A stretch of DNA of 64,000 bases from Pseudomonas silvicola. Its GTDB lineage: Bacteria > Pseudomonadota > Gammaproteobacteria > Pseudomonadales > Pseudomonadaceae. Each line of letters opens with the position of its first letter. The stretch's first letter is position 1. The position numbers and the translations under genes were made by a program. A model generated the notes under the pieces. That model was not told the DNA's origin. It ran no database searches and saw only the letters and a program-made list of their open reading frames with translations. The stretch covers positions 2,458,001 to 2,522,000 of the forward strand of contig NZ_CP093280.1 in NCBI RefSeq assembly GCF_026651855.1, written 5' to 3'. Positions 1 to 64,000 of the stretch are shown here, piece after piece.

Positions 1-1422
1 GGCACGTTCCTGGCGATTCTGGCCGGCACCATCAGCGCCGGGGTGATGATGTCCCAGGCTCACTACGCGCCTGTCGTCAGTACGGCGATTGTCGGGGTGG
101 CAGTGCTGGGGTACCTGGCCAGCCGCGCTATTCCACGCGCCGCCGCCGATACGCCGGGGCTGAAACTGGACTGGAACATTTTCAGCCAGTCGTGGGCCAC
201 CCTGAAGCTGGGCCTCAGGCAAACCCCGGCAGTGTCCCGCTCGGTGGTGGGCAACTCGTGGTTCTGGTTTGTTGGCGCGATCTACCTGACCCAGATCCCG
301 GCCTACGCCAAAGACTGGCTCAACGGCGATGAAACCGTGGTTACCCTGATTCTCACGGTGTTTTCCGTGGGCATCGCCTTGGGTTCGGTGCTGTGCGAGA
401 AGCTCTCGGGGCGCAAGGTAGAGATTGGCCTGGTACCTTTCGGCTCGTTTGGTCTGACGTTGTTTGGTCTGTTGCTATGGTGGCACTCGGGTGACTTCGC
501 CCAAGGCCCGGTGGCCAATGACTGGTTGACTGTGCTGGGCATCGGCCAGGCCTGGTGGGTATTGCTGGATATCCTGGGCCTCGGCGTGTTCGGCGGCTTC
601 TATATCGTGCCGCTGTACGCGCTGATTCAATCGCGCACCGCTGAAAATGAGCGAGCCCGGGTCATTGCGGCCAACAACATCCTCAATGCCTTGTTCATGG
701 TGGTGTCGGCCATTGTCTCGATCCTGCTGTTGAGCTTCGCCAAGCTGTCGATCCCGCAGTTGTTCCTGGTGGTGTCGGTGATGAACATCGCGGTGAACGC
801 CTACATCTTCAAGATCGTGCCCGAGTTCACCATGCGCTTCATGATCTGGCTGCTCAGCCATTCCATGTACCGGGTGGAGCACCGCGACCTGGAACGCATT
901 CCCGACGAGGGTGCGGCGTTGCTGGTGTGCAACCACGTGTCCTTTGTGGACGCGCTGCTGATTACCGGCGCGGTACGGCGGCCGATTCGCTTCGTGATGT
1001 ATTACAAGATCTTCCAGCTGCCGGTGCTCAACTTCATTTTCCGCACCGCCGGGGCTATTCCCATTGCCGGGCGCGGGGAAGACCTGCTGATCTATGACCA
1101 GGCGTTCAAGCGCATCGCAGCCAGTCTGGCGGAAGGTGAGCTGGTGTGCATTTTCCCTGAGGGCAAATTGACCGGTGATGGTGAGATCAGCGAGTTCAAG
1201 AGTGGCGTGACCACGATATTGGAACAGACTCCGGTGCCGGTGATTCCCTTGGCCTTGCAGGGGCTGTGGGGCAGTTTCTTCAGCCGTGACCCGGCCAAGG
1301 GGTTCTTCCGTCGGTTGTGGTCGCGTGTGACGCTGATTGCGGGGCAGCCGGTGCTGGCCGAGGACGCGAAACCTTCGCAGTTGCGAGCGCGCGTCAGCGA
1401 GTTGCGCGGTGAAGGCCGCTGA
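1..1422 (+). CDS. MFS lysophospholipid transporter-type protein fused to a PlsC acyltransferase domain (5' end outside window)
   Basis: The frame is open from base 1, so the true start lies upstream. About the first 270 visible residues are hydrophobic membrane segments of major-facilitator type, resembling LplT (lysophospholipid flippase). The last 190 residues are a cytoplasmic glycerophospholipid acyltransferase domain. The catalytic NHxxxxD motif is NHVSFVD (bases 931-951) and the substrate-binding block is FPEGKLT (from base 1153). The protein ends after this domain, so the acyl-ACP synthetase module found in some longer Aas-type fusions is absent. By family knowledge it should import lysophospholipids across the inner membrane and reacylate them. 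The fusion is visible in the sequence; the substrate is inferred. Confidence 0.85.
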   Translation, partial: GTFLAILAGTISAGVMMSQAHYAPVVSTAIVGVAVLGYLASRAIPRAAADTPGLKLDWNIFSQSWATLKLGLRQTPAVSRSVVGNSWFWFVGAIYLTQIPAYAKDWLNGDETVVTLILTVFSVGIALGSVLCEKLSGRKVEIGLVPFGSFGLTLFGLLLWWHSGDFAQGPVANDWLTVLGIGQAWWVLLDILGLGVFGGFYIVPLYALIQSRTAENERARVIAANNILNALFMVVSAIVSILLLSFAKLSIPQLFLVVSVMNIAVNAYIFKIVPEFTMRFMIWLLSHSMYRVEHRDLERIPDEGAALLVCNHVSFVDALLITGAVRRPIRFVMYYKIFQLPVLNFIFRTAGAIPIAGRGEDLLIYDQAFKRIAASLAEGELVCIFPEGKLTGDGEISEFKSGVTTILEQTPVPVIPLALQGLWGSFFSRDPAKGFFRRLWSRVTLIAGQPVLAEDAKPSQLRARVSELRGEGR

Positions 1423-1451
1423 ACCTGGCTGCCTTGCAGGCGCTGGCTCAG

Positions 1452-1766
1452 TCAGGTGCTGGCCTTGAGGCCGGCAAGGCCCAGCACGATCAGCAGCACG
1501 CTGACGATGCGCATCGGCGCCATGGATTCGCCAAACAGCATGATGCCAGCGATCACCGTGCCCACCGCCCCCACGCCTGTCCAGATGGCGTAGGCGGTGC
1601 CCAGCGGCAGTTCACGCACGGCCAGGCCTAGCAGGCCAAGGCTGGCCGCCATGGCGGCTACGGTGAGCAGGGTAGGCAAGGGGCGCGTGAAACCGTCGGT
1701 GTATTTCAGGCCAATGGCCCAACCGACTTCGAACAGGCCCGCAAAGAAAAGGATCAGCCAGGACAT
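1452..1766 (-). CDS. gdx: SMR-family guanidinium exporter Gdx (SugE)
   Basis: This 104-residue protein has four predicted membrane helices and belongs to the small multidrug resistance family. The N terminus [20 protein letters not shown] carries the membrane-embedded Glu of helix 1 that couples proton and substrate, and the third helix has the [15 protein letters not shown] signature of the SugE/Gdx branch. Proteins of this branch export guanidinium rather than broad quaternary ammonium drugs. Start codon 1766 was chosen because a GGAGG lies 5-7 bases upstream; a TTG 24 bases further up would only add eight unconserved residues. A guanidine-II riboswitch lies directly upstream and independently supports the substrate. 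Confidence 0.93.
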
Positions 1767-1795
1767 GGCAACCTCCATCAATTGATTCAAGTGAT

Positions 1796-1852
1796 GGGGC
1801 CGTCCCCGAACGAAAAAGTGCGCATCGACAGGTCGTCCCGTCGATGCGCACT
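1796..1852 (-). promoter_or_regulatory. Guanidine-II (mini-ykkC) riboswitch controlling gdx
   Basis: On the minus strand two hairpins lie in series between the likely promoter and the gdx ribosome-binding site. The first (1817-1852) has a perfect 13-bp stem plus a GGG/CCU closing helix around an ACGA tetraloop. The second (1796-1807) is GGGG-ACGG-CCCC. Two tandem hairpins with ACGR tetraloops define the guanidine-II class, in which the loops pair to bind guanidinium and free the ribosome-binding site. Spacing to the SD, about 20 bases, fits translational control. A TATAGT (complement of 1852-1857) just upstream may be the -10 element, but no convincing -35 is visible. Confidence 0.92.
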
Positions 1853-1888
1853 ATAGTGCCCAACTTCGCCGGTCCCGGCAAGGTGCCC

Positions 1889-2821
1889 CTAGGGGCGGTC
1901 GTCCATCTTGCGGAAGAAGGTTGCCAGCAATGCGCCGGAGATGTTGTGCCACACGCTGAACAGCGCGCTAGGCACTGCCGCCAGCGGCGAGAAGTGTGCG
2001 CTGGCCAGCGCCGCGCCCAGCCCCGAGTTCTGCATGCCCACTTCCAGCGCCAGTGACTTGCGCTGGGCCAGCGGCAGTTTGAACACGCGCCCGGTAACGT
2101 AGCCCAGCACAAAGCCGAAGCTGTTGTGCAGCACCACCACCGCCATGATCAGCAGGCCGGACTCGGCTATTTTTGCCTGGCTGGCCGCAACCACGGCGCA
2201 GACGATCATGACGATGCTGACCACTGACACCAGCGGCAACACTTCCACGGCATAGCGCACCCGCTCACCCAGCAGGCGCTGGGCGATCACGCCCAGCACG
2301 ATGGGCAGCATCACCAATTGCAGGATCGACCAGAACATCTCCATGAACGAAACCGGCAGCCAGGCCGATGCCAGCAGCCAGATCAGCGCAGGGGTCAGCA
2401 GTGGCGCGAGCAGGGTGGTGACGGCGGCGATGGCCACCGACAGCGCCAGGTCGCCCTTGGCCAGCCAGGTCATCACGTTGGAAGCGGTGCCACTGGGGCA
2501 GCAACCCACCAGAATCACGCCCACGGCGATCTCGGCCGGCAGATGGAACAGCTGGCACAACAGCCAGGCCATGCCCGGCATGATCACGAAGTGCGCTACC
2601 ACGCCCAGGCACACCCGCCACGGGTGGCGGCTGAGTTCGGCGAAGTCATCGAGCTTGAGGGTAAGGCCCATGCCGAACATCACCAGGCCCAGCAGCGGCA
2701 CGATCAGCACTTTCAAGGCGACGAACCATTGCGGGAACAGGAACGCCAGGACGGCGAACAGCAAGACCCAGTAAGCGAAGGTGTTGCCGACAAAGCGGCT
2801 GAGGGCGGCCAGGGCGCGCAT
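1889..2821 (-). CDS. Bile acid:sodium symporter (BASS) family transporter
   Basis: The 310-residue protein has about nine or ten membrane segments and the glycine/proline-rich cores of the BASS fold, for example GMGLTLKLDDF near residue 54 and the VGCCPSGTASNVMTWLAKGD block near residue 106, which contributes the sodium sites. Length is typical of the bacterial YocS/PanS branch. Members carry organic anions (bile acids, ketopantoate, pyruvate) with sodium; the substrate here cannot be read from the sequence. It is transcribed toward gdx, with the riboswitch region of gdx in the gap. Confidence 0.88.
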   Translation of the reverse strand: MRALAALSRFVGNTFAYWVLLFAVLAFLFPQWFVALKVLIVPLLGLVMFGMGLTLKLDDFAELSRHPWRVCLGVVAHFVIMPGMAWLLCQLFHLPAEIAVGVILVGCCPSGTASNVMTWLAKGDLALSVAIAAVTTLLAPLLTPALIWLLASAWLPVSFMEMFWSILQLVMLPIVLGVIAQRLLGERVRYAVEVLPLVSVVSIVMIVCAVVAASQAKIAESGLLIMAVVVLHNSFGFVLGYVTGRVFKLPLAQRKSLALEVGMQNSGLGAALASAHFSPLAAVPSALFSVWHNISGALLATFFRKMDDRP

Positions 2822-2849
2822 GGTGTTTCCTTCTTATGGATGCAGAGAT

Positions 2850-2936
2850 GTGGGACCGGGCGTAGCTCGGGAAAAGCACGGCGCAGGGTGCCTGATACAC
2901 CGCGTCGTTCTTTTCCCGAGCTGCGCCCGGTCCCAC
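2850..2936. repeat. REP-like inverted repeat pair between rdgC and the BASS gene
   Basis: Two 27-base arms (2850-2876 and 2910-2936) are inverted copies with one mismatch. The core GGGACCGGGC then GCTCGGGAAAAG reappears in variant form near 18.1, 38.1, 43.1 and 45.5 kb, always outside genes. This behaviour and the paired inverted arrangement match pseudomonad REP/REPIN elements. It may also fold at the 3' end of the rdgC message. Confidence 0.7.
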
Positions 2937-2973
2937 AGGGTGCAGCATGGCTTCTAGCTTATAGCGTTCAGCT

Positions 2974-3894
2974 TCAAATCCCCTGAGGCAGTTCTTCGCC
3001 GCCCAGGGCTTCGAACAGCGCTGGCAGGAAGTCGCCAAACGTCAGCATCATCAGGGTAAAGCTGGCGTCCAGTTGGCCCAAGGCCTCGTCGCCGCCGTCT
3101 TCTTCGGCCTGGTCCTGCAACAGTTCCTCGAACTTCAGGCGCTTGACCACCATCTTGTCGTCCAGTACGAACGACAGCTTGTCCTGCCAGGCCAGCGACA
3201 GTTGGGTCACCAGTTTGCCGGTGCTCAGGTGCAGCTGGATCTCGTCAGCGGTCAGGTCCTGGCGCTTGCAGCGCACGATGCCGCCGTCCTCTTCCACGTC
3301 GCGCAGTTCGCACTCGTCCAGTACGTAGAAGTCCGGGGCCGCTTGCTGGGTCTTGACCCACTCGGTCATCACGGCCGTTGGCGCGGTTTTGACGGTCAGC
3401 GGGCGAACCGGCAGCGTACCCAGCACTTCACGCAGGGTGGACAGCAGGTCTTCGGCGCGCTTGGGGCTGGCCGAGTTGACCAGGATCAGGCCTTGCTTGG
3501 GCGCGATGGCGGCGAAGGTGGCCGAGCGACGGATAAAGGCGCGCGGCAGGAAGGCCTGGATGATCTCGTCCTTGATCTGGTCACGCTCTTTCTTGTAGAC
3601 CTTGCGCATCTGTTCGGCTTCGATCTCTTCGACCTTTTCCTTGACGGCATCGCGCACGACGCTGCCCGGCAGGATGCGCTCTTCCTTGCGGGCCGAAATC
3701 AGCAGGAAATCGCCGCTGACGTGGACGAGGGGGGCGTCTTCACCCTTGCCGAAGGGCGCGACGAAACCATAAGTGGTCAGCTCCTGGCTTGCACAGGGGC
3801 GCGCGGGCTTGGTGGCCAGTGCGGTTTCCAGGGCCTCGGCGTCGAAGGGGATATCTTGGGTCAGGCGGTAGACAAGCAGGTTTTTGAACCACAT
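2974..3894 (-). CDS. rdgC: Recombination-associated protein RdgC
   Basis: The 306-residue product starts [14 protein letters not shown] and follows the RdgC family along its whole length, including the [11 protein letters not shown] segment near residue 40 and the acidic C-terminal half. RdgC is a ring-shaped, nucleoid-associated DNA-binding dimer that restrains RecA. I chose ATG 3894 over an in-frame GTG at 3906 because the GTG overlaps the AGGAG ribosome-binding site that serves the ATG. Confidence 0.94.
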
Positions 3895-4006
3895 GGGGTG
3901 AATCACTCCTCAACACATAAGGGGCGCATTATTGTCCCGTGTGAGGGCGCAGGCCAACCCTGCGCTAAGTGTTTGGAAGGCTTCGAAAAATTAATTTAAA
4001 AAGTGC

Positions 4007-4035
4007 TTGCCAGGCCATAGGTGCGTCCGTAGAAT
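4007..4035 (+). promoter_or_regulatory. Sigma-70 promoter of first tRNA-Val/Asp unit
   Basis: TTGCCA (4007-4012) and TAGAAT (4030-4035) are separated by exactly 17 bases and stand 22 bases ahead of tRNA-Val. The same elements with the same spacing precede the second unit. Confidence 0.85.
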
Positions 4036-4057
4036 GCGCGCCACACCGAGAGACAAA

Positions 4058-4133
4058 GGGTGATTAGCTCAGCTGGGAGAGCATCTGCCTTACAAGCAGA
4101 GGGTCGGCGGTTCGATCCCGTCATCACCCACCA
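4058..4133 (+). tRNA. tRNA-Val (anticodon TAC), copy 1
   Basis: A 76-base cloverleaf with GGGTGAT/ATCACCC acceptor stem, CTTACAA anticodon loop (TAC, valine), GGTTCGATCCC-type T arm and encoded CCA. It is identical to the copy at 4395-4470 and is cotranscribed with the tRNA-Asp that follows. Confidence 0.97.
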
Positions 4134-4152
4134 TTCTCTCTACGTGTTTCGC

Positions 4153-4229
4153 GCAGCGGTAGTTCAGTCGGTTAGAATACCGGCCTGTCACGCCGGGGGT
4201 CGCGGGTTCGAGTCCCGTCCGCTGCGCCA
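4153..4229 (+). tRNA. tRNA-Asp (anticodon GTC), copy 1
   Basis: A 77-base cloverleaf with GCAGCGG/CCGCTGC acceptor stem, CTGTCAC anticodon loop (GTC, aspartate), TTCGAGT T loop and encoded CCA. It lies 19 bases after tRNA-Val and is followed by a trailer hairpin and a terminator. Confidence 0.97.
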
Positions 4230-4269
4230 TATTAGGAACCAGGAACACTGAACGCCTGGTACCAGAAAG

Positions 4270-4295
4270 AAACCTGCCTCGTGCAGGTTTTTTTT
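4270..4295 (+). terminator. Intrinsic terminator of first tRNA unit
   Basis: AAACCTGC and GCAGGTTT form an 8-bp stem with a five-base loop, followed by a run of T. Confidence 0.9.
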
Positions 4296-4343
4296 CGTCT
4301 GCAGGAAATGACGTTGATCATGCTCGGTTCGTGCAATTTTGTG

Positions 4344-4372
4344 TTGCCATGTTGAGGAACCGTCCGTACAAT
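4344..4372 (+). promoter_or_regulatory. Sigma-70 promoter of second tRNA-Val/Asp unit
   Basis: TTGCCA (4344-4349), a 17-base spacer and TACAAT (4367-4372). The -35 and the discriminator are conserved with the first unit, although flanking bases differ. Confidence 0.85.
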
Positions 4373-4394
4373 GCGCGCCACACCGAGAGACGAA

Positions 4395-4470
4395 GGGTGA
4401 TTAGCTCAGCTGGGAGAGCATCTGCCTTACAAGCAGAGGGTCGGCGGTTCGATCCCGTCATCACCCACCA
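4395..4470 (+). tRNA. tRNA-Val (anticodon TAC), copy 2
   Basis: Identical in sequence to the tRNA-Val at 4058-4133, 337 bases downstream, with encoded CCA. Confidence 0.97.
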
Positions 4471-4489
4471 TTTTCTCTACGTGTGTCGC

Positions 4490-4566
4490 GCAGCGGTAGT
4501 TCAGTCGGTTAGAATACCGGCCTGTCACGCCGGGGGTCGCGGGTTCGAGTCCCGTCCGCTGCGCCA
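4490..4566 (+). tRNA. tRNA-Asp (anticodon GTC), copy 2
   Basis: Identical to the tRNA-Asp at 4153-4229. The trailer (4571-4600) contains a GGTACCAG...CTGGTACC hairpin, nearly the same as the one after copy 1, probably a processing boundary. Confidence 0.97.
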
Positions 4567-4606
4567 TATCAGGTACCAGGAACACTGAACGTCTGGTACC
4601 AAAAAG

Positions 4607-4632
4607 AAGCCTGCCTTGTGCAGGCTTTTTTT
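4607..4632 (+). terminator. Intrinsic terminator of second tRNA unit
   Basis: AAGCCTGC and GCAGGCTT form an 8-bp stem with a five-base loop and a T-run. The stem carries a compensated pair change relative to the first terminator, so both hairpins have been kept functional. Confidence 0.9.
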
Positions 4633-4792
4633 CGTCTGCGGATTTTCTTCTCCACCGCAAATACCCTGGGTAGGGACGCGTATGCGTCAAAAGCTAATAC
4701 CAAAATGGCGCGTTCAGGGGTGCAATCGGTATAACGCTCCAAACCTGTCTGCCTTAAAGTGCCCAGCATTCCAAACGGCCAGGGAGGCATCC

Positions 4793-5479
4793 ATGCCCTC
4801 GAGTTCTATCCATATCGGTCTCATTCTTTTCCCAAATGTCACCCAGCTTGACTTGACGGGTCCTTCCGAGGTTTTCAGCAGGCTCCCGGGGGCCCATGTG
4901 CACCTGCTCTGGAAGGATCTCGATCCAGTGGTGACTGAGCGCGGCATGCGTATCTTGCCGACCACGCGCTACGACGAGTGTCCGCCGCTGACCGTCATCT
5001 GCGTTCCAGGCGGCTCCGGCCAGATCGAACTCATGAGTGACCAGCAGACACTGAACTTCCTGCGTAAGGTAGCAGCTGGTTGCCAGTTGATAACCTCGGT
5101 TTGCACGGGGTCGCTCATCCTTGGCGCGGCGGGGTTGTTAACGGGGTATAGGGCTACGAGCCATTGGTCTTCCATCGACCAATTGGGGTTGCTGGGGGCT
5201 GAGCCTGTCCATGCGCGAGTGGTGCGTGACCGAGATCGATTGACCGGTGCTGGTGTCACGTCGGGTATCGACTTTGCGTTGAGCGTGGTTGCGTTACTGG
5301 CAGGGGAGGAGGTTGCCCAAAGTATCCAGTTGCAAATGGAATACGATCCTGAACCGCCCTTTCAAGCGGGCTCACCGCGAGTCGCGCCACCAGAGTTGGT
5401 GGCGCGGACCAAAGAAAACATGAGCGCTTTTATCGAGCGCCGAAGGATCGCAACGGTGCAGGCTGCCAATAGAGTGTAG
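4793..5479 (+). CDS. inhA: DJ-1/PfpI-family protein, isonitrile hydratase-like
   Basis: The 228-residue protein matches the P. putida isonitrile hydratase (InhA) pattern along its length: LFPNVTQLDLTGP near residue 12, WKDLDPV near 40, VICVPGGSGQ near 68, and the nucleophile-elbow cysteine in SVCTGSLILGAAGLL (Cys104). InhA hydrates isonitriles to N-substituted formamides. Start 4793 is preceded by GGGAGG; an upstream extension reading back into the tRNA terminator is rejected. The last 21 bases, including the stop codon, form the left end of the 751-bp tandem duplication that follows. The exact substrate is inferred from similarity. Confidence 0.82.
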   Translation: MPSSSIHIGLILFPNVTQLDLTGPSEVFSRLPGAHVHLLWKDLDPVVTERGMRILPTTRYDECPPLTVICVPGGSGQIELMSDQQTLNFLRKVAAGCQLITSVCTGSLILGAAGLLTGYRATSHWSSIDQLGLLGAEPVHARVVRDRDRLTGAGVTSGIDFALSVVALLAGEEVAQSIQLQMEYDPEPPFQAGSPRVAPPELVARTKENMSAFIERRRIATVQAANRV

Positions 5480-6970
5480 CGGGCCGCGTCCCTGGTGGCG
5501 CATGTGCCAGGGATACAGTGCGGGCTACCGACGCGGTCAAGTCCGCTGGCCGAAAGCCCGCCACCATTTGCTACTTGCCGGGCACCAGCGACAGCCGCTT
5601 GCTGCCATAGGTCTTGTCGAAGTTTTGCGGCTGCATCGGGAACGACACGTACTGCCCCTTCAGCCAGGCATCGATGCTGTCGGCATAGTGCGGGCTGGCC
5701 GGGTTGCCCGACTGGCCGGTGCTGTTGAGGCCGATCATCGGTTCGGCCAGCGAGAAGTCGACGATCACGCGCATGGCCGGGATCAACCGGGCATCGAAGT
5801 TCTCGCCCCAGCTGTAGGCCGAGGTGTTGAGGGTGGTGTGGTCGCCGCCCGCCTGGCGCGGTGCCAGCGCAGTGCCCTGGGCGGCCCAGGTGTAGCGGTG
5901 CAGGTTACCCCATTGCCAGGCCTTGTGGTCGCTGCCCAGTTGCTTGTCGCCTTCGGTGACGGCGGCGGCCAGGCTGCGGGCCAGAATGGTGGGTTTGTCC
6001 TCTTTCTGCGGTGTGCGGATGTCGTCCCAGAACGGGCTGTCCTCACGCGCCAGCAAGTGGTCGGCCTGGGCCGAGTACGACAGGTTGCCGGCCGCGACGA
6101 AGGCTTTCCACGATGGGCTGTCCTCCGGGCCCAGCTCGTCGAGGAATATCTGCTTGCTGCTTTCCTGCAGGAATAATTCATACAGGGCCGCATCCGCCGA
6201 CTGTGGTGCCAGGCTGCCAATAGAGTGTAGCGGGCCGCGTCCCTGGTGGCGCATGTGCCAGGGATACAGTGCGGGCTACCGACGCGGTCAAGTCCGCTGG
6301 CCGAAAGCCCGCCACCATTTGCTACTTGCCGGGCACCAGCGACAGCCGCTTGCTGCCATAGGTCTTGTCGAAGTTTTGCGGCTGCATCGGGAACGACACG
6401 TACTGCCCCTTCAGCCAGGCATCGATGCTGTCGGCATAGTGCGGGCTGGCCGGGTTGCCCGACTGGCCGGTGCTGTTGAGGCCGATCATCGGTTCGGCCA
6501 GCGAGAAGTCGACGATCACGCGCATGGCCGGGATCAACCGGGCATCGAAGTTCTCGCCCCAGCTGTAGGCCGAGGTGTTGAGGGTGGTGTGGTCGCCGCC
6601 TGCCTGGCGCGGTGCCAGCGCAGTGCCCTGGGCGGCCCAGGTGTAGCGGTGCAGGTTACCCCATTGCCAGGCCTTGTGGTCGCTGCCCAGTTGCTTGTCG
6701 CCTGCGGTGACGGCGGCGGCCAGGCTGCGGGCGAGAATGGTGGGTTTGTCCTCTTTCTGCGGTGTGCGGATGTCGTCCCAGAACGGGCTGTCCTCACGCG
6801 CCAGCAAGTGGTCGGCCTGGGCCGAGTACGACAGGTTGCCGGCCGCGACGAAGGCTTTCCACGATGGGCTGTCCTCCGGGCCCAGCTCGTCGAGGAATAT
6901 CTGCTTGCTGCTTTCCTGCAGGAATAATTCATACAGGGCCGCATCCGCCGACTGTGGCGCCAGGCTGCCA
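5459..6970. repeat. 751-bp tandem duplication covering the inhA end and quiP 3' end
   Basis: Unit 1 is 5459-6209 and unit 2 is 6210-6960. The ten bases CAGGCTGCCA occur at 5459, 6210 and 6961, exactly 751 apart, marking both ends and the novel joint. This is the signature of duplication by slippage or recombination between a 10-bp microhomology in inhA and one in quiP. I find four differences between units: C5850/T6601, T5953/G6704, C5982/G6733 and T6207/C6958. Confidence 0.95.
5571..6219 (-). pseudogene. Duplicated 3' fragment of quiP
   Basis: This segment repeats quiP from about residue 611 to its stop codon and lacks the signal peptide, the catalytic Ser265 and the promoter. One of its four differences from the intact gene changes Ala to Glu (T5953); the others are synonymous. 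An ATG at 6254 in the duplicated intergenic DNA is in frame and would allow a 227-residue product, but no function can be expected without the nucleophile. It lies directly downstream of intact quiP and could be reached by read-through. Confidence 0.93.
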
Positions 6971-8799
6971 TTGAACGCCAGCAGGCGCGTCAGCGCTTCC
7001 TGGGCTTTGGCGCGGTCGGCGGCCGGTAGGGCGTCGATGGCCTGCTTCAGCGGTTGGGCCATGCCAGGGGCCTGCAACATGGCCTTGAGCTTGGGCGCGA
7101 AGGTGGTGGTCTGGTCGTATTGCATGGCGATCATGCTGCGCGTGTCCTGCTTGCCGGCACCGGCCAGTTGTGCCAGGCGCTCGCTACGCTCCGGGTAGTA
7201 CCAGGAATTGGACAGTTGCATGCCGTAGCCGTGGGGCACGGTGCGTTGGTTGGCCGTGCCCAGCCAGCCTTGCGGCGGGTCCTGGTCATAGGGGTGCAGC
7301 ATGGCGTCGGCGAAACCGTCCCAGTCGTAGCGCCCGTCCCAGCCGGGCGACGGCAGCAGGCCACGGCCTTCGCGGCGGTTGGGGAAGCGGCCGGTCACCT
7401 GCCAGCCGATGTGCTGGGCGTCGGCGAAGATCATGTTGACGGCCAGGGCGCGGATTTCCCGACTGGCATCGGAGGCGGCTTCCACCGACTGCGCCCGGGA
7501 CAGGTCGAACAGTGCGTCCAGGCTCTTGTCGTCCTTCAAGTCCGGGGTTTGCAGGGCCAGGCCCAGGCCGGTGTTCAGCGCCACAGGTTGCAACGGGTTG
7601 CTGCGCTCGCCCAGCACGCTGTTGAGCAGCGGGCCGTGGCGGGTTTCGTAAATGGCCTCGCGCACCGGGCGCTGGCCCTTGATGATGAAAGTTTCCTGGC
7701 GTACCGCCGCTGGCCGCCATTTACCGTCGGCCAGGTATTGCAGCTGGCTGCCCTGGCGCTGGATTTTTTCCAGGAACACATCCTGATTGTCGCCCATGGT
7801 CATGGTCATGCCCCAGGCGACCTTGCCGTTGAAGCCGGTCAGCACGCCGGGAATGCCGGCCAGCGATACGCCCGCGGCCTGGTACTTCGGCGCTCGAATC
7901 TGCACGTAGTTCCACAGCGACGGAATGGCGATGGGCAGGTGGCTGTCGTTGGCGAACAGGCTTCGCCCGTTGCGTGCGTGGTCCGGGCTGATGGCCCAGT
8001 TGTTCGATGCGGCAAGGCCCAGCCCGTTGATCGTTGCCAGTGCGCCGGCCACCTTGTTCAGGTCAGCCAGGCCAGGCACCTGGCCGCTCAGGTTCAAGCC
8101 TTTGAGCTTGTCGGCTTCGTCGAACGGCAGGGGTTCATCGGGGTAGGTGGGCAGCAGCCAGGCCAGCTTGTCGGCACCGACTTTCTGCGCCAGGACCAGC
8201 GAGGCGATTTCTTCCTGCAGGTTCACCGACTGGCCGAAGTTGAACAGGGCGAAGATCAGCGCCGAGTCTTCCGGTTTCCAGTATTCAGGCACGTAGCCAG
8301 CTTCGGCCAGGTCCTGGGGCAGTTTGTCGCGGTAGCGGAACAGGTAGGCGTTGACGCCGCGCGCGTACACCTCGAAGAAGCGTTTGAGGCGCGGTGACGC
8401 GGCGGCGTACAACGCATCGGCGCTTTTCTTCAGGTTCACGGTACGCATGAAGCGGTCGCCATCCAGCGCCTGGGGACCTTGCAGCTCGGCCAGGCGGCCC
8501 TGGGCCAGCAAGCGCAGGGTGACCATCTGGCTGATGCGGTCGCTGGCATTGATGTAGCCCTGGGCGAACAGCGCGTCATGGAAGGTGCTGCTTTCGATCA
8601 GCGGCATGCCATAGGCGTTGCGGCGCACCGAGACGTTCTGGGCCAGCCCCTTGAGCGGCTGTACGCCACTGTCCGGTGGCACGCTGTCGGTGTAACGGCT
8701 TTCGAGCCAGGACTGGCAACCGGTCAGGCTGATCAGCCCGGCCAGGGTCGCGGCGGCGCCGAACCGGGGAATGAAATGTGTGAAGGCTGGCGAGGCCAT
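6322..8799 (-). CDS. quiP: N-acyl-homoserine lactone acylase QuiP (penicillin-amidase family)
   Basis: The 825-residue precursor is collinear with P. aeruginosa QuiP. It begins with a signal peptide ending in a lipobox (LTGC, Cys28). After an alpha-subunit region and a spacer comes the Ntn-hydrolase nucleophile in AASNNWAI (Ser265), which becomes the beta-chain N terminus by autocleavage. [13 protein letters not shown] and [14 protein letters not shown] are further family blocks. QuiP removes the acyl chain from long-chain homoserine lactones in the periplasm, so it can quench or recycle quorum signals. Start 8799 has AGGAG seven bases upstream; a longer frame to 8892 lacks one. Its 3' end lies in unit 2 of the tandem duplication, and the gene is intact. 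Confidence 0.92.
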
Positions 8800-8925
8800 G
8801 GTGAGGCTCCTGCGGGGCTGGCGTGTAAAAGGCGCTACGTTAGTGAGCGCCCGCACGCCACGCAAGCGGGTGGCCGTCTTTATTTGCAGCACGGGACGGC
8901 CGGCGCCTCGGGGCCGCCTGGAAAA

Positions 8926-9570
8926 TCAGGCGTTTGGCGGGTTGATCCTGTCGACCCAGGCGTAGGCCCTTTCCGTGGCCGGACGCGCCTTGATGGCCAG
9001 GAACCAGCGCTTGAGGTGGGGGAAATCATCGAGGTTCTGGCTCTGCCGCTCGTAAGGTACCACCCACGGGTAGATGGCCATGTCGGCGATGCTGTAGTCG
9101 TCGCCGGCAACGAAGGCGCGGTCGGCCAGGCGTTTGTCGAGCACGCCATACAGGCGCGCGGTTTCGTCGATGTAGCGCTTGATCGCGTAGGGGATCTTTT
9201 GCGGGGCAAACACATTGAAATGGTGGTTTTGCCCTGCCATTGGCCCCAGGCCGCCCATCTGCCAGAACAGCCATTGCAGCACTTGTTCTCGGCCGCGCAG
9301 GTCCGTGGGCAGGAATTGCCCGGTTTTTTCGGCCAGGTACAACAGGATGGCGCCGGATTCGAACAGCGAAATCGGCTCGCCGCCATCGGCCGGCTGGTTG
9401 TCGACAATGGCCGGAATGCGGTTGTTGGGGGAAATCTTCAGGAAGGCCGGCGCGAACTGTTCATTCTTGCCGATATTGACCGGGTGAACCTGGTACTCGA
9501 GCCCGGCTTCTTCCAGAAACAGGGTGATCTTGTGGCCGTTGGGGGTGGTCCAGTAATGCAGATCGATCAT
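8926..9570 (-). CDS. yfcG: Nu-class glutathione S-transferase / disulfide-bond oxidoreductase (YfcG type)
   Basis: The 214 residues comprise an N-terminal thioredoxin-like domain (MIDLHYWTTPNGHKITLFLE; IPAIVD then SLFESGAILLYLAEKTG near residues 70-85) and a helical C-terminal domain with GLGPMAGQNHHF and the N-capping segment YSIADMAIYPW. The Thr-Pro-Asn-Gly-His start and LQWLFWQMGGLGP block mark the YfcG/YghU group, which binds two glutathiones and reduces disulfides or organic peroxides. The gene stands alone, with the same orientation as quiP. Confidence 0.9.
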   Translation of the reverse strand: MIDLHYWTTPNGHKITLFLEEAGLEYQVHPVNIGKNEQFAPAFLKISPNNRIPAIVDNQPADGGEPISLFESGAILLYLAEKTGQFLPTDLRGREQVLQWLFWQMGGLGPMAGQNHHFNVFAPQKIPYAIKRYIDETARLYGVLDKRLADRAFVAGDDYSIADMAIYPWVVPYERQSQNLDDFPHLKRWFLAIKARPATERAYAWVDRINPPNA

Positions 9571-9693
9571 GAAACGCTCCAGAGTCCAAGGGGCTTTCTT
9601 CTGATCGACTGTTTTACTCCGTCGCGGTTTTGTTGCAAAGCGTTCAACGTTGCCCGCAGCCGACGCCGGGTGGCGTGGCTGCGGTGAATTCGA

Positions 9694-9903
9694 TCAGGCG
9701 CCGTGGCACTTCTTGAACTTCTTGCCGTTGCCGCAGGGGCACGGGTCGTTGCGGCCGACGTCTTTCAAGGTATTGCGCACGGGCTCCTGGGGGGCGTGGT
9801 TGCAGTGTGGGCCGTGTACATGGCCATGGTCATGATGGTGACCATGATCGTGCTCGTGGTCATGGTTGCAGTCTGGGCCATGGACATGGGGTTGCTGAGT
9901 CAT
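9694..9903 (-). CDS. Small histidine-rich SEC-C zinc-motif protein
   Basis: The 69-residue protein has two parts. Residues 5-37 are almost entirely His, Asp, Gly and Cys, including two HGPxCNH units; residues 48-68 form a SEC-C motif, [19 protein letters not shown], with the CxC...CH zinc ligands. SEC-C tails, as at the end of SecA, bind zinc and act as protein-interaction modules. The His-rich arm could hold additional zinc, nickel or cobalt. No function is established from context; the neighbours are a GST and an unknown protein. Confidence 0.82.
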
Positions 9904-9984
9904 CTGGGCGTCTCCGAAATAGATCGGGCGATTATCTCACTGGCGCCGGGGGTGTTGATAGGGGGGAGGGAGGGCGAAAAGGCG

Positions 9985-10602
9985 TCAGGCCGCCAGGCGC
10001 AGGTTGTTGACGATCAGCGGCCGTGCCCATTTGGTGTCGTAGGCGAACGCCTTGTCCTGCTCGGCCAGCGTCTGCTCGTCGTAGGGCACGTGCTTGTCGG
10101 CCAGGTCCCACTCGAACTCGGCGATCGGCAGGAACAGCGACTTGGGCGTCGGCGCAGGTCCTGGCTCGGGCTGCGGCTGGTTGGCGTTCATCACGACGGG
10201 GCGTACCCAGCCGTTGTCGAAGTCCAGCTGCTTTTGCTGGTCGACGATTTCTTCCGGCGGGTAGGGCGGCGCGGGTTTGTCCAGCAGTTCGGTCTCGAAC
10301 TCGGCCTTGGGCAGGAATAGCGGCTCGGGTGGCCGTACTTCGGTGTCCTGTACGTCGCACAGGCGCTGGGAGAGAATCTGGGCCAATACATCACCCCCAC
10401 CGGCCGGCTCGACCTCAGGGTCTTGCGCCTCGGCAGGCAGCGTCAGGTTACCCTCGGACTGGTCGCCGACCTGCTCGGCCATGGCCTGGGCGAAGAAGTC
10501 CGACCACAGGTGGCTGATGCCACCCAGTGCCTGGGTATTCTGGCGGCTGAAGTCGCCGTGGGGCGAAATGTAGCCGATCGATGTGGTCTGAAGGTTGCTC
10601 AT
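9985..10602 (-). CDS. Unrecognised protein with two copies of an about 46-residue motif
   Basis: This 205-residue acidic protein has no signal peptide or membrane segment. Residues 95-141 and 156-201 are diverged copies of one motif with pattern LFLPxAEFExxLxDK, then PY/YP, Q.K, a Trp-x-Arg-Pro core and a closing Asn. They are joined by a Pro/Glu-rich linker (PQPEPGPAPTPK). The N-terminal 60 residues are Gln/Ser-rich. Start 10602 is the ATG at which the protein-like sequence begins; a longer frame to 10989 runs through rsmJ and is rejected. It diverges from rsmJ, and the two start codons are only 92 bases apart. Confidence 0.78.
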   Translation of the reverse strand: MSNLQTTSIGYISPHGDFSRQNTQALGGISHLWSDFFAQAMAEQVGDQSEGNLTLPAEAQDPEVEPAGGGDVLAQILSQRLCDVQDTEVRPPEPLFLPKAEFETELLDKPAPPYPPEEIVDQQKQLDFDNGWVRPVVMNANQPQPEPGPAPTPKSLFLPIAEFEWDLADKHVPYDEQTLAEQDKAFAYDTKWARPLIVNNLRLAA

Positions 10603-10694
10603 GGCACGTAAGGGCACTGGCTCTGGCAAAATACCGGACATATTCGTTATCGGCCGCTTGGGCCGATCTTTAACTTTTTTGAGTAGTGGATTCC

Positions 10695-11477
10695 ATGGCA
10701 CAGCAGCAAGCGGCGGTTCGTATCCGCGTCGAGGCCCAGAACGGCGCCCTTCAACCGGTGGCACAGCAGTGGGCGGAGCGCCTGGCCCTGCCCCTGGCCA
10801 TTGACGACGCTGAATTTGCCCTGCAGGCCACCGAGGCCGGCTTGCAATTGCAACAGCTGGGCGACGATGCCCCAGGGCCGGTGCGGGTGGACTTTGTCGA
10901 GGGCGCGGTGGCCCACCGGCGCCTGTTCGGCGGTGGCAGCGGGCAGATGATCGCCAAGGCCGTGGGCGTTCAGCAGGGGGTGCGCCCACGCGTGCTGGAC
11001 GCCACCGCAGGCCTGGGCAAGGACGCCTTCGTGCTGGCCAGCCTGGGCTGCGCCATGAGCCTGATCGAACGCCAGCCCATTATCGGCGCGTTGCTGGAAG
11101 ACGGCCTTGCCCGCGCGGCGGGGGACCTGGAGGTGGGTGCGATCGTCGCCCGCATGCAGTTGCTCAAGGGCAATTCCATTGACCTGATTCGCGCGTGGGA
11201 AGGCGAGCCGCCACAGGTCATCTACCTGGACCCCATGTTCCCTCATCGTGAGAAGAGCGCCCTGGTGAAAAAGGAAATGCGCCTGTTCCGCCCGCTGGTA
11301 GGCGACGACATGGACGCCCCGGCGCTGCTGGCCGCCGCATTGGCACTGGCCAGCCACCGGGTGGTGGTGAAGCGCCCGCGCAAGGCCCCGTGCATCGAAG
11401 GGCCGAAGCCGAGCCACAGCCTGGAAGGCAAGTCGAGCCGCTATGATATCTACCCCAAGAAAGCCCTCAAGGCCTGA
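10695..11477 (+). CDS. rsmJ: 16S rRNA (guanine1516-N2)-methyltransferase RsmJ
   Basis: The 260-residue SAM-dependent methyltransferase shows the [19 protein letters not shown] block near residue 63, SAM-binding motif [18 protein letters not shown] near residue 99, and catalytic-motif [21 protein letters not shown] near residue 177, with C-terminal [12 protein letters not shown]. It methylates G1516 of 16S rRNA. I chose ATG 10695; a GTG three codons earlier (10686) is possible, and neither has a strong ribosome-binding site. Confidence 0.92.
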
Positions 11478-11497
11478 GCGACGCTGCAAGGTTGGTA

Positions 11498-11520
11498 GTC
11501 CTACAGACGTCTAGTAGGAC
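11498..11520. other. Inverted repeat between rsmJ and the TonB receptor
   Basis: GTCCTAC (11498-11504) and GTAGGAC (11514-11520) flank an inner AGACGTCT palindrome (11505-11512). It lies 21 bases after the rsmJ stop and about 80 before the receptor start. It has no T-run, so it may be an operator for the receptor rather than a terminator. I saw no second copy in the window. Confidence 0.5.
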
Positions 11521-11601
11521 CCTTCCTGATTTTCTCGGCGCCGGTTTTTTCGCGTTTCAGGCCCATAAACTTCCCCCTCGATTTTGGGGAGGAACTGTTT
11601 C

Positions 11602-13779
11602 ATGGCACATCAAAAACAAGGGGCTGCAAGGCCGGTTACCGGCCTGGCGTTGATGTCGTGCTCCTGGCTGGCACTCGCCGAAGGCGCGCCGCTGGAGCTT
11701 GAATCGCTGCGGGTAGAGGCCGAACGCGAGCGCCAGCGCGCCTACAAGACCGAGCGCTCGGCCTCGGCCAAGCTCAGCGAGCCGCTGCTGGAGGTGCCGC
11801 AGACGATCACGGTGGTGGGCGAGCAGATCATGCGTGAGCAGAATGCCCTGAGCCTGCGCCAGGTGCTGTCCAACGTTTCCGGCATCACCTTCGCCGCGGG
11901 CGAAGGCGGCGGCGGCTCCGGCGACCTGATCAACATTCGTGGTTTCAATGCCTCCAGCAACGTGCTGCTCGATGGCCTGCGCGACAGTGCCCAGACCACC
12001 CGCAGCGACAGCTTCAACCTGCAGGCCGTCGAGGTGATCAAGGGCCCCAACTCGGTGTTCGGTGGCGCCGGCACCACGGGCGGCAGCGTCAACCTGGTGA
12101 GCAAGACACCCCAGCCCGAGGCGTTCACCGAGTTGGGCGCGGGCTTGGGCACCGATCAGTACCGCCGCCTGACCCTGGACACCAACCAGCCGCTGCCGGG
12201 CGTGGGGAGCGGCAGTGCCGTGCGTCTCAACCTCATGGCCCACCGCAATGATGTGCCGGGGCGCAAGCAGATCGATCGCGAGCGCTGGGGGCTGGCGCCC
12301 TCGGTACTGCTGGGGCTGGGGGAAGATACCCGTCTGACCCTCAGCTACTACCACCAGCAGGATGACAACCTGCCGGACTATGGTCTGCCGACGTTGCGGG
12401 GCAAGGTGCTGGACGGGGTCTCCCGTGACAGCTACTTCGGCTGGCGCAACCTGGACAAGGACCACATCACCACGGACCGGCTCAGTGCTGTGTTCGAGCA
12501 CGATTTCGACGACGGCCTGTCGCTGCAGAACACCCTGCGCTACGCCCGGGTCGATCGTAGCGGCGTGGTGTCGGCGTCGCATGTCAACCAGGCGGGGCTG
12601 CCACCGGGCAAGTACCGGCCTGCTGGCCCTCAGGGCTACGGTCGCGACACCGTGACCGACCAGTGGCTCAACAGCACGAGCCTCACCAGCCGGTTCGACA
12701 CATTCGGTGTCGGCCATGCCCTGGTGACGGGGCTGGATGTCTCGTATGAGCGCTACCGGCGTGACACCAACGGTTACGCCAAGGTGGGCCTGAAGGACGG
12801 CCCCGTCCATGACCTGGCCAACCCGCCAGGTTACTGGCACGGGCCGCTGGACCGCACCCGCGGTGCCTCGGTTCGCAACCGCCTGCAGACCACCGGGCTG
12901 TATGTGTTCGACACCCTGAGCTTCACCCCCGAGTGGGACCTGGTACTGGGCCTGCGCCATGACTGGATCGACGGCAGCAGCCTGGAGCGCAAGCCAGGTG
13001 GTGCGGTGGGGGAGCATGAAACCCGGGACACCTTCCTCAGCCACCGCGCCGGGCTGGTGTACAAACCGGCGCCCAATGGTCGCGTGTACCTGGCCTATGG
13101 CAACTCGTTCAACCCTAGCGCTGAAAACCTGGTGACCGGGGGCTATGGCGTGACCCGGCAGACGCGCAAGGTGGCGCCGGAGACCAGCCGAACCTGGGAA
13201 CTGGGCACCAAATGGGAGATGTTCGAGGGCGGTTTGCAACTGGACGCGGCGCTGTTTCGCATGCAGAAGGACAACGTGCGCGAGAAGCTTGAAACCGGCG
13301 AGTCGCTGCTCGCGGGCCTGCAGCGGGTGCAAGGGGTGGAGCTGGCTGCAACCGGCCGTTTGAGCAAGCAGTGGCAGGTGTTCGCCAACTACAGCTTCCT
13401 GCATAGCGAAACCCTGAAGTCGCGCACCCATCCGCAGGCCGTGGGGCAGGCACTGGCCAACACGCCGCCACGCTCATTCAGCCTGTGGACGGCCTATCAG
13501 CTGTCTGATGACTGGCGCGTGGGGTACGGCGCGCGTCATGTCAGCGAGCGCAACCTTCGAAACGACGAAAGCTACAAGCTGGATGGTTACTGGGTGCACC
13601 AGGCCATGGTCGGCTACCGCGTCAGCCCGGAACTGGACCTCCAGCTTAACCTCGACAACCTGCTGGACACCCGGTACATCGAGCGGGTGCGGTCGGTGAC
13701 AGGTAGCAATACGCGGTCTTCGGCAGTGGAGTATGGGGATGGGCGTTCGGCGGTATTGGCGGCGGTTTATCGGTTCTGA
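11602..13779 (+). CDS. TonB-dependent siderophore receptor, catecholate-type
   Basis: The 725-residue outer-membrane protein has a signal peptide (cleavage likely after LALAEG), a plug domain with VPQTITVVGEQIM and the plug hallmarks DLINIRGF and VEVIKGPNSVFGGAG (residues 60-180), then a 22-strand barrel ending in an aromatic residue (YRF). No secretin/STN extension is present, so it probably does not signal to an ECF sigma factor. Barrel features such as GYGVTRQTRKVAPE resemble Fiu/FepA-like catecholate receptors, but the ligand is not certain. Start 11602 is preceded by GGGGAGGA. I found no good Fur box upstream; a 23-base dyad lies there instead. Confidence 0.88.
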   Translation: MAHQKQGAARPVTGLALMSCSWLALAEGAPLELESLRVEAERERQRAYKTERSASAKLSEPLLEVPQTITVVGEQIMREQNALSLRQVLSNVSGITFAAGEGGGGSGDLINIRGFNASSNVLLDGLRDSAQTTRSDSFNLQAVEVIKGPNSVFGGAGTTGGSVNLVSKTPQPEAFTELGAGLGTDQYRRLTLDTNQPLPGVGSGSAVRLNLMAHRNDVPGRKQIDRERWGLAPSVLLGLGEDTRLTLSYYHQQDDNLPDYGLPTLRGKVLDGVSRDSYFGWRNLDKDHITTDRLSAVFEHDFDDGLSLQNTLRYARVDRSGVVSASHVNQAGLPPGKYRPAGPQGYGRDTVTDQWLNSTSLTSRFDTFGVGHALVTGLDVSYERYRRDTNGYAKVGLKDGPVHDLANPPGYWHGPLDRTRGASVRNRLQTTGLYVFDTLSFTPEWDLVLGLRHDWIDGSSLERKPGGAVGEHETRDTFLSHRAGLVYKPAPNGRVYLAYGNSFNPSAENLVTGGYGVTRQTRKVAPETSRTWELGTKWEMFEGGLQLDAALFRMQKDNVREKLETGESLLAGLQRVQGVELAATGRLSKQWQVFANYSFLHSETLKSRTHPQAVGQALANTPPRSFSLWTAYQLSDDWRVGYGARHVSERNLRNDESYKLDGYWVHQAMVGYRVSPELDLQLNLDNLLDTRYIERVRSVTGSNTRSSAVEYGDGRSAVLAAVYRF

Positions 13780-13798
13780 TGCAGGTGATCAGGCGTTA

Positions 13799-13876
13799 TC
13801 TCAACAATCTTGAAAATTGAGAGATGATCGTTTGTCTGCTGTATTGCTGTCTCAATAAACATGAATATTGAGACAG
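13799..13876. promoter_or_regulatory. Two tandem dyads, TCTCAA-N12-TTGAGA
   Basis: Two sites with identical half-sites and identical 12-base spacers lie at 13799-13822 and 13850-13873, centres 51 bases apart. The second extends to an 11-bp perfect stem (CTGTCTCAATA, 13847-13857, with 13866-13876). The region is AT-rich and sits between two convergent genes. It could be a double operator, or two hairpins at the 3' ends. No T-run follows. The factor is unknown to me. Confidence 0.55.
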
Positions 13877-13941
13877 TATCCGTGAATCCGCCACTTTGCC
13901 CTGACAAACCTGGCAGTAATTCAGCCACCTCCCCAGATGCG

Positions 13942-13974
13942 GCAGCGGCCATCAGGCCGCGTCACGGCCGCTGC
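13942..13974 (-). terminator. GC-rich hairpin after the DUF4197 gene
   Basis: GCAGCGGCC (13942-13950) pairs with GGCCGCTGC (13966-13974), 20 bases after the DUF4197 stop codon. There is no U tract, so it may be only a 3'-end stabiliser. Confidence 0.45.
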
Positions 13975-13993
13975 GCAGCATCAGGTGCACGCA

Positions 13994-14683
13994 TCAGAGT
14001 GCGCTGAACACCTTCTTCGCCAAGCTGGTCGCCGCCTGCGCCGGGTTTTTGCGGATGCTGGCTTCCTGGTTGGCGATTTCCTTGAACAGGCCGTTCAGCG
14101 CCTGTTCGGTCACATAGCCTTCAAGGTTAGAGTCCTTGGCATCGATCACGCCCAGGCTGGCGGCCTGGCCGGCGAAGCTGTTGAACTTCTGCGCCAGGCC
14201 GACCTTGTCGGTGGCCTGTTTGACGATGGGCAGAAACTTGGCGCGGATCTGTTCCCGGCTGGTCTTGCTCAGGTACTGGGTGGCCGAGTCGTTACCACCG
14301 GTCAGGATGCCCTTGGCATCGGTCACGGTCATCTTCTTCACGGCGTCTACCAGCAGTGCCTGGGCTTGCGGCATGGCGGCTTCGGCCGCCTGGTTCATGC
14401 TGGTTTCCAGGGCGTCAACCTGGCCGCCCATGCCGAATTTCTTCATGGTCTTGGCAGCCTTGCCCAGTTTGCCGGGCAGTTCGATGCGCACGTCCGGGTT
14501 GTTGCTGAAGCCACCGGGGGTGCCCAGTTGCTTGACCGCCACCTGGGCACCCTGGGTCAGGGCGTCCTTGAGGCCGCCGCTGGCGTCACCCTGTGACAGG
14601 CTGGAGAGATCCAGGGCGAAGGCGTTGGCGCAGAGCAGCAGACCGGCCATCAGGCCGGTGGCAGTGAGGGAGCGACGAAGCAT
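13994..14683 (-). CDS. Exported DUF4197 protein
   Basis: The 229-residue protein has a clear signal peptide (cleavage after ANAFA) followed by a helical, Lys/Ala-rich body matching the DUF4197 family, which is common in pseudomonads and other proteobacteria and has no assigned function. The family hallmarks NPDVRIELPG and QALLVDAVKKMTVTDAKGIL are present. It shares strand with the YbaY-like lipoprotein gene 10 bases upstream and is likely cotranscribed with it. Confidence 0.88.
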   Translation of the reverse strand: MLRRSLTATGLMAGLLLCANAFALDLSSLSQGDASGGLKDALTQGAQVAVKQLGTPGGFSNNPDVRIELPGKLGKAAKTMKKFGMGGQVDALETSMNQAAEAAMPQAQALLVDAVKKMTVTDAKGILTGGNDSATQYLSKTSREQIRAKFLPIVKQATDKVGLAQKFNSFAGQAASLGVIDAKDSNLEGYVTEQALNGLFKEIANQEASIRKNPAQAATSLAKKVFSAL

Positions 14684-14693
14684 GGCAGCGTCC

Positions 14694-15110
14694 TTATGGG
14701 GCGGTGGTGGGTTGACTGACGGGGTTCAGGCGAATGCGCAGCGGCTGCGCGTCCTTGCCATCCAGTTGCACGGTGTGCTGCTCGGTGCTGATGAACAACA
14801 GCTGACCCTGGGATTCGATGCGGGCGCTGACCGCATAGCGATGGCCGGGCTGCACCTGCCGCGGGTCATATCTGAGCTGGAAGGGCAGGGGCACCTGGCC
14901 CTTGATCGGGCCGTTCTGGCTGGCCAGTACCTGGGCTGGAGCGTCGGCCAGTGACACGTCCTGCAGGCTGACGCTGAGGGTGGCCGACGGGGGCAGTGCG
15001 ATGCGCTGCAGGTAGAACACCTCACCGTCCAGGCTGGCCTGGGGGGCGCCATCGAACGAGCTGCACGCGCCCAGCAGGGCGCTGAGCAGTACCAGAGTGA
15101 GTTGTTTCAT
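14694..15110 (-). CDS. YbaY-family lipoprotein
   Basis: The 138-residue protein has a lipoprotein signal with lipobox LGAC (Cys16) followed by SSFDG, whose Ser at +2 predicts outer-membrane sorting. The rest is a beta-rich domain with LDGEVFYLQRIALPP and the LRYDPRQVQPGHRYAVSARI block typical of YbaY. The family is of unknown role. It is the first gene of a probable two-gene operon with the DUF4197 gene. Confidence 0.85.
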   Translation of the reverse strand: MKQLTLVLLSALLGACSSFDGAPQASLDGEVFYLQRIALPPSATLSVSLQDVSLADAPAQVLASQNGPIKGQVPLPFQLRYDPRQVQPGHRYAVSARIESQGQLLFISTEQHTVQLDGKDAQPLRIRLNPVSQPTTAP

Positions 15111-15173
15111 GGGCGGATCTCCGTATCGGGTGCAGCGAAAGAGTGCACAGGATACGGATAATCGCCGCTGACT

Positions 15174-17657
15174 TCAGCTTCCCTGAAAGGCTTCATCGCT
15201 GCGGTGCAGTGCCACCTGGCGAATCGATAGGCGCAGGTCGGCCGGCAGTACCCGCTTGGCGGCCCCTTCAGCCAGTTCCCCCAGCCCCTCCAGGTAACCC
15301 AGTTTGCCGTCTGTGTCGCGGCTCAGCACGCCTTGGTCGAGCAGGGTCTGAATGAAGTGGCGGAACAGGCTCTTGTCGAAGAATTCCGGCGCATTCAGGC
15401 CATGCAGAATGGACAGGCGCTGGGCCATGATGGTGCACAGGTCTTCCAGGGCTTCGGCAGTGAGGGTGTTCTGGCCGCTGTTGAGCAGCAGGGCGATGGC
15501 CATGTAGAAGCGTTGCAGGGTCTGGTTGATGCTGCGCGACAGCAGCGTCAGCAGCACGAATTTGCGCGAGCTGGGTGCGGACCGTTGGTAGATGTCGTTC
15601 TCGACCCGCAGCAGGCCCTGTTCCACAAAGGCGCCCAGCCACTGGTCGATGACGCCTTCGAGCTCGTCCACCGACCAGCGAATGAACAGCTCCGACTGCA
15701 GGTACGGGTACAGGGCCCGGGTGTATCGCAGCAACTGGTCACGGCTCATGCGTGCGCTGCTTTGGAAGAAGCTGGCCAGTAGCGCGGGCAGGGCGAAGAT
15801 GTGCAACACGTTGTTGCGGTAGTAGGTCATCAATACTGCGTTCTGCTCGCCCAGGTAGAGAATCTTGCCCAGGGCGTCACTTTGTTCGGACAGCAGGTCC
15901 ATGGCCTTGACGTGGTCGATCAGCGCACGGCCATCGCCTTCGGGCAGGGTGGTGTGGGGCGAATAAGGCACCTTGCGCAGCAGCGCCAGGTACAGGTCCA
16001 GCACCCGTGCCATGGCGGCATCGTCCAGGGCCAGGCGTGTAGTGGACAACAGCGCCAGCGCCACCAGGTTCACCGGGTTGATGGCCGCGGCTTCGTTGAG
16101 GTGGCGGGCCACCTGGGCGCCCAGGCGATGGGTGGTTTCATGCAACCACTGGGGCTTGAACTGCGGGCCGTGGTCCTGTTCGCGCCAACCGGGTTGCTCG
16201 GCGTCGAGAAACTCGGCGAGGCGGATCGGTTCGCCGAAGTTCACCGCCACCTGGCCGAAACGCTGCTTGAGCGCACCGATGACCTTGAAAATGTCGAAGA
16301 TCGACTCCTTCTTCTTGCTGGCCCCACGCAGCTCGCCCAGGTACGTACGACCTTCCAGTACCCGCTCGTAGCCGATGTACACCGGCACGAAGACGATGGG
16401 CATGCGCGAGGAGCGCAGGAAGCTGCGCAGGGTGATGGCCAGCATGCCAGTCTTGGGTTGCAACATGCGCCCGGTGCGCGAGCGGCCGCCCTCGACGAAA
16501 TACTCCACCGGGAAGCCCTTGGTGAACAAGGTGTGCAGGTATTCGTTGAACACCGCCGTGTACAGCGGGTTGCCCTTGAAGGTACGACGCATGAAGAACG
16601 CGCCACCGCGGCGCAGCAGGCCACCGATGACCGGCATGTTCAGGTTGATGCCCGCGGCAATGTGGGGGGGCGTCAGGCCGTTGCGAAACAGCAGGTAGGA
16701 CAGCAGCAGGTAATCGATGTGGCTGCGATGGCAGGGTACATAGATGAGCTCGTGCCCAGGGGCAATCGCCTGCACGCCCTCGAGGTGGTTGACCTTGATG
16801 CCGTCGTAGATCTTGTTCCAGAACCAGCTGAGCACTACTTCCAGGAAACGGATGGCGGTGTAGGTGTAATCCGAGGCGATTTCGTTGCCATAGCGCAGCG
16901 CCTGCGCTTCGGCCTTGGCCAGCGGGATGTTCTGCCGCTCGGCTTCTTCACTGATGGCCTGCCGCACCTGGCTGTCGTGGATCAGGCCCTTGACCAGGTT
17001 GCGGCGGTGGGAAATATCCGGACCGATGACCGCGGCCTTGAGGTTACGAAAATGCACCCTCAAGAGGCGTTGGGCCAGGCGCAGGGTGCGCTCGTGGCCC
17101 TTGTTCTGGGCAACCAGTTCGCGCAAATGGATAGGTGCGGAGAATTGCACGCGGGTCTTGCGGCCCAGGATCAGGATGCTGATCAGCCGGCGCAGACGGC
17201 CTGTGACCGCCCAGCTGTCGGCGAACAGCAGCTTCCAGGGGCTGGACTCGCTGGCGGGCGATTGACCCCAGAACACGCTGACGGGAATGATTTGTGCATC
17301 TTCTTCGGCATTCTGGCTGATGGCGGCTATCAACCGCTCCAGCGTCGGCGGTGCGCCACGCTTGTCCTGGCGCCCCAGCCAGTCGGGTTCCGGGGTGAGG
17401 TAGAAGAAGGCGGCAGGCTCGATCCGGTCGCCCACGGCTACCGGCAACACTGGGCGCGGTAGCCCGGCCTTGGTGCATTCGGTGTCCAGCACCGCCAGGT
17501 CACTGGCCGACGGCGACTGCAACACATAGAACACCGGCCGGCTGCGGTCCAGGTTCAGGGTGAAAGACGACTGGTTGATGGTCTCGGAACGAACCCACAG
17601 GTACAGCAGTCGGCGCAGGGTGCCAAAGGCAAAGCGGCGGAACGGGAAACGGGTCAT
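15174..17657 (-). CDS. plsB: Glycerol-3-phosphate 1-O-acyltransferase PlsB
   Basis: The 827-residue membrane-associated enzyme makes the first acylation of phospholipid synthesis, transferring an acyl chain to sn-glycerol-3-phosphate. The acyltransferase blocks are in order: [14 protein letters not shown] (HxxxxD) near residue 306, [20 protein letters not shown] near 386 and [11 protein letters not shown] near 421. It is collinear with P. aeruginosa PlsB. Start 17657 ([12 protein letters not shown]) matches the family N terminus; the frame continues to 17732 without support. It is divergent from the cold-shock gene. Confidence 0.95.
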
Positions 17658-17843
17658 AAGGCCTGTGCTTGCTTGAAACGGATGATCGGCACTGTACAGG
17701 GTCGATCGTCTGGCAAAAAGCGCCGCCGTCATAATAATTGTGACAGGCGCGGCCTACACTCGGCTGCGCCTGGCAAAGGAGCGCCGGCCCTTGAGGGGCG
17801 GGCAACAGCGGGTCCATAAATAGAAATGAACGGAGTAGTGCCG

Positions 17844-18053
17844 ATGTCGTCTCGTGAGACAGGAAGCGTCAAGTGGTTCAACGATGCCAAGGGCTATGGC
17901 TTTATCCAGCGTGAGGGTGGGGCGGATGTGTTCGTGCATTTCCGCGCCATCCGCGGCGAGGGGCATCGCTCGCTGGTAGAAGGGCAGCAGGTGGAATACG
18001 CCCTCGTCGATGGCCCCAAGGGCCCGCAGGCCGAGGACGTGCAGGGTCTCTGA
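17844..18053 (+). CDS. Cold-shock domain protein (CspA family)
   Basis: The 69-residue single cold-shock domain begins [23 protein letters not shown]1 (KGYGFI) and RNP2 (VFVHF) are intact, so it should bind single-stranded RNA or DNA as a chaperone. GGAG eight bases before ATG 17844 fixes the start; an ATG at 17826 precedes that site and is rejected. The domain lacks the usual FVHFSAI, having FVHFRAI, and carries [11 protein letters not shown], typical of a divergent pseudomonad paralogue. Whether it is cold-induced cannot be seen. Confidence 0.93.
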
Positions 18054-18069
18054 GGACTGCGCTGCACTT

Positions 18070-18151
18070 CTGCAGGACCAGGCGAAGCTGGGGAAAAGGA
18101 AGGCCCGTTTGATCGGGTTACCCGCTTCCCGCGCTTCGCTCGGTCCTGCAG
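18070..18151. repeat. REP-like inverted repeat after the cold-shock gene
   Basis: Imperfect arms beginning CTGCAGGACCAGGCGAAGCT and ending in a GCTTCGCTCGGTCCTGCAG complement enclose a short spacer. The core resembles the element at 2.9 kb, with GGACC...GAAGCT...GGGAAAAG. It lies between two convergent genes. Confidence 0.65.
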
Positions 18152-18168
18152 GGGGATTGCCTGGGAAT

Positions 18169-18546
18169 TCAGCTGGTACGCCAGGTGATCTGCTCTTCGC
18201 CGTCTTCGCTGATGCGAATCCAGGTGTCGGCGCTTTCCTCGCCTTCCTCTTCCACCCACGTGCCCGGGGCGCAGCGCACTTCAACCTTCAAGGCGGCAAA
18301 TGCGGCGCGGGCGCAGGCGATGTCGTCATCCCAAGGGGTCTGGTCGCTTTCCAGGTACAGGCTGTTCCATTTGCCCACGGCCTTGGGCAGCCAGGTCACG
18401 GGCACGCTGCCGGCGGTGCATTTCCACGTCTGGCCTTTCTGCACCCAGTCGCTGCACGGGCCCAGGGCCTCGCCCAGCCAGGTGGCAATGGCCTTGTGGT
18501 CGACGTCGGCGTCTTTGAGGTAGATCTCGATATCAGGTTGGCGCAT
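18169..18546 (-). CDS. Conserved hypothetical cytoplasmic protein
   Basis: The 125-residue protein (start MRQPDIEIYLKDAD; ATG 18546) is acidic and Trp-rich, with WKCTAGSVPVTWLPKAVGKW mid-protein and an acidic tail. It has no signal peptide or membrane segment and no motif I recognise. It sits 18 bases after rlmA in the same direction and may be the last gene of a dapE-rlmA operon. Confidence 0.78.
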   Translation of the reverse strand: MRQPDIEIYLKDADVDHKAIATWLGEALGPCSDWVQKGQTWKCTAGSVPVTWLPKAVGKWNSLYLESDQTPWDDDIACARAAFAALKVEVRCAPGTWVEEEGEESADTWIRISEDGEEQITWRTS

Positions 18547-18564
18547 GGACGTACTCACTCGGAA

Positions 18565-19380
18565 TCAGGGTTGCAGCACAAAATAATCGTAACGCATGGA
18601 CACGGTCACCACGAAGGGGCGTGGTTGCTCGATGACCTGGGCGCGACGCTCGGCACTGGCACGCCAGCCGTGGGGCGTCATGGCCAGCAGGTTGGCGCGC
18701 GACGGGCCGTCGATCAGCTTGATCTTGAACTTCAGGGTTTCGCTGTGGGCCAGCTCCATGCCCTCCGGCACCTGCAGCAGGTGCTTGTCATCGACGTACT
18801 CGCGTACTTCGTCATAGAGCTGTTCGCGCAGTTCCATCAGGTGCTCGCGGGTGGGCCCCACGCGCATCAGGCCGCCACCGGGCGCCAGCAGGCGTTTGGC
18901 TTCCTGCCAGTCCAGCGGGCTGAACACGCTGGCCAGGAACTGGCAGCTGGCATCGGGCAGCGGGATGCGCGCCATGCTCGCCACTAGCCAGGTCACCGCG
19001 GGGTTGCGCTTGCAGGCGCGCTTCACGGCCTCGCGGGAAATGTCCAGGGCGTAGCCGTCGGCCCGGGGCAAGGCTTCGGCGATCTGCGCGGTGTAATAGC
19101 CTTCGCCGCAGCCGATGTCCAGCCAGCGCCCAGGCCGGCGTTCGGCGGCCAGTTCGGCCAGGCGCTGGGCCACGGGGGCGTAGTGGCCGGCGTTGAGGAA
19201 GTCGCGGCGGGCCTCGACCATGGCCTGGTTGTCGCCCGGGTCACGGCTGTTCTTGTGCTGCACCGGCAACAGGTTCAGGTAACCCTGGCGGGCGCGGTCA
19301 AAACTGTGCCCCGCGGGGCACACCACGCCATTGGCGGCCTGGGCGAGGCCGGCAGTGCAAATGGGGCAGGTGAGCATCAT
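18565..19380 (-). CDS. rlmA: 23S rRNA (guanine745-N1)-methyltransferase RlmA
   Basis: The 271-residue enzyme has an N-terminal zinc finger (CPIC near residue 5 and CPAGHSFD near 21), then the [14 protein letters not shown] block and a class I methyltransferase fold with SAM motif [20 protein letters not shown] near residue 90. It methylates G745 (or the G748 equivalent in relatives) of 23S rRNA. Its start overlaps the dapE stop by a few bases, so the two are translationally coupled. Two adjacent ATG codons (19380, 19377) are possible starts. Confidence 0.92.
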
Positions 19381-20528
19381 GCGAGCAGCTTCACCAGGGT
19401 CTGGTAGTAGATCTCGGTCAGTACGTCGAGGTCGCTGGCCAGCACGCGCTCGTTGACCTGGTGGATGGTGGCGTTGACCGGGCCCAGCTCGACTACCTGA
19501 GTACCCAGGGTGGCGATGAAGCGGCCATCGGACGTACCGCCGCTGGTGGAGGCTTGGGTGTCACGGCCGGTGACGGCCTTGATGCTGGCGGACACGGCGT
19601 CCAGCAGGGCGCCGGGCTCGGTCAGGAACGGCAGGCCCGACAGCGCCCAGTCCACGTGCCAGTCCAGCTCGTGCTTGTCGAGAATGGCCGCGACCCGAGC
19701 CTTGAGACCTTCCACCGTGGACTCGGTGGAGAAGCGGAAGTTGAACACCGCGGTCAGTTCGCCGGGGATCACGTTGGTGGCGCCAGTGCCCGCATTCAGG
19801 TTCGAGACCTGGAAGCTGGTGGGCGGGAAGAAGGCATTGCCGTCGTCCCAGTGCTCGGCCGCCAGTTCCGCCAGGGCCGGGGCCGCCAGGTGAATGGGGT
19901 TGCGGGCCAGGTGCGGGTAGGCCACGTGCCCTTGCTTGCCGCGCACGGTCAGGGTCGCACCCAGGGAGCCACGACGGCCGTTCTTCACCACATCGCCCAC
20001 CAGGCTGGTGCTCGAGGGTTCGCCGACGATACACCAGTCCAGGCGCTCGTTGCGCGCGGCCAGGCGCTCGACCACGGCCTTGGTGCCGTGGTGGGCAGGA
20101 CCTTCTTCGTCACTGGTGATCAGGAAGGTGACGCTGCCACGATGGTCGGGGTAGTCGCTGACGAAACGTTCGGCCGCCACCAGCATGGCCGCCAGGCTGC
20201 CTTTCATGTCGGCGGCGCCGCGGCCGCACAGCATGCCGTCGGCATCGATCAGGGCGTCGAACGGGTCATTCTGCCAGGCCGCGACCGGGCCGGTGGGCAC
20301 CACGTCGGTGTGGCCGGCGAAGCACAGCACCGGGCCTTCCTGGGTACCGTGGCTGGCCCAGAAATTGTCGACGTCCTCGATGCGCATGGGTTCGAGCTTG
20401 AAGCCGGCATCCCCCAGACGCTGCATCATCAGCTTCTGGCAATCGGCGTCCACGGGGGTCACCGAAGGGCGGCGGATCAGGTCGCAAGCAAGTTGCAGCG
20501 TGGGCGAAAGGTCGGCGTGGGCCGTCAT
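19377..20528 (-). CDS. dapE: Succinyl-diaminopimelate desuccinylase DapE
   Basis: The 383-residue M20-family zinc hydrolase has metal-binding motifs [13 protein letters not shown] near residue 65, [12 protein letters not shown] near 98 and SDEEGPA near 133, and the dimerisation-domain block [20 protein letters not shown]. It releases LL-diaminopimelate from its succinyl form, feeding lysine and peptidoglycan. Start 20528 ([20 protein letters not shown]) fits the family; the frame extends further upstream without homology. Its partners dapD (32 kb) and dapC (40 kb) are elsewhere in the window. Confidence 0.95.
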
Positions 20529-20627
20529 GAAAGACTCCGGATACAGAACGGGCAATGAAGGGCCGTAATGGTAAAGCAAATTGCCCCCAGTGTACGGCCC
20601 TTTCGCCATTCGGCCCTTGCGTGCGCG

Positions 20628-21167
20628 TTACTCGGCCAGTTGCAGGGTTAGGCTGCCCTGCAGCAGGGTTTCGTCGGCCCGGCGCAGTTCCCCGAGGGGA
20701 AGCGCGGGTGTCACCTGCAGGCTCATGGTCCACTCACTGCCGGCCAGTGCCTGGCCGGCGCTGACAGGCACTATCCGTTGCCCGGGCCGCACGTCCAGTT
20801 CTCGCAGGCCGGTGCCCCCCTGATCAACGTTGGCCAGGTCCACCGCCCTGCCATCCACCATGGCTTCCAGCAGGCGCAGGTTCAACTGCCCGGCATCGGC
20901 GAAGCGCGCCAGCCCGCCCTCACTGGCACCGAGCAGGTCGATGGCCAGCGGTGACGGTTGCGGGCAACTTACCTGCACCCGCACCTTGCGTGTCGCCAGG
21001 CTGTGAGCCTGGCTGAAGCGGTCCAGGGTAGTGCCGGCGGGCAATTGCAGTTGGCCGTAGTCCAGCTGGGCGTGGTCCAGCTGGAGGTGGCAGGGTTCGG
21101 CCGCCTGGCTGCCCAGGGCGGCGAACGCCAGCCCCAGGCCCAGCGGAAGACAAAGTCGTTTCATCAT
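20628..21167 (-). CDS. Exported fimbrial-operon protein, probable minor subunit
   Basis: The 179-residue protein has a signal peptide (cleavage after GSQAA) and a beta-rich body with one N-terminal Cys (EPCHLQLDH) and a second in VSCPQPS, spaced as in the disulfide of chaperone-usher pilins. It starts 7 bases after the usher stop, as the last gene of the operon. It resembles DUF1120-type subunits more than classical FimA. A tip adhesin or terminator role is inferred from position only. Confidence 0.72.
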   Translation of the reverse strand: MMKRLCLPLGLGLAFAALGSQAAEPCHLQLDHAQLDYGQLQLPAGTTLDRFSQAHSLATRKVRVQVSCPQPSPLAIDLLGASEGGLARFADAGQLNLRLLEAMVDGRAVDLANVDQGGTGLRELDVRPGQRIVPVSAGQALAGSEWTMSLQVTPALPLGELRRADETLLQGSLTLQLAE

Positions 21168-21174
21168 GCAAGCC

Positions 21175-23625
21175 TCAGGTTGATGGGCAGTGGGCGTCGA
21201 GTTGTTCGTAGGGGCTGTCCAGGTCGGGCTGGTGGGGCAACTCGAACGCCAGGTCGCACAGCCGCTGGCCGCGGCGCGACACAGTCAGGCCCTGGGCGTC
21301 GGCGTTCTCCAGGAACACCTGGCCGCCGTCGAGCACCGCCGTGACGAACTGACCCTGGGCATTGACCACGCTGTCCCCTTTGTTCAGCCGTGCTCGGCTG
21401 GCAGTATCCAAGGTCAACAGCACGCGGCGGTTATGGACCACGGAAAATGTCAGGTGGTGCACCGAACCACGCCCGGCGGTCACCGATTGATGGCCGTTCA
21501 CCACGTCCACCGACCTGGGCAGGCTGCGCGTGGCGACTTCGACCTGGCCGGGTTGGTAGGCGGGCAGGTGCGCCACCACGGCCTGCCCGGACCGGTCGGT
21601 CCAGACCGGCCCGCTGGGGGTTTGCAATTTGATCCCGGCCACATCGCCGACCCGGGCGATGGCGAAGGTGTCGCCAATGGCGTACGGCGAGAAGGTCACG
21701 CCGTCACCGTGCAGCGCCACGGCGCCACTGGCCTGGGCACTGACGCCACGCCTGCCTTCGTTGCCCTGGGTGAGCGACAGTTGCGTGCGGGCACTGTCGG
21801 TCAGCAGATTGACGCCCGCGCTCAGTGAACGACGCGCCTCCAGGTCTTCGTACTCGGCACTCAGGCTGGTTTGCACGCGGTCGCTGAGCTGGCTGTTGAG
21901 GGTGCTACCGATCGTTTGCCGCTCACCGCGCCGTCCCGCGTAGCTGCGCAGCCGATTCCCGGTGCCCAGTGGCAAGCTGGCCGTGAGGTACACCGCCGAC
22001 TGTTCCTGCTGATCGAAGCGGTCGCGCTCGTCGCGGTAACGGCGCAGTTGGCGTGTGTTGTGCTCCAGCCGCACGCCCAGGTTGACCTTGCCGACGGTGC
22101 GGTTCCAGCTGCCGGTCAGGTAGTCGCTGCGTTGCCCGTCGAACTGCACGGCACTGGCGTAGGTGGCGGAAAACGCGCCGAAGGTCGGGTCGTTCCAGCT
22201 CAGGGACACGCCGTACTGGTCACGGCTGCTGCGGTAGTAGTGGCGGTCATCGTAGCGCCGGGGCAGGGTATCGGAAAGGTCTCGATAACCCGGGGTTTCG
22301 CGGCTCACGTTGAGGGCGGTAGAAAGCCGATAAGGCCATTTGACCGAGAGTTGCCCGTTGAACTGGGCGCCGCGGGTGCCCTGGGGGCCGCCATGGGATG
22401 CGAGGGTGCCCATCGCTACGGCGATGTCCGGTGTGATAGTGGTTTCAAAGGTCAGGCCGCCGGCCTGGTAGTCGTGGTCACTGACCGTGCCACCCAAGGC
22501 AAAGCGGTGGCGGTCGCCCAGCAGCCAGCCATTGGAGGCCGTGGCCACCAGCGGCGCGTTGAGGTCATTGGAGTGGAAGGTTCGCACCTTGCCCACGGCA
22601 AACGACAGCCCGCCAGCCACACGGGTGGCGGTACCCAGGTTGATGGCCGGAACGGTGAAGCGCTGCTCGCGGCCGCTGGTCTCGAGCACTCGTACTTCCA
22701 GGTCGCTGCTGCCGTTGAGCAGTGTCAGGTCGCGCAGCTCGAAGGGCCCGGCGGGTACCAGCTGGTCGTGGATCAACGCACCGGCCTGGCGGACTTCCAC
22801 GCGGGCGCTGTCCTGGGCAAAGCCCTGAACCTGCACGCCACTTTGCCCACGGCGTTGCAGGGCGGCTTCCGGCACCAGCTGCAGGCCGGTGATCGGGGTG
22901 CCGGGCAGTACCGAATGGTTGATATTGATCTCGCCCAGTTGCATTAGCATGCCCTGCGCCACCAGCGTTTTCTGCGCATAGGTATACAGGTTCTCGGTGC
23001 GGGCACCGTCGTCGAATGCGCTGTAGCTATGGCGGCTGCGCACAAGCCAGTCGCCCAGGTTGAAGCCCAGCTCGGCATTGGCTGCCTTGTAGTGGCTGGA
23101 GTGGCCCTGGTACTGGTTGGTGGCGCCGTAAATCTCATAGTTGAGGGCAGCGGCACTGCCGCCGCCCTGGAAGGGTGCTGTGCGGGTGGGCGCCCGCTGC
23201 AGGCTGTCGTCACTGGCGAGCAAGTCGATCTGCTGGCGCTCGGGGCGCAATTTGATCTCGGTGCGCGGGTACGCGGCGAGGTAGTCGTGACAGCGTGCCT
23301 GCGCATCGGCGCCGGGTGGTACGCGCAGGCCGCCCTTGGCCAACAGGTCGGCACTGAAACAGGGTTGGCCCTGGTCATCGAAGGTTGTATCAACGGCCCC
23401 CATGGGCTGGCCATTGACTGTCAGATTTACCCGTCGAGTACCGGGCGCAAAACGCGGCGCCTGGGAAAAATACTGGCTCAGATTGGGGTCGATGCCACGC
23501 TGCCTCAGGGTCTGGGCATCAAAGCCGCCGGGCGCTGCCAGTAGCCCCTCGGCAGGCAAGGCTATGGCGCAGGTGCCCAGGGCGCAATAGAGCGGCCAGC
23601 GCCGCAAGGGGCCGAGTGTGCTCAT
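21175..23625 (-). CDS. Outer-membrane fimbrial usher (FimD/PapC family)
   Basis: The 816-residue protein has a signal peptide, an N-terminal chaperone-binding domain (VNLTVNGQPMGAVDTTF), then the 24-strand pore with a plug region (QRRGQSGVQVQGFAQDSARV near residue 255 and AGPFELRDL). C-terminal domains close with CDLAFELP and a final Cys, giving the usual C-terminal disulfide. Length is typical. The start at 23625 overlaps the chaperone stop codon by four bases, so the two are translationally coupled. Confidence 0.92.
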   Translation of the reverse strand: MSTLGPLRRWPLYCALGTCAIALPAEGLLAAPGGFDAQTLRQRGIDPNLSQYFSQAPRFAPGTRRVNLTVNGQPMGAVDTTFDDQGQPCFSADLLAKGGLRVPPGADAQARCHDYLAAYPRTEIKLRPERQQIDLLASDDSLQRAPTRTAPFQGGGSAAALNYEIYGATNQYQGHSSHYKAANAELGFNLGDWLVRSRHSYSAFDDGARTENLYTYAQKTLVAQGMLMQLGEININHSVLPGTPITGLQLVPEAALQRRGQSGVQVQGFAQDSARVEVRQAGALIHDQLVPAGPFELRDLTLLNGSSDLEVRVLETSGREQRFTVPAINLGTATRVAGGLSFAVGKVRTFHSNDLNAPLVATASNGWLLGDRHRFALGGTVSDHDYQAGGLTFETTITPDIAVAMGTLASHGGPQGTRGAQFNGQLSVKWPYRLSTALNVSRETPGYRDLSDTLPRRYDDRHYYRSSRDQYGVSLSWNDPTFGAFSATYASAVQFDGQRSDYLTGSWNRTVGKVNLGVRLEHNTRQLRRYRDERDRFDQQEQSAVYLTASLPLGTGNRLRSYAGRRGERQTIGSTLNSQLSDRVQTSLSAEYEDLEARRSLSAGVNLLTDSARTQLSLTQGNEGRRGVSAQASGAVALHGDGVTFSPYAIGDTFAIARVGDVAGIKLQTPSGPVWTDRSGQAVVAHLPAYQPGQVEVATRSLPRSVDVVNGHQSVTAGRGSVHHLTFSVVHNRRVLLTLDTASRARLNKGDSVVNAQGQFVTAVLDGGQVFLENADAQGLTVSRRGQRLCDLAFELPHQPDLDSPYEQLDAHCPST

Positions 23626-24356
23626 TGGGCACAGCCTTGGACATCGGGCGAGCACGCTAGCGGCGCCTCATAGGGCTTGCCCTGGAAGCCATACTGGCTG
23701 GCCGGGTGCAGGCGCACGCTGCGCACCTTGCCGGGGCTCAGGGGCGTCGGTAACGGCAGGGTCAGCGCTCTGCGCGGTAATACGTAGGTGTGAGGCAGGG
23801 CCAGCATGACATTGTCGGGCAATATCGTGACGCGTTGACCGAGCCGCACGATGTAGGGGCTGTCATTATTGAGGGCGATACCTGCGCTTGTCTGACGCCA
23901 TTCCAGGTGTTTCCAGGGTTGCGGGTCTTCGGCCAGGCCCTCGGGGTGCAGGATTACCGGTATGTTCTGGCGCACCGTGACGTTCAGGTCGCCAGGGCTG
24001 CCTGGCTTGCGCTCGGGTATGCCTTCAAAGATCACGCGTAGCATCTGTTGGTTGGCAATCGTTTGCCCAGGTTTGAGAAGGAAACGTACCAATTGCTTTT
24101 CCCCTGCTTCCACGCGCGTGACGGGAGGGCTGATCAGCAGGTACGGTTGCGGTTTTTGCTCAAGGTCAGTGGCCGTGGTGTAGAGCAGCGCGGCCACCTG
24201 GTCGGTGTTGGTGACATTGAGGCTGGCTTCGCCGTCGGCGACGTTCACGCGCAGTACGGTAGTCTCGGGTACCATCCCGGCGGCCATGCTCTGGGTGGTC
24301 AAGCCGAGGGCGAGCGTGGGCACTACCAGCCACTGGAAAGTGTTGGGCAGGTTCAT
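23622..24356 (-). CDS. Periplasmic fimbrial chaperone (PapD family)
   Basis: The 244-residue protein has a signal peptide (cleavage after TQSMAA) and two Ig-like domains. The first carries the subunit-donor G1 strand followed by the conserved RVIFEGIPERKP; DLNVTVRQNIPVIL follows, with the Arg expected to anchor the pilin C terminus. The second domain ends in a Cys-rich tail (ACSPDVQGCAQ), unusual for the family. It delivers subunits to the adjacent usher. Confidence 0.9.
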   Translation of the reverse strand: MNLPNTFQWLVVPTLALGLTTQSMAAGMVPETTVLRVNVADGEASLNVTNTDQVAALLYTTATDLEQKPQPYLLISPPVTRVEAGEKQLVRFLLKPGQTIANQQMLRVIFEGIPERKPGSPGDLNVTVRQNIPVILHPEGLAEDPQPWKHLEWRQTSAGIALNNDSPYIVRLGQRVTILPDNVMLALPHTYVLPRRALTLPLPTPLSPGKVRSVRLHPASQYGFQGKPYEAPLACSPDVQGCAQ

Positions 24357-24432
24357 CGGAAGCTCTGATGGGAAAATGGGGGCTGCGAGGGTAAAGCGGG
24401 CGCCATGCGGGGTCATGGCGCCCAGAGGTCGG

Positions 24433-25074
24433 TTACATCAGGTAAACGACTTCCATGGTCAGGCTGCTGTCAATTTCCAGCGCGCCAGACATGTCCAGTT
24501 GCTCGGATGGCCGGATGGTCGGCTTGAGTTGCAGGGTACCGGTGTAGGTGGTGAACGCTTTCGGCGTGGTTTCGCCCTCGGCGGCGAAGGACGTGAAGTG
24601 TTGCTTGCTGATCTGGCCATAGCCGTTTTTCGCCCAGTTAGTCTTGTCGGTGCTGTGGATCACGTCCACCGGCTGGCCGTCGCCCAGGGCCTTGCTTTGT
24701 GGATGTTGCACCCAAAGGCGTCCGATGGCTTCTCCGTTGACGTCTTTGCCGAAGCCGAAATAGTTGATGTGAGCAGCGTTATCGTTGTGCTCAGGTTTGT
24801 TGTCGACCCACCGGGTGGCTACAGGGGTGGCGCTGGTGCAGTTGATGCTGAAATTCAGGTTTTTCGACGCAACGGTTGTGGAGGCGGTCGGGTCGGCGTT
24901 CAGGTCGGCGTGTGACAGTTGGTATTCGACCTTCCCGGCGTTCTGGAAGCTCGGTTCACAAGCCGTAGGAACGACCGAGCCGGTGACGGTCAGTTCGGCG
25001 GTGGTGCCAGCCATGGCGGCGGAGCTGGCGGCCAGCAGGCAAATGGCGATGAGGCTTTTTGGAGTGCGAATCAT
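24433..25074 (-). CDS. Major fimbrial subunit, DUF1120-type
   Basis: The 213-residue protein has a signal peptide (cleavage after AAMAG) and begins its mature part TTAELTVTGSVVPTACEPSF, as pilins do with an N-terminal donor strand followed by the first disulfide Cys; the second Cys is in FSINCTS. The C terminus has the hydrophobic/aromatic pilin end (MEVVYLM). It is the first gene of a four-gene operon (subunit, chaperone, usher, second subunit). GC content appears lower than in its neighbours. Confidence 0.82.
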   Translation of the reverse strand: MIRTPKSLIAICLLAASSAAMAGTTAELTVTGSVVPTACEPSFQNAGKVEYQLSHADLNADPTASTTVASKNLNFSINCTSATPVATRWVDNKPEHNDNAAHINYFGFGKDVNGEAIGRLWVQHPQSKALGDGQPVDVIHSTDKTNWAKNGYGQISKQHFTSFAAEGETTPKAFTTYTGTLQLKPTIRPSEQLDMSGALEIDSSLTMEVVYLM

Positions 25075-25101
25075 GGACGTATTCCTTTCTCTTGGTTAAG
25101 T

Positions 25102-25142
25102 GTTGACTGAAGCCCCCTGGGTGTTCCCGGGGTGACTTCAAC
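25102..25142 (-). other. Imperfect long hairpin in the fimbrial leader
   Basis: GTTGA and CAAC ends with inner CCCC/GGGG blocks can pair, with small bulges, 28 bases before the subunit start codon. It is followed by AAGGAA near the ATG. It could stabilise the message or affect translation; nothing shows which. Confidence 0.4.
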
Positions 25143-25210
25143 GAGAGAAAGTTTAAGGATGTGACTTGGTCGGCCCTATCAGACGGTTCTGTTTGATTTT
25201 GTGATTTGTC

Positions 25211-26180
25211 CTAGGAATTTTCGTGTCCGGGACCGGGTGTGGGGTGGGTACCCGGCGGCGCGATTTTTCCGTCGGTCATCGGGCAGGTTTGGCTGGAAGA
25301 GGACAAAAGCACCGGCAGCGTCAGCAGCCAGGGTGCGGGCGCCAACGGTGCGGGTGCAATGACCATTGCCACGGACCACGCGAGCGTGGTGAGGGTCAGC
25401 AGCAATGCGATGCCAATGATGATCCACGGCAGCCAGCCGACCAGAAAGTGGGAGCGTTGAGCGAGACTCAATCTTCCCGCCTGAAAAAACACACCCCGGT
25501 GGTGTTTGAGAATTTGGATGGCGCCGTAGGCCCAACGAAAGCATTGTTTCTGGAAGTCTTCAAACGTGTGGAGAATAAGTCTCCGGCCATAGCTTTCGGT
25601 ACAGTAAGCGCTGGCATGGCCATGGCTGAGAATGTTCAGGCCTAGTTCCGCATCTTCGCATATGCACCAGGGCGCCCACTTCAGTGCGTCCGGGATATAG
25701 CGCCCGCAGTTGGGTGAAGCGGCTCAGGATGACCGCGCAAGCGTCTCGGGCCTCGATGTGCTCCCCCACGATGACGCGCACGACACTGAGGTTACTTGTC
25801 GCCAGTGCAATGCCGGCCGCCAGCTCAATTTCGTTCTGGTCCAGGTCTTCGCCGATCCAGATGCCCAGTGTCACTTTGATGCCCAGCGACTCTGCGACTG
25901 TACAGATGGCTTCATTGGCTCCAGTGCTGGCATAACATCTTATGTGGTCGGTCCATTGACCGAGCAGGGTCAAATCGCGACGTATGCTATCGACGGGAGA
26001 TGTTTTCAAGTTGTCCGGTGTTTGTCTGGCTCGAAACGGAGCGTAGGAGAAGCCTGATACTTTCAAGGGCCAGGAAGGGGGCAGGGACTTTGTATCTTTC
26101 CAGTAGCTCGGGAAGCGTGGGTTGATATTCAACGAGGGCTCGCCGGCGTTTGCCAGAGTATTGCGAGGGGCGGAGTTCAT
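25211..26180 (-). pseudogene. Decayed paralogue of ndvB with internal deletion and frameshift
   Basis: Read on the minus strand, the first 165 codons match the GH17-like N-terminal domain of the neighbouring ndvB (VSGFSYAPFRARQTPDN against ISGFSYSPFRLGQSP, and VVRVIVGE against VVRVVVGN). At about 25690 the homology jumps, in another frame, to the glycosyltransferase part: WCICEDAELGLNILSHGHAS against WCICEDAELGLRVFEKGYSA, then QKQCFRWAYGAIQILKH and the membrane segment HFLVGWLPW. About 430 residues are missing in between, and the C terminus is cut short. It has the same orientation as ndvB and lies just downstream, so it looks like an old tandem paralogue. Confidence 0.9.
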
Positions 26181-26298
26181 CTTGTTATGGCCTCCTGTGC
26201 AAGTTGTGTTTTAAACCTCGATGGTTTTGATTGCAACAGGCGTATGTAATGATTCAAATGGGCGGAATTTGTTATCTCGTTTGCATCTTTTGCGCGCG

Positions 26299-26322
26299 AA
26301 AAAAAGCCCGCTGGCGCGGGCT
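26299..26322 (-). terminator. Intrinsic terminator of ndvB
   Basis: On the minus strand AGCCCGC-GCCA-GCGGGCT is followed by seven T. It lies seven bases beyond the ndvB stop codon. Confidence 0.92.
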
Positions 26323-26328
26323 TCATCA

Positions 26329-28920
26329 TTACTGAGCAGTGGCCGGCTCCGGCGCCGGTGAAGGTTTGGGCAGTGACGACAGGAACGCCATGATCAGCGA
26401 GGCCAGGTAAGGTAGCGACTGCACCAGCAGCATGGTCACCCACAGGCGCATGTCATTGCTGGGCAGGCCCTGCACCAGGCAGATACCCGAGGCGGCGCCC
26501 CACAGCAGCAGCATGATGAACAGTTCTTCCCGGGCTTCGGAAATGGCTACCAGCAAACCGTGGCTGTCGGCGTTTTTCGGTGTACGGAAGAACGGGATGC
26601 TGGTGGTGAAGAACCCGTACAGCACGGCCTTGGCAATGGTGTGCGACAGCGCCAGACCCGCCAGCGCGGCGGCAAAGGCGTCCTTGAGGTTCACACCCAC
26701 CGCGCGGCGGTACAGGAACACGATCTTGCCCACCTTGAACACGAACAGCGCCAGCGGCGGAATCGCGAAAATCAGCAGCGGCGGGTCGACCCGCTGCGGC
26801 ACGATGATCATTGCCGCCGACCACAGCAGGGCACCGACGGTAAAGAAGATGTTCATGCCATCGGCTACCCACGGCAGCCAGCCCGCCAGGAAGTGGTAGC
26901 GCTGGCCGCGGGTCAGCTCGGTGTCCTTGCCACGCAGCAGGCTGGCGGTGTGGCGCTTGATGATCTGGATGGCACCGTAGGCCCAGCGGAAGCGCTGCTT
27001 CTTGAAGTCGATGAACGTGTCGGGCATCAGGCCCTTGCCGTAGCTGTTGTGGTAGTACGCAGCCGAGTAGCCTTTCTCGAACACGCGCAGGCCCAGTTCA
27101 GCGTCTTCACAAATGCACCAGTCCGCCCAGCCCAGCTCTTCGAGTACCGAGCGGCGCGTCATGGTCATGGTGCCGTGCTGAATGATCGCGTCACGGTCGT
27201 TGCGGGTCACCATGCCAATGTGGAAAAAGCCCTTGTATTCCGAATAGCAGAGCTTCTTGAACGTGCTTTCGTTCTGGTCGCGGTAGTCCTGGGGCGACTG
27301 CACCACGGCGATCTTCGGGTCGGCGAAGTGCGGCACCATGTGCTTGAGCCAGTTCTTGTCCACGCAGTAGTCGGAGTCGATCACGGCGATCACTTCGGCG
27401 TCCGGCGCGGTGTGCGGGATCAGGTAGTTCAGCGCACCGCCCTTGAAACCGGCCAGCGGTGCGACGTGGAAGAACTTGAACCGCGGACCCAGGGTCTGGC
27501 AGTAAGCCTGTACCGGTTCCCACACCGCCGGGTCCTTGGTGTTGTTGTCGATGATCAGGACTTCGTAGTCCGGGTAGTCCAGTGCCGCCAGGGCGTCCAG
27601 GGTCTGTTTGACCATGTCCGGTGGCTCGTTGTAGCACGGCACGTGGATGGATACTTTCGGCCGGTAGGTGGAGTCGCCTTCCACCGGCAGGAATTCGCGC
27701 CGGCGCTTGTGAGTCCATACGGCTTCGGCCAGTTCATGGGCTTCGGTGAGCAGTACGATGAACACGCCCAGCGCACCCAGGGCAAGGAGCAAGCCCACGG
27801 TCAGGCTGAACCACGTGCTGTATTGCTGGCTGTAGTCGTAGCCGATCCACACCAGCACGGAGCCGCACAGGAAGGCAATGAAGGTCAGGAAGGTACGGCC
27901 ACGCTGGCGCAGGGCAGAGCCATCGATCAGCAGCAGCGCCAGCGAGAGCATGGCCAACACCACCGACCCCACGGCCAGTACCCGCCATTGGGGAATGGCC
28001 ACTACCGGGCCTTCGAAGTTGAATTTCTGCTGGCGCTGGGCGTTGTACACGCCCCAGTACGCACCCACCGAGCCTTCGTCACTGGCCTTCCACGGCTGGT
28101 CGTAGGCTTCGATCACGAAGTAGTTGTAGCCCTGGCGGTTGAGCTTGTTCACCAGCGTGCGCAAGTAAATGGCCTGGTCTGCCTGAGTGGCGTCGGCGCC
28201 ACCGCGCATGCGGCCGTTGCTTGGCCAGCCCACCTCAGACAGCAGCAGCGGCTTTTTGGGGAACAGGTGCTTGAGTTCGCGCGCACGGTCGAGGACGAAC
28301 TGCTCGGCCTTGTCCACCGGGATGAATTCCCAGTAGGGCAGGATGTGCGCGGCGATGAGGTCCACGTGCTTGGCCAGCGATGGGTTGTGCTCCCAGATAT
28401 GCCATTGCTCGGACGTGGTCACCGGCACCTTCACGGCCCCGCGCACGCGGTCCAGGTAGGCTTCCAGGTCCTTGACCGTGACTTCCTTGCGAAACAGCGC
28501 CTCGTTGCCCACCACCACGCGCACGACGCTGCGGGTAGTGTTGGCCAGCTCGATGGCCTTGGCGATTTCCCGTTCGTTACGCTCCAGGTCCGGGCTGATC
28601 CACACGCCCACCGTGACCCGCAGGCCGAATTCCTCGGCGATCTTGGGAATGTCGGCCTGGGTGCCGTCTACCGAGTAGATACGGATGCTGTCGGTGAGCT
28701 TGCTCAGTTGCTCCAGGTCCTGGCGAATTTCATCGTCAGTGGGGTATTGCTCCTTCTGCGGGCTTTGGCCCAGGCGGAAAGGCGAATAGGAGAAGCCGGA
28801 GATCTGTTCAGGCCAATCGGGGGCGCTGACCGGGCGGTTGATCAGCGCCCAGAAACCTGTGAAAAGTGCCGCGATCGCGACGACTATCACCAGGTTGAGA
28901 CCAAATTTACGCGATGACAT
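26329..28920 (-). CDS. ndvB: NdvB-type cyclic beta-1,3-glucan synthase
   Basis: The 863-residue inner-membrane enzyme has an N-terminal membrane anchor (residues 8-28), a periplasmic GH17-like domain (about 38-310, with EVGWPSNGR carrying the putative catalytic Glu), further helices, a cytoplasmic GT2 domain (SIHVPCYNEP near 430, VIDSDYCVDKNW, WCICEDAE near 600, and QRFRW as the QxxRW motif), then more membrane helices. In P. aeruginosa ndvB makes periplasmic cyclic glucans linked to biofilm antibiotic tolerance. The bases before ATG 28920 read CCTCCT, the reverse of a Shine-Dalgarno, and no ribosome-binding site is visible. Confidence 0.9.
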   Translation of the reverse strand: MSSRKFGLNLVIVVAIAALFTGFWALINRPVSAPDWPEQISGFSYSPFRLGQSPQKEQYPTDDEIRQDLEQLSKLTDSIRIYSVDGTQADIPKIAEEFGLRVTVGVWISPDLERNEREIAKAIELANTTRSVVRVVVGNEALFRKEVTVKDLEAYLDRVRGAVKVPVTTSEQWHIWEHNPSLAKHVDLIAAHILPYWEFIPVDKAEQFVLDRARELKHLFPKKPLLLSEVGWPSNGRMRGGADATQADQAIYLRTLVNKLNRQGYNYFVIEAYDQPWKASDEGSVGAYWGVYNAQRQQKFNFEGPVVAIPQWRVLAVGSVVLAMLSLALLLIDGSALRQRGRTFLTFIAFLCGSVLVWIGYDYSQQYSTWFSLTVGLLLALGALGVFIVLLTEAHELAEAVWTHKRRREFLPVEGDSTYRPKVSIHVPCYNEPPDMVKQTLDALAALDYPDYEVLIIDNNTKDPAVWEPVQAYCQTLGPRFKFFHVAPLAGFKGGALNYLIPHTAPDAEVIAVIDSDYCVDKNWLKHMVPHFADPKIAVVQSPQDYRDQNESTFKKLCYSEYKGFFHIGMVTRNDRDAIIQHGTMTMTRRSVLEELGWADWCICEDAELGLRVFEKGYSAAYYHNSYGKGLMPDTFIDFKKQRFRWAYGAIQIIKRHTASLLRGKDTELTRGQRYHFLAGWLPWVADGMNIFFTVGALLWSAAMIIVPQRVDPPLLIFAIPPLALFVFKVGKIVFLYRRAVGVNLKDAFAAALAGLALSHTIAKAVLYGFFTTSIPFFRTPKNADSHGLLVAISEAREELFIMLLLWGAASGICLVQGLPSNDMRLWVTMLLVQSLPYLASLIMAFLSSLPKPSPAPEPATAQ

Positions 28921-29143
28921 AGGAGGTTCTGGTTCCGAGGCGGGGGAACGGGGGAGTGCCGGCGACAGGCACCGAATCGGCGCGCATCCTACTCTGCACG
29001 TTACAAGTGTGTATAGGAATTGTCCGAAAACATACGGTTAGAGTGGAAATGTGAGTTTAAGTTTCTTCCCCTTAATGTGTAGTCCATTTCTCTCGTCACG
29101 CCGCAAAAAGACAGACGAAGGTGAACTCAGCGGTCGACAGGCC

Positions 29144-29149
29144 TATAAT
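29144..29149 (+). promoter_or_regulatory. -10 element of tcdA promoter
   Basis: A consensus TATAAT lies 28 bases before the tcdA start. The -35 at the expected distance (near 29121) is weak, GTGAAC. The 5' untranslated region would be short. Confidence 0.6.
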
Positions 29150-29176
29150 GCGCGCCGGTTTTCGAGGTCCAGGTTG

Positions 29177-29977
29177 ATGAGCACAGACGATCCGCGTTTC
29201 GAAGGTATTGCCCGGCTGTACGGCCGTGAGGGGATGCAGCGCCTGCGCGCCGCCCATGTGGCCATTGTTGGCATCGGCGGCGTGGGTTCCTGGGCGGCCG
29301 AGGCGATGGCGCGCAGCGGCGTGGGTGAGATCTCGCTGTTTGACCTGGACGATGTGTGCGTGAGCAACACCAACCGGCAGTTGCATGCGCTGGATGGTAA
29401 TGTCGGCAAGCCAAAGGTCGAGGTCATGGCCGAGCGCCTGCAGGCCATCAACCCAGCGTGTACCGTGCACGCGGTGCCCGACTTCGTCACCCGTGACACC
29501 ATGGCCGAGTACATCACCGCCGACCTGGATTACGTTATCGACTGCATCGACAGCGTCAACGCCAAGGCGGCGCTGATCGCCTGGTGCAAGCGACGCAAGA
29601 TCGGCATCATCACCACCGGCGGCGCGGGTGGCCAGGTGGATCCCACGCAGATCCAGGTGGTGGACCTGAACCGCACCTACAATGACCCGCTGGCCGCCAA
29701 TGTGCGGTCCACCCTGCGCCGCGACTATGGTTTTTCACGCAATACGTCGCGCCATTACAGCGTGCCGTGCGTGTATTCCACCGAACAGCTGCGCTACCCC
29801 AAGGCCGATGGCGGGGTGTGCCTGTCGAAGGCGTTCGTGGGCGAGGGGGTCAAGCTGGACTGCGCCGGTGGCTTTGGCGCGGTGATGATGGTCACGGCCA
29901 CCTTCGGCATGGTGGCCGCCGCGCGCGCGGTGGACAAGCTGGTGGCGGGCACCCGCCGGCCATCGGAGCGCGGCTGA
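29177..29977 (+). CDS. tcdA: tRNA threonylcarbamoyladenosine dehydratase TcdA (CsdL)
   Basis: The 266-residue E1-like enzyme has nucleotide-binding motif VAIVGIGGVGSWAAEAMARS near residue 29, LDDVCVSNTNRQLHA, DCIDSVNAKAALI, and C-terminal VKLDCAGGFGAVMM. It uses ATP to cyclise t6A into ct6A at position 37 of ANN-decoding tRNAs. It converges with csdE, with one base between stop codons; csdE and csdA supply the sulfur relay that supports this reaction. ATG 29177 gives the family N terminus. Confidence 0.94.
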   Translation: MSTDDPRFEGIARLYGREGMQRLRAAHVAIVGIGGVGSWAAEAMARSGVGEISLFDLDDVCVSNTNRQLHALDGNVGKPKVEVMAERLQAINPACTVHAVPDFVTRDTMAEYITADLDYVIDCIDSVNAKAALIAWCKRRKIGIITTGGAGGQVDPTQIQVVDLNRTYNDPLAANVRSTLRRDYGFSRNTSRHYSVPCVYSTEQLRYPKADGGVCLSKAFVGEGVKLDCAGGFGAVMMVTATFGMVAAARAVDKLVAGTRRPSERG

Positions 29978-29978
29978 C

Positions 29979-30395
29979 TCACCCCCGGGCTTGGCCCGCG
30001 AGCTCAGCCATGCGCTTGAGCACCGCGTTCAACCCATTGCTGCGCGACGGCGACAGTTGCCGCCCCAGGCCCAGCTGGTTGAACCATGCCGGCAGGTCGA
30101 TAGCCTTCAGCTCATCGGCACCCAGGCCTTCGACACGCACCAGCAGCAATGCCAGCAACCCGCGGATCATCCGCGCATCGCTGGTGGCGCGAAACTGCCA
30201 GTGGCCGTCTGCCTGGCTGGCGATCAACCACACCTGACTTTCGCAGCCGTGCACCAGGTGCTCGGGGCTCTTTTCGGCGTCATTCAGCGGGGGCAGTTGC
30301 TCACCCCACTGCATCAGCAGCCGCGCCCGTTGCTCCCAGCCGGCTGCCTGTTCGAACGCCTGCAATGCTTCAGTGGCGTGTAGTGAAAGGCTCAT
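29979..30395 (-). CDS. csdE: Sulfur acceptor protein CsdE (SufE family)
   Basis: The 138-residue SufE-fold protein carries the acceptor cysteine in HLVHGCESQVWL (Cys51) and the DARMIRGLLALLL helix. It takes persulfide sulfur from CsdA. Its start overlaps the csdA stop by four bases (ATGA), so the two are translationally coupled, and it lies back to back with tcdA, which points to CsdE rather than the Suf-operon SufE. Confidence 0.93.
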   Translation of the reverse strand: MSLSLHATEALQAFEQAAGWEQRARLLMQWGEQLPPLNDAEKSPEHLVHGCESQVWLIASQADGHWQFRATSDARMIRGLLALLLVRVEGLGADELKAIDLPAWFNQLGLGRQLSPSRSNGLNAVLKRMAELAGQARG

Positions 30396-31597
30396 CGCAA
30401 CATCTCCAGTGCCTTGTCCAGCGCCTCGAAGAAGCGCAGCAGGTCGTCGCTGTCGTTGTACAGCCCCAGCGACACGCGGATGGCCCCCGCCAGCCCCAAG
30501 CCCTTGAGCAAGGGCATGGCGCAGTGATGGCCGGCGCGCACGGCGATGCCCTGCTCGGTCAACAGGTGCGCAAGGTCGGCGTTGTGCACACCCTCGACCA
30601 CGAAGCTGGCCAGGGCCAGTTGCGGCGTGCCCAGCAGGCGCACGCCGTCGCGGTCGTTGAGGCCGCGCAGCAGCAAGCCGTGCAGGGCATTTTCATGGGC
30701 AGTGACCGCCGCCGGGTCCAGGCTGGCCAGGTAGTCCAGGGTGGCCCCAAGGCCGATCACCCCGGCCACTGGCGGTGTTCCCGCTTCAAAGCCCAGGGGG
30801 GCCGGATGGAAGCTGGCACTGTGGTAGTCGGCGACGTGCACCATTTCCCCGCCAAACTGCCAGTGGGCCAGTTTGCCCAAGGCCTCGCTGCGTCCGTACA
30901 GCACGCCGACGCCATCCGGGCCATACAGCTTATGGCTGGAGAACACGTAGAAGTCGCAGCCCAGTTGCCGCACGTCGTGGCGGCCATGGACCACGCCCTG
31001 GGCGCCGTCGACCACGGTCAGGGCGCCTTGGGCCTTCGCCAGGGCCAGTAGCGGTTCCAGCGGCTGCCAGGCGCCCAGCACGTTGGACAGTTGGCTGACC
31101 GCCAACAGGCGAGTGCGGGGGCCGATCAGTTGGGCGGCGGCTTCCAGGTCGATGAGGCCGGCGGCGGTCAGGGGCAATACCACCAGTTCGAGGCCTGCGC
31201 GCAGCGCCAGTTGTTGCCAGGGCAGCAGGTTGGCGTGGTGCTCCAAGGCGCTGATGACCAGTTCATCGCCCGCCTGGAACTGCCGCTCGAGGCCATAGGC
31301 CAGGAGATTGAGGGCGCTGGTGGCGCCATGGGTGAAGATCACCTGGCTGGGGCTGGCGGCGTTGAGCCATTGCGCGACTTTTTCGCGGCTGGCTTCGAAA
31401 GCCTGGGTGGCCAGTGCGCCGGGCAGGTGCTGGGCACGGTGCACATTGGCGGCGCCGTGTTGGTAATAGTGGGCCAGTGCGTCAAGCAAGGCCTGGGGTT
31501 TCTGGGTGGTTGCCGCATTGTCCAGATAAGTCTGGTGCTGGCGTTGCAGAGCGGCGATGGCCGGAAAATCGGCGCGCCAAGGGGAGGGCTGGAACAT
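30392..31597 (-). CDS. csdA: Cysteine desulfurase CsdA
   Basis: The 401-residue PLP enzyme of class V begins MFQPSPWRADFPAIAALQRQ. Key motifs are YLDNAATTQKP, GATSALNLLAY, ALEHHANLLPW, VVDGAQGVVHGRHD, the PLP lysine in SSHKLYGPDGVG and the persulfide cysteine in RAGHHCAMPLL. It generates sulfur for CsdE, linked to tcdA-dependent tRNA modification and Fe-S assembly. Start 31597 fits the family; the frame extends upstream into the dapD end without support. It lies 56 bases downstream of dapD. Confidence 0.94.
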   Translation of the reverse strand: MFQPSPWRADFPAIAALQRQHQTYLDNAATTQKPQALLDALAHYYQHGAANVHRAQHLPGALATQAFEASREKVAQWLNAASPSQVIFTHGATSALNLLAYGLERQFQAGDELVISALEHHANLLPWQQLALRAGLELVVLPLTAAGLIDLEAAAQLIGPRTRLLAVSQLSNVLGAWQPLEPLLALAKAQGALTVVDGAQGVVHGRHDVRQLGCDFYVFSSHKLYGPDGVGVLYGRSEALGKLAHWQFGGEMVHVADYHSASFHPAPLGFEAGTPPVAGVIGLGATLDYLASLDPAAVTAHENALHGLLLRGLNDRDGVRLLGTPQLALASFVVEGVHNADLAHLLTEQGIAVRAGHHCAMPLLKGLGLAGAIRVSLGLYNDSDDLLRFFEALDKALEMLR

Positions 31598-31653
31598 GAT
31601 AGGGGGCTCTGGGCAGGCAGGCCCGGCATGCCGCCGGGCGTGCTCGGTGCCGC

Positions 31654-32688
31654 TTAGTTGTGAGCGTGCAGCGCTTCGTTCAGCTCGATGGCCGACTTGT
31701 GGGTCTTGCATTCCACCGCGCCGGTTTCCGAATTGCGACGGAACAGCAGGTCGGTCTGGCCAGCCAGGTCACGGGCTTTCACAACCTTGACCAGTTGGTT
31801 TTTCTCGTCCAGCAGCGCCACTTTGGTGCCAGCGGTGATGTACAGGCCGGCTTCCACGGTGTTGCGGTCGCCCAGGGGAATGCCGATACCCGCGTTGGCA
31901 CCGATCAGGCAGCCTTCACCGACCTTGATGATGATGTTGCCGCCGCCCGACAGGGTGCCCATGGTGGAGCAGCCGCCGCCCAGGTCAGAGCCCTTGCCCA
32001 CGAACACGCCAGCCGAGACGCGGCCTTCGATCATGCCCGGGCCTTCGGTGCCAGCGTTAAAGTTGACGAAGCCTTCGTGCATGATGGTAGTGCCTTCGCC
32101 GATGTAGGCACCCAGGCGCACACGGGCAGCGTCGGCGATCCGCACGCCAGCGGGCACCACGTAGTCGGTCATTTTCGGGAACTTGTCCACCGAGAACACT
32201 TCCAGCAGTTCGCCCTTGAGGCGCGCTTCCAGTTGCAGCTCGGCCAGTTCGGCGAGGTCGACGGCACCCTGGCTGGTCCAGGCTACGTTCGGCAGCAGCG
32301 GGAAGATACCCGCCAGGCTGACGCCGTGGGGTTTTACCAGGCGGTGCGACAGCAGGTGCAGCTTCAGGTAGGCCTCCGGCGTGGACGTCAGGGCGGCGTC
32401 TTCGGCCAGCAGGGTGGCGACCAGTGGCTTGTGGCTTTCAGCCAGGCGGGTCAGCAGCGCGGCCTGGGCAGCGTCGATGCCCTTGACCGCTTCGGCCAGT
32501 TGCGAGGCCTGGGCGGTGGTAAAGGTGATGGCCTGGTTGCCACCGGTGTAACCCAGCACAGGGATGACGGCAGCGATCAGTTCGGCAGAAGGGGAAACCA
32601 GCGGTTGTGCGTAGAACACTTCCAGCCAGGCGCCGTTACGATTCTGGGTGCCGACGCCGAAGGCCAGGCTGAACAGAGTAGTGGACAT
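31654..32688 (-). CDS. dapD: Tetrahydrodipicolinate N-succinyltransferase DapD
   Basis: The 344-residue enzyme belongs to the longer DapD form of pseudomonads. An N-terminal helical domain is followed by a left-handed beta-helix with isoleucine-rich hexapeptides (RLGAYIGEGTTIMHEGFVNF, GAGSDLGGG-like KGSDLGGGCSTMGTLSGG) and a C-terminal extension. It succinylates tetrahydrodipicolinate using succinyl-CoA, two steps upstream of DapE. It is followed by csdA in the same direction. Confidence 0.95.
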   Translation of the reverse strand: MSTTLFSLAFGVGTQNRNGAWLEVFYAQPLVSPSAELIAAVIPVLGYTGGNQAITFTTAQASQLAEAVKGIDAAQAALLTRLAESHKPLVATLLAEDAALTSTPEAYLKLHLLSHRLVKPHGVSLAGIFPLLPNVAWTSQGAVDLAELAELQLEARLKGELLEVFSVDKFPKMTDYVVPAGVRIADAARVRLGAYIGEGTTIMHEGFVNFNAGTEGPGMIEGRVSAGVFVGKGSDLGGGCSTMGTLSGGGNIIIKVGEGCLIGANAGIGIPLGDRNTVEAGLYITAGTKVALLDEKNQLVKVVKARDLAGQTDLLFRRNSETGAVECKTHKSAIELNEALHAHN

Positions 32689-32730
32689 GCAGTTACCTCT
32701 TTGCAAATGAATGGGGCCCTGTTGCCAGCA

Positions 32731-33081
32731 TTATTGCTGGACGGCCGCCGCATAGATATCGGGCTTGAAGCCCACGAGGGTCCGGTCGCCAAGGTCCAGC
32801 ACCGGGCGCTTGATCATGGAGGGCTGGGCGAGCATCAGTTCGATGGCCTTTGCCTGGTCCAGGTTGGCCTTCTGCTCGTCAGCGAGCTTGCGGAAGGTGG
32901 TGCCAGCGCGGTTGAGCACGACTTCCCAGCCGTGTTCGTCGCACCATTTTTCCAGGTGCTCACGGTCGATGCCCTGGGTCTTGTAATCATGGAAGTCGTA
33001 GCCGGCGCCGTGCTCGTCGAGCCAGGTGCGGGCCTTCTTCATGGTGTCGCAGGCCTTGATGCCGAAAAGTGTATAAGCCAT
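32731..33081 (-). CDS. ArsC/Spx-family protein, YffB-like
   Basis: The 116-residue thioredoxin-fold protein begins MAYTLFGIKACDTMKKARTW, with a single active-site-type Cys (KACDTMKKA) and no resolving Cys. PSMIKRPVL near residue 87 contains the conserved Arg-Pro of the family. This monothiol pattern matches YffB proteins rather than true arsenate reductases, which need a different anion site. It sits 42 bases before dapD and is probably cotranscribed, as in other pseudomonads. Confidence 0.9.
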   Translation of the reverse strand: MAYTLFGIKACDTMKKARTWLDEHGAGYDFHDYKTQGIDREHLEKWCDEHGWEVVLNRAGTTFRKLADEQKANLDQAKAIELMLAQPSMIKRPVLDLGDRTLVGFKPDIYAAAVQQ

Positions 33082-33375
33082 GGTTTCAAAGGGAGCGGCC
33101 CGGATGAACGGGGCCTGGCTCAGCGGTCTCCTGGAAACGAATCGACGAATTATGCGGCATCGATTCTTTCGGCGCCATGACTGTTGCTTCCCAGTGGGCG
33201 ACAGAAGATGTCCGATGTGAGGGACCTGGCGTGCCAGCCAGTTGTCTCAAAGGCCCAGGCTCGCTGCCACGCCAGCCGCCTGCGGGGCAGCGCCGAGGCC
33301 TGCGACCAATGTGCAGGCGCGGTCTTGGCGCCGGGCCGGTAACATGTATCTATCCATGAAGGAGAAGACTGCTTT

Positions 33376-35022
33376 ATGCAAACCGCTTATACCGTGCTGA
33401 TTCTCTTGATGCTGGTAGGCATCTCGAGGCTGGTGGCGCGGGTGATACCGATTCCGTTGCCGTTGGTGCAGATCGTCGCCGGGGCCGTTCTGGCGTGGCC
33501 GAGCCTGGGGCTGCACGTGGCACTGGACCCGGAACTGTTTCTGTTTCTGTTCCTGCCGCCGTTGCTGTTCGCTGACGGCTGGCGCATGCCCAAGCGTGAC
33601 CTGTGGCGCCTGAGGGGCCCGATCCTGATGCTGGCGGTGGGCCTGGTGCTGTTCACGGTGGTGGGCGCCGGTTATTTCATCCATTGGCTGTTGCCCAGCA
33701 TTGCGCTGCCAGTGGCCTTTGCCCTGGCGGCCGTGCTGTCGCCCACCGATGCCGTGGCTGTGTCGGCCATCGCTCAGGACAAACTGCCCACCCCGCTGAT
33801 GCGCATTCTGCAGGGGGAGGCGCTGATGAACGATGCGTCTGGCCTGGTGACGTTCAAATTCGCCTTGGCCGCAGCGGTCACGGGGTACTTCTCCCTGGCC
33901 CAGGCCAGCCTGACCTTTGTGCTGGTGGCCGTCGGCGGCCTGGCCCTGGGCGTTGTCCTGAGCTGGCTGGTGGGGCGCTTGCGCCTGTGGATGATCGCCC
34001 GCGGCTGGGATGACCCGGCCACCCATGTGGTGTTCATGTTGCTGCTGCCGTTCGCCGCCTATGTGCTGGCCGAGCGCCTGGGGGCGTCGGGCATTCTTTC
34101 GGCGGTGGCCGCGGGGATGATGCAGAGCTGGCTCGACCTGCTGCCGCGCCAGACCAGCACGCGCCTGCTGAACCGCAGTGTCTGGTCGCTGCTGGAATTT
34201 GCCTTCAATGGCCTGATCTTCCTGCTGCTGGGCCTGCAGTTGCCGGACATCATCAAGGCGGTGACCAGCCATGAGGCCTCGTTGTGGCCGACCCTGGGGT
34301 ACCGTCTGTTCGATGTCGTCGGGATTTTTCTGGTGCTGGTGGTATTGCGGTTTGTGTGGGTGCAGAGCACTTGGCGCTTCATCGGCATGCTGCGCCGCTG
34401 GCGGGGCAAAGACACCATTACTTTGGTGCCGACCGCGCGTTCCTGCTGGCTGTTGACGGTGGGGGGCGTGCGCGGGGCAGTGACGTTGGCCGGCGTGATG
34501 TCGGTGCCACTGCTGCTGGGGGCGGGGCAGGATTTTCCCGAGCGGGACCTGCTGATTTTCATTGCCGCGGGGGTCATTCTGCTGTCGTTGCTGGCGGCCT
34601 GCATTGCCTTGCCGCTGTTGCTGCGGGGGGTAGAGAGGAGTTCTGACGAGGCGTTGCGCAAGGAAGTGCGCGAAACCTGGCGGCGCACGGCGGAGGCTGC
34701 GATTCGTGCCCTGGAAGAGGAGGACCCGGCGGACAAGCCGGCCACCCCCGATGCGGCTCAGGCGGCATTGGCCACCGAGCTCAAGGCCGGCTTGATGTCT
34801 GAATACCGGCACCACCTGGAGGTGTTCAACGACTCCGCCGAAGCCCAGGCCCAGGCACGGCTGATGGATGAGCTGGAGCGGCGGTTGCGCCTGCGAGCCT
34901 TGCGTGCGCAGCGCCTGGAGCTCTACAACCTGCGCCGGCAGCGCCAGATCGGCGATGACGTGGTGCGCGAGATCCTTGGCGAACTGGACCTCAGTGAAGC
35001 CAACCTTGGGCCGGCGCGCTAG
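33376..35022 (+). CDS. CPA1-family Na+/H+ antiporter (NhaP/NhaK-type)
   Basis: The 548-residue protein has about 12 membrane segments in residues 1-420 and a cytoplasmic charged C-terminal tail (about 425-548) likely to form coiled coil. The ion-binding motif is LSPTDAVAVSAI near residue 122, and GEALMNDASGLV near 147 is the other CPA1 core block; VRGAVTLAGVMSVPL near 370 is also conserved. It exchanges cytoplasmic Na+ or K+ for protons. A GAAGGAGAAG ribosome-binding site precedes the ATG. The specific ion cannot be read. Confidence 0.91.
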   Translation: MQTAYTVLILLMLVGISRLVARVIPIPLPLVQIVAGAVLAWPSLGLHVALDPELFLFLFLPPLLFADGWRMPKRDLWRLRGPILMLAVGLVLFTVVGAGYFIHWLLPSIALPVAFALAAVLSPTDAVAVSAIAQDKLPTPLMRILQGEALMNDASGLVTFKFALAAAVTGYFSLAQASLTFVLVAVGGLALGVVLSWLVGRLRLWMIARGWDDPATHVVFMLLLPFAAYVLAERLGASGILSAVAAGMMQSWLDLLPRQTSTRLLNRSVWSLLEFAFNGLIFLLLGLQLPDIIKAVTSHEASLWPTLGYRLFDVVGIFLVLVVLRFVWVQSTWRFIGMLRRWRGKDTITLVPTARSCWLLTVGGVRGAVTLAGVMSVPLLLGAGQDFPERDLLIFIAAGVILLSLLAACIALPLLLRGVERSSDEALRKEVRETWRRTAEAAIRALEEEDPADKPATPDAAQAALATELKAGLMSEYRHHLEVFNDSAEAQAQARLMDELERRLRLRALRAQRLELYNLRRQRQIGDDVVREILGELDLSEANLGPAR

Positions 35023-35058
35023 GCGCGCGCCGCCAGCGCCGGGCGCTGGCGGTTCAAG

Positions 35059-35802
35059 TCATTCAGCGGTTGCCGGGTAAGCCTGGCGGATGAAGGCTTT
35101 ATCGCCGTCGCTGAGCACGAAATTCGAGGGCCGCTCCCAGTCCCCCACCGTGAACTGGTTCTCCACGGCGTAATGCATGACGGAGTCGGGGTCGTACGGC
35201 CCGTAGGCAGCGAGAGTTGCGTCAAAGCGGGTCAGAAAGTTCTCGTCGACGGTTTGTTTGTCCCAGCCGTACGCCAGCAGCCCTTCATACAGTTTCGGTT
35301 CGTCCCAGGGAATGTTGGCGTCGGGGTGCTGGTGCTCATGCTCCAGGCCCAGCACATGCCCGAACTCATGGAGTACAGCGGCTTCGAAATTCTCGTCACC
35401 TGGCCATTCGGGCATGGTCAAGGTGGGCATGTCGGCGGCGATGGTCAGGGCATCGGTGCCCACCTCCGCGCTGGGGCCGACGCTGCCACTGGGTTTCATC
35501 ATCACCCTCACTTCGGCCTGTGCCGTGTCCGTGATGAGCTCCAGCGTCAGGTTCGCATGCTCCAGCCATTGGTCGCACACCGCGACGACCGCTTCCTGAA
35601 CCTCAGGGGCCACCTCGCCGAAAAAAGCCATGTGCAGGGTTCTTCCTGGTTTCCAGAGTTTGGAGTGCGGCGCGAAACCGCGCTTTTTGCGCCCGCCGGA
35701 GGGGCCCGAGTTGGCGTTCAGCGGGTTTTCATCAAGGGCGGCGGCGCGCGATTGTTCAGTGTCGGCGCAACGTGTGGCCTTGCAGTAGCAGATTCCATTC
35801 AT
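35059..35802 (-). CDS. Astacin-like (M12A) zinc metallopeptidase, paralogue A
   Basis: The 247-residue protein has zinc motif HEFGHVLGLEHEHQH (ligands His145, His149, His155, catalytic Glu146) and the Met-turn SVMHYA (Met209, Tyr211), the metzincin/astacin signature. It has no signal peptide. The N-terminal region (residues 1-45) includes ENPLNANSG and GRKKRG, and then LWKPGRTLHMAF; paralogue B has the same pattern (ENPLNDPNSG, RKKRG, LWSPGRTL), so this could be a propeptide cleaved at the basic site. ATG 35802 has AGGAG at nine bases. It lies downstream of the OafA gene. Confidence 0.84.
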   Translation of the reverse strand: MNGICYCKATRCADTEQSRAAALDENPLNANSGPSGGRKKRGFAPHSKLWKPGRTLHMAFFGEVAPEVQEAVVAVCDQWLEHANLTLELITDTAQAEVRVMMKPSGSVGPSAEVGTDALTIAADMPTLTMPEWPGDENFEAAVLHEFGHVLGLEHEHQHPDANIPWDEPKLYEGLLAYGWDKQTVDENFLTRFDATLAAYGPYDPDSVMHYAVENQFTVGDWERPSNFVLSDGDKAFIRQAYPATAE

Positions 35803-35891
35803 GAGATGACACTCCTGTTTCCTGTTTGAGGAGCGCTCATGGTGGCAAGTGTGACGTGCAAGGTGGGGTACATGATTAATACCCGCCCGCA

Positions 35892-37907
35892 TCAGCGCAG
35901 CAATGGCTCGATGGCACTGACAGCCAGTTCCGCGCCGCGGGCGTTGAGGTGGTTGTAGTCCATGTAATAAGAGCGGCTGTCGCCGATCAGGCAGGTCGCC
36001 TGACGGCAGAACAGCGTGTCCAGTGACAGCAGCGTGGCATTGCCGTTGCTGCTGTCGGCCTCGATCAGGTGGCGGTTGAATGCTTGCAATTGCTGGTGCT
36101 TGCTCATCGGCACCGACAGCTCATTCACCCAGGCCAGGGTCTTCGCTTCGTCGGCCTGGGTGCCGCGCGCCAGGCGGTAGTAAAGGTTCTTGGGGTCGAC
36201 CTGTTGCTGTGGCACCTGCTCGATGATGATCAATTGAGTGCCCAGCGCATGGTAGGCCGCCACGGTCTGCGCCAACCCCTGCTCGAACACCTGCCGCGAG
36301 GTGGCATTGGCCAGCCGCTGCTGGTGGTCGGAAATCAGGAAGTAGTTGCTCTTGCGGGGCTTCTCGTAGTCGCCTTCGGTGTACAAGGTCCATCGCGCCG
36401 CCAGGATGACTTTCTTGATGCCATTGGCTTTCACGTAGTCATATTCGCGCTGGGCCAGCGCGGTGCATACGCCCGGCTCGTAGTTGCCACGTGCCACGTC
36501 GACCCCCAGCAGCGGTGGGCAGCCAGCCAGGCCGATGTGCACCACCGTCTTGCTCAGCGCCTTGGCACTGGCATCGAAGGCCGGTAGCAGGACTTCGGCG
36601 TGGCTATCGCCAAATACCGCGATATCCGGGGTGACGTCCTGGCGGGCCGCGCCGAAGCGGCAGAAGTCGATGCTCCAGCCGTCGCCGTTGTAGTTTTTGT
36701 CACAGGGCACGCGGATCTGGGTGTAGGCGAACGATTCCATTGCATCGGCCGTCACGTCGAAGCGGCCGGCAAAACCGTTGTTGGTGTAGCCCACCAGCCC
36801 CAGGGCCATGAACAGCAGCGAGCCGAACGCGCCGGCGGCGAATACCTGGCGGCGGCTGACGGCGCGTTTGTCACGGAAAAACCGCTCGACGAAGCGCCAG
36901 CTCAGCCAGGCCAGTATCAGCGATAGCCCGGCCAGCGCCAGCATGAAAACGGGGCCAGGTTCCACCAGGTTGCCGTCACGGGCAAAGGCAAACACCGGCT
37001 GATGCCACAGGTAGGCGCTATAGCTGATCAGGCCTGTCAGTACAAACGGCCGGGTACTCAGCAGTTTGCCTGCCAGGGTCTTGGGGTTTGCGAACAGAAT
37101 GATCAAGGCTGCGCCCAGGGTGGGTACCAGTGCATGCACGCCAGGGAAGGGCGTGGTGCTGTCGAAGGCGAAAACCCCGTAGCCGATCAAGGCCATGCCT
37201 AGCAGGGATGCCCCTTGGTCCAGCGCCTCGCCGTGCATGCGGCGGGGGTGGCGGGTAAAGTAGAAGGCGATGAACGAACCCACCAGCAGCTCCCAGGCCC
37301 GTGCGCTGAGCAGGTAGAACGCCGCGGAAGACTGATCGTTGGCGCCTCGTTCCGCCAATGCCAGGCTGGCGGCGGCAATGACCGCCAGCAACACCAGCAG
37401 CCAGCGTCGCCCCAACCGCCAGCCGGCCATTAGCAGCAGCGGAAAGAACAGGTAGTACTGCTCCTCCACGGCCAGGGTCCAGGTGTGCAATAGCGGTTTG
37501 AGCTCCGAGACCACATCGAAATAACCGCTTTCGCGCCAGAACAGGATGTTCGACGAAAAGGTCGGTACGGCGATCAGGCTCTTGGCGAAGAACTTGAAAT
37601 CCAGGGGGTTCAGCCATAGCCAGGCCAGGGGCAGGCAGGTCAACATGACCACGAACAGTGGCGGCAGGATTCGCCTGGCGCGGCGTTCGTAGAAAGTGGC
37701 CAGTGAGAAGGTGCCCGCTTGCATCTCGTTGACGATGATTGAGGTGATCAGGTAGCCCGAAATCACGAAGAACACATCCACACCGATGAAGCCGCCGGAA
37801 AAGGCCTGGAAGCCGGCGTGGAAGAGAATGACGGGTAGCACCGCAAGGGTGCGCAGGCCATCGATTTCCGGGCGATAGCCCAGCGCCGGGTTATGGTGAG
37901 TGCTCAT
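35892..37907 (-). CDS. OafA-type acyltransferase fused to an SGNH domain
   Basis: The 671-residue protein has an N-terminal acyltransferase-3 membrane domain (residues 10-370, about ten helices, with YRPEIDGLRTLAVLPVILFH and FIGVDVFFVISGYLIT) and a C-terminal periplasmic SGNH domain: DIAVFGDSHAEVLLPAF with the catalytic Ser in GDSH, and MDYNHLNARGAEL with the Asp-x-x-His pair. Such proteins O-acetylate LPS O-antigen or other surface glycans. It is flanked by two paralogous metallopeptidases. The start at 37907 is the ATG before the membrane domain. Confidence 0.9.
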   Translation of the reverse strand: MSTHHNPALGYRPEIDGLRTLAVLPVILFHAGFQAFSGGFIGVDVFFVISGYLITSIIVNEMQAGTFSLATFYERRARRILPPLFVVMLTCLPLAWLWLNPLDFKFFAKSLIAVPTFSSNILFWRESGYFDVVSELKPLLHTWTLAVEEQYYLFFPLLLMAGWRLGRRWLLVLLAVIAAASLALAERGANDQSSAAFYLLSARAWELLVGSFIAFYFTRHPRRMHGEALDQGASLLGMALIGYGVFAFDSTTPFPGVHALVPTLGAALIILFANPKTLAGKLLSTRPFVLTGLISYSAYLWHQPVFAFARDGNLVEPGPVFMLALAGLSLILAWLSWRFVERFFRDKRAVSRRQVFAAGAFGSLLFMALGLVGYTNNGFAGRFDVTADAMESFAYTQIRVPCDKNYNGDGWSIDFCRFGAARQDVTPDIAVFGDSHAEVLLPAFDASAKALSKTVVHIGLAGCPPLLGVDVARGNYEPGVCTALAQREYDYVKANGIKKVILAARWTLYTEGDYEKPRKSNYFLISDHQQRLANATSRQVFEQGLAQTVAAYHALGTQLIIIEQVPQQQVDPKNLYYRLARGTQADEAKTLAWVNELSVPMSKHQQLQAFNRHLIEADSSNGNATLLSLDTLFCRQATCLIGDSRSYYMDYNHLNARGAELAVSAIEPLLR

Positions 37908-38114
37908 GGCGGGGTGCTCGTTGAAATAGGGCCAGGGGGGAAGGCAGGCGCAGGAAACGCCACGGCTACCGCCGCGCGTGAACGCTGAAAAAAGAGGGAG
38001 GCGCGCGCAAGGCGCGTATTTCATTGTTTAGAACAGCTGGCGCGAGTTGTCCAACTGCCAGGACCGACGGTTTGCCTGATCGGTTGAAGTGGGAGGCGGG
38101 GTAGCAGTGTTCTC

Positions 38115-38140
38115 TTCCCGAGCTTCGCCTGGCCCTACCA
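38115..38140. repeat. Single REP-like half element
   Basis: TTCCCGAGCTTCGCCTGGCC and flanking bases match the arm seen at 2.9 and 18.1 kb. Only one arm is obvious here, between the OafA gene and paralogue B. Confidence 0.5.
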
Positions 38141-38173
38141 GAGCAGGGCCAGGCAATGCGTTGCTGCGGGGGG

Positions 38174-38911
38174 TTATTCCGCCACGGCGAACGCTGGGTA
38201 GGCCAGGCGGGCCCAGGCTTTGTCGCCTTCACTCAAGCTCGTGCCGCCAGTATCGCCGAGGTCTTGTTCGCTGAGCTCCCTTGAAATGGCGTAGTGCATA
38301 ATCGATTGCCGGTCGTAGGGGGTGATCAGCATTCCCGGGCCCTTCGGGATGACTGCGAGAAAATTGTCCGCGATAGCTGAGTCGGACCAGCCAATACCGC
38401 GCAGGCTTTTTTCATTCCAGGTGATGCCGGCATCGGGGTGCTGGTGCTCATGCTGCATCCCCAGTGCATGTCCGAACTCGTGAAGCACACGTTGTTTCAG
38501 GTCCGGGGTATCGTGCCGCACATTCAGTCCCATTGTGGCTTCGTTATTGTTCAGTAACGCATCGGTGCCGACGCAGGACCACTCATAGGGCTGTACGCCG
38601 GACTCAATCTTGATGTCGGCCTCGCGCCAGTTATCGACGAGTTCGAATTTCAGGTTGGCGTATTCAAGCCACTCGCTGGCGGCGCCGAGTATCGCCTGCT
38701 GGGTTTCGGTATCCACGTGAGTGATGAAATAAATACACAGCGTCCGCCCTGGGCTCCAAAGGTAGCTATGATCGCCGGCACCGCGTTTTTTGCGCGTCGC
38801 AGAGCCTGAACCTGAGTTGGGATCGTTGAGAGGGTTTTCAGCAACGGCGGCCTCGAATGACTGCTGCCTGTCGGGCGCGCGCGATACAGCGCAAAACGGG
38901 AAATCGCTCAT
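38174..38911 (-). CDS. Astacin-like (M12A) zinc metallopeptidase, paralogue B
   Basis: The 245-residue protein repeats the architecture of paralogue A: N-terminal ENPLNDPNSG and RKKRG, LWSPGRTLCIYF, zinc motif HEFGHALGMQHEHQH (His144, Glu145, His148, His154) and Met-turn SIMHYA (Met205, Tyr207), then LSEGDKAWARLAYPA near the end. It has no signal peptide. AAGGAG lies seven bases before ATG 38911. It lies upstream of the OafA gene on the same strand, so the three genes form a cassette. The mode of export, if any, is not visible. Confidence 0.84.
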   Translation of the reverse strand: MSDFPFCAVSRAPDRQQSFEAAVAENPLNDPNSGSGSATRKKRGAGDHSYLWSPGRTLCIYFITHVDTETQQAILGAASEWLEYANLKFELVDNWREADIKIESGVQPYEWSCVGTDALLNNNEATMGLNVRHDTPDLKQRVLHEFGHALGMQHEHQHPDAGITWNEKSLRGIGWSDSAIADNFLAVIPKGPGMLITPYDRQSIMHYAISRELSEQDLGDTGGTSLSEGDKAWARLAYPAFAVAE

Positions 38912-39034
38912 GGGGTGGCTCCTTGGTGATTGAGCCTCGAATGTGAGCGATAGTCATGCGCCGAAGGTGCTAACTATTCCAGCCCTGCCCCGGAGAGTGA
39001 CCAGCAAGGCGGCGGGCCGCCTTGCCTGGGGTGG

Positions 39035-40231
39035 TCAGGATTCCTTGAGGAAGTCGCGGATACGCTCGGCGGCTTCCACGCATTCGGCCAGTGGGGCGAC
39101 CAGGGCCATGCGCACGCGACCGGCACCTGGGTTCACGCCCTCCACGTCACGGGACAGGTACGAGCCTGGCACCACGGTCACGTGCTGCTGTTCGAACAGC
39201 TGCTGGCAGAACTGTGCATCGTCCATCGGCACTTTTGGCCACAGGTAGAAGCTGCCGTCCGGGCGCTGTACGTCCAATACCGGTGCGAGGATCGCCAGCA
39301 CCGCATCAAACTTCTCGCGATACAGGGCGCGGTTGGCGCGCACGTGCACTTCGTCGTTCCAGGCCGCGATGCTGGCCAGTTGGGTTTGCACCGGCATGGC
39401 ACAACCGTGGTAGGTGCGATACAGCAGGAACGCCTTGAGGATCTCGGCATCACCGGCCACGAAGCCTGAACGCAGGCCCGGCAGGTTGGAGCGCTTGGAC
39501 AGGCTGTGGAACACCACGCAACGCTTGAAGTCGCTGCGGCCCAGCTCCGCACAGGCGCTCAGCAGGCCTGGGGGCGGGCTTTGTTCGTCGAAGTACAGTT
39601 CGCTGTAGCACTCGTCGGCCGCGATGACGAAGTCATGCTCGTCGGCCAGCGCGATCAGCTTCTTCAGGGTTTCCATCGGCACCAGCGCGCCGGTGGGGTT
39701 GCCTGGCGAGCACAGGAACAGGATCTGGCAGCGCTTCCAGGTGTCGGCGGACACGGCGTCGAAGTCCGGGTTGAAACCGTTGCTGTCCAGGCATGGCAGG
39801 TAGTGCGGGGTAGCCCCGGCCAGCAGCGCCGCGCCCTCGTAGATCTGGTAGAACGGGTTGGGGCTGATCACCAGGCCGTCATCGCTGCGCTCCACCACGG
39901 TCTGGGTGAAAGCGAACAATGCCTCGCGCGTGCCGTTGACCGGCAGCACGTGGCGCGCGGGGTCGATCCAGCCGGCCGGCACGTTGAAGCGCCGTTCGCA
40001 CCATGCGCCGATGGCTTCGCGCAGCGCCGGGATACCCAGGGTGGTGGGGTACACGGCCATCTGGTCGAGGTTGGCGCTCAGGGCTTCGGCAACGAAGCTG
40101 GGCGAGCGGTGCTTGGGCTCGCCGATCGACAGGGCGATGGGGCGCTTGTCGGCTGCCGGGGTCACTGCGCCCAGCAGCTTGCGCAGTTTCTCGAACGGGT
40201 AGGGCTGAAGCTGGTTCAAAGCGTTGTTCAC
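39035..40231 (-). CDS. dapC: Succinyldiaminopimelate transaminase DapC
   Basis: The 398-residue class I/II PLP aminotransferase shows ISPNPFYQIYEGAALLAG near residue 130, LCSPGNPTGA near 175, ADECYSELYFDE near 205 and the PLP lysine in SLSKRSNLPGLRSGF near 238. It makes N-succinyl-diaminopimelate from the keto precursor, between DapD and DapE in the pathway. The start is GTG 40231, ten bases after the glnD stop, so it is the last gene of the map-glnD-dapC operon. Confidence 0.93.
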   Translation of the reverse strand: MNNALNQLQPYPFEKLRKLLGAVTPAADKRPIALSIGEPKHRSPSFVAEALSANLDQMAVYPTTLGIPALREAIGAWCERRFNVPAGWIDPARHVLPVNGTREALFAFTQTVVERSDDGLVISPNPFYQIYEGAALLAGATPHYLPCLDSNGFNPDFDAVSADTWKRCQILFLCSPGNPTGALVPMETLKKLIALADEHDFVIAADECYSELYFDEQSPPPGLLSACAELGRSDFKRCVVFHSLSKRSNLPGLRSGFVAGDAEILKAFLLYRTYHGCAMPVQTQLASIAAWNDEVHVRANRALYREKFDAVLAILAPVLDVQRPDGSFYLWPKVPMDDAQFCQQLFEQQHVTVVPGSYLSRDVEGVNPGAGRVRMALVAPLAECVEAAERIRDFLKES

Positions 40232-40241
40232 GAAGGTTCCT

Positions 40242-42944
40242 CTAGATGCTCAGGCGCGACAGCTCGACGCCCTGCGCCTGGCTGACACTCAGTTGGTCGA
40301 CGATGGCATCCTGCAGGCGGCTGCACAGTTGCGGGTCGGAAAGCGGGTGGTTATCGGCGTCGGTAATGAAGAATACGTCTTCTACCCGCTCGCCCAGGGT
40401 GGCGATCTTGGCATTTTGCAGCGACAGGTCGAACTCCAGGAAAATCTTGCCGATGCGTGCCAGCAGGCCCGGGCGGTCCGGGGCGCTCAGCTCAAGGATG
40501 GTCACCGGGCGCTGGGCGTCGTTGTGAATGGTGACCTGGGGCGCGAAGGCGAAGTGCTTGAGCTGGCGCGGCACCCGGCGCTGGATGATCGTGGGGTAGT
40601 CATCGGGGTTGCGCAGGGCCTCGGTCAGGCCTTCGCGGATCGCCTTGACCCGCACTGGGTTGTCGCCAATCGAGCCGCCGTCGTTGTCCAGCACGATGTA
40701 GGTGTCGAGGGTGAACTGGCTGCTGGAGGTAATGATGCGTGCGTCATGGATGTTGAGGTTGAGCTGGTCCATGGCGGCCACGGTCACGGCGAAGAAGTCG
40801 TGCTGGTCGGGCGCGTAGATGAAGATCTGGGTCCCGCCCTCGAACTCGCGCTGGGTCGTTTCCTTGATCAGCACCAGCGGCCCGCCGTCCACCGGCTGCT
40901 GCAGGATGGCGTCGCTGTGCCAGGCCACGTCGCCTGCGGTGTGGCGCAGGAAATAGTCATCGCCCAGTTGTGACCACAGTTGCTCGACGTCGTCGGGGTC
41001 GGTGCCGGCGCGCACCAGAATGTCCAGGGCCGCGCTCTGGGTCTGGCGGATCTGCTCTTCGCGGTCCAGCGGGTTCTCCAGGCCGCGGCGCAGGGCGCGC
41101 TTGGTCTCGGTGAACAGTTGGCGCAGCAGGCTGGCGCGCCAGCTGTTCCACAGGCTGGGGTTGGTGGCATTGATATCGGCCACGGTCAACACATAGAGGT
41201 AGTCCAGGTGCGTCTGGTCGCCCACCAGTTGGGCGAAGTCGTGGATGACCTGTGGGTCGGACAAGTCCTTGCGCTGGGCGGTGGTGGACATCACCAGGTG
41301 GTTCTGCACCAGCCAGACGATCAGACGGCTGTCCCACAGGGGCAGCTGGTGGCGTTGGCAGAAAGCCTCGGCGTCGATGGCACCCAGGTCCGAGTGGTCG
41401 CCGTGGCGGCCCTTGCCAATGTCGTGATACAGGCCGGCCAGGTAGATCAGCTCCGGCTTGGGTAACTGGCCCATGAGCTTGCTGGCCAGCGGGAATTTCT
41501 CCGACACCGGCGTGTACTGCAACTTGCGCAGGTGCTTGATCAGGTTCAGCGTGTGGGCGTCCACGGTATAGATATGGAACAGGTCGTGCTGCATCTGCCC
41601 CACGATATGGCCGAATTCGGGCAGGTAGCGCCCCAGAATGCCATAGCGGTTCATGCGCCGCAGGTTGCGGTGAATGCCGATCTCGCACTTGAACAGCTCG
41701 ATGAACAGGCTGGTATTGCGAATGTCATTGCGAAAATCATCGTCGATCAGGTGACGATGTTCGCGCAGCAGGCGAATGGTGTCCGCGCGCACACCCTTGA
41801 TCTCGGGGTTCTGCGCCATCAGCACGAAAATTTCCAGCATGGCGAACGGCGTGCGTTTGAACACGTTGGCATGGGTGGCTTCGATGTAGCCGTCGTGCAA
41901 CTGGAAGCGCGAGTTGATCGGCAGGGTAACGCTGCCCACGTCATCGGCCAGGATCACTTCCTCGAAATGCTGAATGATGAGGTCACTGAGCTCGGCGATG
42001 CTCATCACCACACGGTAGTACTTCTGCATGAAGCGTTCGATGGCCAGCTTCGCGTCGCTGTCCTTGAAGCCCAGCAGCCCGGCGATGCTGCGCTGGTGGT
42101 CGAACAGCAAACGGTCTTCGGCGCGCCCGGCCAGCATGTGCAGGGCGTAGCGCACCTTCCACAGGAACTCCTGGGAGCTGGCCAGCAGGTTGTTCTCGCT
42201 TTCCAGCAGGAAACCCTCGCCGGCCAGCGCGTGCAGGTTCAGGGTGCCATATTGGCGCCGCGCCACCCAGAGGATGGTCTGAATGTCACGCAACCCGCCG
42301 GGTGAGCCCTTGACGTTGGGTTCCAGGTTGTATTCGGTGTCGTTGTACTTGTGGTGCCGGGCTTTCTGCTCGGCGCGCTTGGCCAGAAAGAATTCCTTGC
42401 TGGGCCACATGTTCGCGGTGCTGGTGACTTCCAGCATGCGCTTGCGCAGGCGCTCGGGGCCGGCCACGGTGCGGCTTTCCATCAGGTTGGTGATGATGGT
42501 CAGGTCACCGCGGGCCTGCTCGGCGCACTCTTCGATGGAGCGCACGCTCTGGCCCACTTCCAGGCCGATGTCCCACAGCAGGGTGAGAAAGCGCTCGATG
42601 GAATCGCGGAACGTCTCATGGTCCGAGCTTTCCAGCAGGATCAGCAGGTCGATGTCGGAGTAGGGGTGCAGTTCGCCACGCCCGTAGCCGCCCACCGCCA
42701 CCAGGGCGATATCGGCCTCTTCGCTCCAGTCGAACTGGTTCCAGGCCTGCTGCAGGATATTATCGACGAACCAGGCGCGGTCCTCGATCAGCCGCCGAAT
42801 GTCCCGGCCGCTGCGAAACCGCCCGTCCAGTACCTCGCGGGCCTGGCGAATGGCTTTCTTGAAGGCGGCGATGGGGCTCGCCTTGAGGGCCAGTTCCGCC
42901 TGGAACTGACCGCGATCGAACAACTCCGGATCCACCTGGGGCAT
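40242..42944 (-). CDS. glnD: Bifunctional PII uridylyl-transferase/removing enzyme GlnD (intact copy)
   Basis: The 900-residue protein has the nucleotidyltransferase motif [17 protein letters not shown] (residues 85-101), the HD domain with [14 protein letters not shown] (about 500-515), and two C-terminal ACT domains starting near 700 and 815 ([19 protein letters not shown] in the second). GlnD uridylylates PII when glutamine is low and reverses it when high; the ACT domains sense glutamine. AGGAAGG eight bases before ATG 42944 gives the start. The 5' part, from codon 648 up to the start, plus its leader is repeated at 43.4-45.8 kb. Confidence 0.96.
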
Positions 42945-43008
42945 CGAATAGGCCTTCCTGAACTGTGTTGGGGGTGAGGCTGTTCTTGGCTGTGGCTTTG
43001 TGGTGAGG

Positions 43009-43184
43009 CCTTCCCGGGCAAACCCGGTCCCACACCTTTCGGACCTTGGGTGTCAATCATGCAAAGCTCTTGGCCCTTGGTAGCCCGCAGGTCTTACCCT
43101 GGTGCGCCCAGAGGCTAAGTGCTTTGCCTTCCTGGCACCACTGCCGCGAAGGGTATGGGACCGAGCTTGCTCGGGAAAGTCCCA
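43009..43184. repeat. Inverted REP-like arms upstream of glnD
   Basis: TTCCCGGGCAAACCCGGTCCCAC (43011-43034, first arm) and GGGACCGAGCTTGCTCGGGAAA (43157-43178, second arm) are members of the family seen at 2.9 kb. The pair spans most of the 256-base gap before glnD. The same pair is repeated at 45422-45597 by the tandem duplication. Confidence 0.6.
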
Positions 43185-43200
43185 CCACCTCGATCAAGCC

Positions 43201-45357
43201 CTACGCCGAAACGCGTGGGATGGTATCGTCCGCCCGCAAGGTGAAGATCTCATAGCCAGTAGCAGTGACCACCAGGGTGTGTTCCCACTGGGCCGACAGC
43301 TTGCGGTCCTTGGTGATGGCCGTCCAGCCGTCGCCCAGCACCTTGGTGTCGGCCTTGCCCTGGTTGATCATCGGCTCGATGGTGAAGGTCATGCCTTCCT
43401 TCAACTCCATCCCGGTGCCGGCGCGCACCAGAATGTCCAGGGCCGCGCTCTGGGTCTGGCGGATCTGCTCTTCGCGGTCCAGCGGGTTCTCCAGGCCGCG
43501 GCGCAGGGCGCGCTTGGTCTCGGTGAACAGTTGGCGCAGCAGGCTGGCGCGCCAGCTGTTCCACAGGCTGGGGTTGGTGGCATTGATATCGGCCACGGTC
43601 AACACGTAGAGGTAGTCCAGGTGCGTCTGGTCGCCCACCAGTTGGGCGAAGTCATGGATGACCTGTGGGTCGGACAAGTCCTTGCGCTGGGCGGTGGTGG
43701 ACATCACCAGGTGGTTCTGCACCAGCCAGACGATCAGGCGGCTGTCCCACAGGGGCAACTGGTGGCGTTGGCAGAAAGCCTCGGCGTCGATGGCACCCAG
43801 GTCCGAGTGGTCGCCGTGGCGGCCCTTGCCAATGTCGTGATACAGGCCGGCCAGGTAGATCAGCTCCGGCTTGGGTAACTGGCCCATGAGCTTGCTGGCC
43901 AGCGGGAATTTCTCCGACACCGGCGTGTACTGCAACTTGCGCAGGTGCTTGATCAGGTTCAGCGTGTGGGCGTCCACGGTATAGATATGGAACAGGTCGT
44001 GCTGCATCTGCCCCACGATATGGCCGAATTCGGGCAGGTAGCGCCCCAGAATGCCATAGCGGTTCATGCGCCGCAGGTTGCGGTGAATGCCGATCTCGCA
44101 CTTGAACAGCTCGATGAACAGGCTGGTATTGCGAATGTCATTGCGAAAATCATCGTCGATCAGGTGACGATGTTCGCGCAGCAGGCGAATGGTGTCCGCG
44201 CGCACACCCTTGATCTCGGGGTTCTGCGCCATCAGCACGAAAATTTCCAGCATGGCGAACGGCGTGCGTTTGAACACGTTGGCATGGGTGGCTTCGATGT
44301 AGCCGTCGTGCAACTGGAAGCGCGAGTTGATCGGCAGGGTAACGCTGCCCACGTCATCGGCCAGGATCACTTCCTCGAAATGCTGAATGATGAGGTCACT
44401 GAGCTCGGCGATGCTCATCACCACACGGTAGTACTTCTGCATGAAGCGTTCGATGGCCAGCTTCGCGTCGCTGTCCTTGAAGCCCAGCAGCCCGGCGATG
44501 CTGCGCTGGTGGTCGAACAGCAAACGGTCTTCGGCGCGCCCGGCCAGCATGTGCAGGGCGTAGCGCACCTTCCACAGGAACTCCTGGGAGCTGGCCAGCA
44601 GGTTGTTCTCGCTTTCCAGCAGGAAACCCTCGCCGGCCAGCGCGTGCAGGTTCAGGGTGCCATATTGGCGCCGCGCCACCCAGAGGATGGTCTGAATGTC
44701 ACGCAACCCGCCGGGTGAGCCCTTGACGTTGGGTTCCAGGTTGTATTCGGTGTCGTTGTACTTGTGGTGCCGGGCTTTCTGCTCGGCGCGCTTGGCCAGA
44801 AAGAATTCCTTGCTGGGCCACATGTTCGCGGTGCTGGTGACTTCCAGCATGCGCTTGCGCAGGCGCTCGGGGCCGGCCACGGTGCGGCTTTCCATCAGGT
44901 TGGTGATGATGGTCAGGTCACCGCGGGCCTGCTCGGCGCACTCTTCGATGGAGCGCACGCTCTGGCCCACTTCCAGGCCGATGTCCCACAGCAGGGTGAG
45001 AAAGCGCTCGATGGAATCGCGGAACGTCTCATGGTCCGAGCTTTCCAGCAGGATCAGCAGGTCGATGTCGGAGTAGGGGTGCAGTTCGCCACGCCCGTAG
45101 CCGCCCACCGCCACCAGGGCGATATCGGCCTCTTCGCTCCAGTCGAACTGGTTCCAGGCCTGCTGCAGGATATTATCGACGAACCAGGCGCGGTCCTCGA
45201 TCAGCCGCCGAATGTCCCGGCCGCTGCGAAACCGCCCGTCCAGTACCTCGCGGGCCTGGCGAATGGCTTTCTTGAAGGCGGCGATGGGGCTCGCCTTGAG
45301 GGCCAGTTCCGCCTGGAACTGACCGCGATCGAACAACTCCGGATCCACCTGGGGCAT
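43201..45357 (-). CDS. In-frame GlnD (1-648)-Map (191-260) chimera
   Basis: The 718-residue open frame uses the glnD start and ribosome-binding site duplicated with it. Residues 1-648 equal GlnD, retaining the nucleotidyltransferase motif and the HD motif; both ACT domains are lost. At ...VRAGT the frame passes into Map residue 191 ([10 protein letters not shown]) and ends at the authentic map C terminus (TIPRVSA). The joint lies in the 13-bp repeat. The Map part holds two of the metal ligands (TIEPM, WEHTL) but not the rest. All four glnD-part and one map-part differences from the parents are synonymous. By family knowledge such a GlnD could uridylylate PII without sensing glutamine; expression is not shown. 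Confidence 0.85.
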
Positions 45358-45421
45358 CGAATAGGCCTTCCTGAACTGTGTTGGGGGTGAGGCTGTTCTT
45401 GGCTGTGGCTTTGTGGTGAGG

Positions 45422-45597
45422 CCTTCCCGGGCAAACCCGGTCCCACACCTTTCGGGCCTTGGGTGTCAATCATGCAAAGCTCTTGGCCCTTGGTAGCCCG
45501 CAGGTCTTACCCTGGTGCGCCCAGAGGCTAAGTGCTTTGCCTTCCTGGCACCACTGCCGCGAAGGGTATGGGACCGAGCTTGCTCGGGAAAGTCCCA
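45422..45597. repeat. Second copy of the REP-like arms, upstream of the chimera
   Basis: Duplicate of the elements at 43009-43184, differing at A43043/G45456 only. It lies in the gap between map and the chimera. Confidence 0.6.
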
Positions 45598-45613
45598 CCA
45601 CCTCAATCAAGCC

Positions 45614-46396
45614 CTACGCCGAAACGCGTGGGATGGTATCGTCCGCCCGCAGGGTGAAGATCTCATAGCCAGTAGCAGTGACCACCAGGGTGTGTTCCCA
45701 CTGGGCCGACAGCTTGCGGTCCTTGGTGATGGCCGTCCAGCCGTCGCCCAGCACCTTGGTGTCGGCCTTGCCCTGGTTGATCATCGGCTCGATGGTGAAG
45801 GTCATGCCTTCCTTCAACTCCATCCCGGTGCCGGCGCGGCCGTAGTGCAGGATCTGTGGCTCTTCGTGGAAGACCTTGCCGATGCCGTGGCCGCAGAATT
45901 CGCGCACCACCGAGAAACCATTCTTTTCCGCGTGCTTCTGGATGACTTCGCCGATGTCGCCCAGGCGGCAGCCCGGCTTCACCAGTTCAATGGCCTTGTA
46001 CAGGCATTCCTGGGTCACCTTGGACAGGCGCTCGGCCCAGGCCGGCACGGTGCCCACGTGGAACATGCGGCTGGTGTCGCCGTGGTAGCCATCCTTGATG
46101 ACCGTGACGTCGATGTTCAGGGTGTCGCCGTCCTTCAGAACCTTGTCGCCGGGAATGCCGTGGCACACCACGTGATTGATGGAGGTGCAGATCGACTTGG
46201 GGAAACCCTTGTAGTTCAGCGGCGCGGGGATGGCCTTCTGTTCATTGACGATGAAGTCATGGCACAGACGGTCCAGTTCCTCGGTGGTCACGCCGGGCTT
46301 GACGTGCGGTTCGATCATTTCCAGCACTTGCGCGGCCAGGCGGCCGGCAACGCGCATGTGCTCGATGTCCTCGGGGGTTTTGATGGTGACGGTCAT
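45614..46396 (-). CDS. map: Methionine aminopeptidase type I (intact)
   Basis: The 260-residue enzyme has metal ligands in the family order: DVTVIKDGYHGDTSR (Asp97 and Asp108 region), FCGHGIGKVFHEEP near residue 168 (His171), TIEPM (Glu204) and [11 protein letters not shown] (Glu235). CTSINHVVCHGIP near 70 has the substrate-binding His. It removes initiator methionine. It diverges from rpsB across 344 bases and leads the operon map-(chimera)-glnD-dapC. Its 3' 220 bases are copied at 43201-43425. Confidence 0.96.
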   Translation of the reverse strand: MTVTIKTPEDIEHMRVAGRLAAQVLEMIEPHVKPGVTTEELDRLCHDFIVNEQKAIPAPLNYKGFPKSICTSINHVVCHGIPGDKVLKDGDTLNIDVTVIKDGYHGDTSRMFHVGTVPAWAERLSKVTQECLYKAIELVKPGCRLGDIGEVIQKHAEKNGFSVVREFCGHGIGKVFHEEPQILHYGRAGTGMELKEGMTFTIEPMINQGKADTKVLGDGWTAITKDRKLSAQWEHTLVVTATGYEIFTLRADDTIPRVSA

Positions 46397-46740
46397 ACAG
46401 GCTCTCTCGGCGCTTCACGGCGCAGGCAAACACGAAATGAAACGATTCTACCAGACGACCGGCAGCCGGAACTGTCGCCAGGCATCGCTTCTCTATATAG
46501 AGTTGATAGGGCCATTGTTGCGCGAATCAAGCCCGCACGCAAAAGTCGTTGATCGACAACGTGAATTCGGGTTTCGCTGGCAAAGGTTCTGTGGTATAAA
46601 ATGCGCCGCTTTCCGGGGATAGCCCCGAAAGCACCAAACCCACACACGTATCGGCACGATGACCTGGGTGCCTTCAGCTCAAGCTGCTGGTTGGTCATTG
46701 GGGTACGTGGAGGCCTAACCCGACTTATCAAGGAACTATC
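46397..46740 (+). promoter_or_regulatory. rpsB promoter and leader, S2 autoregulation region
   Basis: The gap between map and rpsB is 344 bases. A -10 of TATAAA lies at 46595-46600; the -35 is weak. The leader starts with a CGGGG-ATAG-CCCCG hairpin (46613-46626) and ends with GGGGTACGTGGAGGCCTAACCC before the start codon; the GTACGTGGAGG block resembles the rpsB leader of other gammaproteobacteria, where S2 represses its own translation. The rest (46397-46590) holds no gene that I recognise, only the short leader of map. Confidence 0.65.
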
Positions 46741-47481
46741 ATGTCCCAAGTCAATATGCGCGATATGCTGAAGGCCGGTGTGCACTTCGGCCACCAGACC
46801 CGTTACTGGAACCCGAAAATGGGCAAGTACATTTTCGGCGCGCGCAACAAGATTCACATCATCAACCTGGAAAAAACCCTGCCAATGTTCAACGACGCTC
46901 TGACGTTCGTAGAGCGCCTGGCTCAGGGCAAGAACAAGATCCTGTTCGTCGGCACCAAGCGTTCGGCTGGCAAGATCGTTGCTGAAGAAGCAGCACGTTG
47001 CGGTTCGCCGTACGTCGACCACCGCTGGTTGGGCGGCATGCTGACCAACTTCAAAACCATCCGTGCTTCGATCAAGCGTCTGCGCGACCTGGAAACCCAG
47101 GCCGAAGATGGCACCTTCGCCAAGCTGACCAAGAAAGAAGCCCTGATGCGCACCCGTGATCTGGAAAAACTGGATCGCTCCCTGGGTGGTATCAAGGACA
47201 TGGGCGGTCTGCCTGACGCACTGTTCGTCATCGACGTTGATCACGAGCGCATCGCGATCACCGAAGCCAACAAGCTGGGTATCCCGGTCATCGGCGTAGT
47301 CGATACCAACTCCAGCCCAGAAGGCGTTGACTACATCATCCCAGGCAACGATGACGCCATCCGCGCTATCCAGCTGTACATGGGTTCGATGGCTGATGCC
47401 GTTATCCGTGGCCGCAACCACGTTGCTGGCGGTACCGAAGAGTACGTCCAGGACGCACCTGCTGCAGCGGTAGAAGGCTGA
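46741..47481 (+). CDS. rpsB: 30S ribosomal protein S2
   Basis: The 246-residue protein matches S2 from [20 protein letters not shown] to the C terminus, with [33 protein letters not shown] and [20 protein letters not shown]. It is a 30S component required for S1 binding. AAGGAA precedes the start. A strong terminator-like hairpin separates it from tsf, a known attenuation arrangement. Confidence 0.98.
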
Positions 47482-47509
47482 GTCTAGACGCCCAGCGTTT
47501 ACTCGGTAC

Positions 47510-47538
47510 GCAAAAAGGGGGCTAGGCCCCCTTTTTGC
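47510..47538. terminator. Bidirectional terminator between rpsB and tsf
   Basis: GCAAAAAGGGGGC (47510-47522) pairs with its complement (47526-47538) around a three-base loop, giving A and T runs on either side. It should cut many transcripts after rpsB, leaving partial read-through into tsf. Confidence 0.93.
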
Positions 47539-47663
47539 CACCTTGAGAACCTTGCCGGTGTAGTCATTGCATTTTTTCAACGCAGTAGCTGGCAAGCTTC
47601 ACGAATTGAGCGCCCGTGCCAATCGGGTGGAATGGTTGAAAACCTATCCAAGAGGATTTTGAA

Positions 47664-48533
47664 ATGGCAGAAATTACTGCAGCGTTGGTCAAAGAACTGC
47701 GCGAGCGTACCGGCGAAGGCATGATGGACTGCAAGAAAGCCTTGACCAAGGCTGGCGGCGACATCGAAAAAGCAATCGACGACATGCGTGCTTCGGGCGC
47801 CATCAAGGCCGCCAAGAAAGCTGGCAACATTGCCGCCGAAGGCGCTATCGCTGTCAAGGTCGCTGCTGACAACAAGTCCGCCGTTATCCTGGAAGTGAAC
47901 TCGCAGACCGACTTCCTGGCCCTGCAGGGTGACTTCAAGGACTTCGTGGCCGCCAGCGTTGAAAAAGCCCTGGAAGACAAACTGACCGACGCAGCTCCGC
48001 TGATCGCCGCTCAGGAAACCGCTCGCGAAGCCCTGGTTGCCAAAGTTGGCGAAAACGTCAACATTCGCCGTCTGGTACGTGTTGAAGGTGACGTGGTCGA
48101 CGCTTACCTGCACGGTAACAAGATCGGCGTCGTGGTTGCCCTGAAAGGCGGCAACCCAGAGCTGGCCAAAGACATCGCCATGCACGTGGCTGCCAGCAAC
48201 CCTGAGTTCCTGCTGCCATCGGAAGTCTCGGCTGAAGCCATCGAGCGCGAAAAGGCCGTCTTCCTGCAACTGAACGAAGACAAGATCAAAGGCAAGCCTG
48301 AGAACATCGTTGCCAACATGATCGACGGCCGCATCAAGAAGTTCCTGGCTGAAGCCTCCCTGGTCGAGCAGGCGTTCGTCAAGAACCCTGAAGTCAAGGT
48401 TGGCGAACTGGCCAAGAAAGCGGGTGCTGAAATCGTTTCGTTCACCTACTTCAAAGTCGGTGAAGGCATCGAGAAGCCAGTCGACAACTTCGCTGAAGAA
48501 GTTGCCGCCCAGCTGGCTGCTGCCAAGCAGTAA
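47664..48533 (+). CDS. tsf: Translation elongation factor Ts
   Basis: The 289-residue nucleotide exchange factor for EF-Tu carries the N-terminal TGEGMMDCKKALTKAGGD block and the TDFLAL motif (NSQTDFLALQGDF) near residue 78, plus the C-terminal FTYFKVGEGIEKP. GAGG lies eight bases before ATG 47664. It follows rpsB through a terminator and is followed by another. Confidence 0.97.
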   Translation: MAEITAALVKELRERTGEGMMDCKKALTKAGGDIEKAIDDMRASGAIKAAKKAGNIAAEGAIAVKVAADNKSAVILEVNSQTDFLALQGDFKDFVAASVEKALEDKLTDAAPLIAAQETAREALVAKVGENVNIRRLVRVEGDVVDAYLHGNKIGVVVALKGGNPELAKDIAMHVAASNPEFLLPSEVSAEAIEREKAVFLQLNEDKIKGKPENIVANMIDGRIKKFLAEASLVEQAFVKNPEVKVGELAKKAGAEIVSFTYFKVGEGIEKPVDNFAEEVAAQLAAAKQ

Positions 48534-48555
48534 GACGGTCTTACCACTGTCGCCC

Positions 48556-48591
48556 CAAAGAGGCTGCCCGCTCACGCGCGCAGCCTCTTTG
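48556..48591 (+). terminator. Terminator-like hairpin after tsf
   Basis: CAAAGAGGCTGC (48556-48567) and GCAGCCTCTTTG (48580-48591) form a 12-bp stem with a 12-base loop. Only a short T tract is present, so termination may be partial before pyrH. Confidence 0.8.
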
Positions 48592-48720
48592 TCAAAATGA
48601 AAGACGGAATCCTGGCTTACAAGGCCGCTTCCGATGGCGCCGCAGCGGTGCCAAGCTAGAGTTAGCGCAGGCTGCAAACAGCCCGCCCAGAATTTTTTAA
48701 CGCCGCAGGAGAGATTCGCA

Positions 48721-49464
48721 ATGGCTCAGCAGGTGAGTGGTCGTCAACCTCGCTATAAACGCATTTTGCTCAAACTTAGCGGCGAGGCCCTGATGGGCTC
48801 GGAAGACTTCGGTATCGACCCGAAGGTGCTGGATCGCATGGCCCTGGAAGTTGGCCAGTTGGTGGGTATCGGTGTTCAGGTAGGCCTGGTCATCGGCGGT
48901 GGCAACCTGTTCCGAGGCGCCGCCCTGAGCGAAGCCGGCATGGATCGCGTCACCGGCGACCACATGGGTATGCTGGCGACCGTGATGAACGCCCTGGCAA
49001 TGCGTGACGCCCTGGAGCGTTCCAACATCCCGGCCATCGTCATGTCTGCGATCACCATGGTTGGCGTGACCGACCACTACGACCGCCGCAAGGCCGACCG
49101 CCTGCTCAAGTCCGGCGACGTGGTGATTTTCGCTGCCGGTACTGGCAACCCGTTCTTCACCACCGACTCCGCCGCGTGCCTGCGTGCCATCGAGATCGGT
49201 GCCGACGTGGTGCTGAAGGCAACGAAGGTCGATGGTGTGTACACTGCCGATCCATTCAAGGATCCGCATGCTGAGAAATTTGACCGCCTGACGTACGATG
49301 AAGTGCTGGACCGCAAGCTGGGTGTGATGGACCTGACCGCCATCTGCCTGTGCCGCGACCACAACATGCCGTTGCGGGTGTTTAACATGAACAAGCCTGG
49401 CGCTCTGCTGAATATCGTAGTGGGCGGCGCTGAAGGAACTCTGATCGAGGAAGGCGAAGAATGA
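48721..49464 (+). CDS. pyrH: Uridylate kinase PyrH
   Basis: The 247-residue UMP kinase begins [20 protein letters not shown] with the KLSGEALMG phosphate-binding block; [23 protein letters not shown] and [12 protein letters not shown] complete the bacterial signature. It phosphorylates UMP to UDP. ATG 48721 is preceded by GCAGGAGAG; the longer frame from 48634 is unsupported. It ends four bases into frr (ATGA), a coupled pair. Confidence 0.97.
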
Positions 49465-50018
49465 TCAACGAAATCAAGAAAGACGCGCAAGAGCGCATGC
49501 AGAAATCCCTGGAGTCGCTGGCCCACGCGTTCAGCCGCATCCGTACCGGTCAGGCCCACCCCAGCATCCTGGGCGGCGTGATGGTGCCGTACTACGGCGC
49601 CGACACCCCCCTGAACCAGGTCGCCAACGTGACCGTGAAGGACTCGCGTACCCTGCAGGTCGTCGCCTTCGAGCGCAACATGCTGGCGGCCGTCGACAAG
49701 GCCATCCAGAGCTCGGGCCTGGGTTTCAACCCGACCAACCTGGGCGAACTGCTGCTGATCTCCATGCCAGCGCTGACCGAGGAAACCCGCAAGGGCTTCA
49801 CCAAGCAGGCGCGTGAAGCCGCTGAAGACGGCCGCGTTGCCGTGCGCAATATCCGTCGCGATGCCCTGGGCCAGCTGAAAGACCTGGTCAAGGAAAAGGA
49901 AATCAGCGAAGACGAAGAGCGCCGCGCCGCTGACGACATCCAGAAGCTGACGGACAAGTTCGTGGCCGAAATCGAAGTGGCCGTGAAGCAGAAAGAAGCC
50001 GATTTGATGGCTGTATAA
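49461..50018 (+). CDS. frr: Ribosome recycling factor
   Basis: The 185-residue factor begins [20 protein letters not shown], has [13 protein letters not shown] near residue 30 and the C-terminal helix with [17 protein letters not shown]-type sequence. With EF-G it dissociates post-termination ribosomes. Its start codon overlaps the pyrH stop. Confidence 0.97.
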
Positions 50019-50037
50019 GAAGGATCCGCGCGTTTCC

Positions 50038-50793
50038 ATGGAAAAGACCAAGCTGACTGTGCCGACCTCGGTACCGCGACACGTTGCGATCATCATGGAT
50101 GGGAATAATCGCTGGGCGAAAAAACGCCTGTTGCCTGGTATCGCCGGGCACAAGGCTGGCGTTGACGCCGTTCGTGCGGTCATTGAGGTGTGTGCTGAGG
50201 CCAAGGTCGAGGTCCTGACGCTCTTCGCCTTCTCCAGTGAAAACTGGCAGCGGCCTGCCGAAGAGGTCGGGGCCCTCATGGAGCTGTTCCTCACGGCGCT
50301 GCGCCGTGAGGCTCGGCGCCTGAATGAAAACCGCATCAGCCTGCGCATCATCGGCGATCGCTCGCGCTTTCATCCTGAACTGCAGGCTTCCATGCGCGAA
50401 GCCGAAGCACTGACTGCCGGCAGCGACCGTTTCGTGCTGCAGATCGCCGCCAATTATGGCGGCCAGTGGGACATCGCCCAGGCCGCCCAGCGGCTGGCGC
50501 GCGAAGTCCAGGCCGGGCACCTGCGCCCGGACGATATTACCCCCGGGTTGTTGCAGACCTGCCTGTCCACGGGCGACCTGCCGTTGCCCGACCTGTGCAT
50601 CCGCACGGGAGGCGAGCGGCGTATCAGCAACTTCCTGCTCTGGCAGCTGGCTTACGCCGAGCTGTACTTCTCCGACCTGTTCTGGCCGGACTTCAAACAC
50701 GACGCCATGCGCACCGCGCTGGCCGATTTCGCTTCGCGCCAGCGCCGCTTCGGTAAGACCAGCGAGCAGGTGGAAGCCGGAGCCCGTGCTTAA
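50038..50793 (+). CDS. uppS: Undecaprenyl diphosphate synthase UppS
   Basis: The 251-residue cis-prenyltransferase has MDGNNRWAKKR with the catalytic Asp near residue 20, FAFSSENWQRP near 65 and the C-terminal signature IRTGGERRISNFLLWQLAYA. It makes the lipid carrier of peptidoglycan and O-antigen synthesis. It lies 19 bases after frr, and its stop codon overlaps the cdsA start by one base (TAATG). Confidence 0.97.
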   Translation: MEKTKLTVPTSVPRHVAIIMDGNNRWAKKRLLPGIAGHKAGVDAVRAVIEVCAEAKVEVLTLFAFSSENWQRPAEEVGALMELFLTALRREARRLNENRISLRIIGDRSRFHPELQASMREAEALTAGSDRFVLQIAANYGGQWDIAQAAQRLAREVQAGHLRPDDITPGLLQTCLSTGDLPLPDLCIRTGGERRISNFLLWQLAYAELYFSDLFWPDFKHDAMRTALADFASRQRRFGKTSEQVEAGARA

Positions 50794-51604
50794 TGCTTAA
50801 ACAACGCATCATGACAGCGCTGATCTTGTTGCCGATCGCCCTGTGCGGTTTCTTCCTGCTCGACGGCGGCGCGTTTGCCCTGTTCATCGGCCTGGTGGTG
50901 ACCCTGGGTGGTTGGGAGTGGGCCCGTCTGGCCGGTTTTGAAGCCCAGTCTGCACGCATGGCCTTCGCCGTCGTGGTGGCGGCGGCCTTGTTCTTCCTGT
51001 ATCTGTCGCCTGCCCTGGCGCCTTTCGTGCTGGCGGCAGCGCTGATCTGGTGGGGGGTAGCCACGTACCTGGTGCTGACGTTCCCCGGTACCAGCGAGCA
51101 CTGGTCCAGTGTGGCCTGCAAGCTGTTGATCGGTTTGCTCATCTTGCTGCCCGCGTGGCAGGGCCTGGTGCTCATCAAGGCGCAGGGCCAGGGCAATTGG
51201 CTGATTCTGGCGGTGATGGTGCTGGTCTGGGCCGCCGACATTGGCGCCTACTTCTCCGGCAGGGCCTTCGGCAAGCGCAAGCTGGCCCCGCAGGTCAGCC
51301 CGGGCAAGAGCTGGGCCGGCTTCTACGGCGGCATGGCCGTGAGCCTGGTCATTACCCTGGTGGTCGGCCAGGTGCGCCACTGGGGGTTTGGCGAAACCCT
51401 GCTGTGCCTGATCGGCGCTGCCATCGTGGTGGCGCTGTCGGTGGTGGGTGACCTGACCGAAAGCATGTTCAAGCGCCGCGCCGGGATCAAGGACAGCAGC
51501 AACCTGCTGCCTGGCCATGGCGGTATCCTCGACCGTATCGACAGCCTTACCGCGGCCATTCCGGTGTTCGCGGTGCTGCTGTGGGCGGCCAATTGGAGCG
51601 CGCT

Positions 51605-51608
<4 letters not shown>
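50793..51608 (+). CDS. cdsA: Phosphatidate cytidylyltransferase CdsA
   Basis: The 271-residue polytopic enzyme has about eight membrane segments and the signature near its C terminus with [11 protein letters not shown] followed by [11 protein letters not shown] (residues about 220-250), and [18 protein letters not shown] near 150. It makes CDP-diacylglycerol. The next gene, dxr, begins with GTG overlapping its stop by four bases. Confidence 0.96.
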
Positions 51609-52795
<1,187 letters not shown>

Positions 52796-52853
52796 TCGCG
52801 CGGTGTGCCTGCGCACCGCTTGATCCGCGCCGCGACGCTATTCGGAGAGAGTT

Positions 52854-54206
52854 ATGAGTGCGCTCTACATGATTGTCGGTACCCTGGTGGCATTGGGTGT
52901 ACTGGTCACTTTTCACGAATTCGGCCATTTCTGGGTCGCGCGGCGCTGTGGCGTGAAGGTGCTGCGGTTTTCCGTGGGCTTTGGCATGCCGCTGCTGCGC
53001 TGGCATGACCGCCAGGGCACCGAGTACGTGGTGGCGGCCATCCCGTTGGGCGGCTACGTGAAGATGCTCGACGAGCGTGAGGGCGACGTGCCGGTCGAGC
53101 AACTGGACCAGGCCTTCAACCGCAAGCGCGTGGGGCAACGCATTGCCATCGTGGCCGCGGGCCCGGTGGCCAATTTCCTGCTGGCCCTGTTTTTCTTCTG
53201 GGTGCTGGCCATGCTGGGCAGCCAGCAGGTGCGCCCTGTCATCGGTAGCGTCGAGGCGGGCAGCATCGCGGCGACGGCGGGGTTGCCAGCCAACGCTGAA
53301 ATCGTCTCCGTGGACGGCGAAGCCACCAGCGGCTGGTCCCAGGTAAACCTGCAGTTGGTGCGTCGCCTGGGCGAAAGTGGCTCGTTGCAGATCAATGTGC
53401 GCCCACAGGGTTCTTCGGCGGATGAACCGCACACCCTGGCGCTGGACCACTGGCTGCAAGGTACCGATGAGCCAGACCCCATTCGTTCCCTGGGTATCCG
53501 GCCATGGCGCCCGGCGCTGGAACCGGTGCTGGCCGAGCTCGATCCGAAGGGGCCGGCCCAGGCCGCCGGTCTGAAAACCGGCGACCGTCTGCTGGCGCTC
53601 GACGGCAAGGCGCTGGGTGACTGGCAGCAGGTAGTAGACCAGGTTCGCGAGCGCCCGGACGCCAAGGTCACCCTGCGCGTGCAGCGTGACGACCAGCAAC
53701 TGGACGTGCCAGTGACCTTGGCCTCGCGCGGCGAAGGCAAGGAGGCCGCGGGTTACCTGGGCGCGGGCGTGAAGGCCGTGCAATGGCCGGCCGAGATGAC
53801 CCGCGAGGTCCGCTATGGCCCGCTCGCCGCGATCGGCGAGGGCGCCAGCCGCACCTGGACCATGAGCGTGCTGACCCTTGATTCGCTGAAGAAAATGCTG
53901 TTCGGCGAGCTCTCGGTAAAAAACTTGAGTGGACCGATAACCATTGCTAAAGTGGCGGGCGCTTCAGCCCAGTCGGGCGTTGGGGATTTCCTGAATTTCC
54001 TCGCCTACCTGAGCATTAGCCTGGGGGTTCTGAATTTGCTGCCCATCCCCGTGTTGGATGGGGGGCACTTGTTGTTCTACCTGATCGAATGGGTGCGTGG
54101 TCGCCCGGTGTCGGATCGGGTACAGGGTTGGGGGATCCAGATCGGTATCAGTTTGGTAGTCGGGGTGATGTTGCTTGCCCTGATCAACGATTTGGGTCGA
54201 CTGTAA
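52854..54206 (+). CDS. rseP: Site-2 protease RseP
   Basis: The 450-residue inner-membrane zinc protease has HEFGH in TFHEFGHFWVAR near residue 22 (first transmembrane helix), two PDZ domains (about residues 115-300), and the second active-site motif NLLPIPVLDGGHL near 400 (LDGGH). It cleaves the anti-sigma factor (MucA in pseudomonads) to release AlgU, and clears signal peptides. GGAGAGAG precedes the ATG. Confidence 0.96.
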   Translation: MSALYMIVGTLVALGVLVTFHEFGHFWVARRCGVKVLRFSVGFGMPLLRWHDRQGTEYVVAAIPLGGYVKMLDEREGDVPVEQLDQAFNRKRVGQRIAIVAAGPVANFLLALFFFWVLAMLGSQQVRPVIGSVEAGSIAATAGLPANAEIVSVDGEATSGWSQVNLQLVRRLGESGSLQINVRPQGSSADEPHTLALDHWLQGTDEPDPIRSLGIRPWRPALEPVLAELDPKGPAQAAGLKTGDRLLALDGKALGDWQQVVDQVRERPDAKVTLRVQRDDQQLDVPVTLASRGEGKEAAGYLGAGVKAVQWPAEMTREVRYGPLAAIGEGASRTWTMSVLTLDSLKKMLFGELSVKNLSGPITIAKVAGASAQSGVGDFLNFLAYLSISLGVLNLLPIPVLDGGHLLFYLIEWVRGRPVSDRVQGWGIQIGISLVVGVMLLALINDLGRL

Positions 54207-54226
54207 AGCTTCGCTCAATTGCGAAC

Positions 54227-54244
54227 CTGCCGCCTTTGCGGCAG
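54227..54244 (+). terminator. Short hairpin between rseP and bamA
   Basis: CTGCCGC-CTTT-GCGGCAG followed by TTTG. It is compact and weakly terminator-like; bamA may have its own promoter nearby or depend on read-through. Confidence 0.5.
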
Positions 54245-54279
54245 TTTGCTTATTGCCAGTTGGAATAAGAAAGGACTTC

Positions 54280-56634
54280 ATGAAACGTCTGCTGCTTACT
54301 GCGGTTCTTGCCGCATTGATGGTCACCGAAGTTCACGCCGAGTCCTTCAAAATCTCTGATATTCGTGTCAACGGCTTGCAGCGGGTATCCGCCGGCAGCG
54401 TGTTTGGTGCCTTGCCATTGAACGTGGGCGACGAAGCGGATGATCGACGCCTGGTGGATTCCACTCGCGCGCTGTTCAAGACCGGTTTCTTTCAAGATAT
54501 CCAGCTGGGCCGCGACGGCAACGTCCTGGTTATCAGTGTAGTCGAGCGCCCGTCGGTCTCCAGTATCGAGATCGAAGGCAACAAGGCCATCAGCACCGAA
54601 GACCTGATGAAAGGGCTCAAGCAGTCCGGTCTTGCCGAGGGCGAGATCTTCCAGCGCGCTACCCTTGAAGGTGTGCGTAACGAGTTGCAGCGCCAGTACG
54701 TGGCCCAGGGCCGTTATTCGGCTACCGTGGACGCCGACGTGGTGCCGCAGCCGCGCAACCGCGTGAGCCTGAAGATCAAGATCAACGAAGGTACCGTCGC
54801 CGCCATCCAGCACATCAACGTGGTGGGCAACACGGTATTCTCCGAAGAAGACCTGACCGATCAATTCCAGCTCAAGACCACCAACTGGTTGTCGTTCTTC
54901 AAGAACGACGACAAGTACGCCCGTGAAAAACTGTCGGGTGACCTTGAGCGCCTGCGTTCCTACTACCTGGACCGCGGCTACATCAACATGGACATCACCT
55001 CCACCCAGGTGTCCATTACCCCGGACAAGAAAAGCGTCTACATCACGGTCAACATCAACGAAGGCCAGAAGTACAACGTTCGTGACGTCAAGCTGTCCGG
55101 TGACCTGAAGGTGCCGGAAGACCAGGTCAAGGCCCTGCTGCTGGTGCAGAAAGGCCAGGTGTTCTCGCGCAAGCTGATGACCACTACCTCGGAGCTGATC
55201 ACTCGCCGCCTGGGTAACGACGGCTACACCTTCGCCAACGTCAACGGTGTGCCTACCCCCCATGACGATGACCACACCGTGGACATCACCTTCGTGGTCG
55301 ACCCGGGCAAGCGCGCCTATGTGAACCGCATCAACTACCGCGGCAACACCAAGACCGATGACAAGGTACTGCGCCGCGAAATGCGCCAGATGGAAGGTGG
55401 CTGGGCGTCGACCTACCTGATCGACCAGTCCAAGACCCGCCTGGAGCGCCTGGGCTACTTCAAGGAAGTCAACGTCGAGACCCCAGCCGTTCCGGGCGTG
55501 GATGACCAGGTCGACGTGAACTACTCCGTGGAAGAGCAAGCCTCCGGTTCGATCACCGCCAGCGTCGGTTTCGCCCAGAGCGCCGGCCTGATCCTGGGTG
55601 GTTCGATCAGCCAGAGCAACTTCCTGGGTACCGGTAACAAGGTGTCCATCGGCCTGACCAAGTCCGAGTACCAGACCCGCTACAACTTCAGCTACGTCGA
55701 CCCGTACTTCACGCCGGACGGTGTCAGCCTGGGTTACAACGCGTTCTACCGCAAGACCGACTACAGCGACCTCGACGTCGATATCTCCAGCTACTCGGTG
55801 GACAGCTACGGCGCTGGTGTGACGTTCGGCTACCCGATCAGCGAAACGTCGCGCATGACCTATGGTTTGACGCTGCAGCGCGACCAGATCAGCACGGGTG
55901 ACTATACGGTTGAAGAGATCTTTGACTTCATCGAGAAAGAAGGTAGTAGCTTCACCAACCTGAAGGCATCGGTAGGCTGGTCTGATTCGACCCTTAACAA
56001 AGGCACGCTACCTACTCGTGGTCACTCGCAAAGCTTGACGTTCGAGACAACCACGCCGGGCAGTGACCTGTCGTTCTACAAGATCGACTACCGTGGCCAA
56101 CTGTTCGCCCCAATTACTGATACCTATACCCTTCGCCTGCACTCCGAGCTGGGCTACGGTGACGGCTTCGGCGATACCCATGGACTGCCATTCTACGAGA
56201 ACTATTACGCTGGTGGTTTCAACTCGGTTCGTGGTTTCAAGGACAGTACCCTGGGCCCACGTAGTACGCCGAGCAAGCTCGATCCAGTGCGCGGCACCTT
56301 GGAAGATCCGGACCAGGATCCTGAAGCGTTTGGTGGCAACGTCCTGATCACCGGTGGCGCAGAAGTTCTGTTCCCGATGCCGTTCGTCAAGGATCAGCGT
56401 TCTTTGCGTACATCGCTCTTCCTGGATATGGGTAGCACCTTCGATACCAATTGCTCCAAGACCTCGCAGGCTTGCTCCAGCGTCGACTTCTCGCAAATGG
56501 CCGCCTCCGTCGGTCTGGGCGTGACCTGGGTCACCGCGCTGGGTCCTCTGAGCTTCAGCCTGGCGACGCCGATCAAGAAGCCGGACTATTCCGAAACCCA
56601 GATCTTCCAATTCTCCCTGGGCCAGACCTTCTGA
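54280..56634 (+). CDS. bamA: Outer-membrane assembly factor BamA
   Basis: The 784-residue protein has a signal peptide (cleavage after VHA), five POTRA domains (about residues 22-420) and a 16-strand barrel, including the lid motif GGFNSVRGFKD near residue 655 and the C-terminal aromatic SLGQTF. It folds and inserts outer-membrane proteins. ATG 54280 is used because AAGGA precedes it, and an upstream ATG at 54253 is the start of leader sequence. It is the P. aeruginosa opr86 orthologue. Confidence 0.96.
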   Translation: MKRLLLTAVLAALMVTEVHAESFKISDIRVNGLQRVSAGSVFGALPLNVGDEADDRRLVDSTRALFKTGFFQDIQLGRDGNVLVISVVERPSVSSIEIEGNKAISTEDLMKGLKQSGLAEGEIFQRATLEGVRNELQRQYVAQGRYSATVDADVVPQPRNRVSLKIKINEGTVAAIQHINVVGNTVFSEEDLTDQFQLKTTNWLSFFKNDDKYAREKLSGDLERLRSYYLDRGYINMDITSTQVSITPDKKSVYITVNINEGQKYNVRDVKLSGDLKVPEDQVKALLLVQKGQVFSRKLMTTTSELITRRLGNDGYTFANVNGVPTPHDDDHTVDITFVVDPGKRAYVNRINYRGNTKTDDKVLRREMRQMEGGWASTYLIDQSKTRLERLGYFKEVNVETPAVPGVDDQVDVNYSVEEQASGSITASVGFAQSAGLILGGSISQSNFLGTGNKVSIGLTKSEYQTRYNFSYVDPYFTPDGVSLGYNAFYRKTDYSDLDVDISSYSVDSYGAGVTFGYPISETSRMTYGLTLQRDQISTGDYTVEEIFDFIEKEGSSFTNLKASVGWSDSTLNKGTLPTRGHSQSLTFETTTPGSDLSFYKIDYRGQLFAPITDTYTLRLHSELGYGDGFGDTHGLPFYENYYAGGFNSVRGFKDSTLGPRSTPSKLDPVRGTLEDPDQDPEAFGGNVLITGGAEVLFPMPFVKDQRSLRTSLFLDMGSTFDTNCSKTSQACSSVDFSQMAASVGLGVTWVTALGPLSFSLATPIKKPDYSETQIFQFSLGQTF

Positions 56635-56673
56635 GGTCTGCCCGACCGACAACAGTTTCTGTAGGAGTGCATC

Positions 56674-57183
56674 GTGCGTAAGTTGACTCAAATGGTTCTT
56701 CTGGCTGCCACCCTGGCCGCTACCGCTACCCCCGCGTTCGCTGACATGAAAATTGCCGTGCTGAACTATCAGATGGCCCTGCTGGAGTCTGACGCGGCCA
56801 AGCAATACGCCGTGGACGCCGAGAAAAAATTCGGCCCGCAACTGACCAAGCTCAAGGCGCTGGAAAGCAGTGCCAAGGGCATCCAGGACCGCCTGGTCAG
56901 CGGCGGCGACAAGCTGCCACAAGGCGACCGCGAGAAGCTGGAACTGGACTTCAAGCAGAAGGCCCGCGACTTCCAGTTCCAGTCCAAGGAACTGAACGAA
57001 GCCAAGGCCAATGCTGACCGCGACATGCTGAAACAACTGAAACCGAAGCTGGACGGTGCCGTTGAAGAAGTCATCAAGAATGGCGGCTTTGACCTGGTGC
57101 TCGAGCGCGGCGCAGTGATCGATGTCAAACCGCAATATGACATCACTCGCCAAGTCATCGAGCGCATGAACAAAGCGCGCTGA
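56674..57183 (+). CDS. skp: Periplasmic chaperone Skp (OmpH/HlpA)
   Basis: The 169-residue protein starts with GTG 56674, preceded by TAGGAG. A signal peptide ends at PAFA and is followed by [17 protein letters not shown], the Skp N-terminal strand, then a long Lys/Glu-rich coiled-coil arm (about residues 50-130). It holds unfolded outer-membrane proteins for BamA. It lies 39 bases after bamA. Confidence 0.93.
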
Positions 57184-57185
57184 TC

Positions 57186-58241
57186 ATGACTGCAACCCTG
57201 AAACTCGGCCAATTGGCCGAGTTCCTCGGTGCCACCCTGCGGGGCAGCGAGGACACCGACATCACTGGGCTGGCGACTCTTCAAGAGGCCGGCCCAGGTC
57301 AGTTGAGCTTCCTGGCAAACCCCCAGTACCGCAAATTCTTGCCTGACTGCAAGGCGGCCGCCGTGCTGCTCAAGGCCGCGGACGCGGAAGGCTATGAAGG
57401 CGCGGCATTGGTTGTGCCGGACCCGTACCTGGCCTACGCCCGGGTTTCCCACCTGTTCGACCCCAAGCCCAAGGCAGCGGCCGGCATTCATGCCAGCGCT
57501 GTGGTGGCATCTGATGCGGTGGTGCACCCAAGCGCCAGCATCGGTGCCTTCGCAGTCATCGAGAGCGGCGCGCAGATCGGTGCCGACACGGCTATCGGTG
57601 CCCACTGCTTCATTGGTGCCCGTTGCGTGATCGGCGAAGGTGGCTGGCTGGCCCCGCGCGTGACCCTGTACCACGATGTCCGCATCGGCAAGCGTGTGGT
57701 CATCCAGTCCGGCGCGGTGCTGGGCGGTGAAGGCTTCGGCTTCGCCAACCAGAAAGGCGTGTGGAACAAGATCGCTCAGATCGGCGGCGTCAGCATCGGC
57801 GATGACGTGGAAATCGGCGTCAATACGGCCGTGGACCGCGGTGCCCTGGCCGATACCGTCATCGGCAATGGCGTCAAGCTCGACAACCAGATCCAGATTG
57901 CCCACAACGTGCAGATCGGCGATAACACCGCCATGGCCGCGTGCGTCGGTATTTCCGGCAGCACCCGGATCGGCAAGAACTGCATGCTGGCAGGCGGCGT
58001 TGGCCTGGTAGGCCACATCGACATCTGTGACGGAGTGTTCATTACCGGCATGACCATGGTGACCCATTCCATCACCGAACCCGGGGCGTATTCCTCGGGC
58101 ACGGCGATGCAGCCAGCGGGTGAGTGGCGCAAGAGCGCGGCCCGCCTGCGACAGATCGACGACATGTTCCGTCGCTTGAAACAGGTAGAAAAGCGTGTCC
58201 AGTCCGTGACCCCGGACGACAAAGCATCATCTGATGGCTGA
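57186..58241 (+). CDS. lpxD: UDP-3-O-(3-hydroxyacyl)glucosamine N-acyltransferase LpxD
   Basis: The 351-residue lipid A enzyme has a uridine-binding N-terminal domain followed by a left-handed beta-helix, with hexapeptides such as [20 protein letters not shown]. The catalytic His region is [20 protein letters not shown] near residue 240. It transfers the third acyl chain of lipid A. The start codon is two bases after the skp stop, so they are cotranscribed. Confidence 0.95.
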
Positions 58242-58353
58242 TACCATTTCCATATCAAGTGTGCACAGCCGCTAAACTGCCTCCTTGATTTGCAATAGGA
58301 GTGCTGCGCGTCAGTCGCGCGCTCCCTATCTTTTATACAGGCTTCCCCCCGAA

Positions 58354-58794
58354 ATGATGGACATCAACGAGATTCGCGAATACCTGCCTCACCGTTACCC
58401 GTTCCTGCTGGTGGACCGGGTAGTGGAGCTGGACGTCGAGGCACAGCGCATTCGCGCCTACAAGAATGTCAGCATCAACGAGCCATTCTTCAACGGCCAC
58501 TTCCCAGCGCACCCGATCATGCCGGGCGTGCTGATCATCGAGGCAATGGCCCAGGCAGCTGGTATTCTTGGTTTCAAGATGCTGGACGTGAAGCCGGCTG
58601 ACGGCACCCTGTACTACTTCGTGGGTTCGGACAAGCTGCGTTTCCGCCAGCCGGTGCTGCCGGGTGACCAACTGATCCTGGAAGCCAAGTTCATCAGCTG
58701 CAAGCGTCAGATCTGGAAATTCGAGTGCCAGGCCTCGGTGGACGGCAAGCCGGTGTGCTCGGCTGAAATCATCTGTGCGGAACGTAAACTATGA
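58354..58794 (+). CDS. fabZ: 3-hydroxyacyl-ACP dehydratase FabZ
   Basis: The 146-residue hot-dog enzyme carries [13 protein letters not shown], the catalytic His in [14 protein letters not shown] (residue about 49) and the catalytic Glu in [10 protein letters not shown]. It dehydrates 3-hydroxyacyl-ACP for fatty acid elongation, competing with LpxA and LpxD for the same pool. ATG 58354 gives the Pseudomonas N terminus [12 protein letters not shown]. It overlaps lpxA by four bases. Confidence 0.97.
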
Positions 58795-59567
58795 GTTTGA
58801 TTGACCCTCGCGCCATCATCGACCCTTCGGCCATCTTGGCTGACGGCGTCGAGGTCGGCCCTTGGTCGATCATCGGCGCTGGCGTGGAAATCGGCGAGGG
58901 GACGGTCATCGGCCCCCACGTGATTCTCAAGGGGCCGACCAAAATCGGTAAGCACAACCGCATCTACCAGTTTTCCTCGGTAGGCGAAGACACCCCTGAC
59001 CTCAAGTACAAGGGTGAGGACACGCGCCTGGTCATCGGTGACCACAACGTCATTCGCGAAGGCGTGACCATTCACCGCGGCACCATTCAGGACCGCGCTG
59101 AAACCACCCTGGGTGACCATAATCTGATCATGGCCTATGCCCACATCGGCCACGACAGCGTCATCGGCAACCACTGCATCCTGGTCAACAACACCGCGCT
59201 GGCTGGCCACGTGCACGTGGACGACTGGGCGATTCTGTCCGGTTTCACCCTGGTGCATCAGTACTGCCATATCGGCACCCACAGCTTTTCCGGCATGGGT
59301 ACCGCCATCGGCAAGGACGTGCCCGCGTACGTCACCGTGTTCGGCAACCCGGCCGAAGCCCGTAGCATGAACTTCGAAGGCATGCGCCGCCGTGGTTTCA
59401 GTGACGAGGTCATTCATGCGCTGCGTAGGGCCTACAAGGTGGTATACCGCCAGGGCCTGACCGTGGAGCAGGCCATCGCCGAGCTGGCCGAGCCGGCTGC
59501 CCAATACCCGGAAGTGGACGTGTTCCTGCGCTCCATCCAGACCTCGACGCGCGGCATTACCCGCTGA
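58791..59567 (+). CDS. lpxA: UDP-N-acetylglucosamine acyltransferase LpxA
   Basis: The 258-residue protein is a left-handed beta-helix ([20 protein letters not shown] onwards) with the catalytic His in [19 protein letters not shown] near residue 123 and a helical C-terminal domain. It starts lipid A synthesis by adding a 3-hydroxyacyl chain to UDP-GlcNAc. It overlaps both fabZ and lpxB by a few bases. Confidence 0.97.
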
Positions 59568-60706
59568 TGGCGTTGCCAGGCAAACTGCGCGTCGCCCTGG
59601 TGGCGGGCGAGGCCAGTGGTGACATCCTGGGCGCCGGCCTGATGCAGGCACTCAAGGCCCGGCACCCGGACATCGAGTTCATGGGCGTGGGCGGGCCACT
59701 GATGGAAGCCCAGGGGCTGGTCTCCGAGTTTCCCATGGAGCGCCTGGCCGTGATGGGTTTGGTGGAAGTGCTGGGGCGCCTGCGTGAGTTGCTGGGGCGC
59801 CGCAAGCAACTGATCCAGACCCTGATCGAGCGCAAGCCCGACGTCTTCATCGGTATCGACGCACCGGACTTCAACCTGACCCTGGAACTGAAATTGCGCC
59901 AGGCCGGGATCAAGACCGTGCACTACGTCAGCCCCTCCGTGTGGGCCTGGCGGCAGAAGCGCGTGCTGAAGATCCGCGAGGGCTGCGACCTGATGCTCAC
60001 GCTGTTGCCTTTCGAGGCGCGGTTCTATGAAGAGAAGGGCGTGCCGGTGCGGTTTGTCGGTCACCCCCTGGCCGACACCATCCCGTTGCAGGCCGACAAG
60101 GCCCAGGCCCGCGCCGAACTGGCCCTGCCAGGCACTGGCCCGGTGGTGGCGCTGATGCCCGGCAGCCGTGGCGGTGAGGTCGGGCGACTGGGCGAGCTGT
60201 TCCTGGACGCTGCCCAGCGCCTGCTGGCCCTGCGCCCCGATGTGCGCTTCGTGGTGCCGTGCGCCAACGCCACGCGGCGCGCCCAGCTGGAGGCGATGCT
60301 AATCGGCCGTGACCTGCCCCTGACCTTGCTGGACGGCCAGTCCCATCGCGCCCTGGCGGCCTGCGACGCGGTCTTGATCGCCTCTGGCACCGCCACCCTG
60401 GAAGCGCTGCTGTACAAGCGCCCCATGGTGGTCGCCTATCGCCTGGCAGGCCTGACTTACTGGATCCTCAAGCGGCTGGTGAAAAGCCCTTACGTGTCGC
60501 TGCCCAACCTGTTGGCCCAGCGCATGCTGGTGCCCGAGTTGCTGCAAGACGCCGCTACTCCCCAGGCCCTGGTCGATCATTTGCTACCCTTGCTGGAAGG
60601 GGGGGAAGCGCAGACCCAGGGCTTCGATGACATTCACCGCACCTTGCGTCGCGATGCCTCCAACCAGGCCGCCGACGGGGTGCTGGCACTGCTGGCGAAA
60701 CAATGA
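59567..60706 (+). CDS. lpxB: Lipid A disaccharide synthase LpxB
   Basis: The 379-residue GT19 glycosyltransferase shows [19 protein letters not shown] near residue 6, [14 protein letters not shown] near 120, [19 protein letters not shown] and [20 protein letters not shown] near 275. It joins UDP-2,3-diacylglucosamine and lipid X. Start codon 59567 overlaps the lpxA stop (TGATG). Confidence 0.97.
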
Positions 60707-61344
60707 GCAACCAATTGCAAATGGGCCTGGACTACACCTTGGTCGAAGAGCTGGTGGCCGGCGTCGACGAAGTCGGCCGCGGCCCACTGTGTGGCGCGGT
60801 GGTCACCGCGGCGGTGATCCTCGACCCGAACCGGCCCATCCTTGGCCTCAATGACTCCAAGAAGCTCACCGAGGCCAAGCGCGAGAAGCTCTACGACGAG
60901 ATCTGCGAAAAGGCCCTGAGCTGGTGCATCGCGCGCGCCGAGGTCGACGAAATCGACGAGCTGAACATCCTGCACGCCACCATGCTGGCCATGCAGCGCG
61001 CGGTGGAGGGCCTGCACGTGACGCCGAAACTGGCGTTGATCGACGGCAACCGCTGCCCGAAACTGGCGGTGCCCAGCGCTCCCGTGGTGCAGGGCGATGC
61101 CAAGGTGCCGGCCATCGCGGCGGCGTCGATCCTGGCCAAGGTGAGCCGTGACCGGGAGATGGCGGCGTTTGAGCTGATCTATCCCGGCTACGGCATGGGC
61201 GGGCACAAAGGGTATCCGACGCCCGCTCATCTGGAAGCGTTGGCGCGTCTGGGGCCTACGCCGATTCATCGGCGCTCGTTTGCGCCTGTTCGTCAGGCTT
61301 ATGAGGCGCGGGCGATGCTGGATGCTGACCTGGCGGATAGCTGA
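60703..61344 (+). CDS. rnhB: Ribonuclease HII
   Basis: The 213-residue nuclease has the DE motif in [20 protein letters not shown] near residue 22, [22 protein letters not shown] and [20 protein letters not shown] (metal-binding Asp). It removes RNA primers and misincorporated ribonucleotides from DNA. Its start overlaps lpxB by four bases (ATGA). Confidence 0.96.
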
Positions 61345-61467
61345 CAGCCGCAGCCGTTGCCTCTGTTGCGTGTCAGGCCATGCACAGCCACCCCACCGCA
61401 CATCCTCAAACCAACCCCATTACGCTACAATCCCGCTTTTGTTGTTTTGTGCACCCATAGGATCACC

Positions 61468-64000
<2,533 letters not shown>

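What the first reader, a model, noticed from the sequence alone, without database searches (positions are those of the whole stretch)
43201..45357. Tandem duplication has created an in-frame GlnD-Map chimera lacking the glutamine-sensing ACT domains
The duplicated glnD 5' part reads without interruption into the duplicated map tail: 718 residues, GlnD 1-648 plus Map 191-260. It keeps the start codon, ribosome-binding site, nucleotidyltransferase and HD motifs of GlnD, and the intact map and glnD remain on either side. Five coding differences from the parental copies are all synonymous. If expressed it could uridylylate PII without sensing glutamine, shifting nitrogen control.
Basis: partly seen in the sequence, partly recalled or inferred. 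Interest (0 to 1): 0.85.

Follow-up and report, generated by a model that had tools for sequence, protein, structure and literature searches.

The report
GlnD–Map fusion from tandem duplication
In this Pseudomonas assembly a short stretch of DNA has been copied in place, leaving two genes whole and adding a hybrid of both between them; it is probably a by-product of a copying accident of a kind seen several times in this genome, not a new nitrogen switch.

Summary
A 2,413-bp direct tandem duplication (41000-43412, 43413-45825; 7 transitions apart) leaves map and glnD intact and creates an in-frame 718-aa ORF, GlnD 1-648 + Map 191-260. The joint lies on a 13-nt repeat shared by glnD and map, as in short-homology duplications verified in Salmonella. 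The joint was found in 0 of 397 other Pseudomonas genomes; 102 of 102 compared loci have one glnD and one map.

Two things change the reading. First, it is not alone: seven such duplications occur in 1.664 Mb sampled, and five of six joints with both ends in same-strand genes are in frame. Short repeats between neighbouring genes here are in the same frame in 71-91% of cases, so an open frame is expected. Most likely a near-neutral by-product. Read-level proof is lacking and the assembly is flagged 8% contaminated.

The parts
45614..46396 (-). intact map (methionine aminopeptidase, 260 aa)
   Evidence: ORF; Pfam Peptidase_M24 over 12-241, profile 1-208 of 208
43201..45357 (-). chimeric ORF, GlnD 1-648 + Map 191-260, 718 aa
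   Evidence: Pfam NT, GlnD_UR_UTase, HD, fragment of M24, no ACT
40242..42944 (-). intact glnD (900 aa)
   Evidence: ORF; NT, GlnD_UR_UTase, HD and ACT by Pfam
41000..43412 (.). tandem copy A of the 2,413-bp unit (glnD 5' part, intergenic region, map tail)
43413..45825 (.). tandem copy B of the 2,413-bp unit
43413..43425 (.). 13-nt homology at the joint; parental sites at 41000-41012 and 45826-45838
45366..45372 (-). ribosome-binding site AGGAAGG of the chimera (same bases before intact glnD)
   Evidence: sequence read by eye; copy identity
45358..45613 (-). 256-nt map-chimera intergenic region with two hairpins that resemble REP elements (one at 45570-45596)
   Evidence: the name REP is recalled; similar stretches occur elsewhere in the genome
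42945..43200 (-). second copy of the intergenic region, before intact glnD (hairpin at 43157-43183)
44938..45150 (-). nucleotidyltransferase domain of the chimera (residues 70-140)
   Evidence: PF01909
43678..43896 (-). HD domain of the chimera (residues 488-560)
   Evidence: PF01966

Best explanation
A recent chromosomal accident: a 2.4-kb direct tandem duplication formed between two 13-nt direct repeats, one in glnD and one in map (both encode RAGT in the same frame), by short-homology exchange or template slippage. The parents stay whole and the hybrid gene falls between them, in frame because the repeat encodes the same residues in both genes. It belongs to a set of similar duplications on this chromosome. 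If translated, it would be a GlnD lacking ACT domains, with a folded catalytic body and an unfolded Map tail. Its most likely residual activity is weak, glutamine-blind removal of uridylyl groups from PII, largely overridden by intact GlnD, and it may well be degraded. Shown: duplication, joint, frame, domains, absence from the relatives searched, other duplications. Inferred: mechanism of formation, expression, activity, near-neutrality.
For: Tandem copies and 13-nt joint; 22 of 400,000 random joints share >=10 nt. Seven two-copy tandem duplications in 1.664 Mb of this genome, exact joint homologies 10, 13, 0, 15, 1, 14, 17 nt. In Salmonella 5 of 8 tested spontaneous duplications were verified, at joints of 11, 13, 14, 16 and 27 bp (PMC3411829, passages). 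No such duplication in 0.8 Mb of two other genomes or in 80 named loci, 1.295 Mb. Joint in 0 of 397 other Pseudomonas genomes and 0 stretches of genome contigs. In-frame share of short repeats between different same-strand genes 0.5-3 kb apart: 1295 of 1823 (>=10 nt), 215 of 282 (>=12), 39 of 43 (>=14). Domain content. Model: 503 of 718 residues at pLDDT >=70, but 597-657 and 659-718 below 50.
Against: Five of 5 coding differences are synonymous (chance 0.006 if every change were a free transition in the chimera), which could mean constraint on the hybrid; but two of the five are changes in the intact parents. The differences cluster near both ends of the unit (1,698-bp gap, P 0.0013), which needs gene conversion, imported tracts or strain mixing, not simple drift. 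Persistence long enough to gain 7 differences is odd for a neutral tandem repeat in a strain with intact RecA and RecB. Two of the seven duplications have joints with 0-1 nt exact homology, so not all fit one mechanism.
Confidence: 0.65

Rival explanations
1. Assembly artefact: false duplication from mixed strains, chimeric reads or amplification, so that no cell carries the joint.
For: The assembly is flagged 8.04% contaminated. Its 953-kb contig C2 has lower G+C (0.49-0.54 in the 60 kb read, against 0.62-0.63 in the 364 kb of C1 measured), and the first 20 kb of C2 match Pantoea megaplasmids best, at 77-81% over at most 36% of the query. Several duplications of one kind in one assembly are suspicious. 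The 7 differences are clustered, as between two haplotypes. Two of seven joints lack exact homology.
Against: Unmerged contig overlaps would be joined without homology, but 5 of 7 joints share 10-17 nt (15 nt for the 2,826-bp one). The overlaps vary, unlike a fixed word length. C1 is one 7.6-Mb contig with no N in the 364 kb of it that were checked. Copy divergence runs from 0 to 1%, as for events of different age. Only one rpsB family match in the genome, so no second chromosome copy near this locus.
Confidence: 0.2
2. One reading: the chimera is an active glutamine-blind uridylyltransferase that shifts nitrogen control towards the starved state.
For: NT domain intact; start codon and ribosome-binding site kept.
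Against: HD domain equally intact. ACT deletion is reported to lower uridylyltransferase strongly and leave uridylyl-removing activity (Zhang 2010, recalled, not held). Tail not predicted to fold. Intact GlnD present.
Confidence: 0.05
3. Selected dominant uridylyl-remover: the chimera keeps PII less modified whatever the glutamine level, and is kept because it dampens the nitrogen-starvation response.
For: HD domain present and most of the catalytic body confidently modelled; all five coding differences synonymous.
Against: Found only in this genome among those searched. At the two sites that can be polarised the changes are in the parents. An in-frame state needs no selection.
Confidence: 0.1

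Closest known systems
Spontaneous short-homology duplications in Salmonella enterica LT2 (PMC3411829; abstract and passages seen)
   Same: direct repeats of 11-27 bp at verified duplication joints; the joint here shares 13 nt
   Different: theirs were classed as duplications at split distances over 5 kb and were unfixed in the population; here 0.57-2.8 kb and in the assembled chromosome
GlnD variants with ACT domains deleted (Zhang et al. 2010, recalled; cited by name in PMC4285133, passages seen; PMC3480911 gives the same domain assignment, passages seen)
   Same: NT and HD domains kept, ACT domains lost
   Different: here natural, with a Map tail, beside an intact glnD; no activity measured
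Tandem duplication that activates a horizontally transferred gene (PMC11111574; search listing only)
   Same: tandem duplication making a new joint
   Different: no sign here of selection or of a new promoter
165-kb direct tandem duplication in Pseudomonas syringae DC3000 (PMC3916326; search listing only)
   Same: direct tandem duplication in a Pseudomonas chromosome
   Different: about 70 times larger; whether it makes a chimeric gene was not looked up

Membership tests
GlnD, PII uridylyltransferase/uridylyl-removing enzyme | N-terminal nucleotidyltransferase domain | tested here: met
   PF01909 at 70-140, PF08335 at 185-322
GlnD, PII uridylyltransferase/uridylyl-removing enzyme | central HD domain | tested here: met
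   PF01966 at 488-560
GlnD, PII uridylyltransferase/uridylyl-removing enzyme | C-terminal ACT domains (glutamine sensing) | tested here: not met
   no ACT in the chimera; ACT at 815-864 in intact GlnD, where Pfam reports one of the two
GlnD, PII uridylyltransferase/uridylyl-removing enzyme | modifies and demodifies PII under glutamine control | not testable with these tools
   needs purified protein
Methionine aminopeptidase | complete M24 catalytic fold | tested here: not met
   only profile positions 171-208 of 208; this stretch is not predicted to fold
Short-homology tandem duplication | two direct, adjacent, near-identical copies | tested here: met
   2,413-bp period, 99.71%
Short-homology tandem duplication | short direct repeat at both ancestral end points and at the joint | tested here: met
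   13 nt at 41000, 43413, 45826
Short-homology tandem duplication | absent from close relatives | tested here: met
   three nearest genomes (93-94% DNA) each have one glnD and one map; joint pattern in 0 of 397
Short-homology tandem duplication | forms without RecA | not testable with these tools
   inferred from the short homology; recA itself is intact

The most novel reading that the evidence does not exclude
This Pseudomonas lineage is a natural chimera-maker. Short-homology tandem duplications of 0.6-2.8 kb accumulate at about 4 per Mb, and because codon bias puts short repeats of neighbouring genes in the same frame, most of them yield open hybrid genes while keeping both parents. GlnD-Map is one of four between-gene hybrids seen in 1.664 Mb (with HutG-HutF, ClpV-TssF and ABC ATPase-kinase).
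Probability: 0.4. Interest if true: 0.65.

Novelty: new member of a known kind. Interest (0 to 1): 0.42.

Why it matters
As a single case it shows how one short repeat shared by two neighbouring genes can create an in-frame hybrid while both parents stay whole. The wider point, if reads confirm it, is testable in any codon-biased genome: frame agreement of short repeats makes duplication-born chimeras open by default. That would give a simple null model against which claims of selected gene fusions in bacteria can be judged.

Tried and rejected
Selection for the open frame: 5 of 6 joints with both ends in same-strand genes are in frame, P 0.018 against one third, but 0.56 against the 76% measured for short repeats >=12 nt. 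Rejected as evidence of selection. One of the five in-frame joints (HutG-HutF) has no exact homology, so the repeat-frame argument does not cover it.

Synonymous differences as proof of a functional chimera: rejected, because at the two polarisable sites (glnD codon 540, map codon 249) the intact gene carries the base that differs from all three nearest sisters; of the other five sites three vary among those sisters, one is covered in only one of them and one in none.

Broken repair genes as the cause: RecA, RecJ, MutS and RecB each have one full-length open copy. RecF, RecO, RuvABC, SbcB and SbcCD were not tested.

A third copy of the unit elsewhere in the genome: none among the 42 matches listed, 40 of 196 first-look candidates being scored. 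Strain name through its plasmids: no close record. A sigma-70 promoter for glnD or the chimera: none in 42900-46800 (0 found, 1.0 expected by chance); so expression may depend on reading from map, which is inference. The first joint-homology values were BLAST overlaps; one search corrected the 713- and 751-bp (C1:517208) units to 1 and 0 nt and the window's 751-bp unit to 10; its script could not extend the 2,826-bp unit through its divergent ends, so 15 nt rests.

Limits. In one search only 90 of the 397 other genomes had two candidates scored, by my count of the rows, so a second glnD copy is well excluded only there; the joint pattern covers all 397 but would miss a changed joint. The duplication class was defined after seeing the data: 19 repeat clusters were listed for the own genome and 7 were two-copy, contiguous and >=500 bp; arrays of more copies and dispersed repeats were left out. 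Controls were not free of repeats: three clusters at about 95% in G292 (an array at 91-93%), three self-hits of 169-198 bp at 92-94% in the named loci. Against G292 and G344 alone the excess is P 0.064, with the named loci 0.003, and many named loci are probably short-read drafts, which collapse such repeats. The CDS for one search were crude long ORFs, from four of the nine own stretches (1.164 of 1.664 Mb). In the alignment behind the structure model the GlnD rows run past the joint, so confidence around the joint is uncertain.

Full report
WHAT IS THERE. On the minus strand the order is map (46396-45614), chimera (45357-43201), glnD (42944-40242). Comparing the window with itself at an offset of 2,413 bases gives a match from 41000 to 43425 with seven mismatches, all transitions. 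The two units are 41000-43412 and 43413-45825. The joint and both parental end points carry the same 13 bases, CGGTGCCGGCGCG. In glnD and in map these bases encode the same residues (RAGT) in the same frame, so the hybrid is open. Its 718 residues are GlnD 1-648 and Map 191-260 exactly, and the five coding differences are synonymous. The chimera keeps the glnD ribosome-binding site and the NT, GlnD_UR_UTase and HD domains, and has no ACT domain; the Map part is only profile positions 171-208 of 208. Intact glnD keeps a second copy of the full 256-nt intergenic region in front of it.

IS IT SPECIAL TO THIS GENOME. The window lies in a 7.61-Mb contig of an 8.65-Mb, three-contig assembly; the 80 best named glnD relatives are all Pseudomonas. 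The joint, as a codon-degenerate pattern, occurs in 1 of 398 genus genomes, this one, and in no stretch of genome contigs, from which the own record may have been left out. A DNA search found two glnD 5' parts only in the own genome; of the other 397 genomes 396 gave one match and one gave none, with the limit on scored candidates stated under Tried and rejected. The three nearest genomes are 93-94% identical in DNA. All 102 loci checked (80 named, 22 unnamed) have one glnD and one map, 17-136 nt apart; here the spacer is 256 nt, with hairpins that resemble REP elements (name recalled).

THE GENOME-WIDE CONTEXT. Self-comparison of 1.664 Mb of this genome (and the window) found 19 repeat clusters, seven of them two-copy contiguous duplications of 0.57-2.8 kb at 99.0-100%. 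With corrected periods the units are 751 (window 5459), 2413, 751 (C1:517208), 2826, 713, 905 and 567 bp, with exact joint homologies of 10, 13, 0, 15, 1, 14 and 17 nt (15). Stretches of two control genomes, 0.8 Mb, had none of this class; 80 named loci, 1.295 Mb, had none. The excess is P 0.064 against the first control and 0.003 with both. Six of the seven joints have both ends in same-strand genes. Five are in frame: GlnD-Map, HutG-HutF, ClpV-TssF, ABC ATPase-kinase, and an internal 189-residue repeat in a 1,197-residue ORF. One, between TssL (DotU) and TssK (VasE), is out of frame. The families are from Pfam; the names HutG, HutF, ClpV, TssK and TssL are recalled.

WHY THE FRAME IS OPEN. 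In 1.164 Mb, exact repeats 0.5-3 kb apart in different same-strand genes are in the same frame in 1295 of 1823 cases at >=10 nt, 215 of 282 at >=12 nt and 39 of 43 at >=14 nt. Codon bias in a G+C-rich genome is the likely reason (inference). A short-homology duplication between two genes is therefore expected to give an open hybrid. The in-frame record (5 of 6) is unusual against one third (P 0.018) but ordinary against 76% (P 0.56).

REAL OR ARTEFACT. Against artefact: homology at five of seven joints of a length that 22 of 400,000 random joints reach, varying overlap lengths, copy divergence from 0 to 1%, and a single rpsB family match. For artefact: contamination of 8.04%, a second large contig of different composition whose first 20 kb match Pantoea megaplasmids best, two joints without exact homology, and no reads to look at. 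The seven glnD-map differences are clustered at both ends, 1,698 bases apart in the middle (P 0.0013). Gene conversion between the copies, imported tracts or mixed strains could each do this. I put artefact at 0.2.

HOW IT WOULD WORK. GlnD's uridylyltransferase lies in the NT domain and its uridylyl-removing activity in the HD domain (PMC4285133 and PMC3480911, passages). The ACT domains are held to sense glutamine (PMC3173338 and PMC12702975, passages). From recall, the dissection by Zhang et al. 2010 found that without ACT domains uridylyl removal persists but no longer responds to glutamine, while uridylyltransferase falls sharply; the paper is not held. In a model of the chimera 503 of 718 residues reach pLDDT 70, most of them in the catalytic body (1-596), while 597-657 and 659-718, Map tail included, are below 50. 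The alignment behind it was shallow (34 rows) and imperfect at the joint, and no intact GlnD or Map was modelled as a control. The expected effect, if any, is weak, glutamine-blind demodification of PII beside a working GlnD.

VERDICT. The event is a new member of a known kind, short-homology tandem duplication with a chimeric gene. Its function is most likely none or slight. The frequency of such events in this genome, and the frame rule behind them, are the more interesting lead, pending reads.

Noticed in passing
window 5459-6970: A second tandem duplication in the window: 751 bp, 10-nt joint, 99.5% identical, copying the 3' end of an 856-aa ORF (6322-8892, minus; penicillin-acylase-like, name recalled).
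   Followed up: partly
L151:581-5089 (C1:680581-685089): A 1,502-aa ORF with about 4.8 in-frame copies of an 843-bp unit, 99.8% identical; Pfam finds five ABC_tran stretches in it. It resembles an ABC-F protein (name recalled) expanded by internal duplication.
   Followed up: partly
L156 and L157 (C1:791654-816685): Three tandem duplications within about 25 kb, two of them in type VI secretion genes (ClpV-TssF, TssL-TssK joints) and one beside them (ABC ATPase-kinase).
   Followed up: partly
L127 (C1:2576912-2581432): A 1,972-bp direct repeat, 99.8% identical, copies 577 bp apart; it includes the 3' end of a ruvA-like ORF, with a yebC-like start nearby (names recalled from the sequence).
   Followed up: no
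L136 (C2:1-20000): Contig C2 (952,764 bp, G+C 0.49-0.54 in the 60 kb read) matches Pantoea megaplasmids best, at 77-81% over at most 36% of its first 20 kb: possibly a foreign replicon in the assembly.
   Followed up: partly
L178 (C1:5327328-5329397): An array of about 17.7 copies of a 117-bp unit at 99.8% identity.
   Followed up: no
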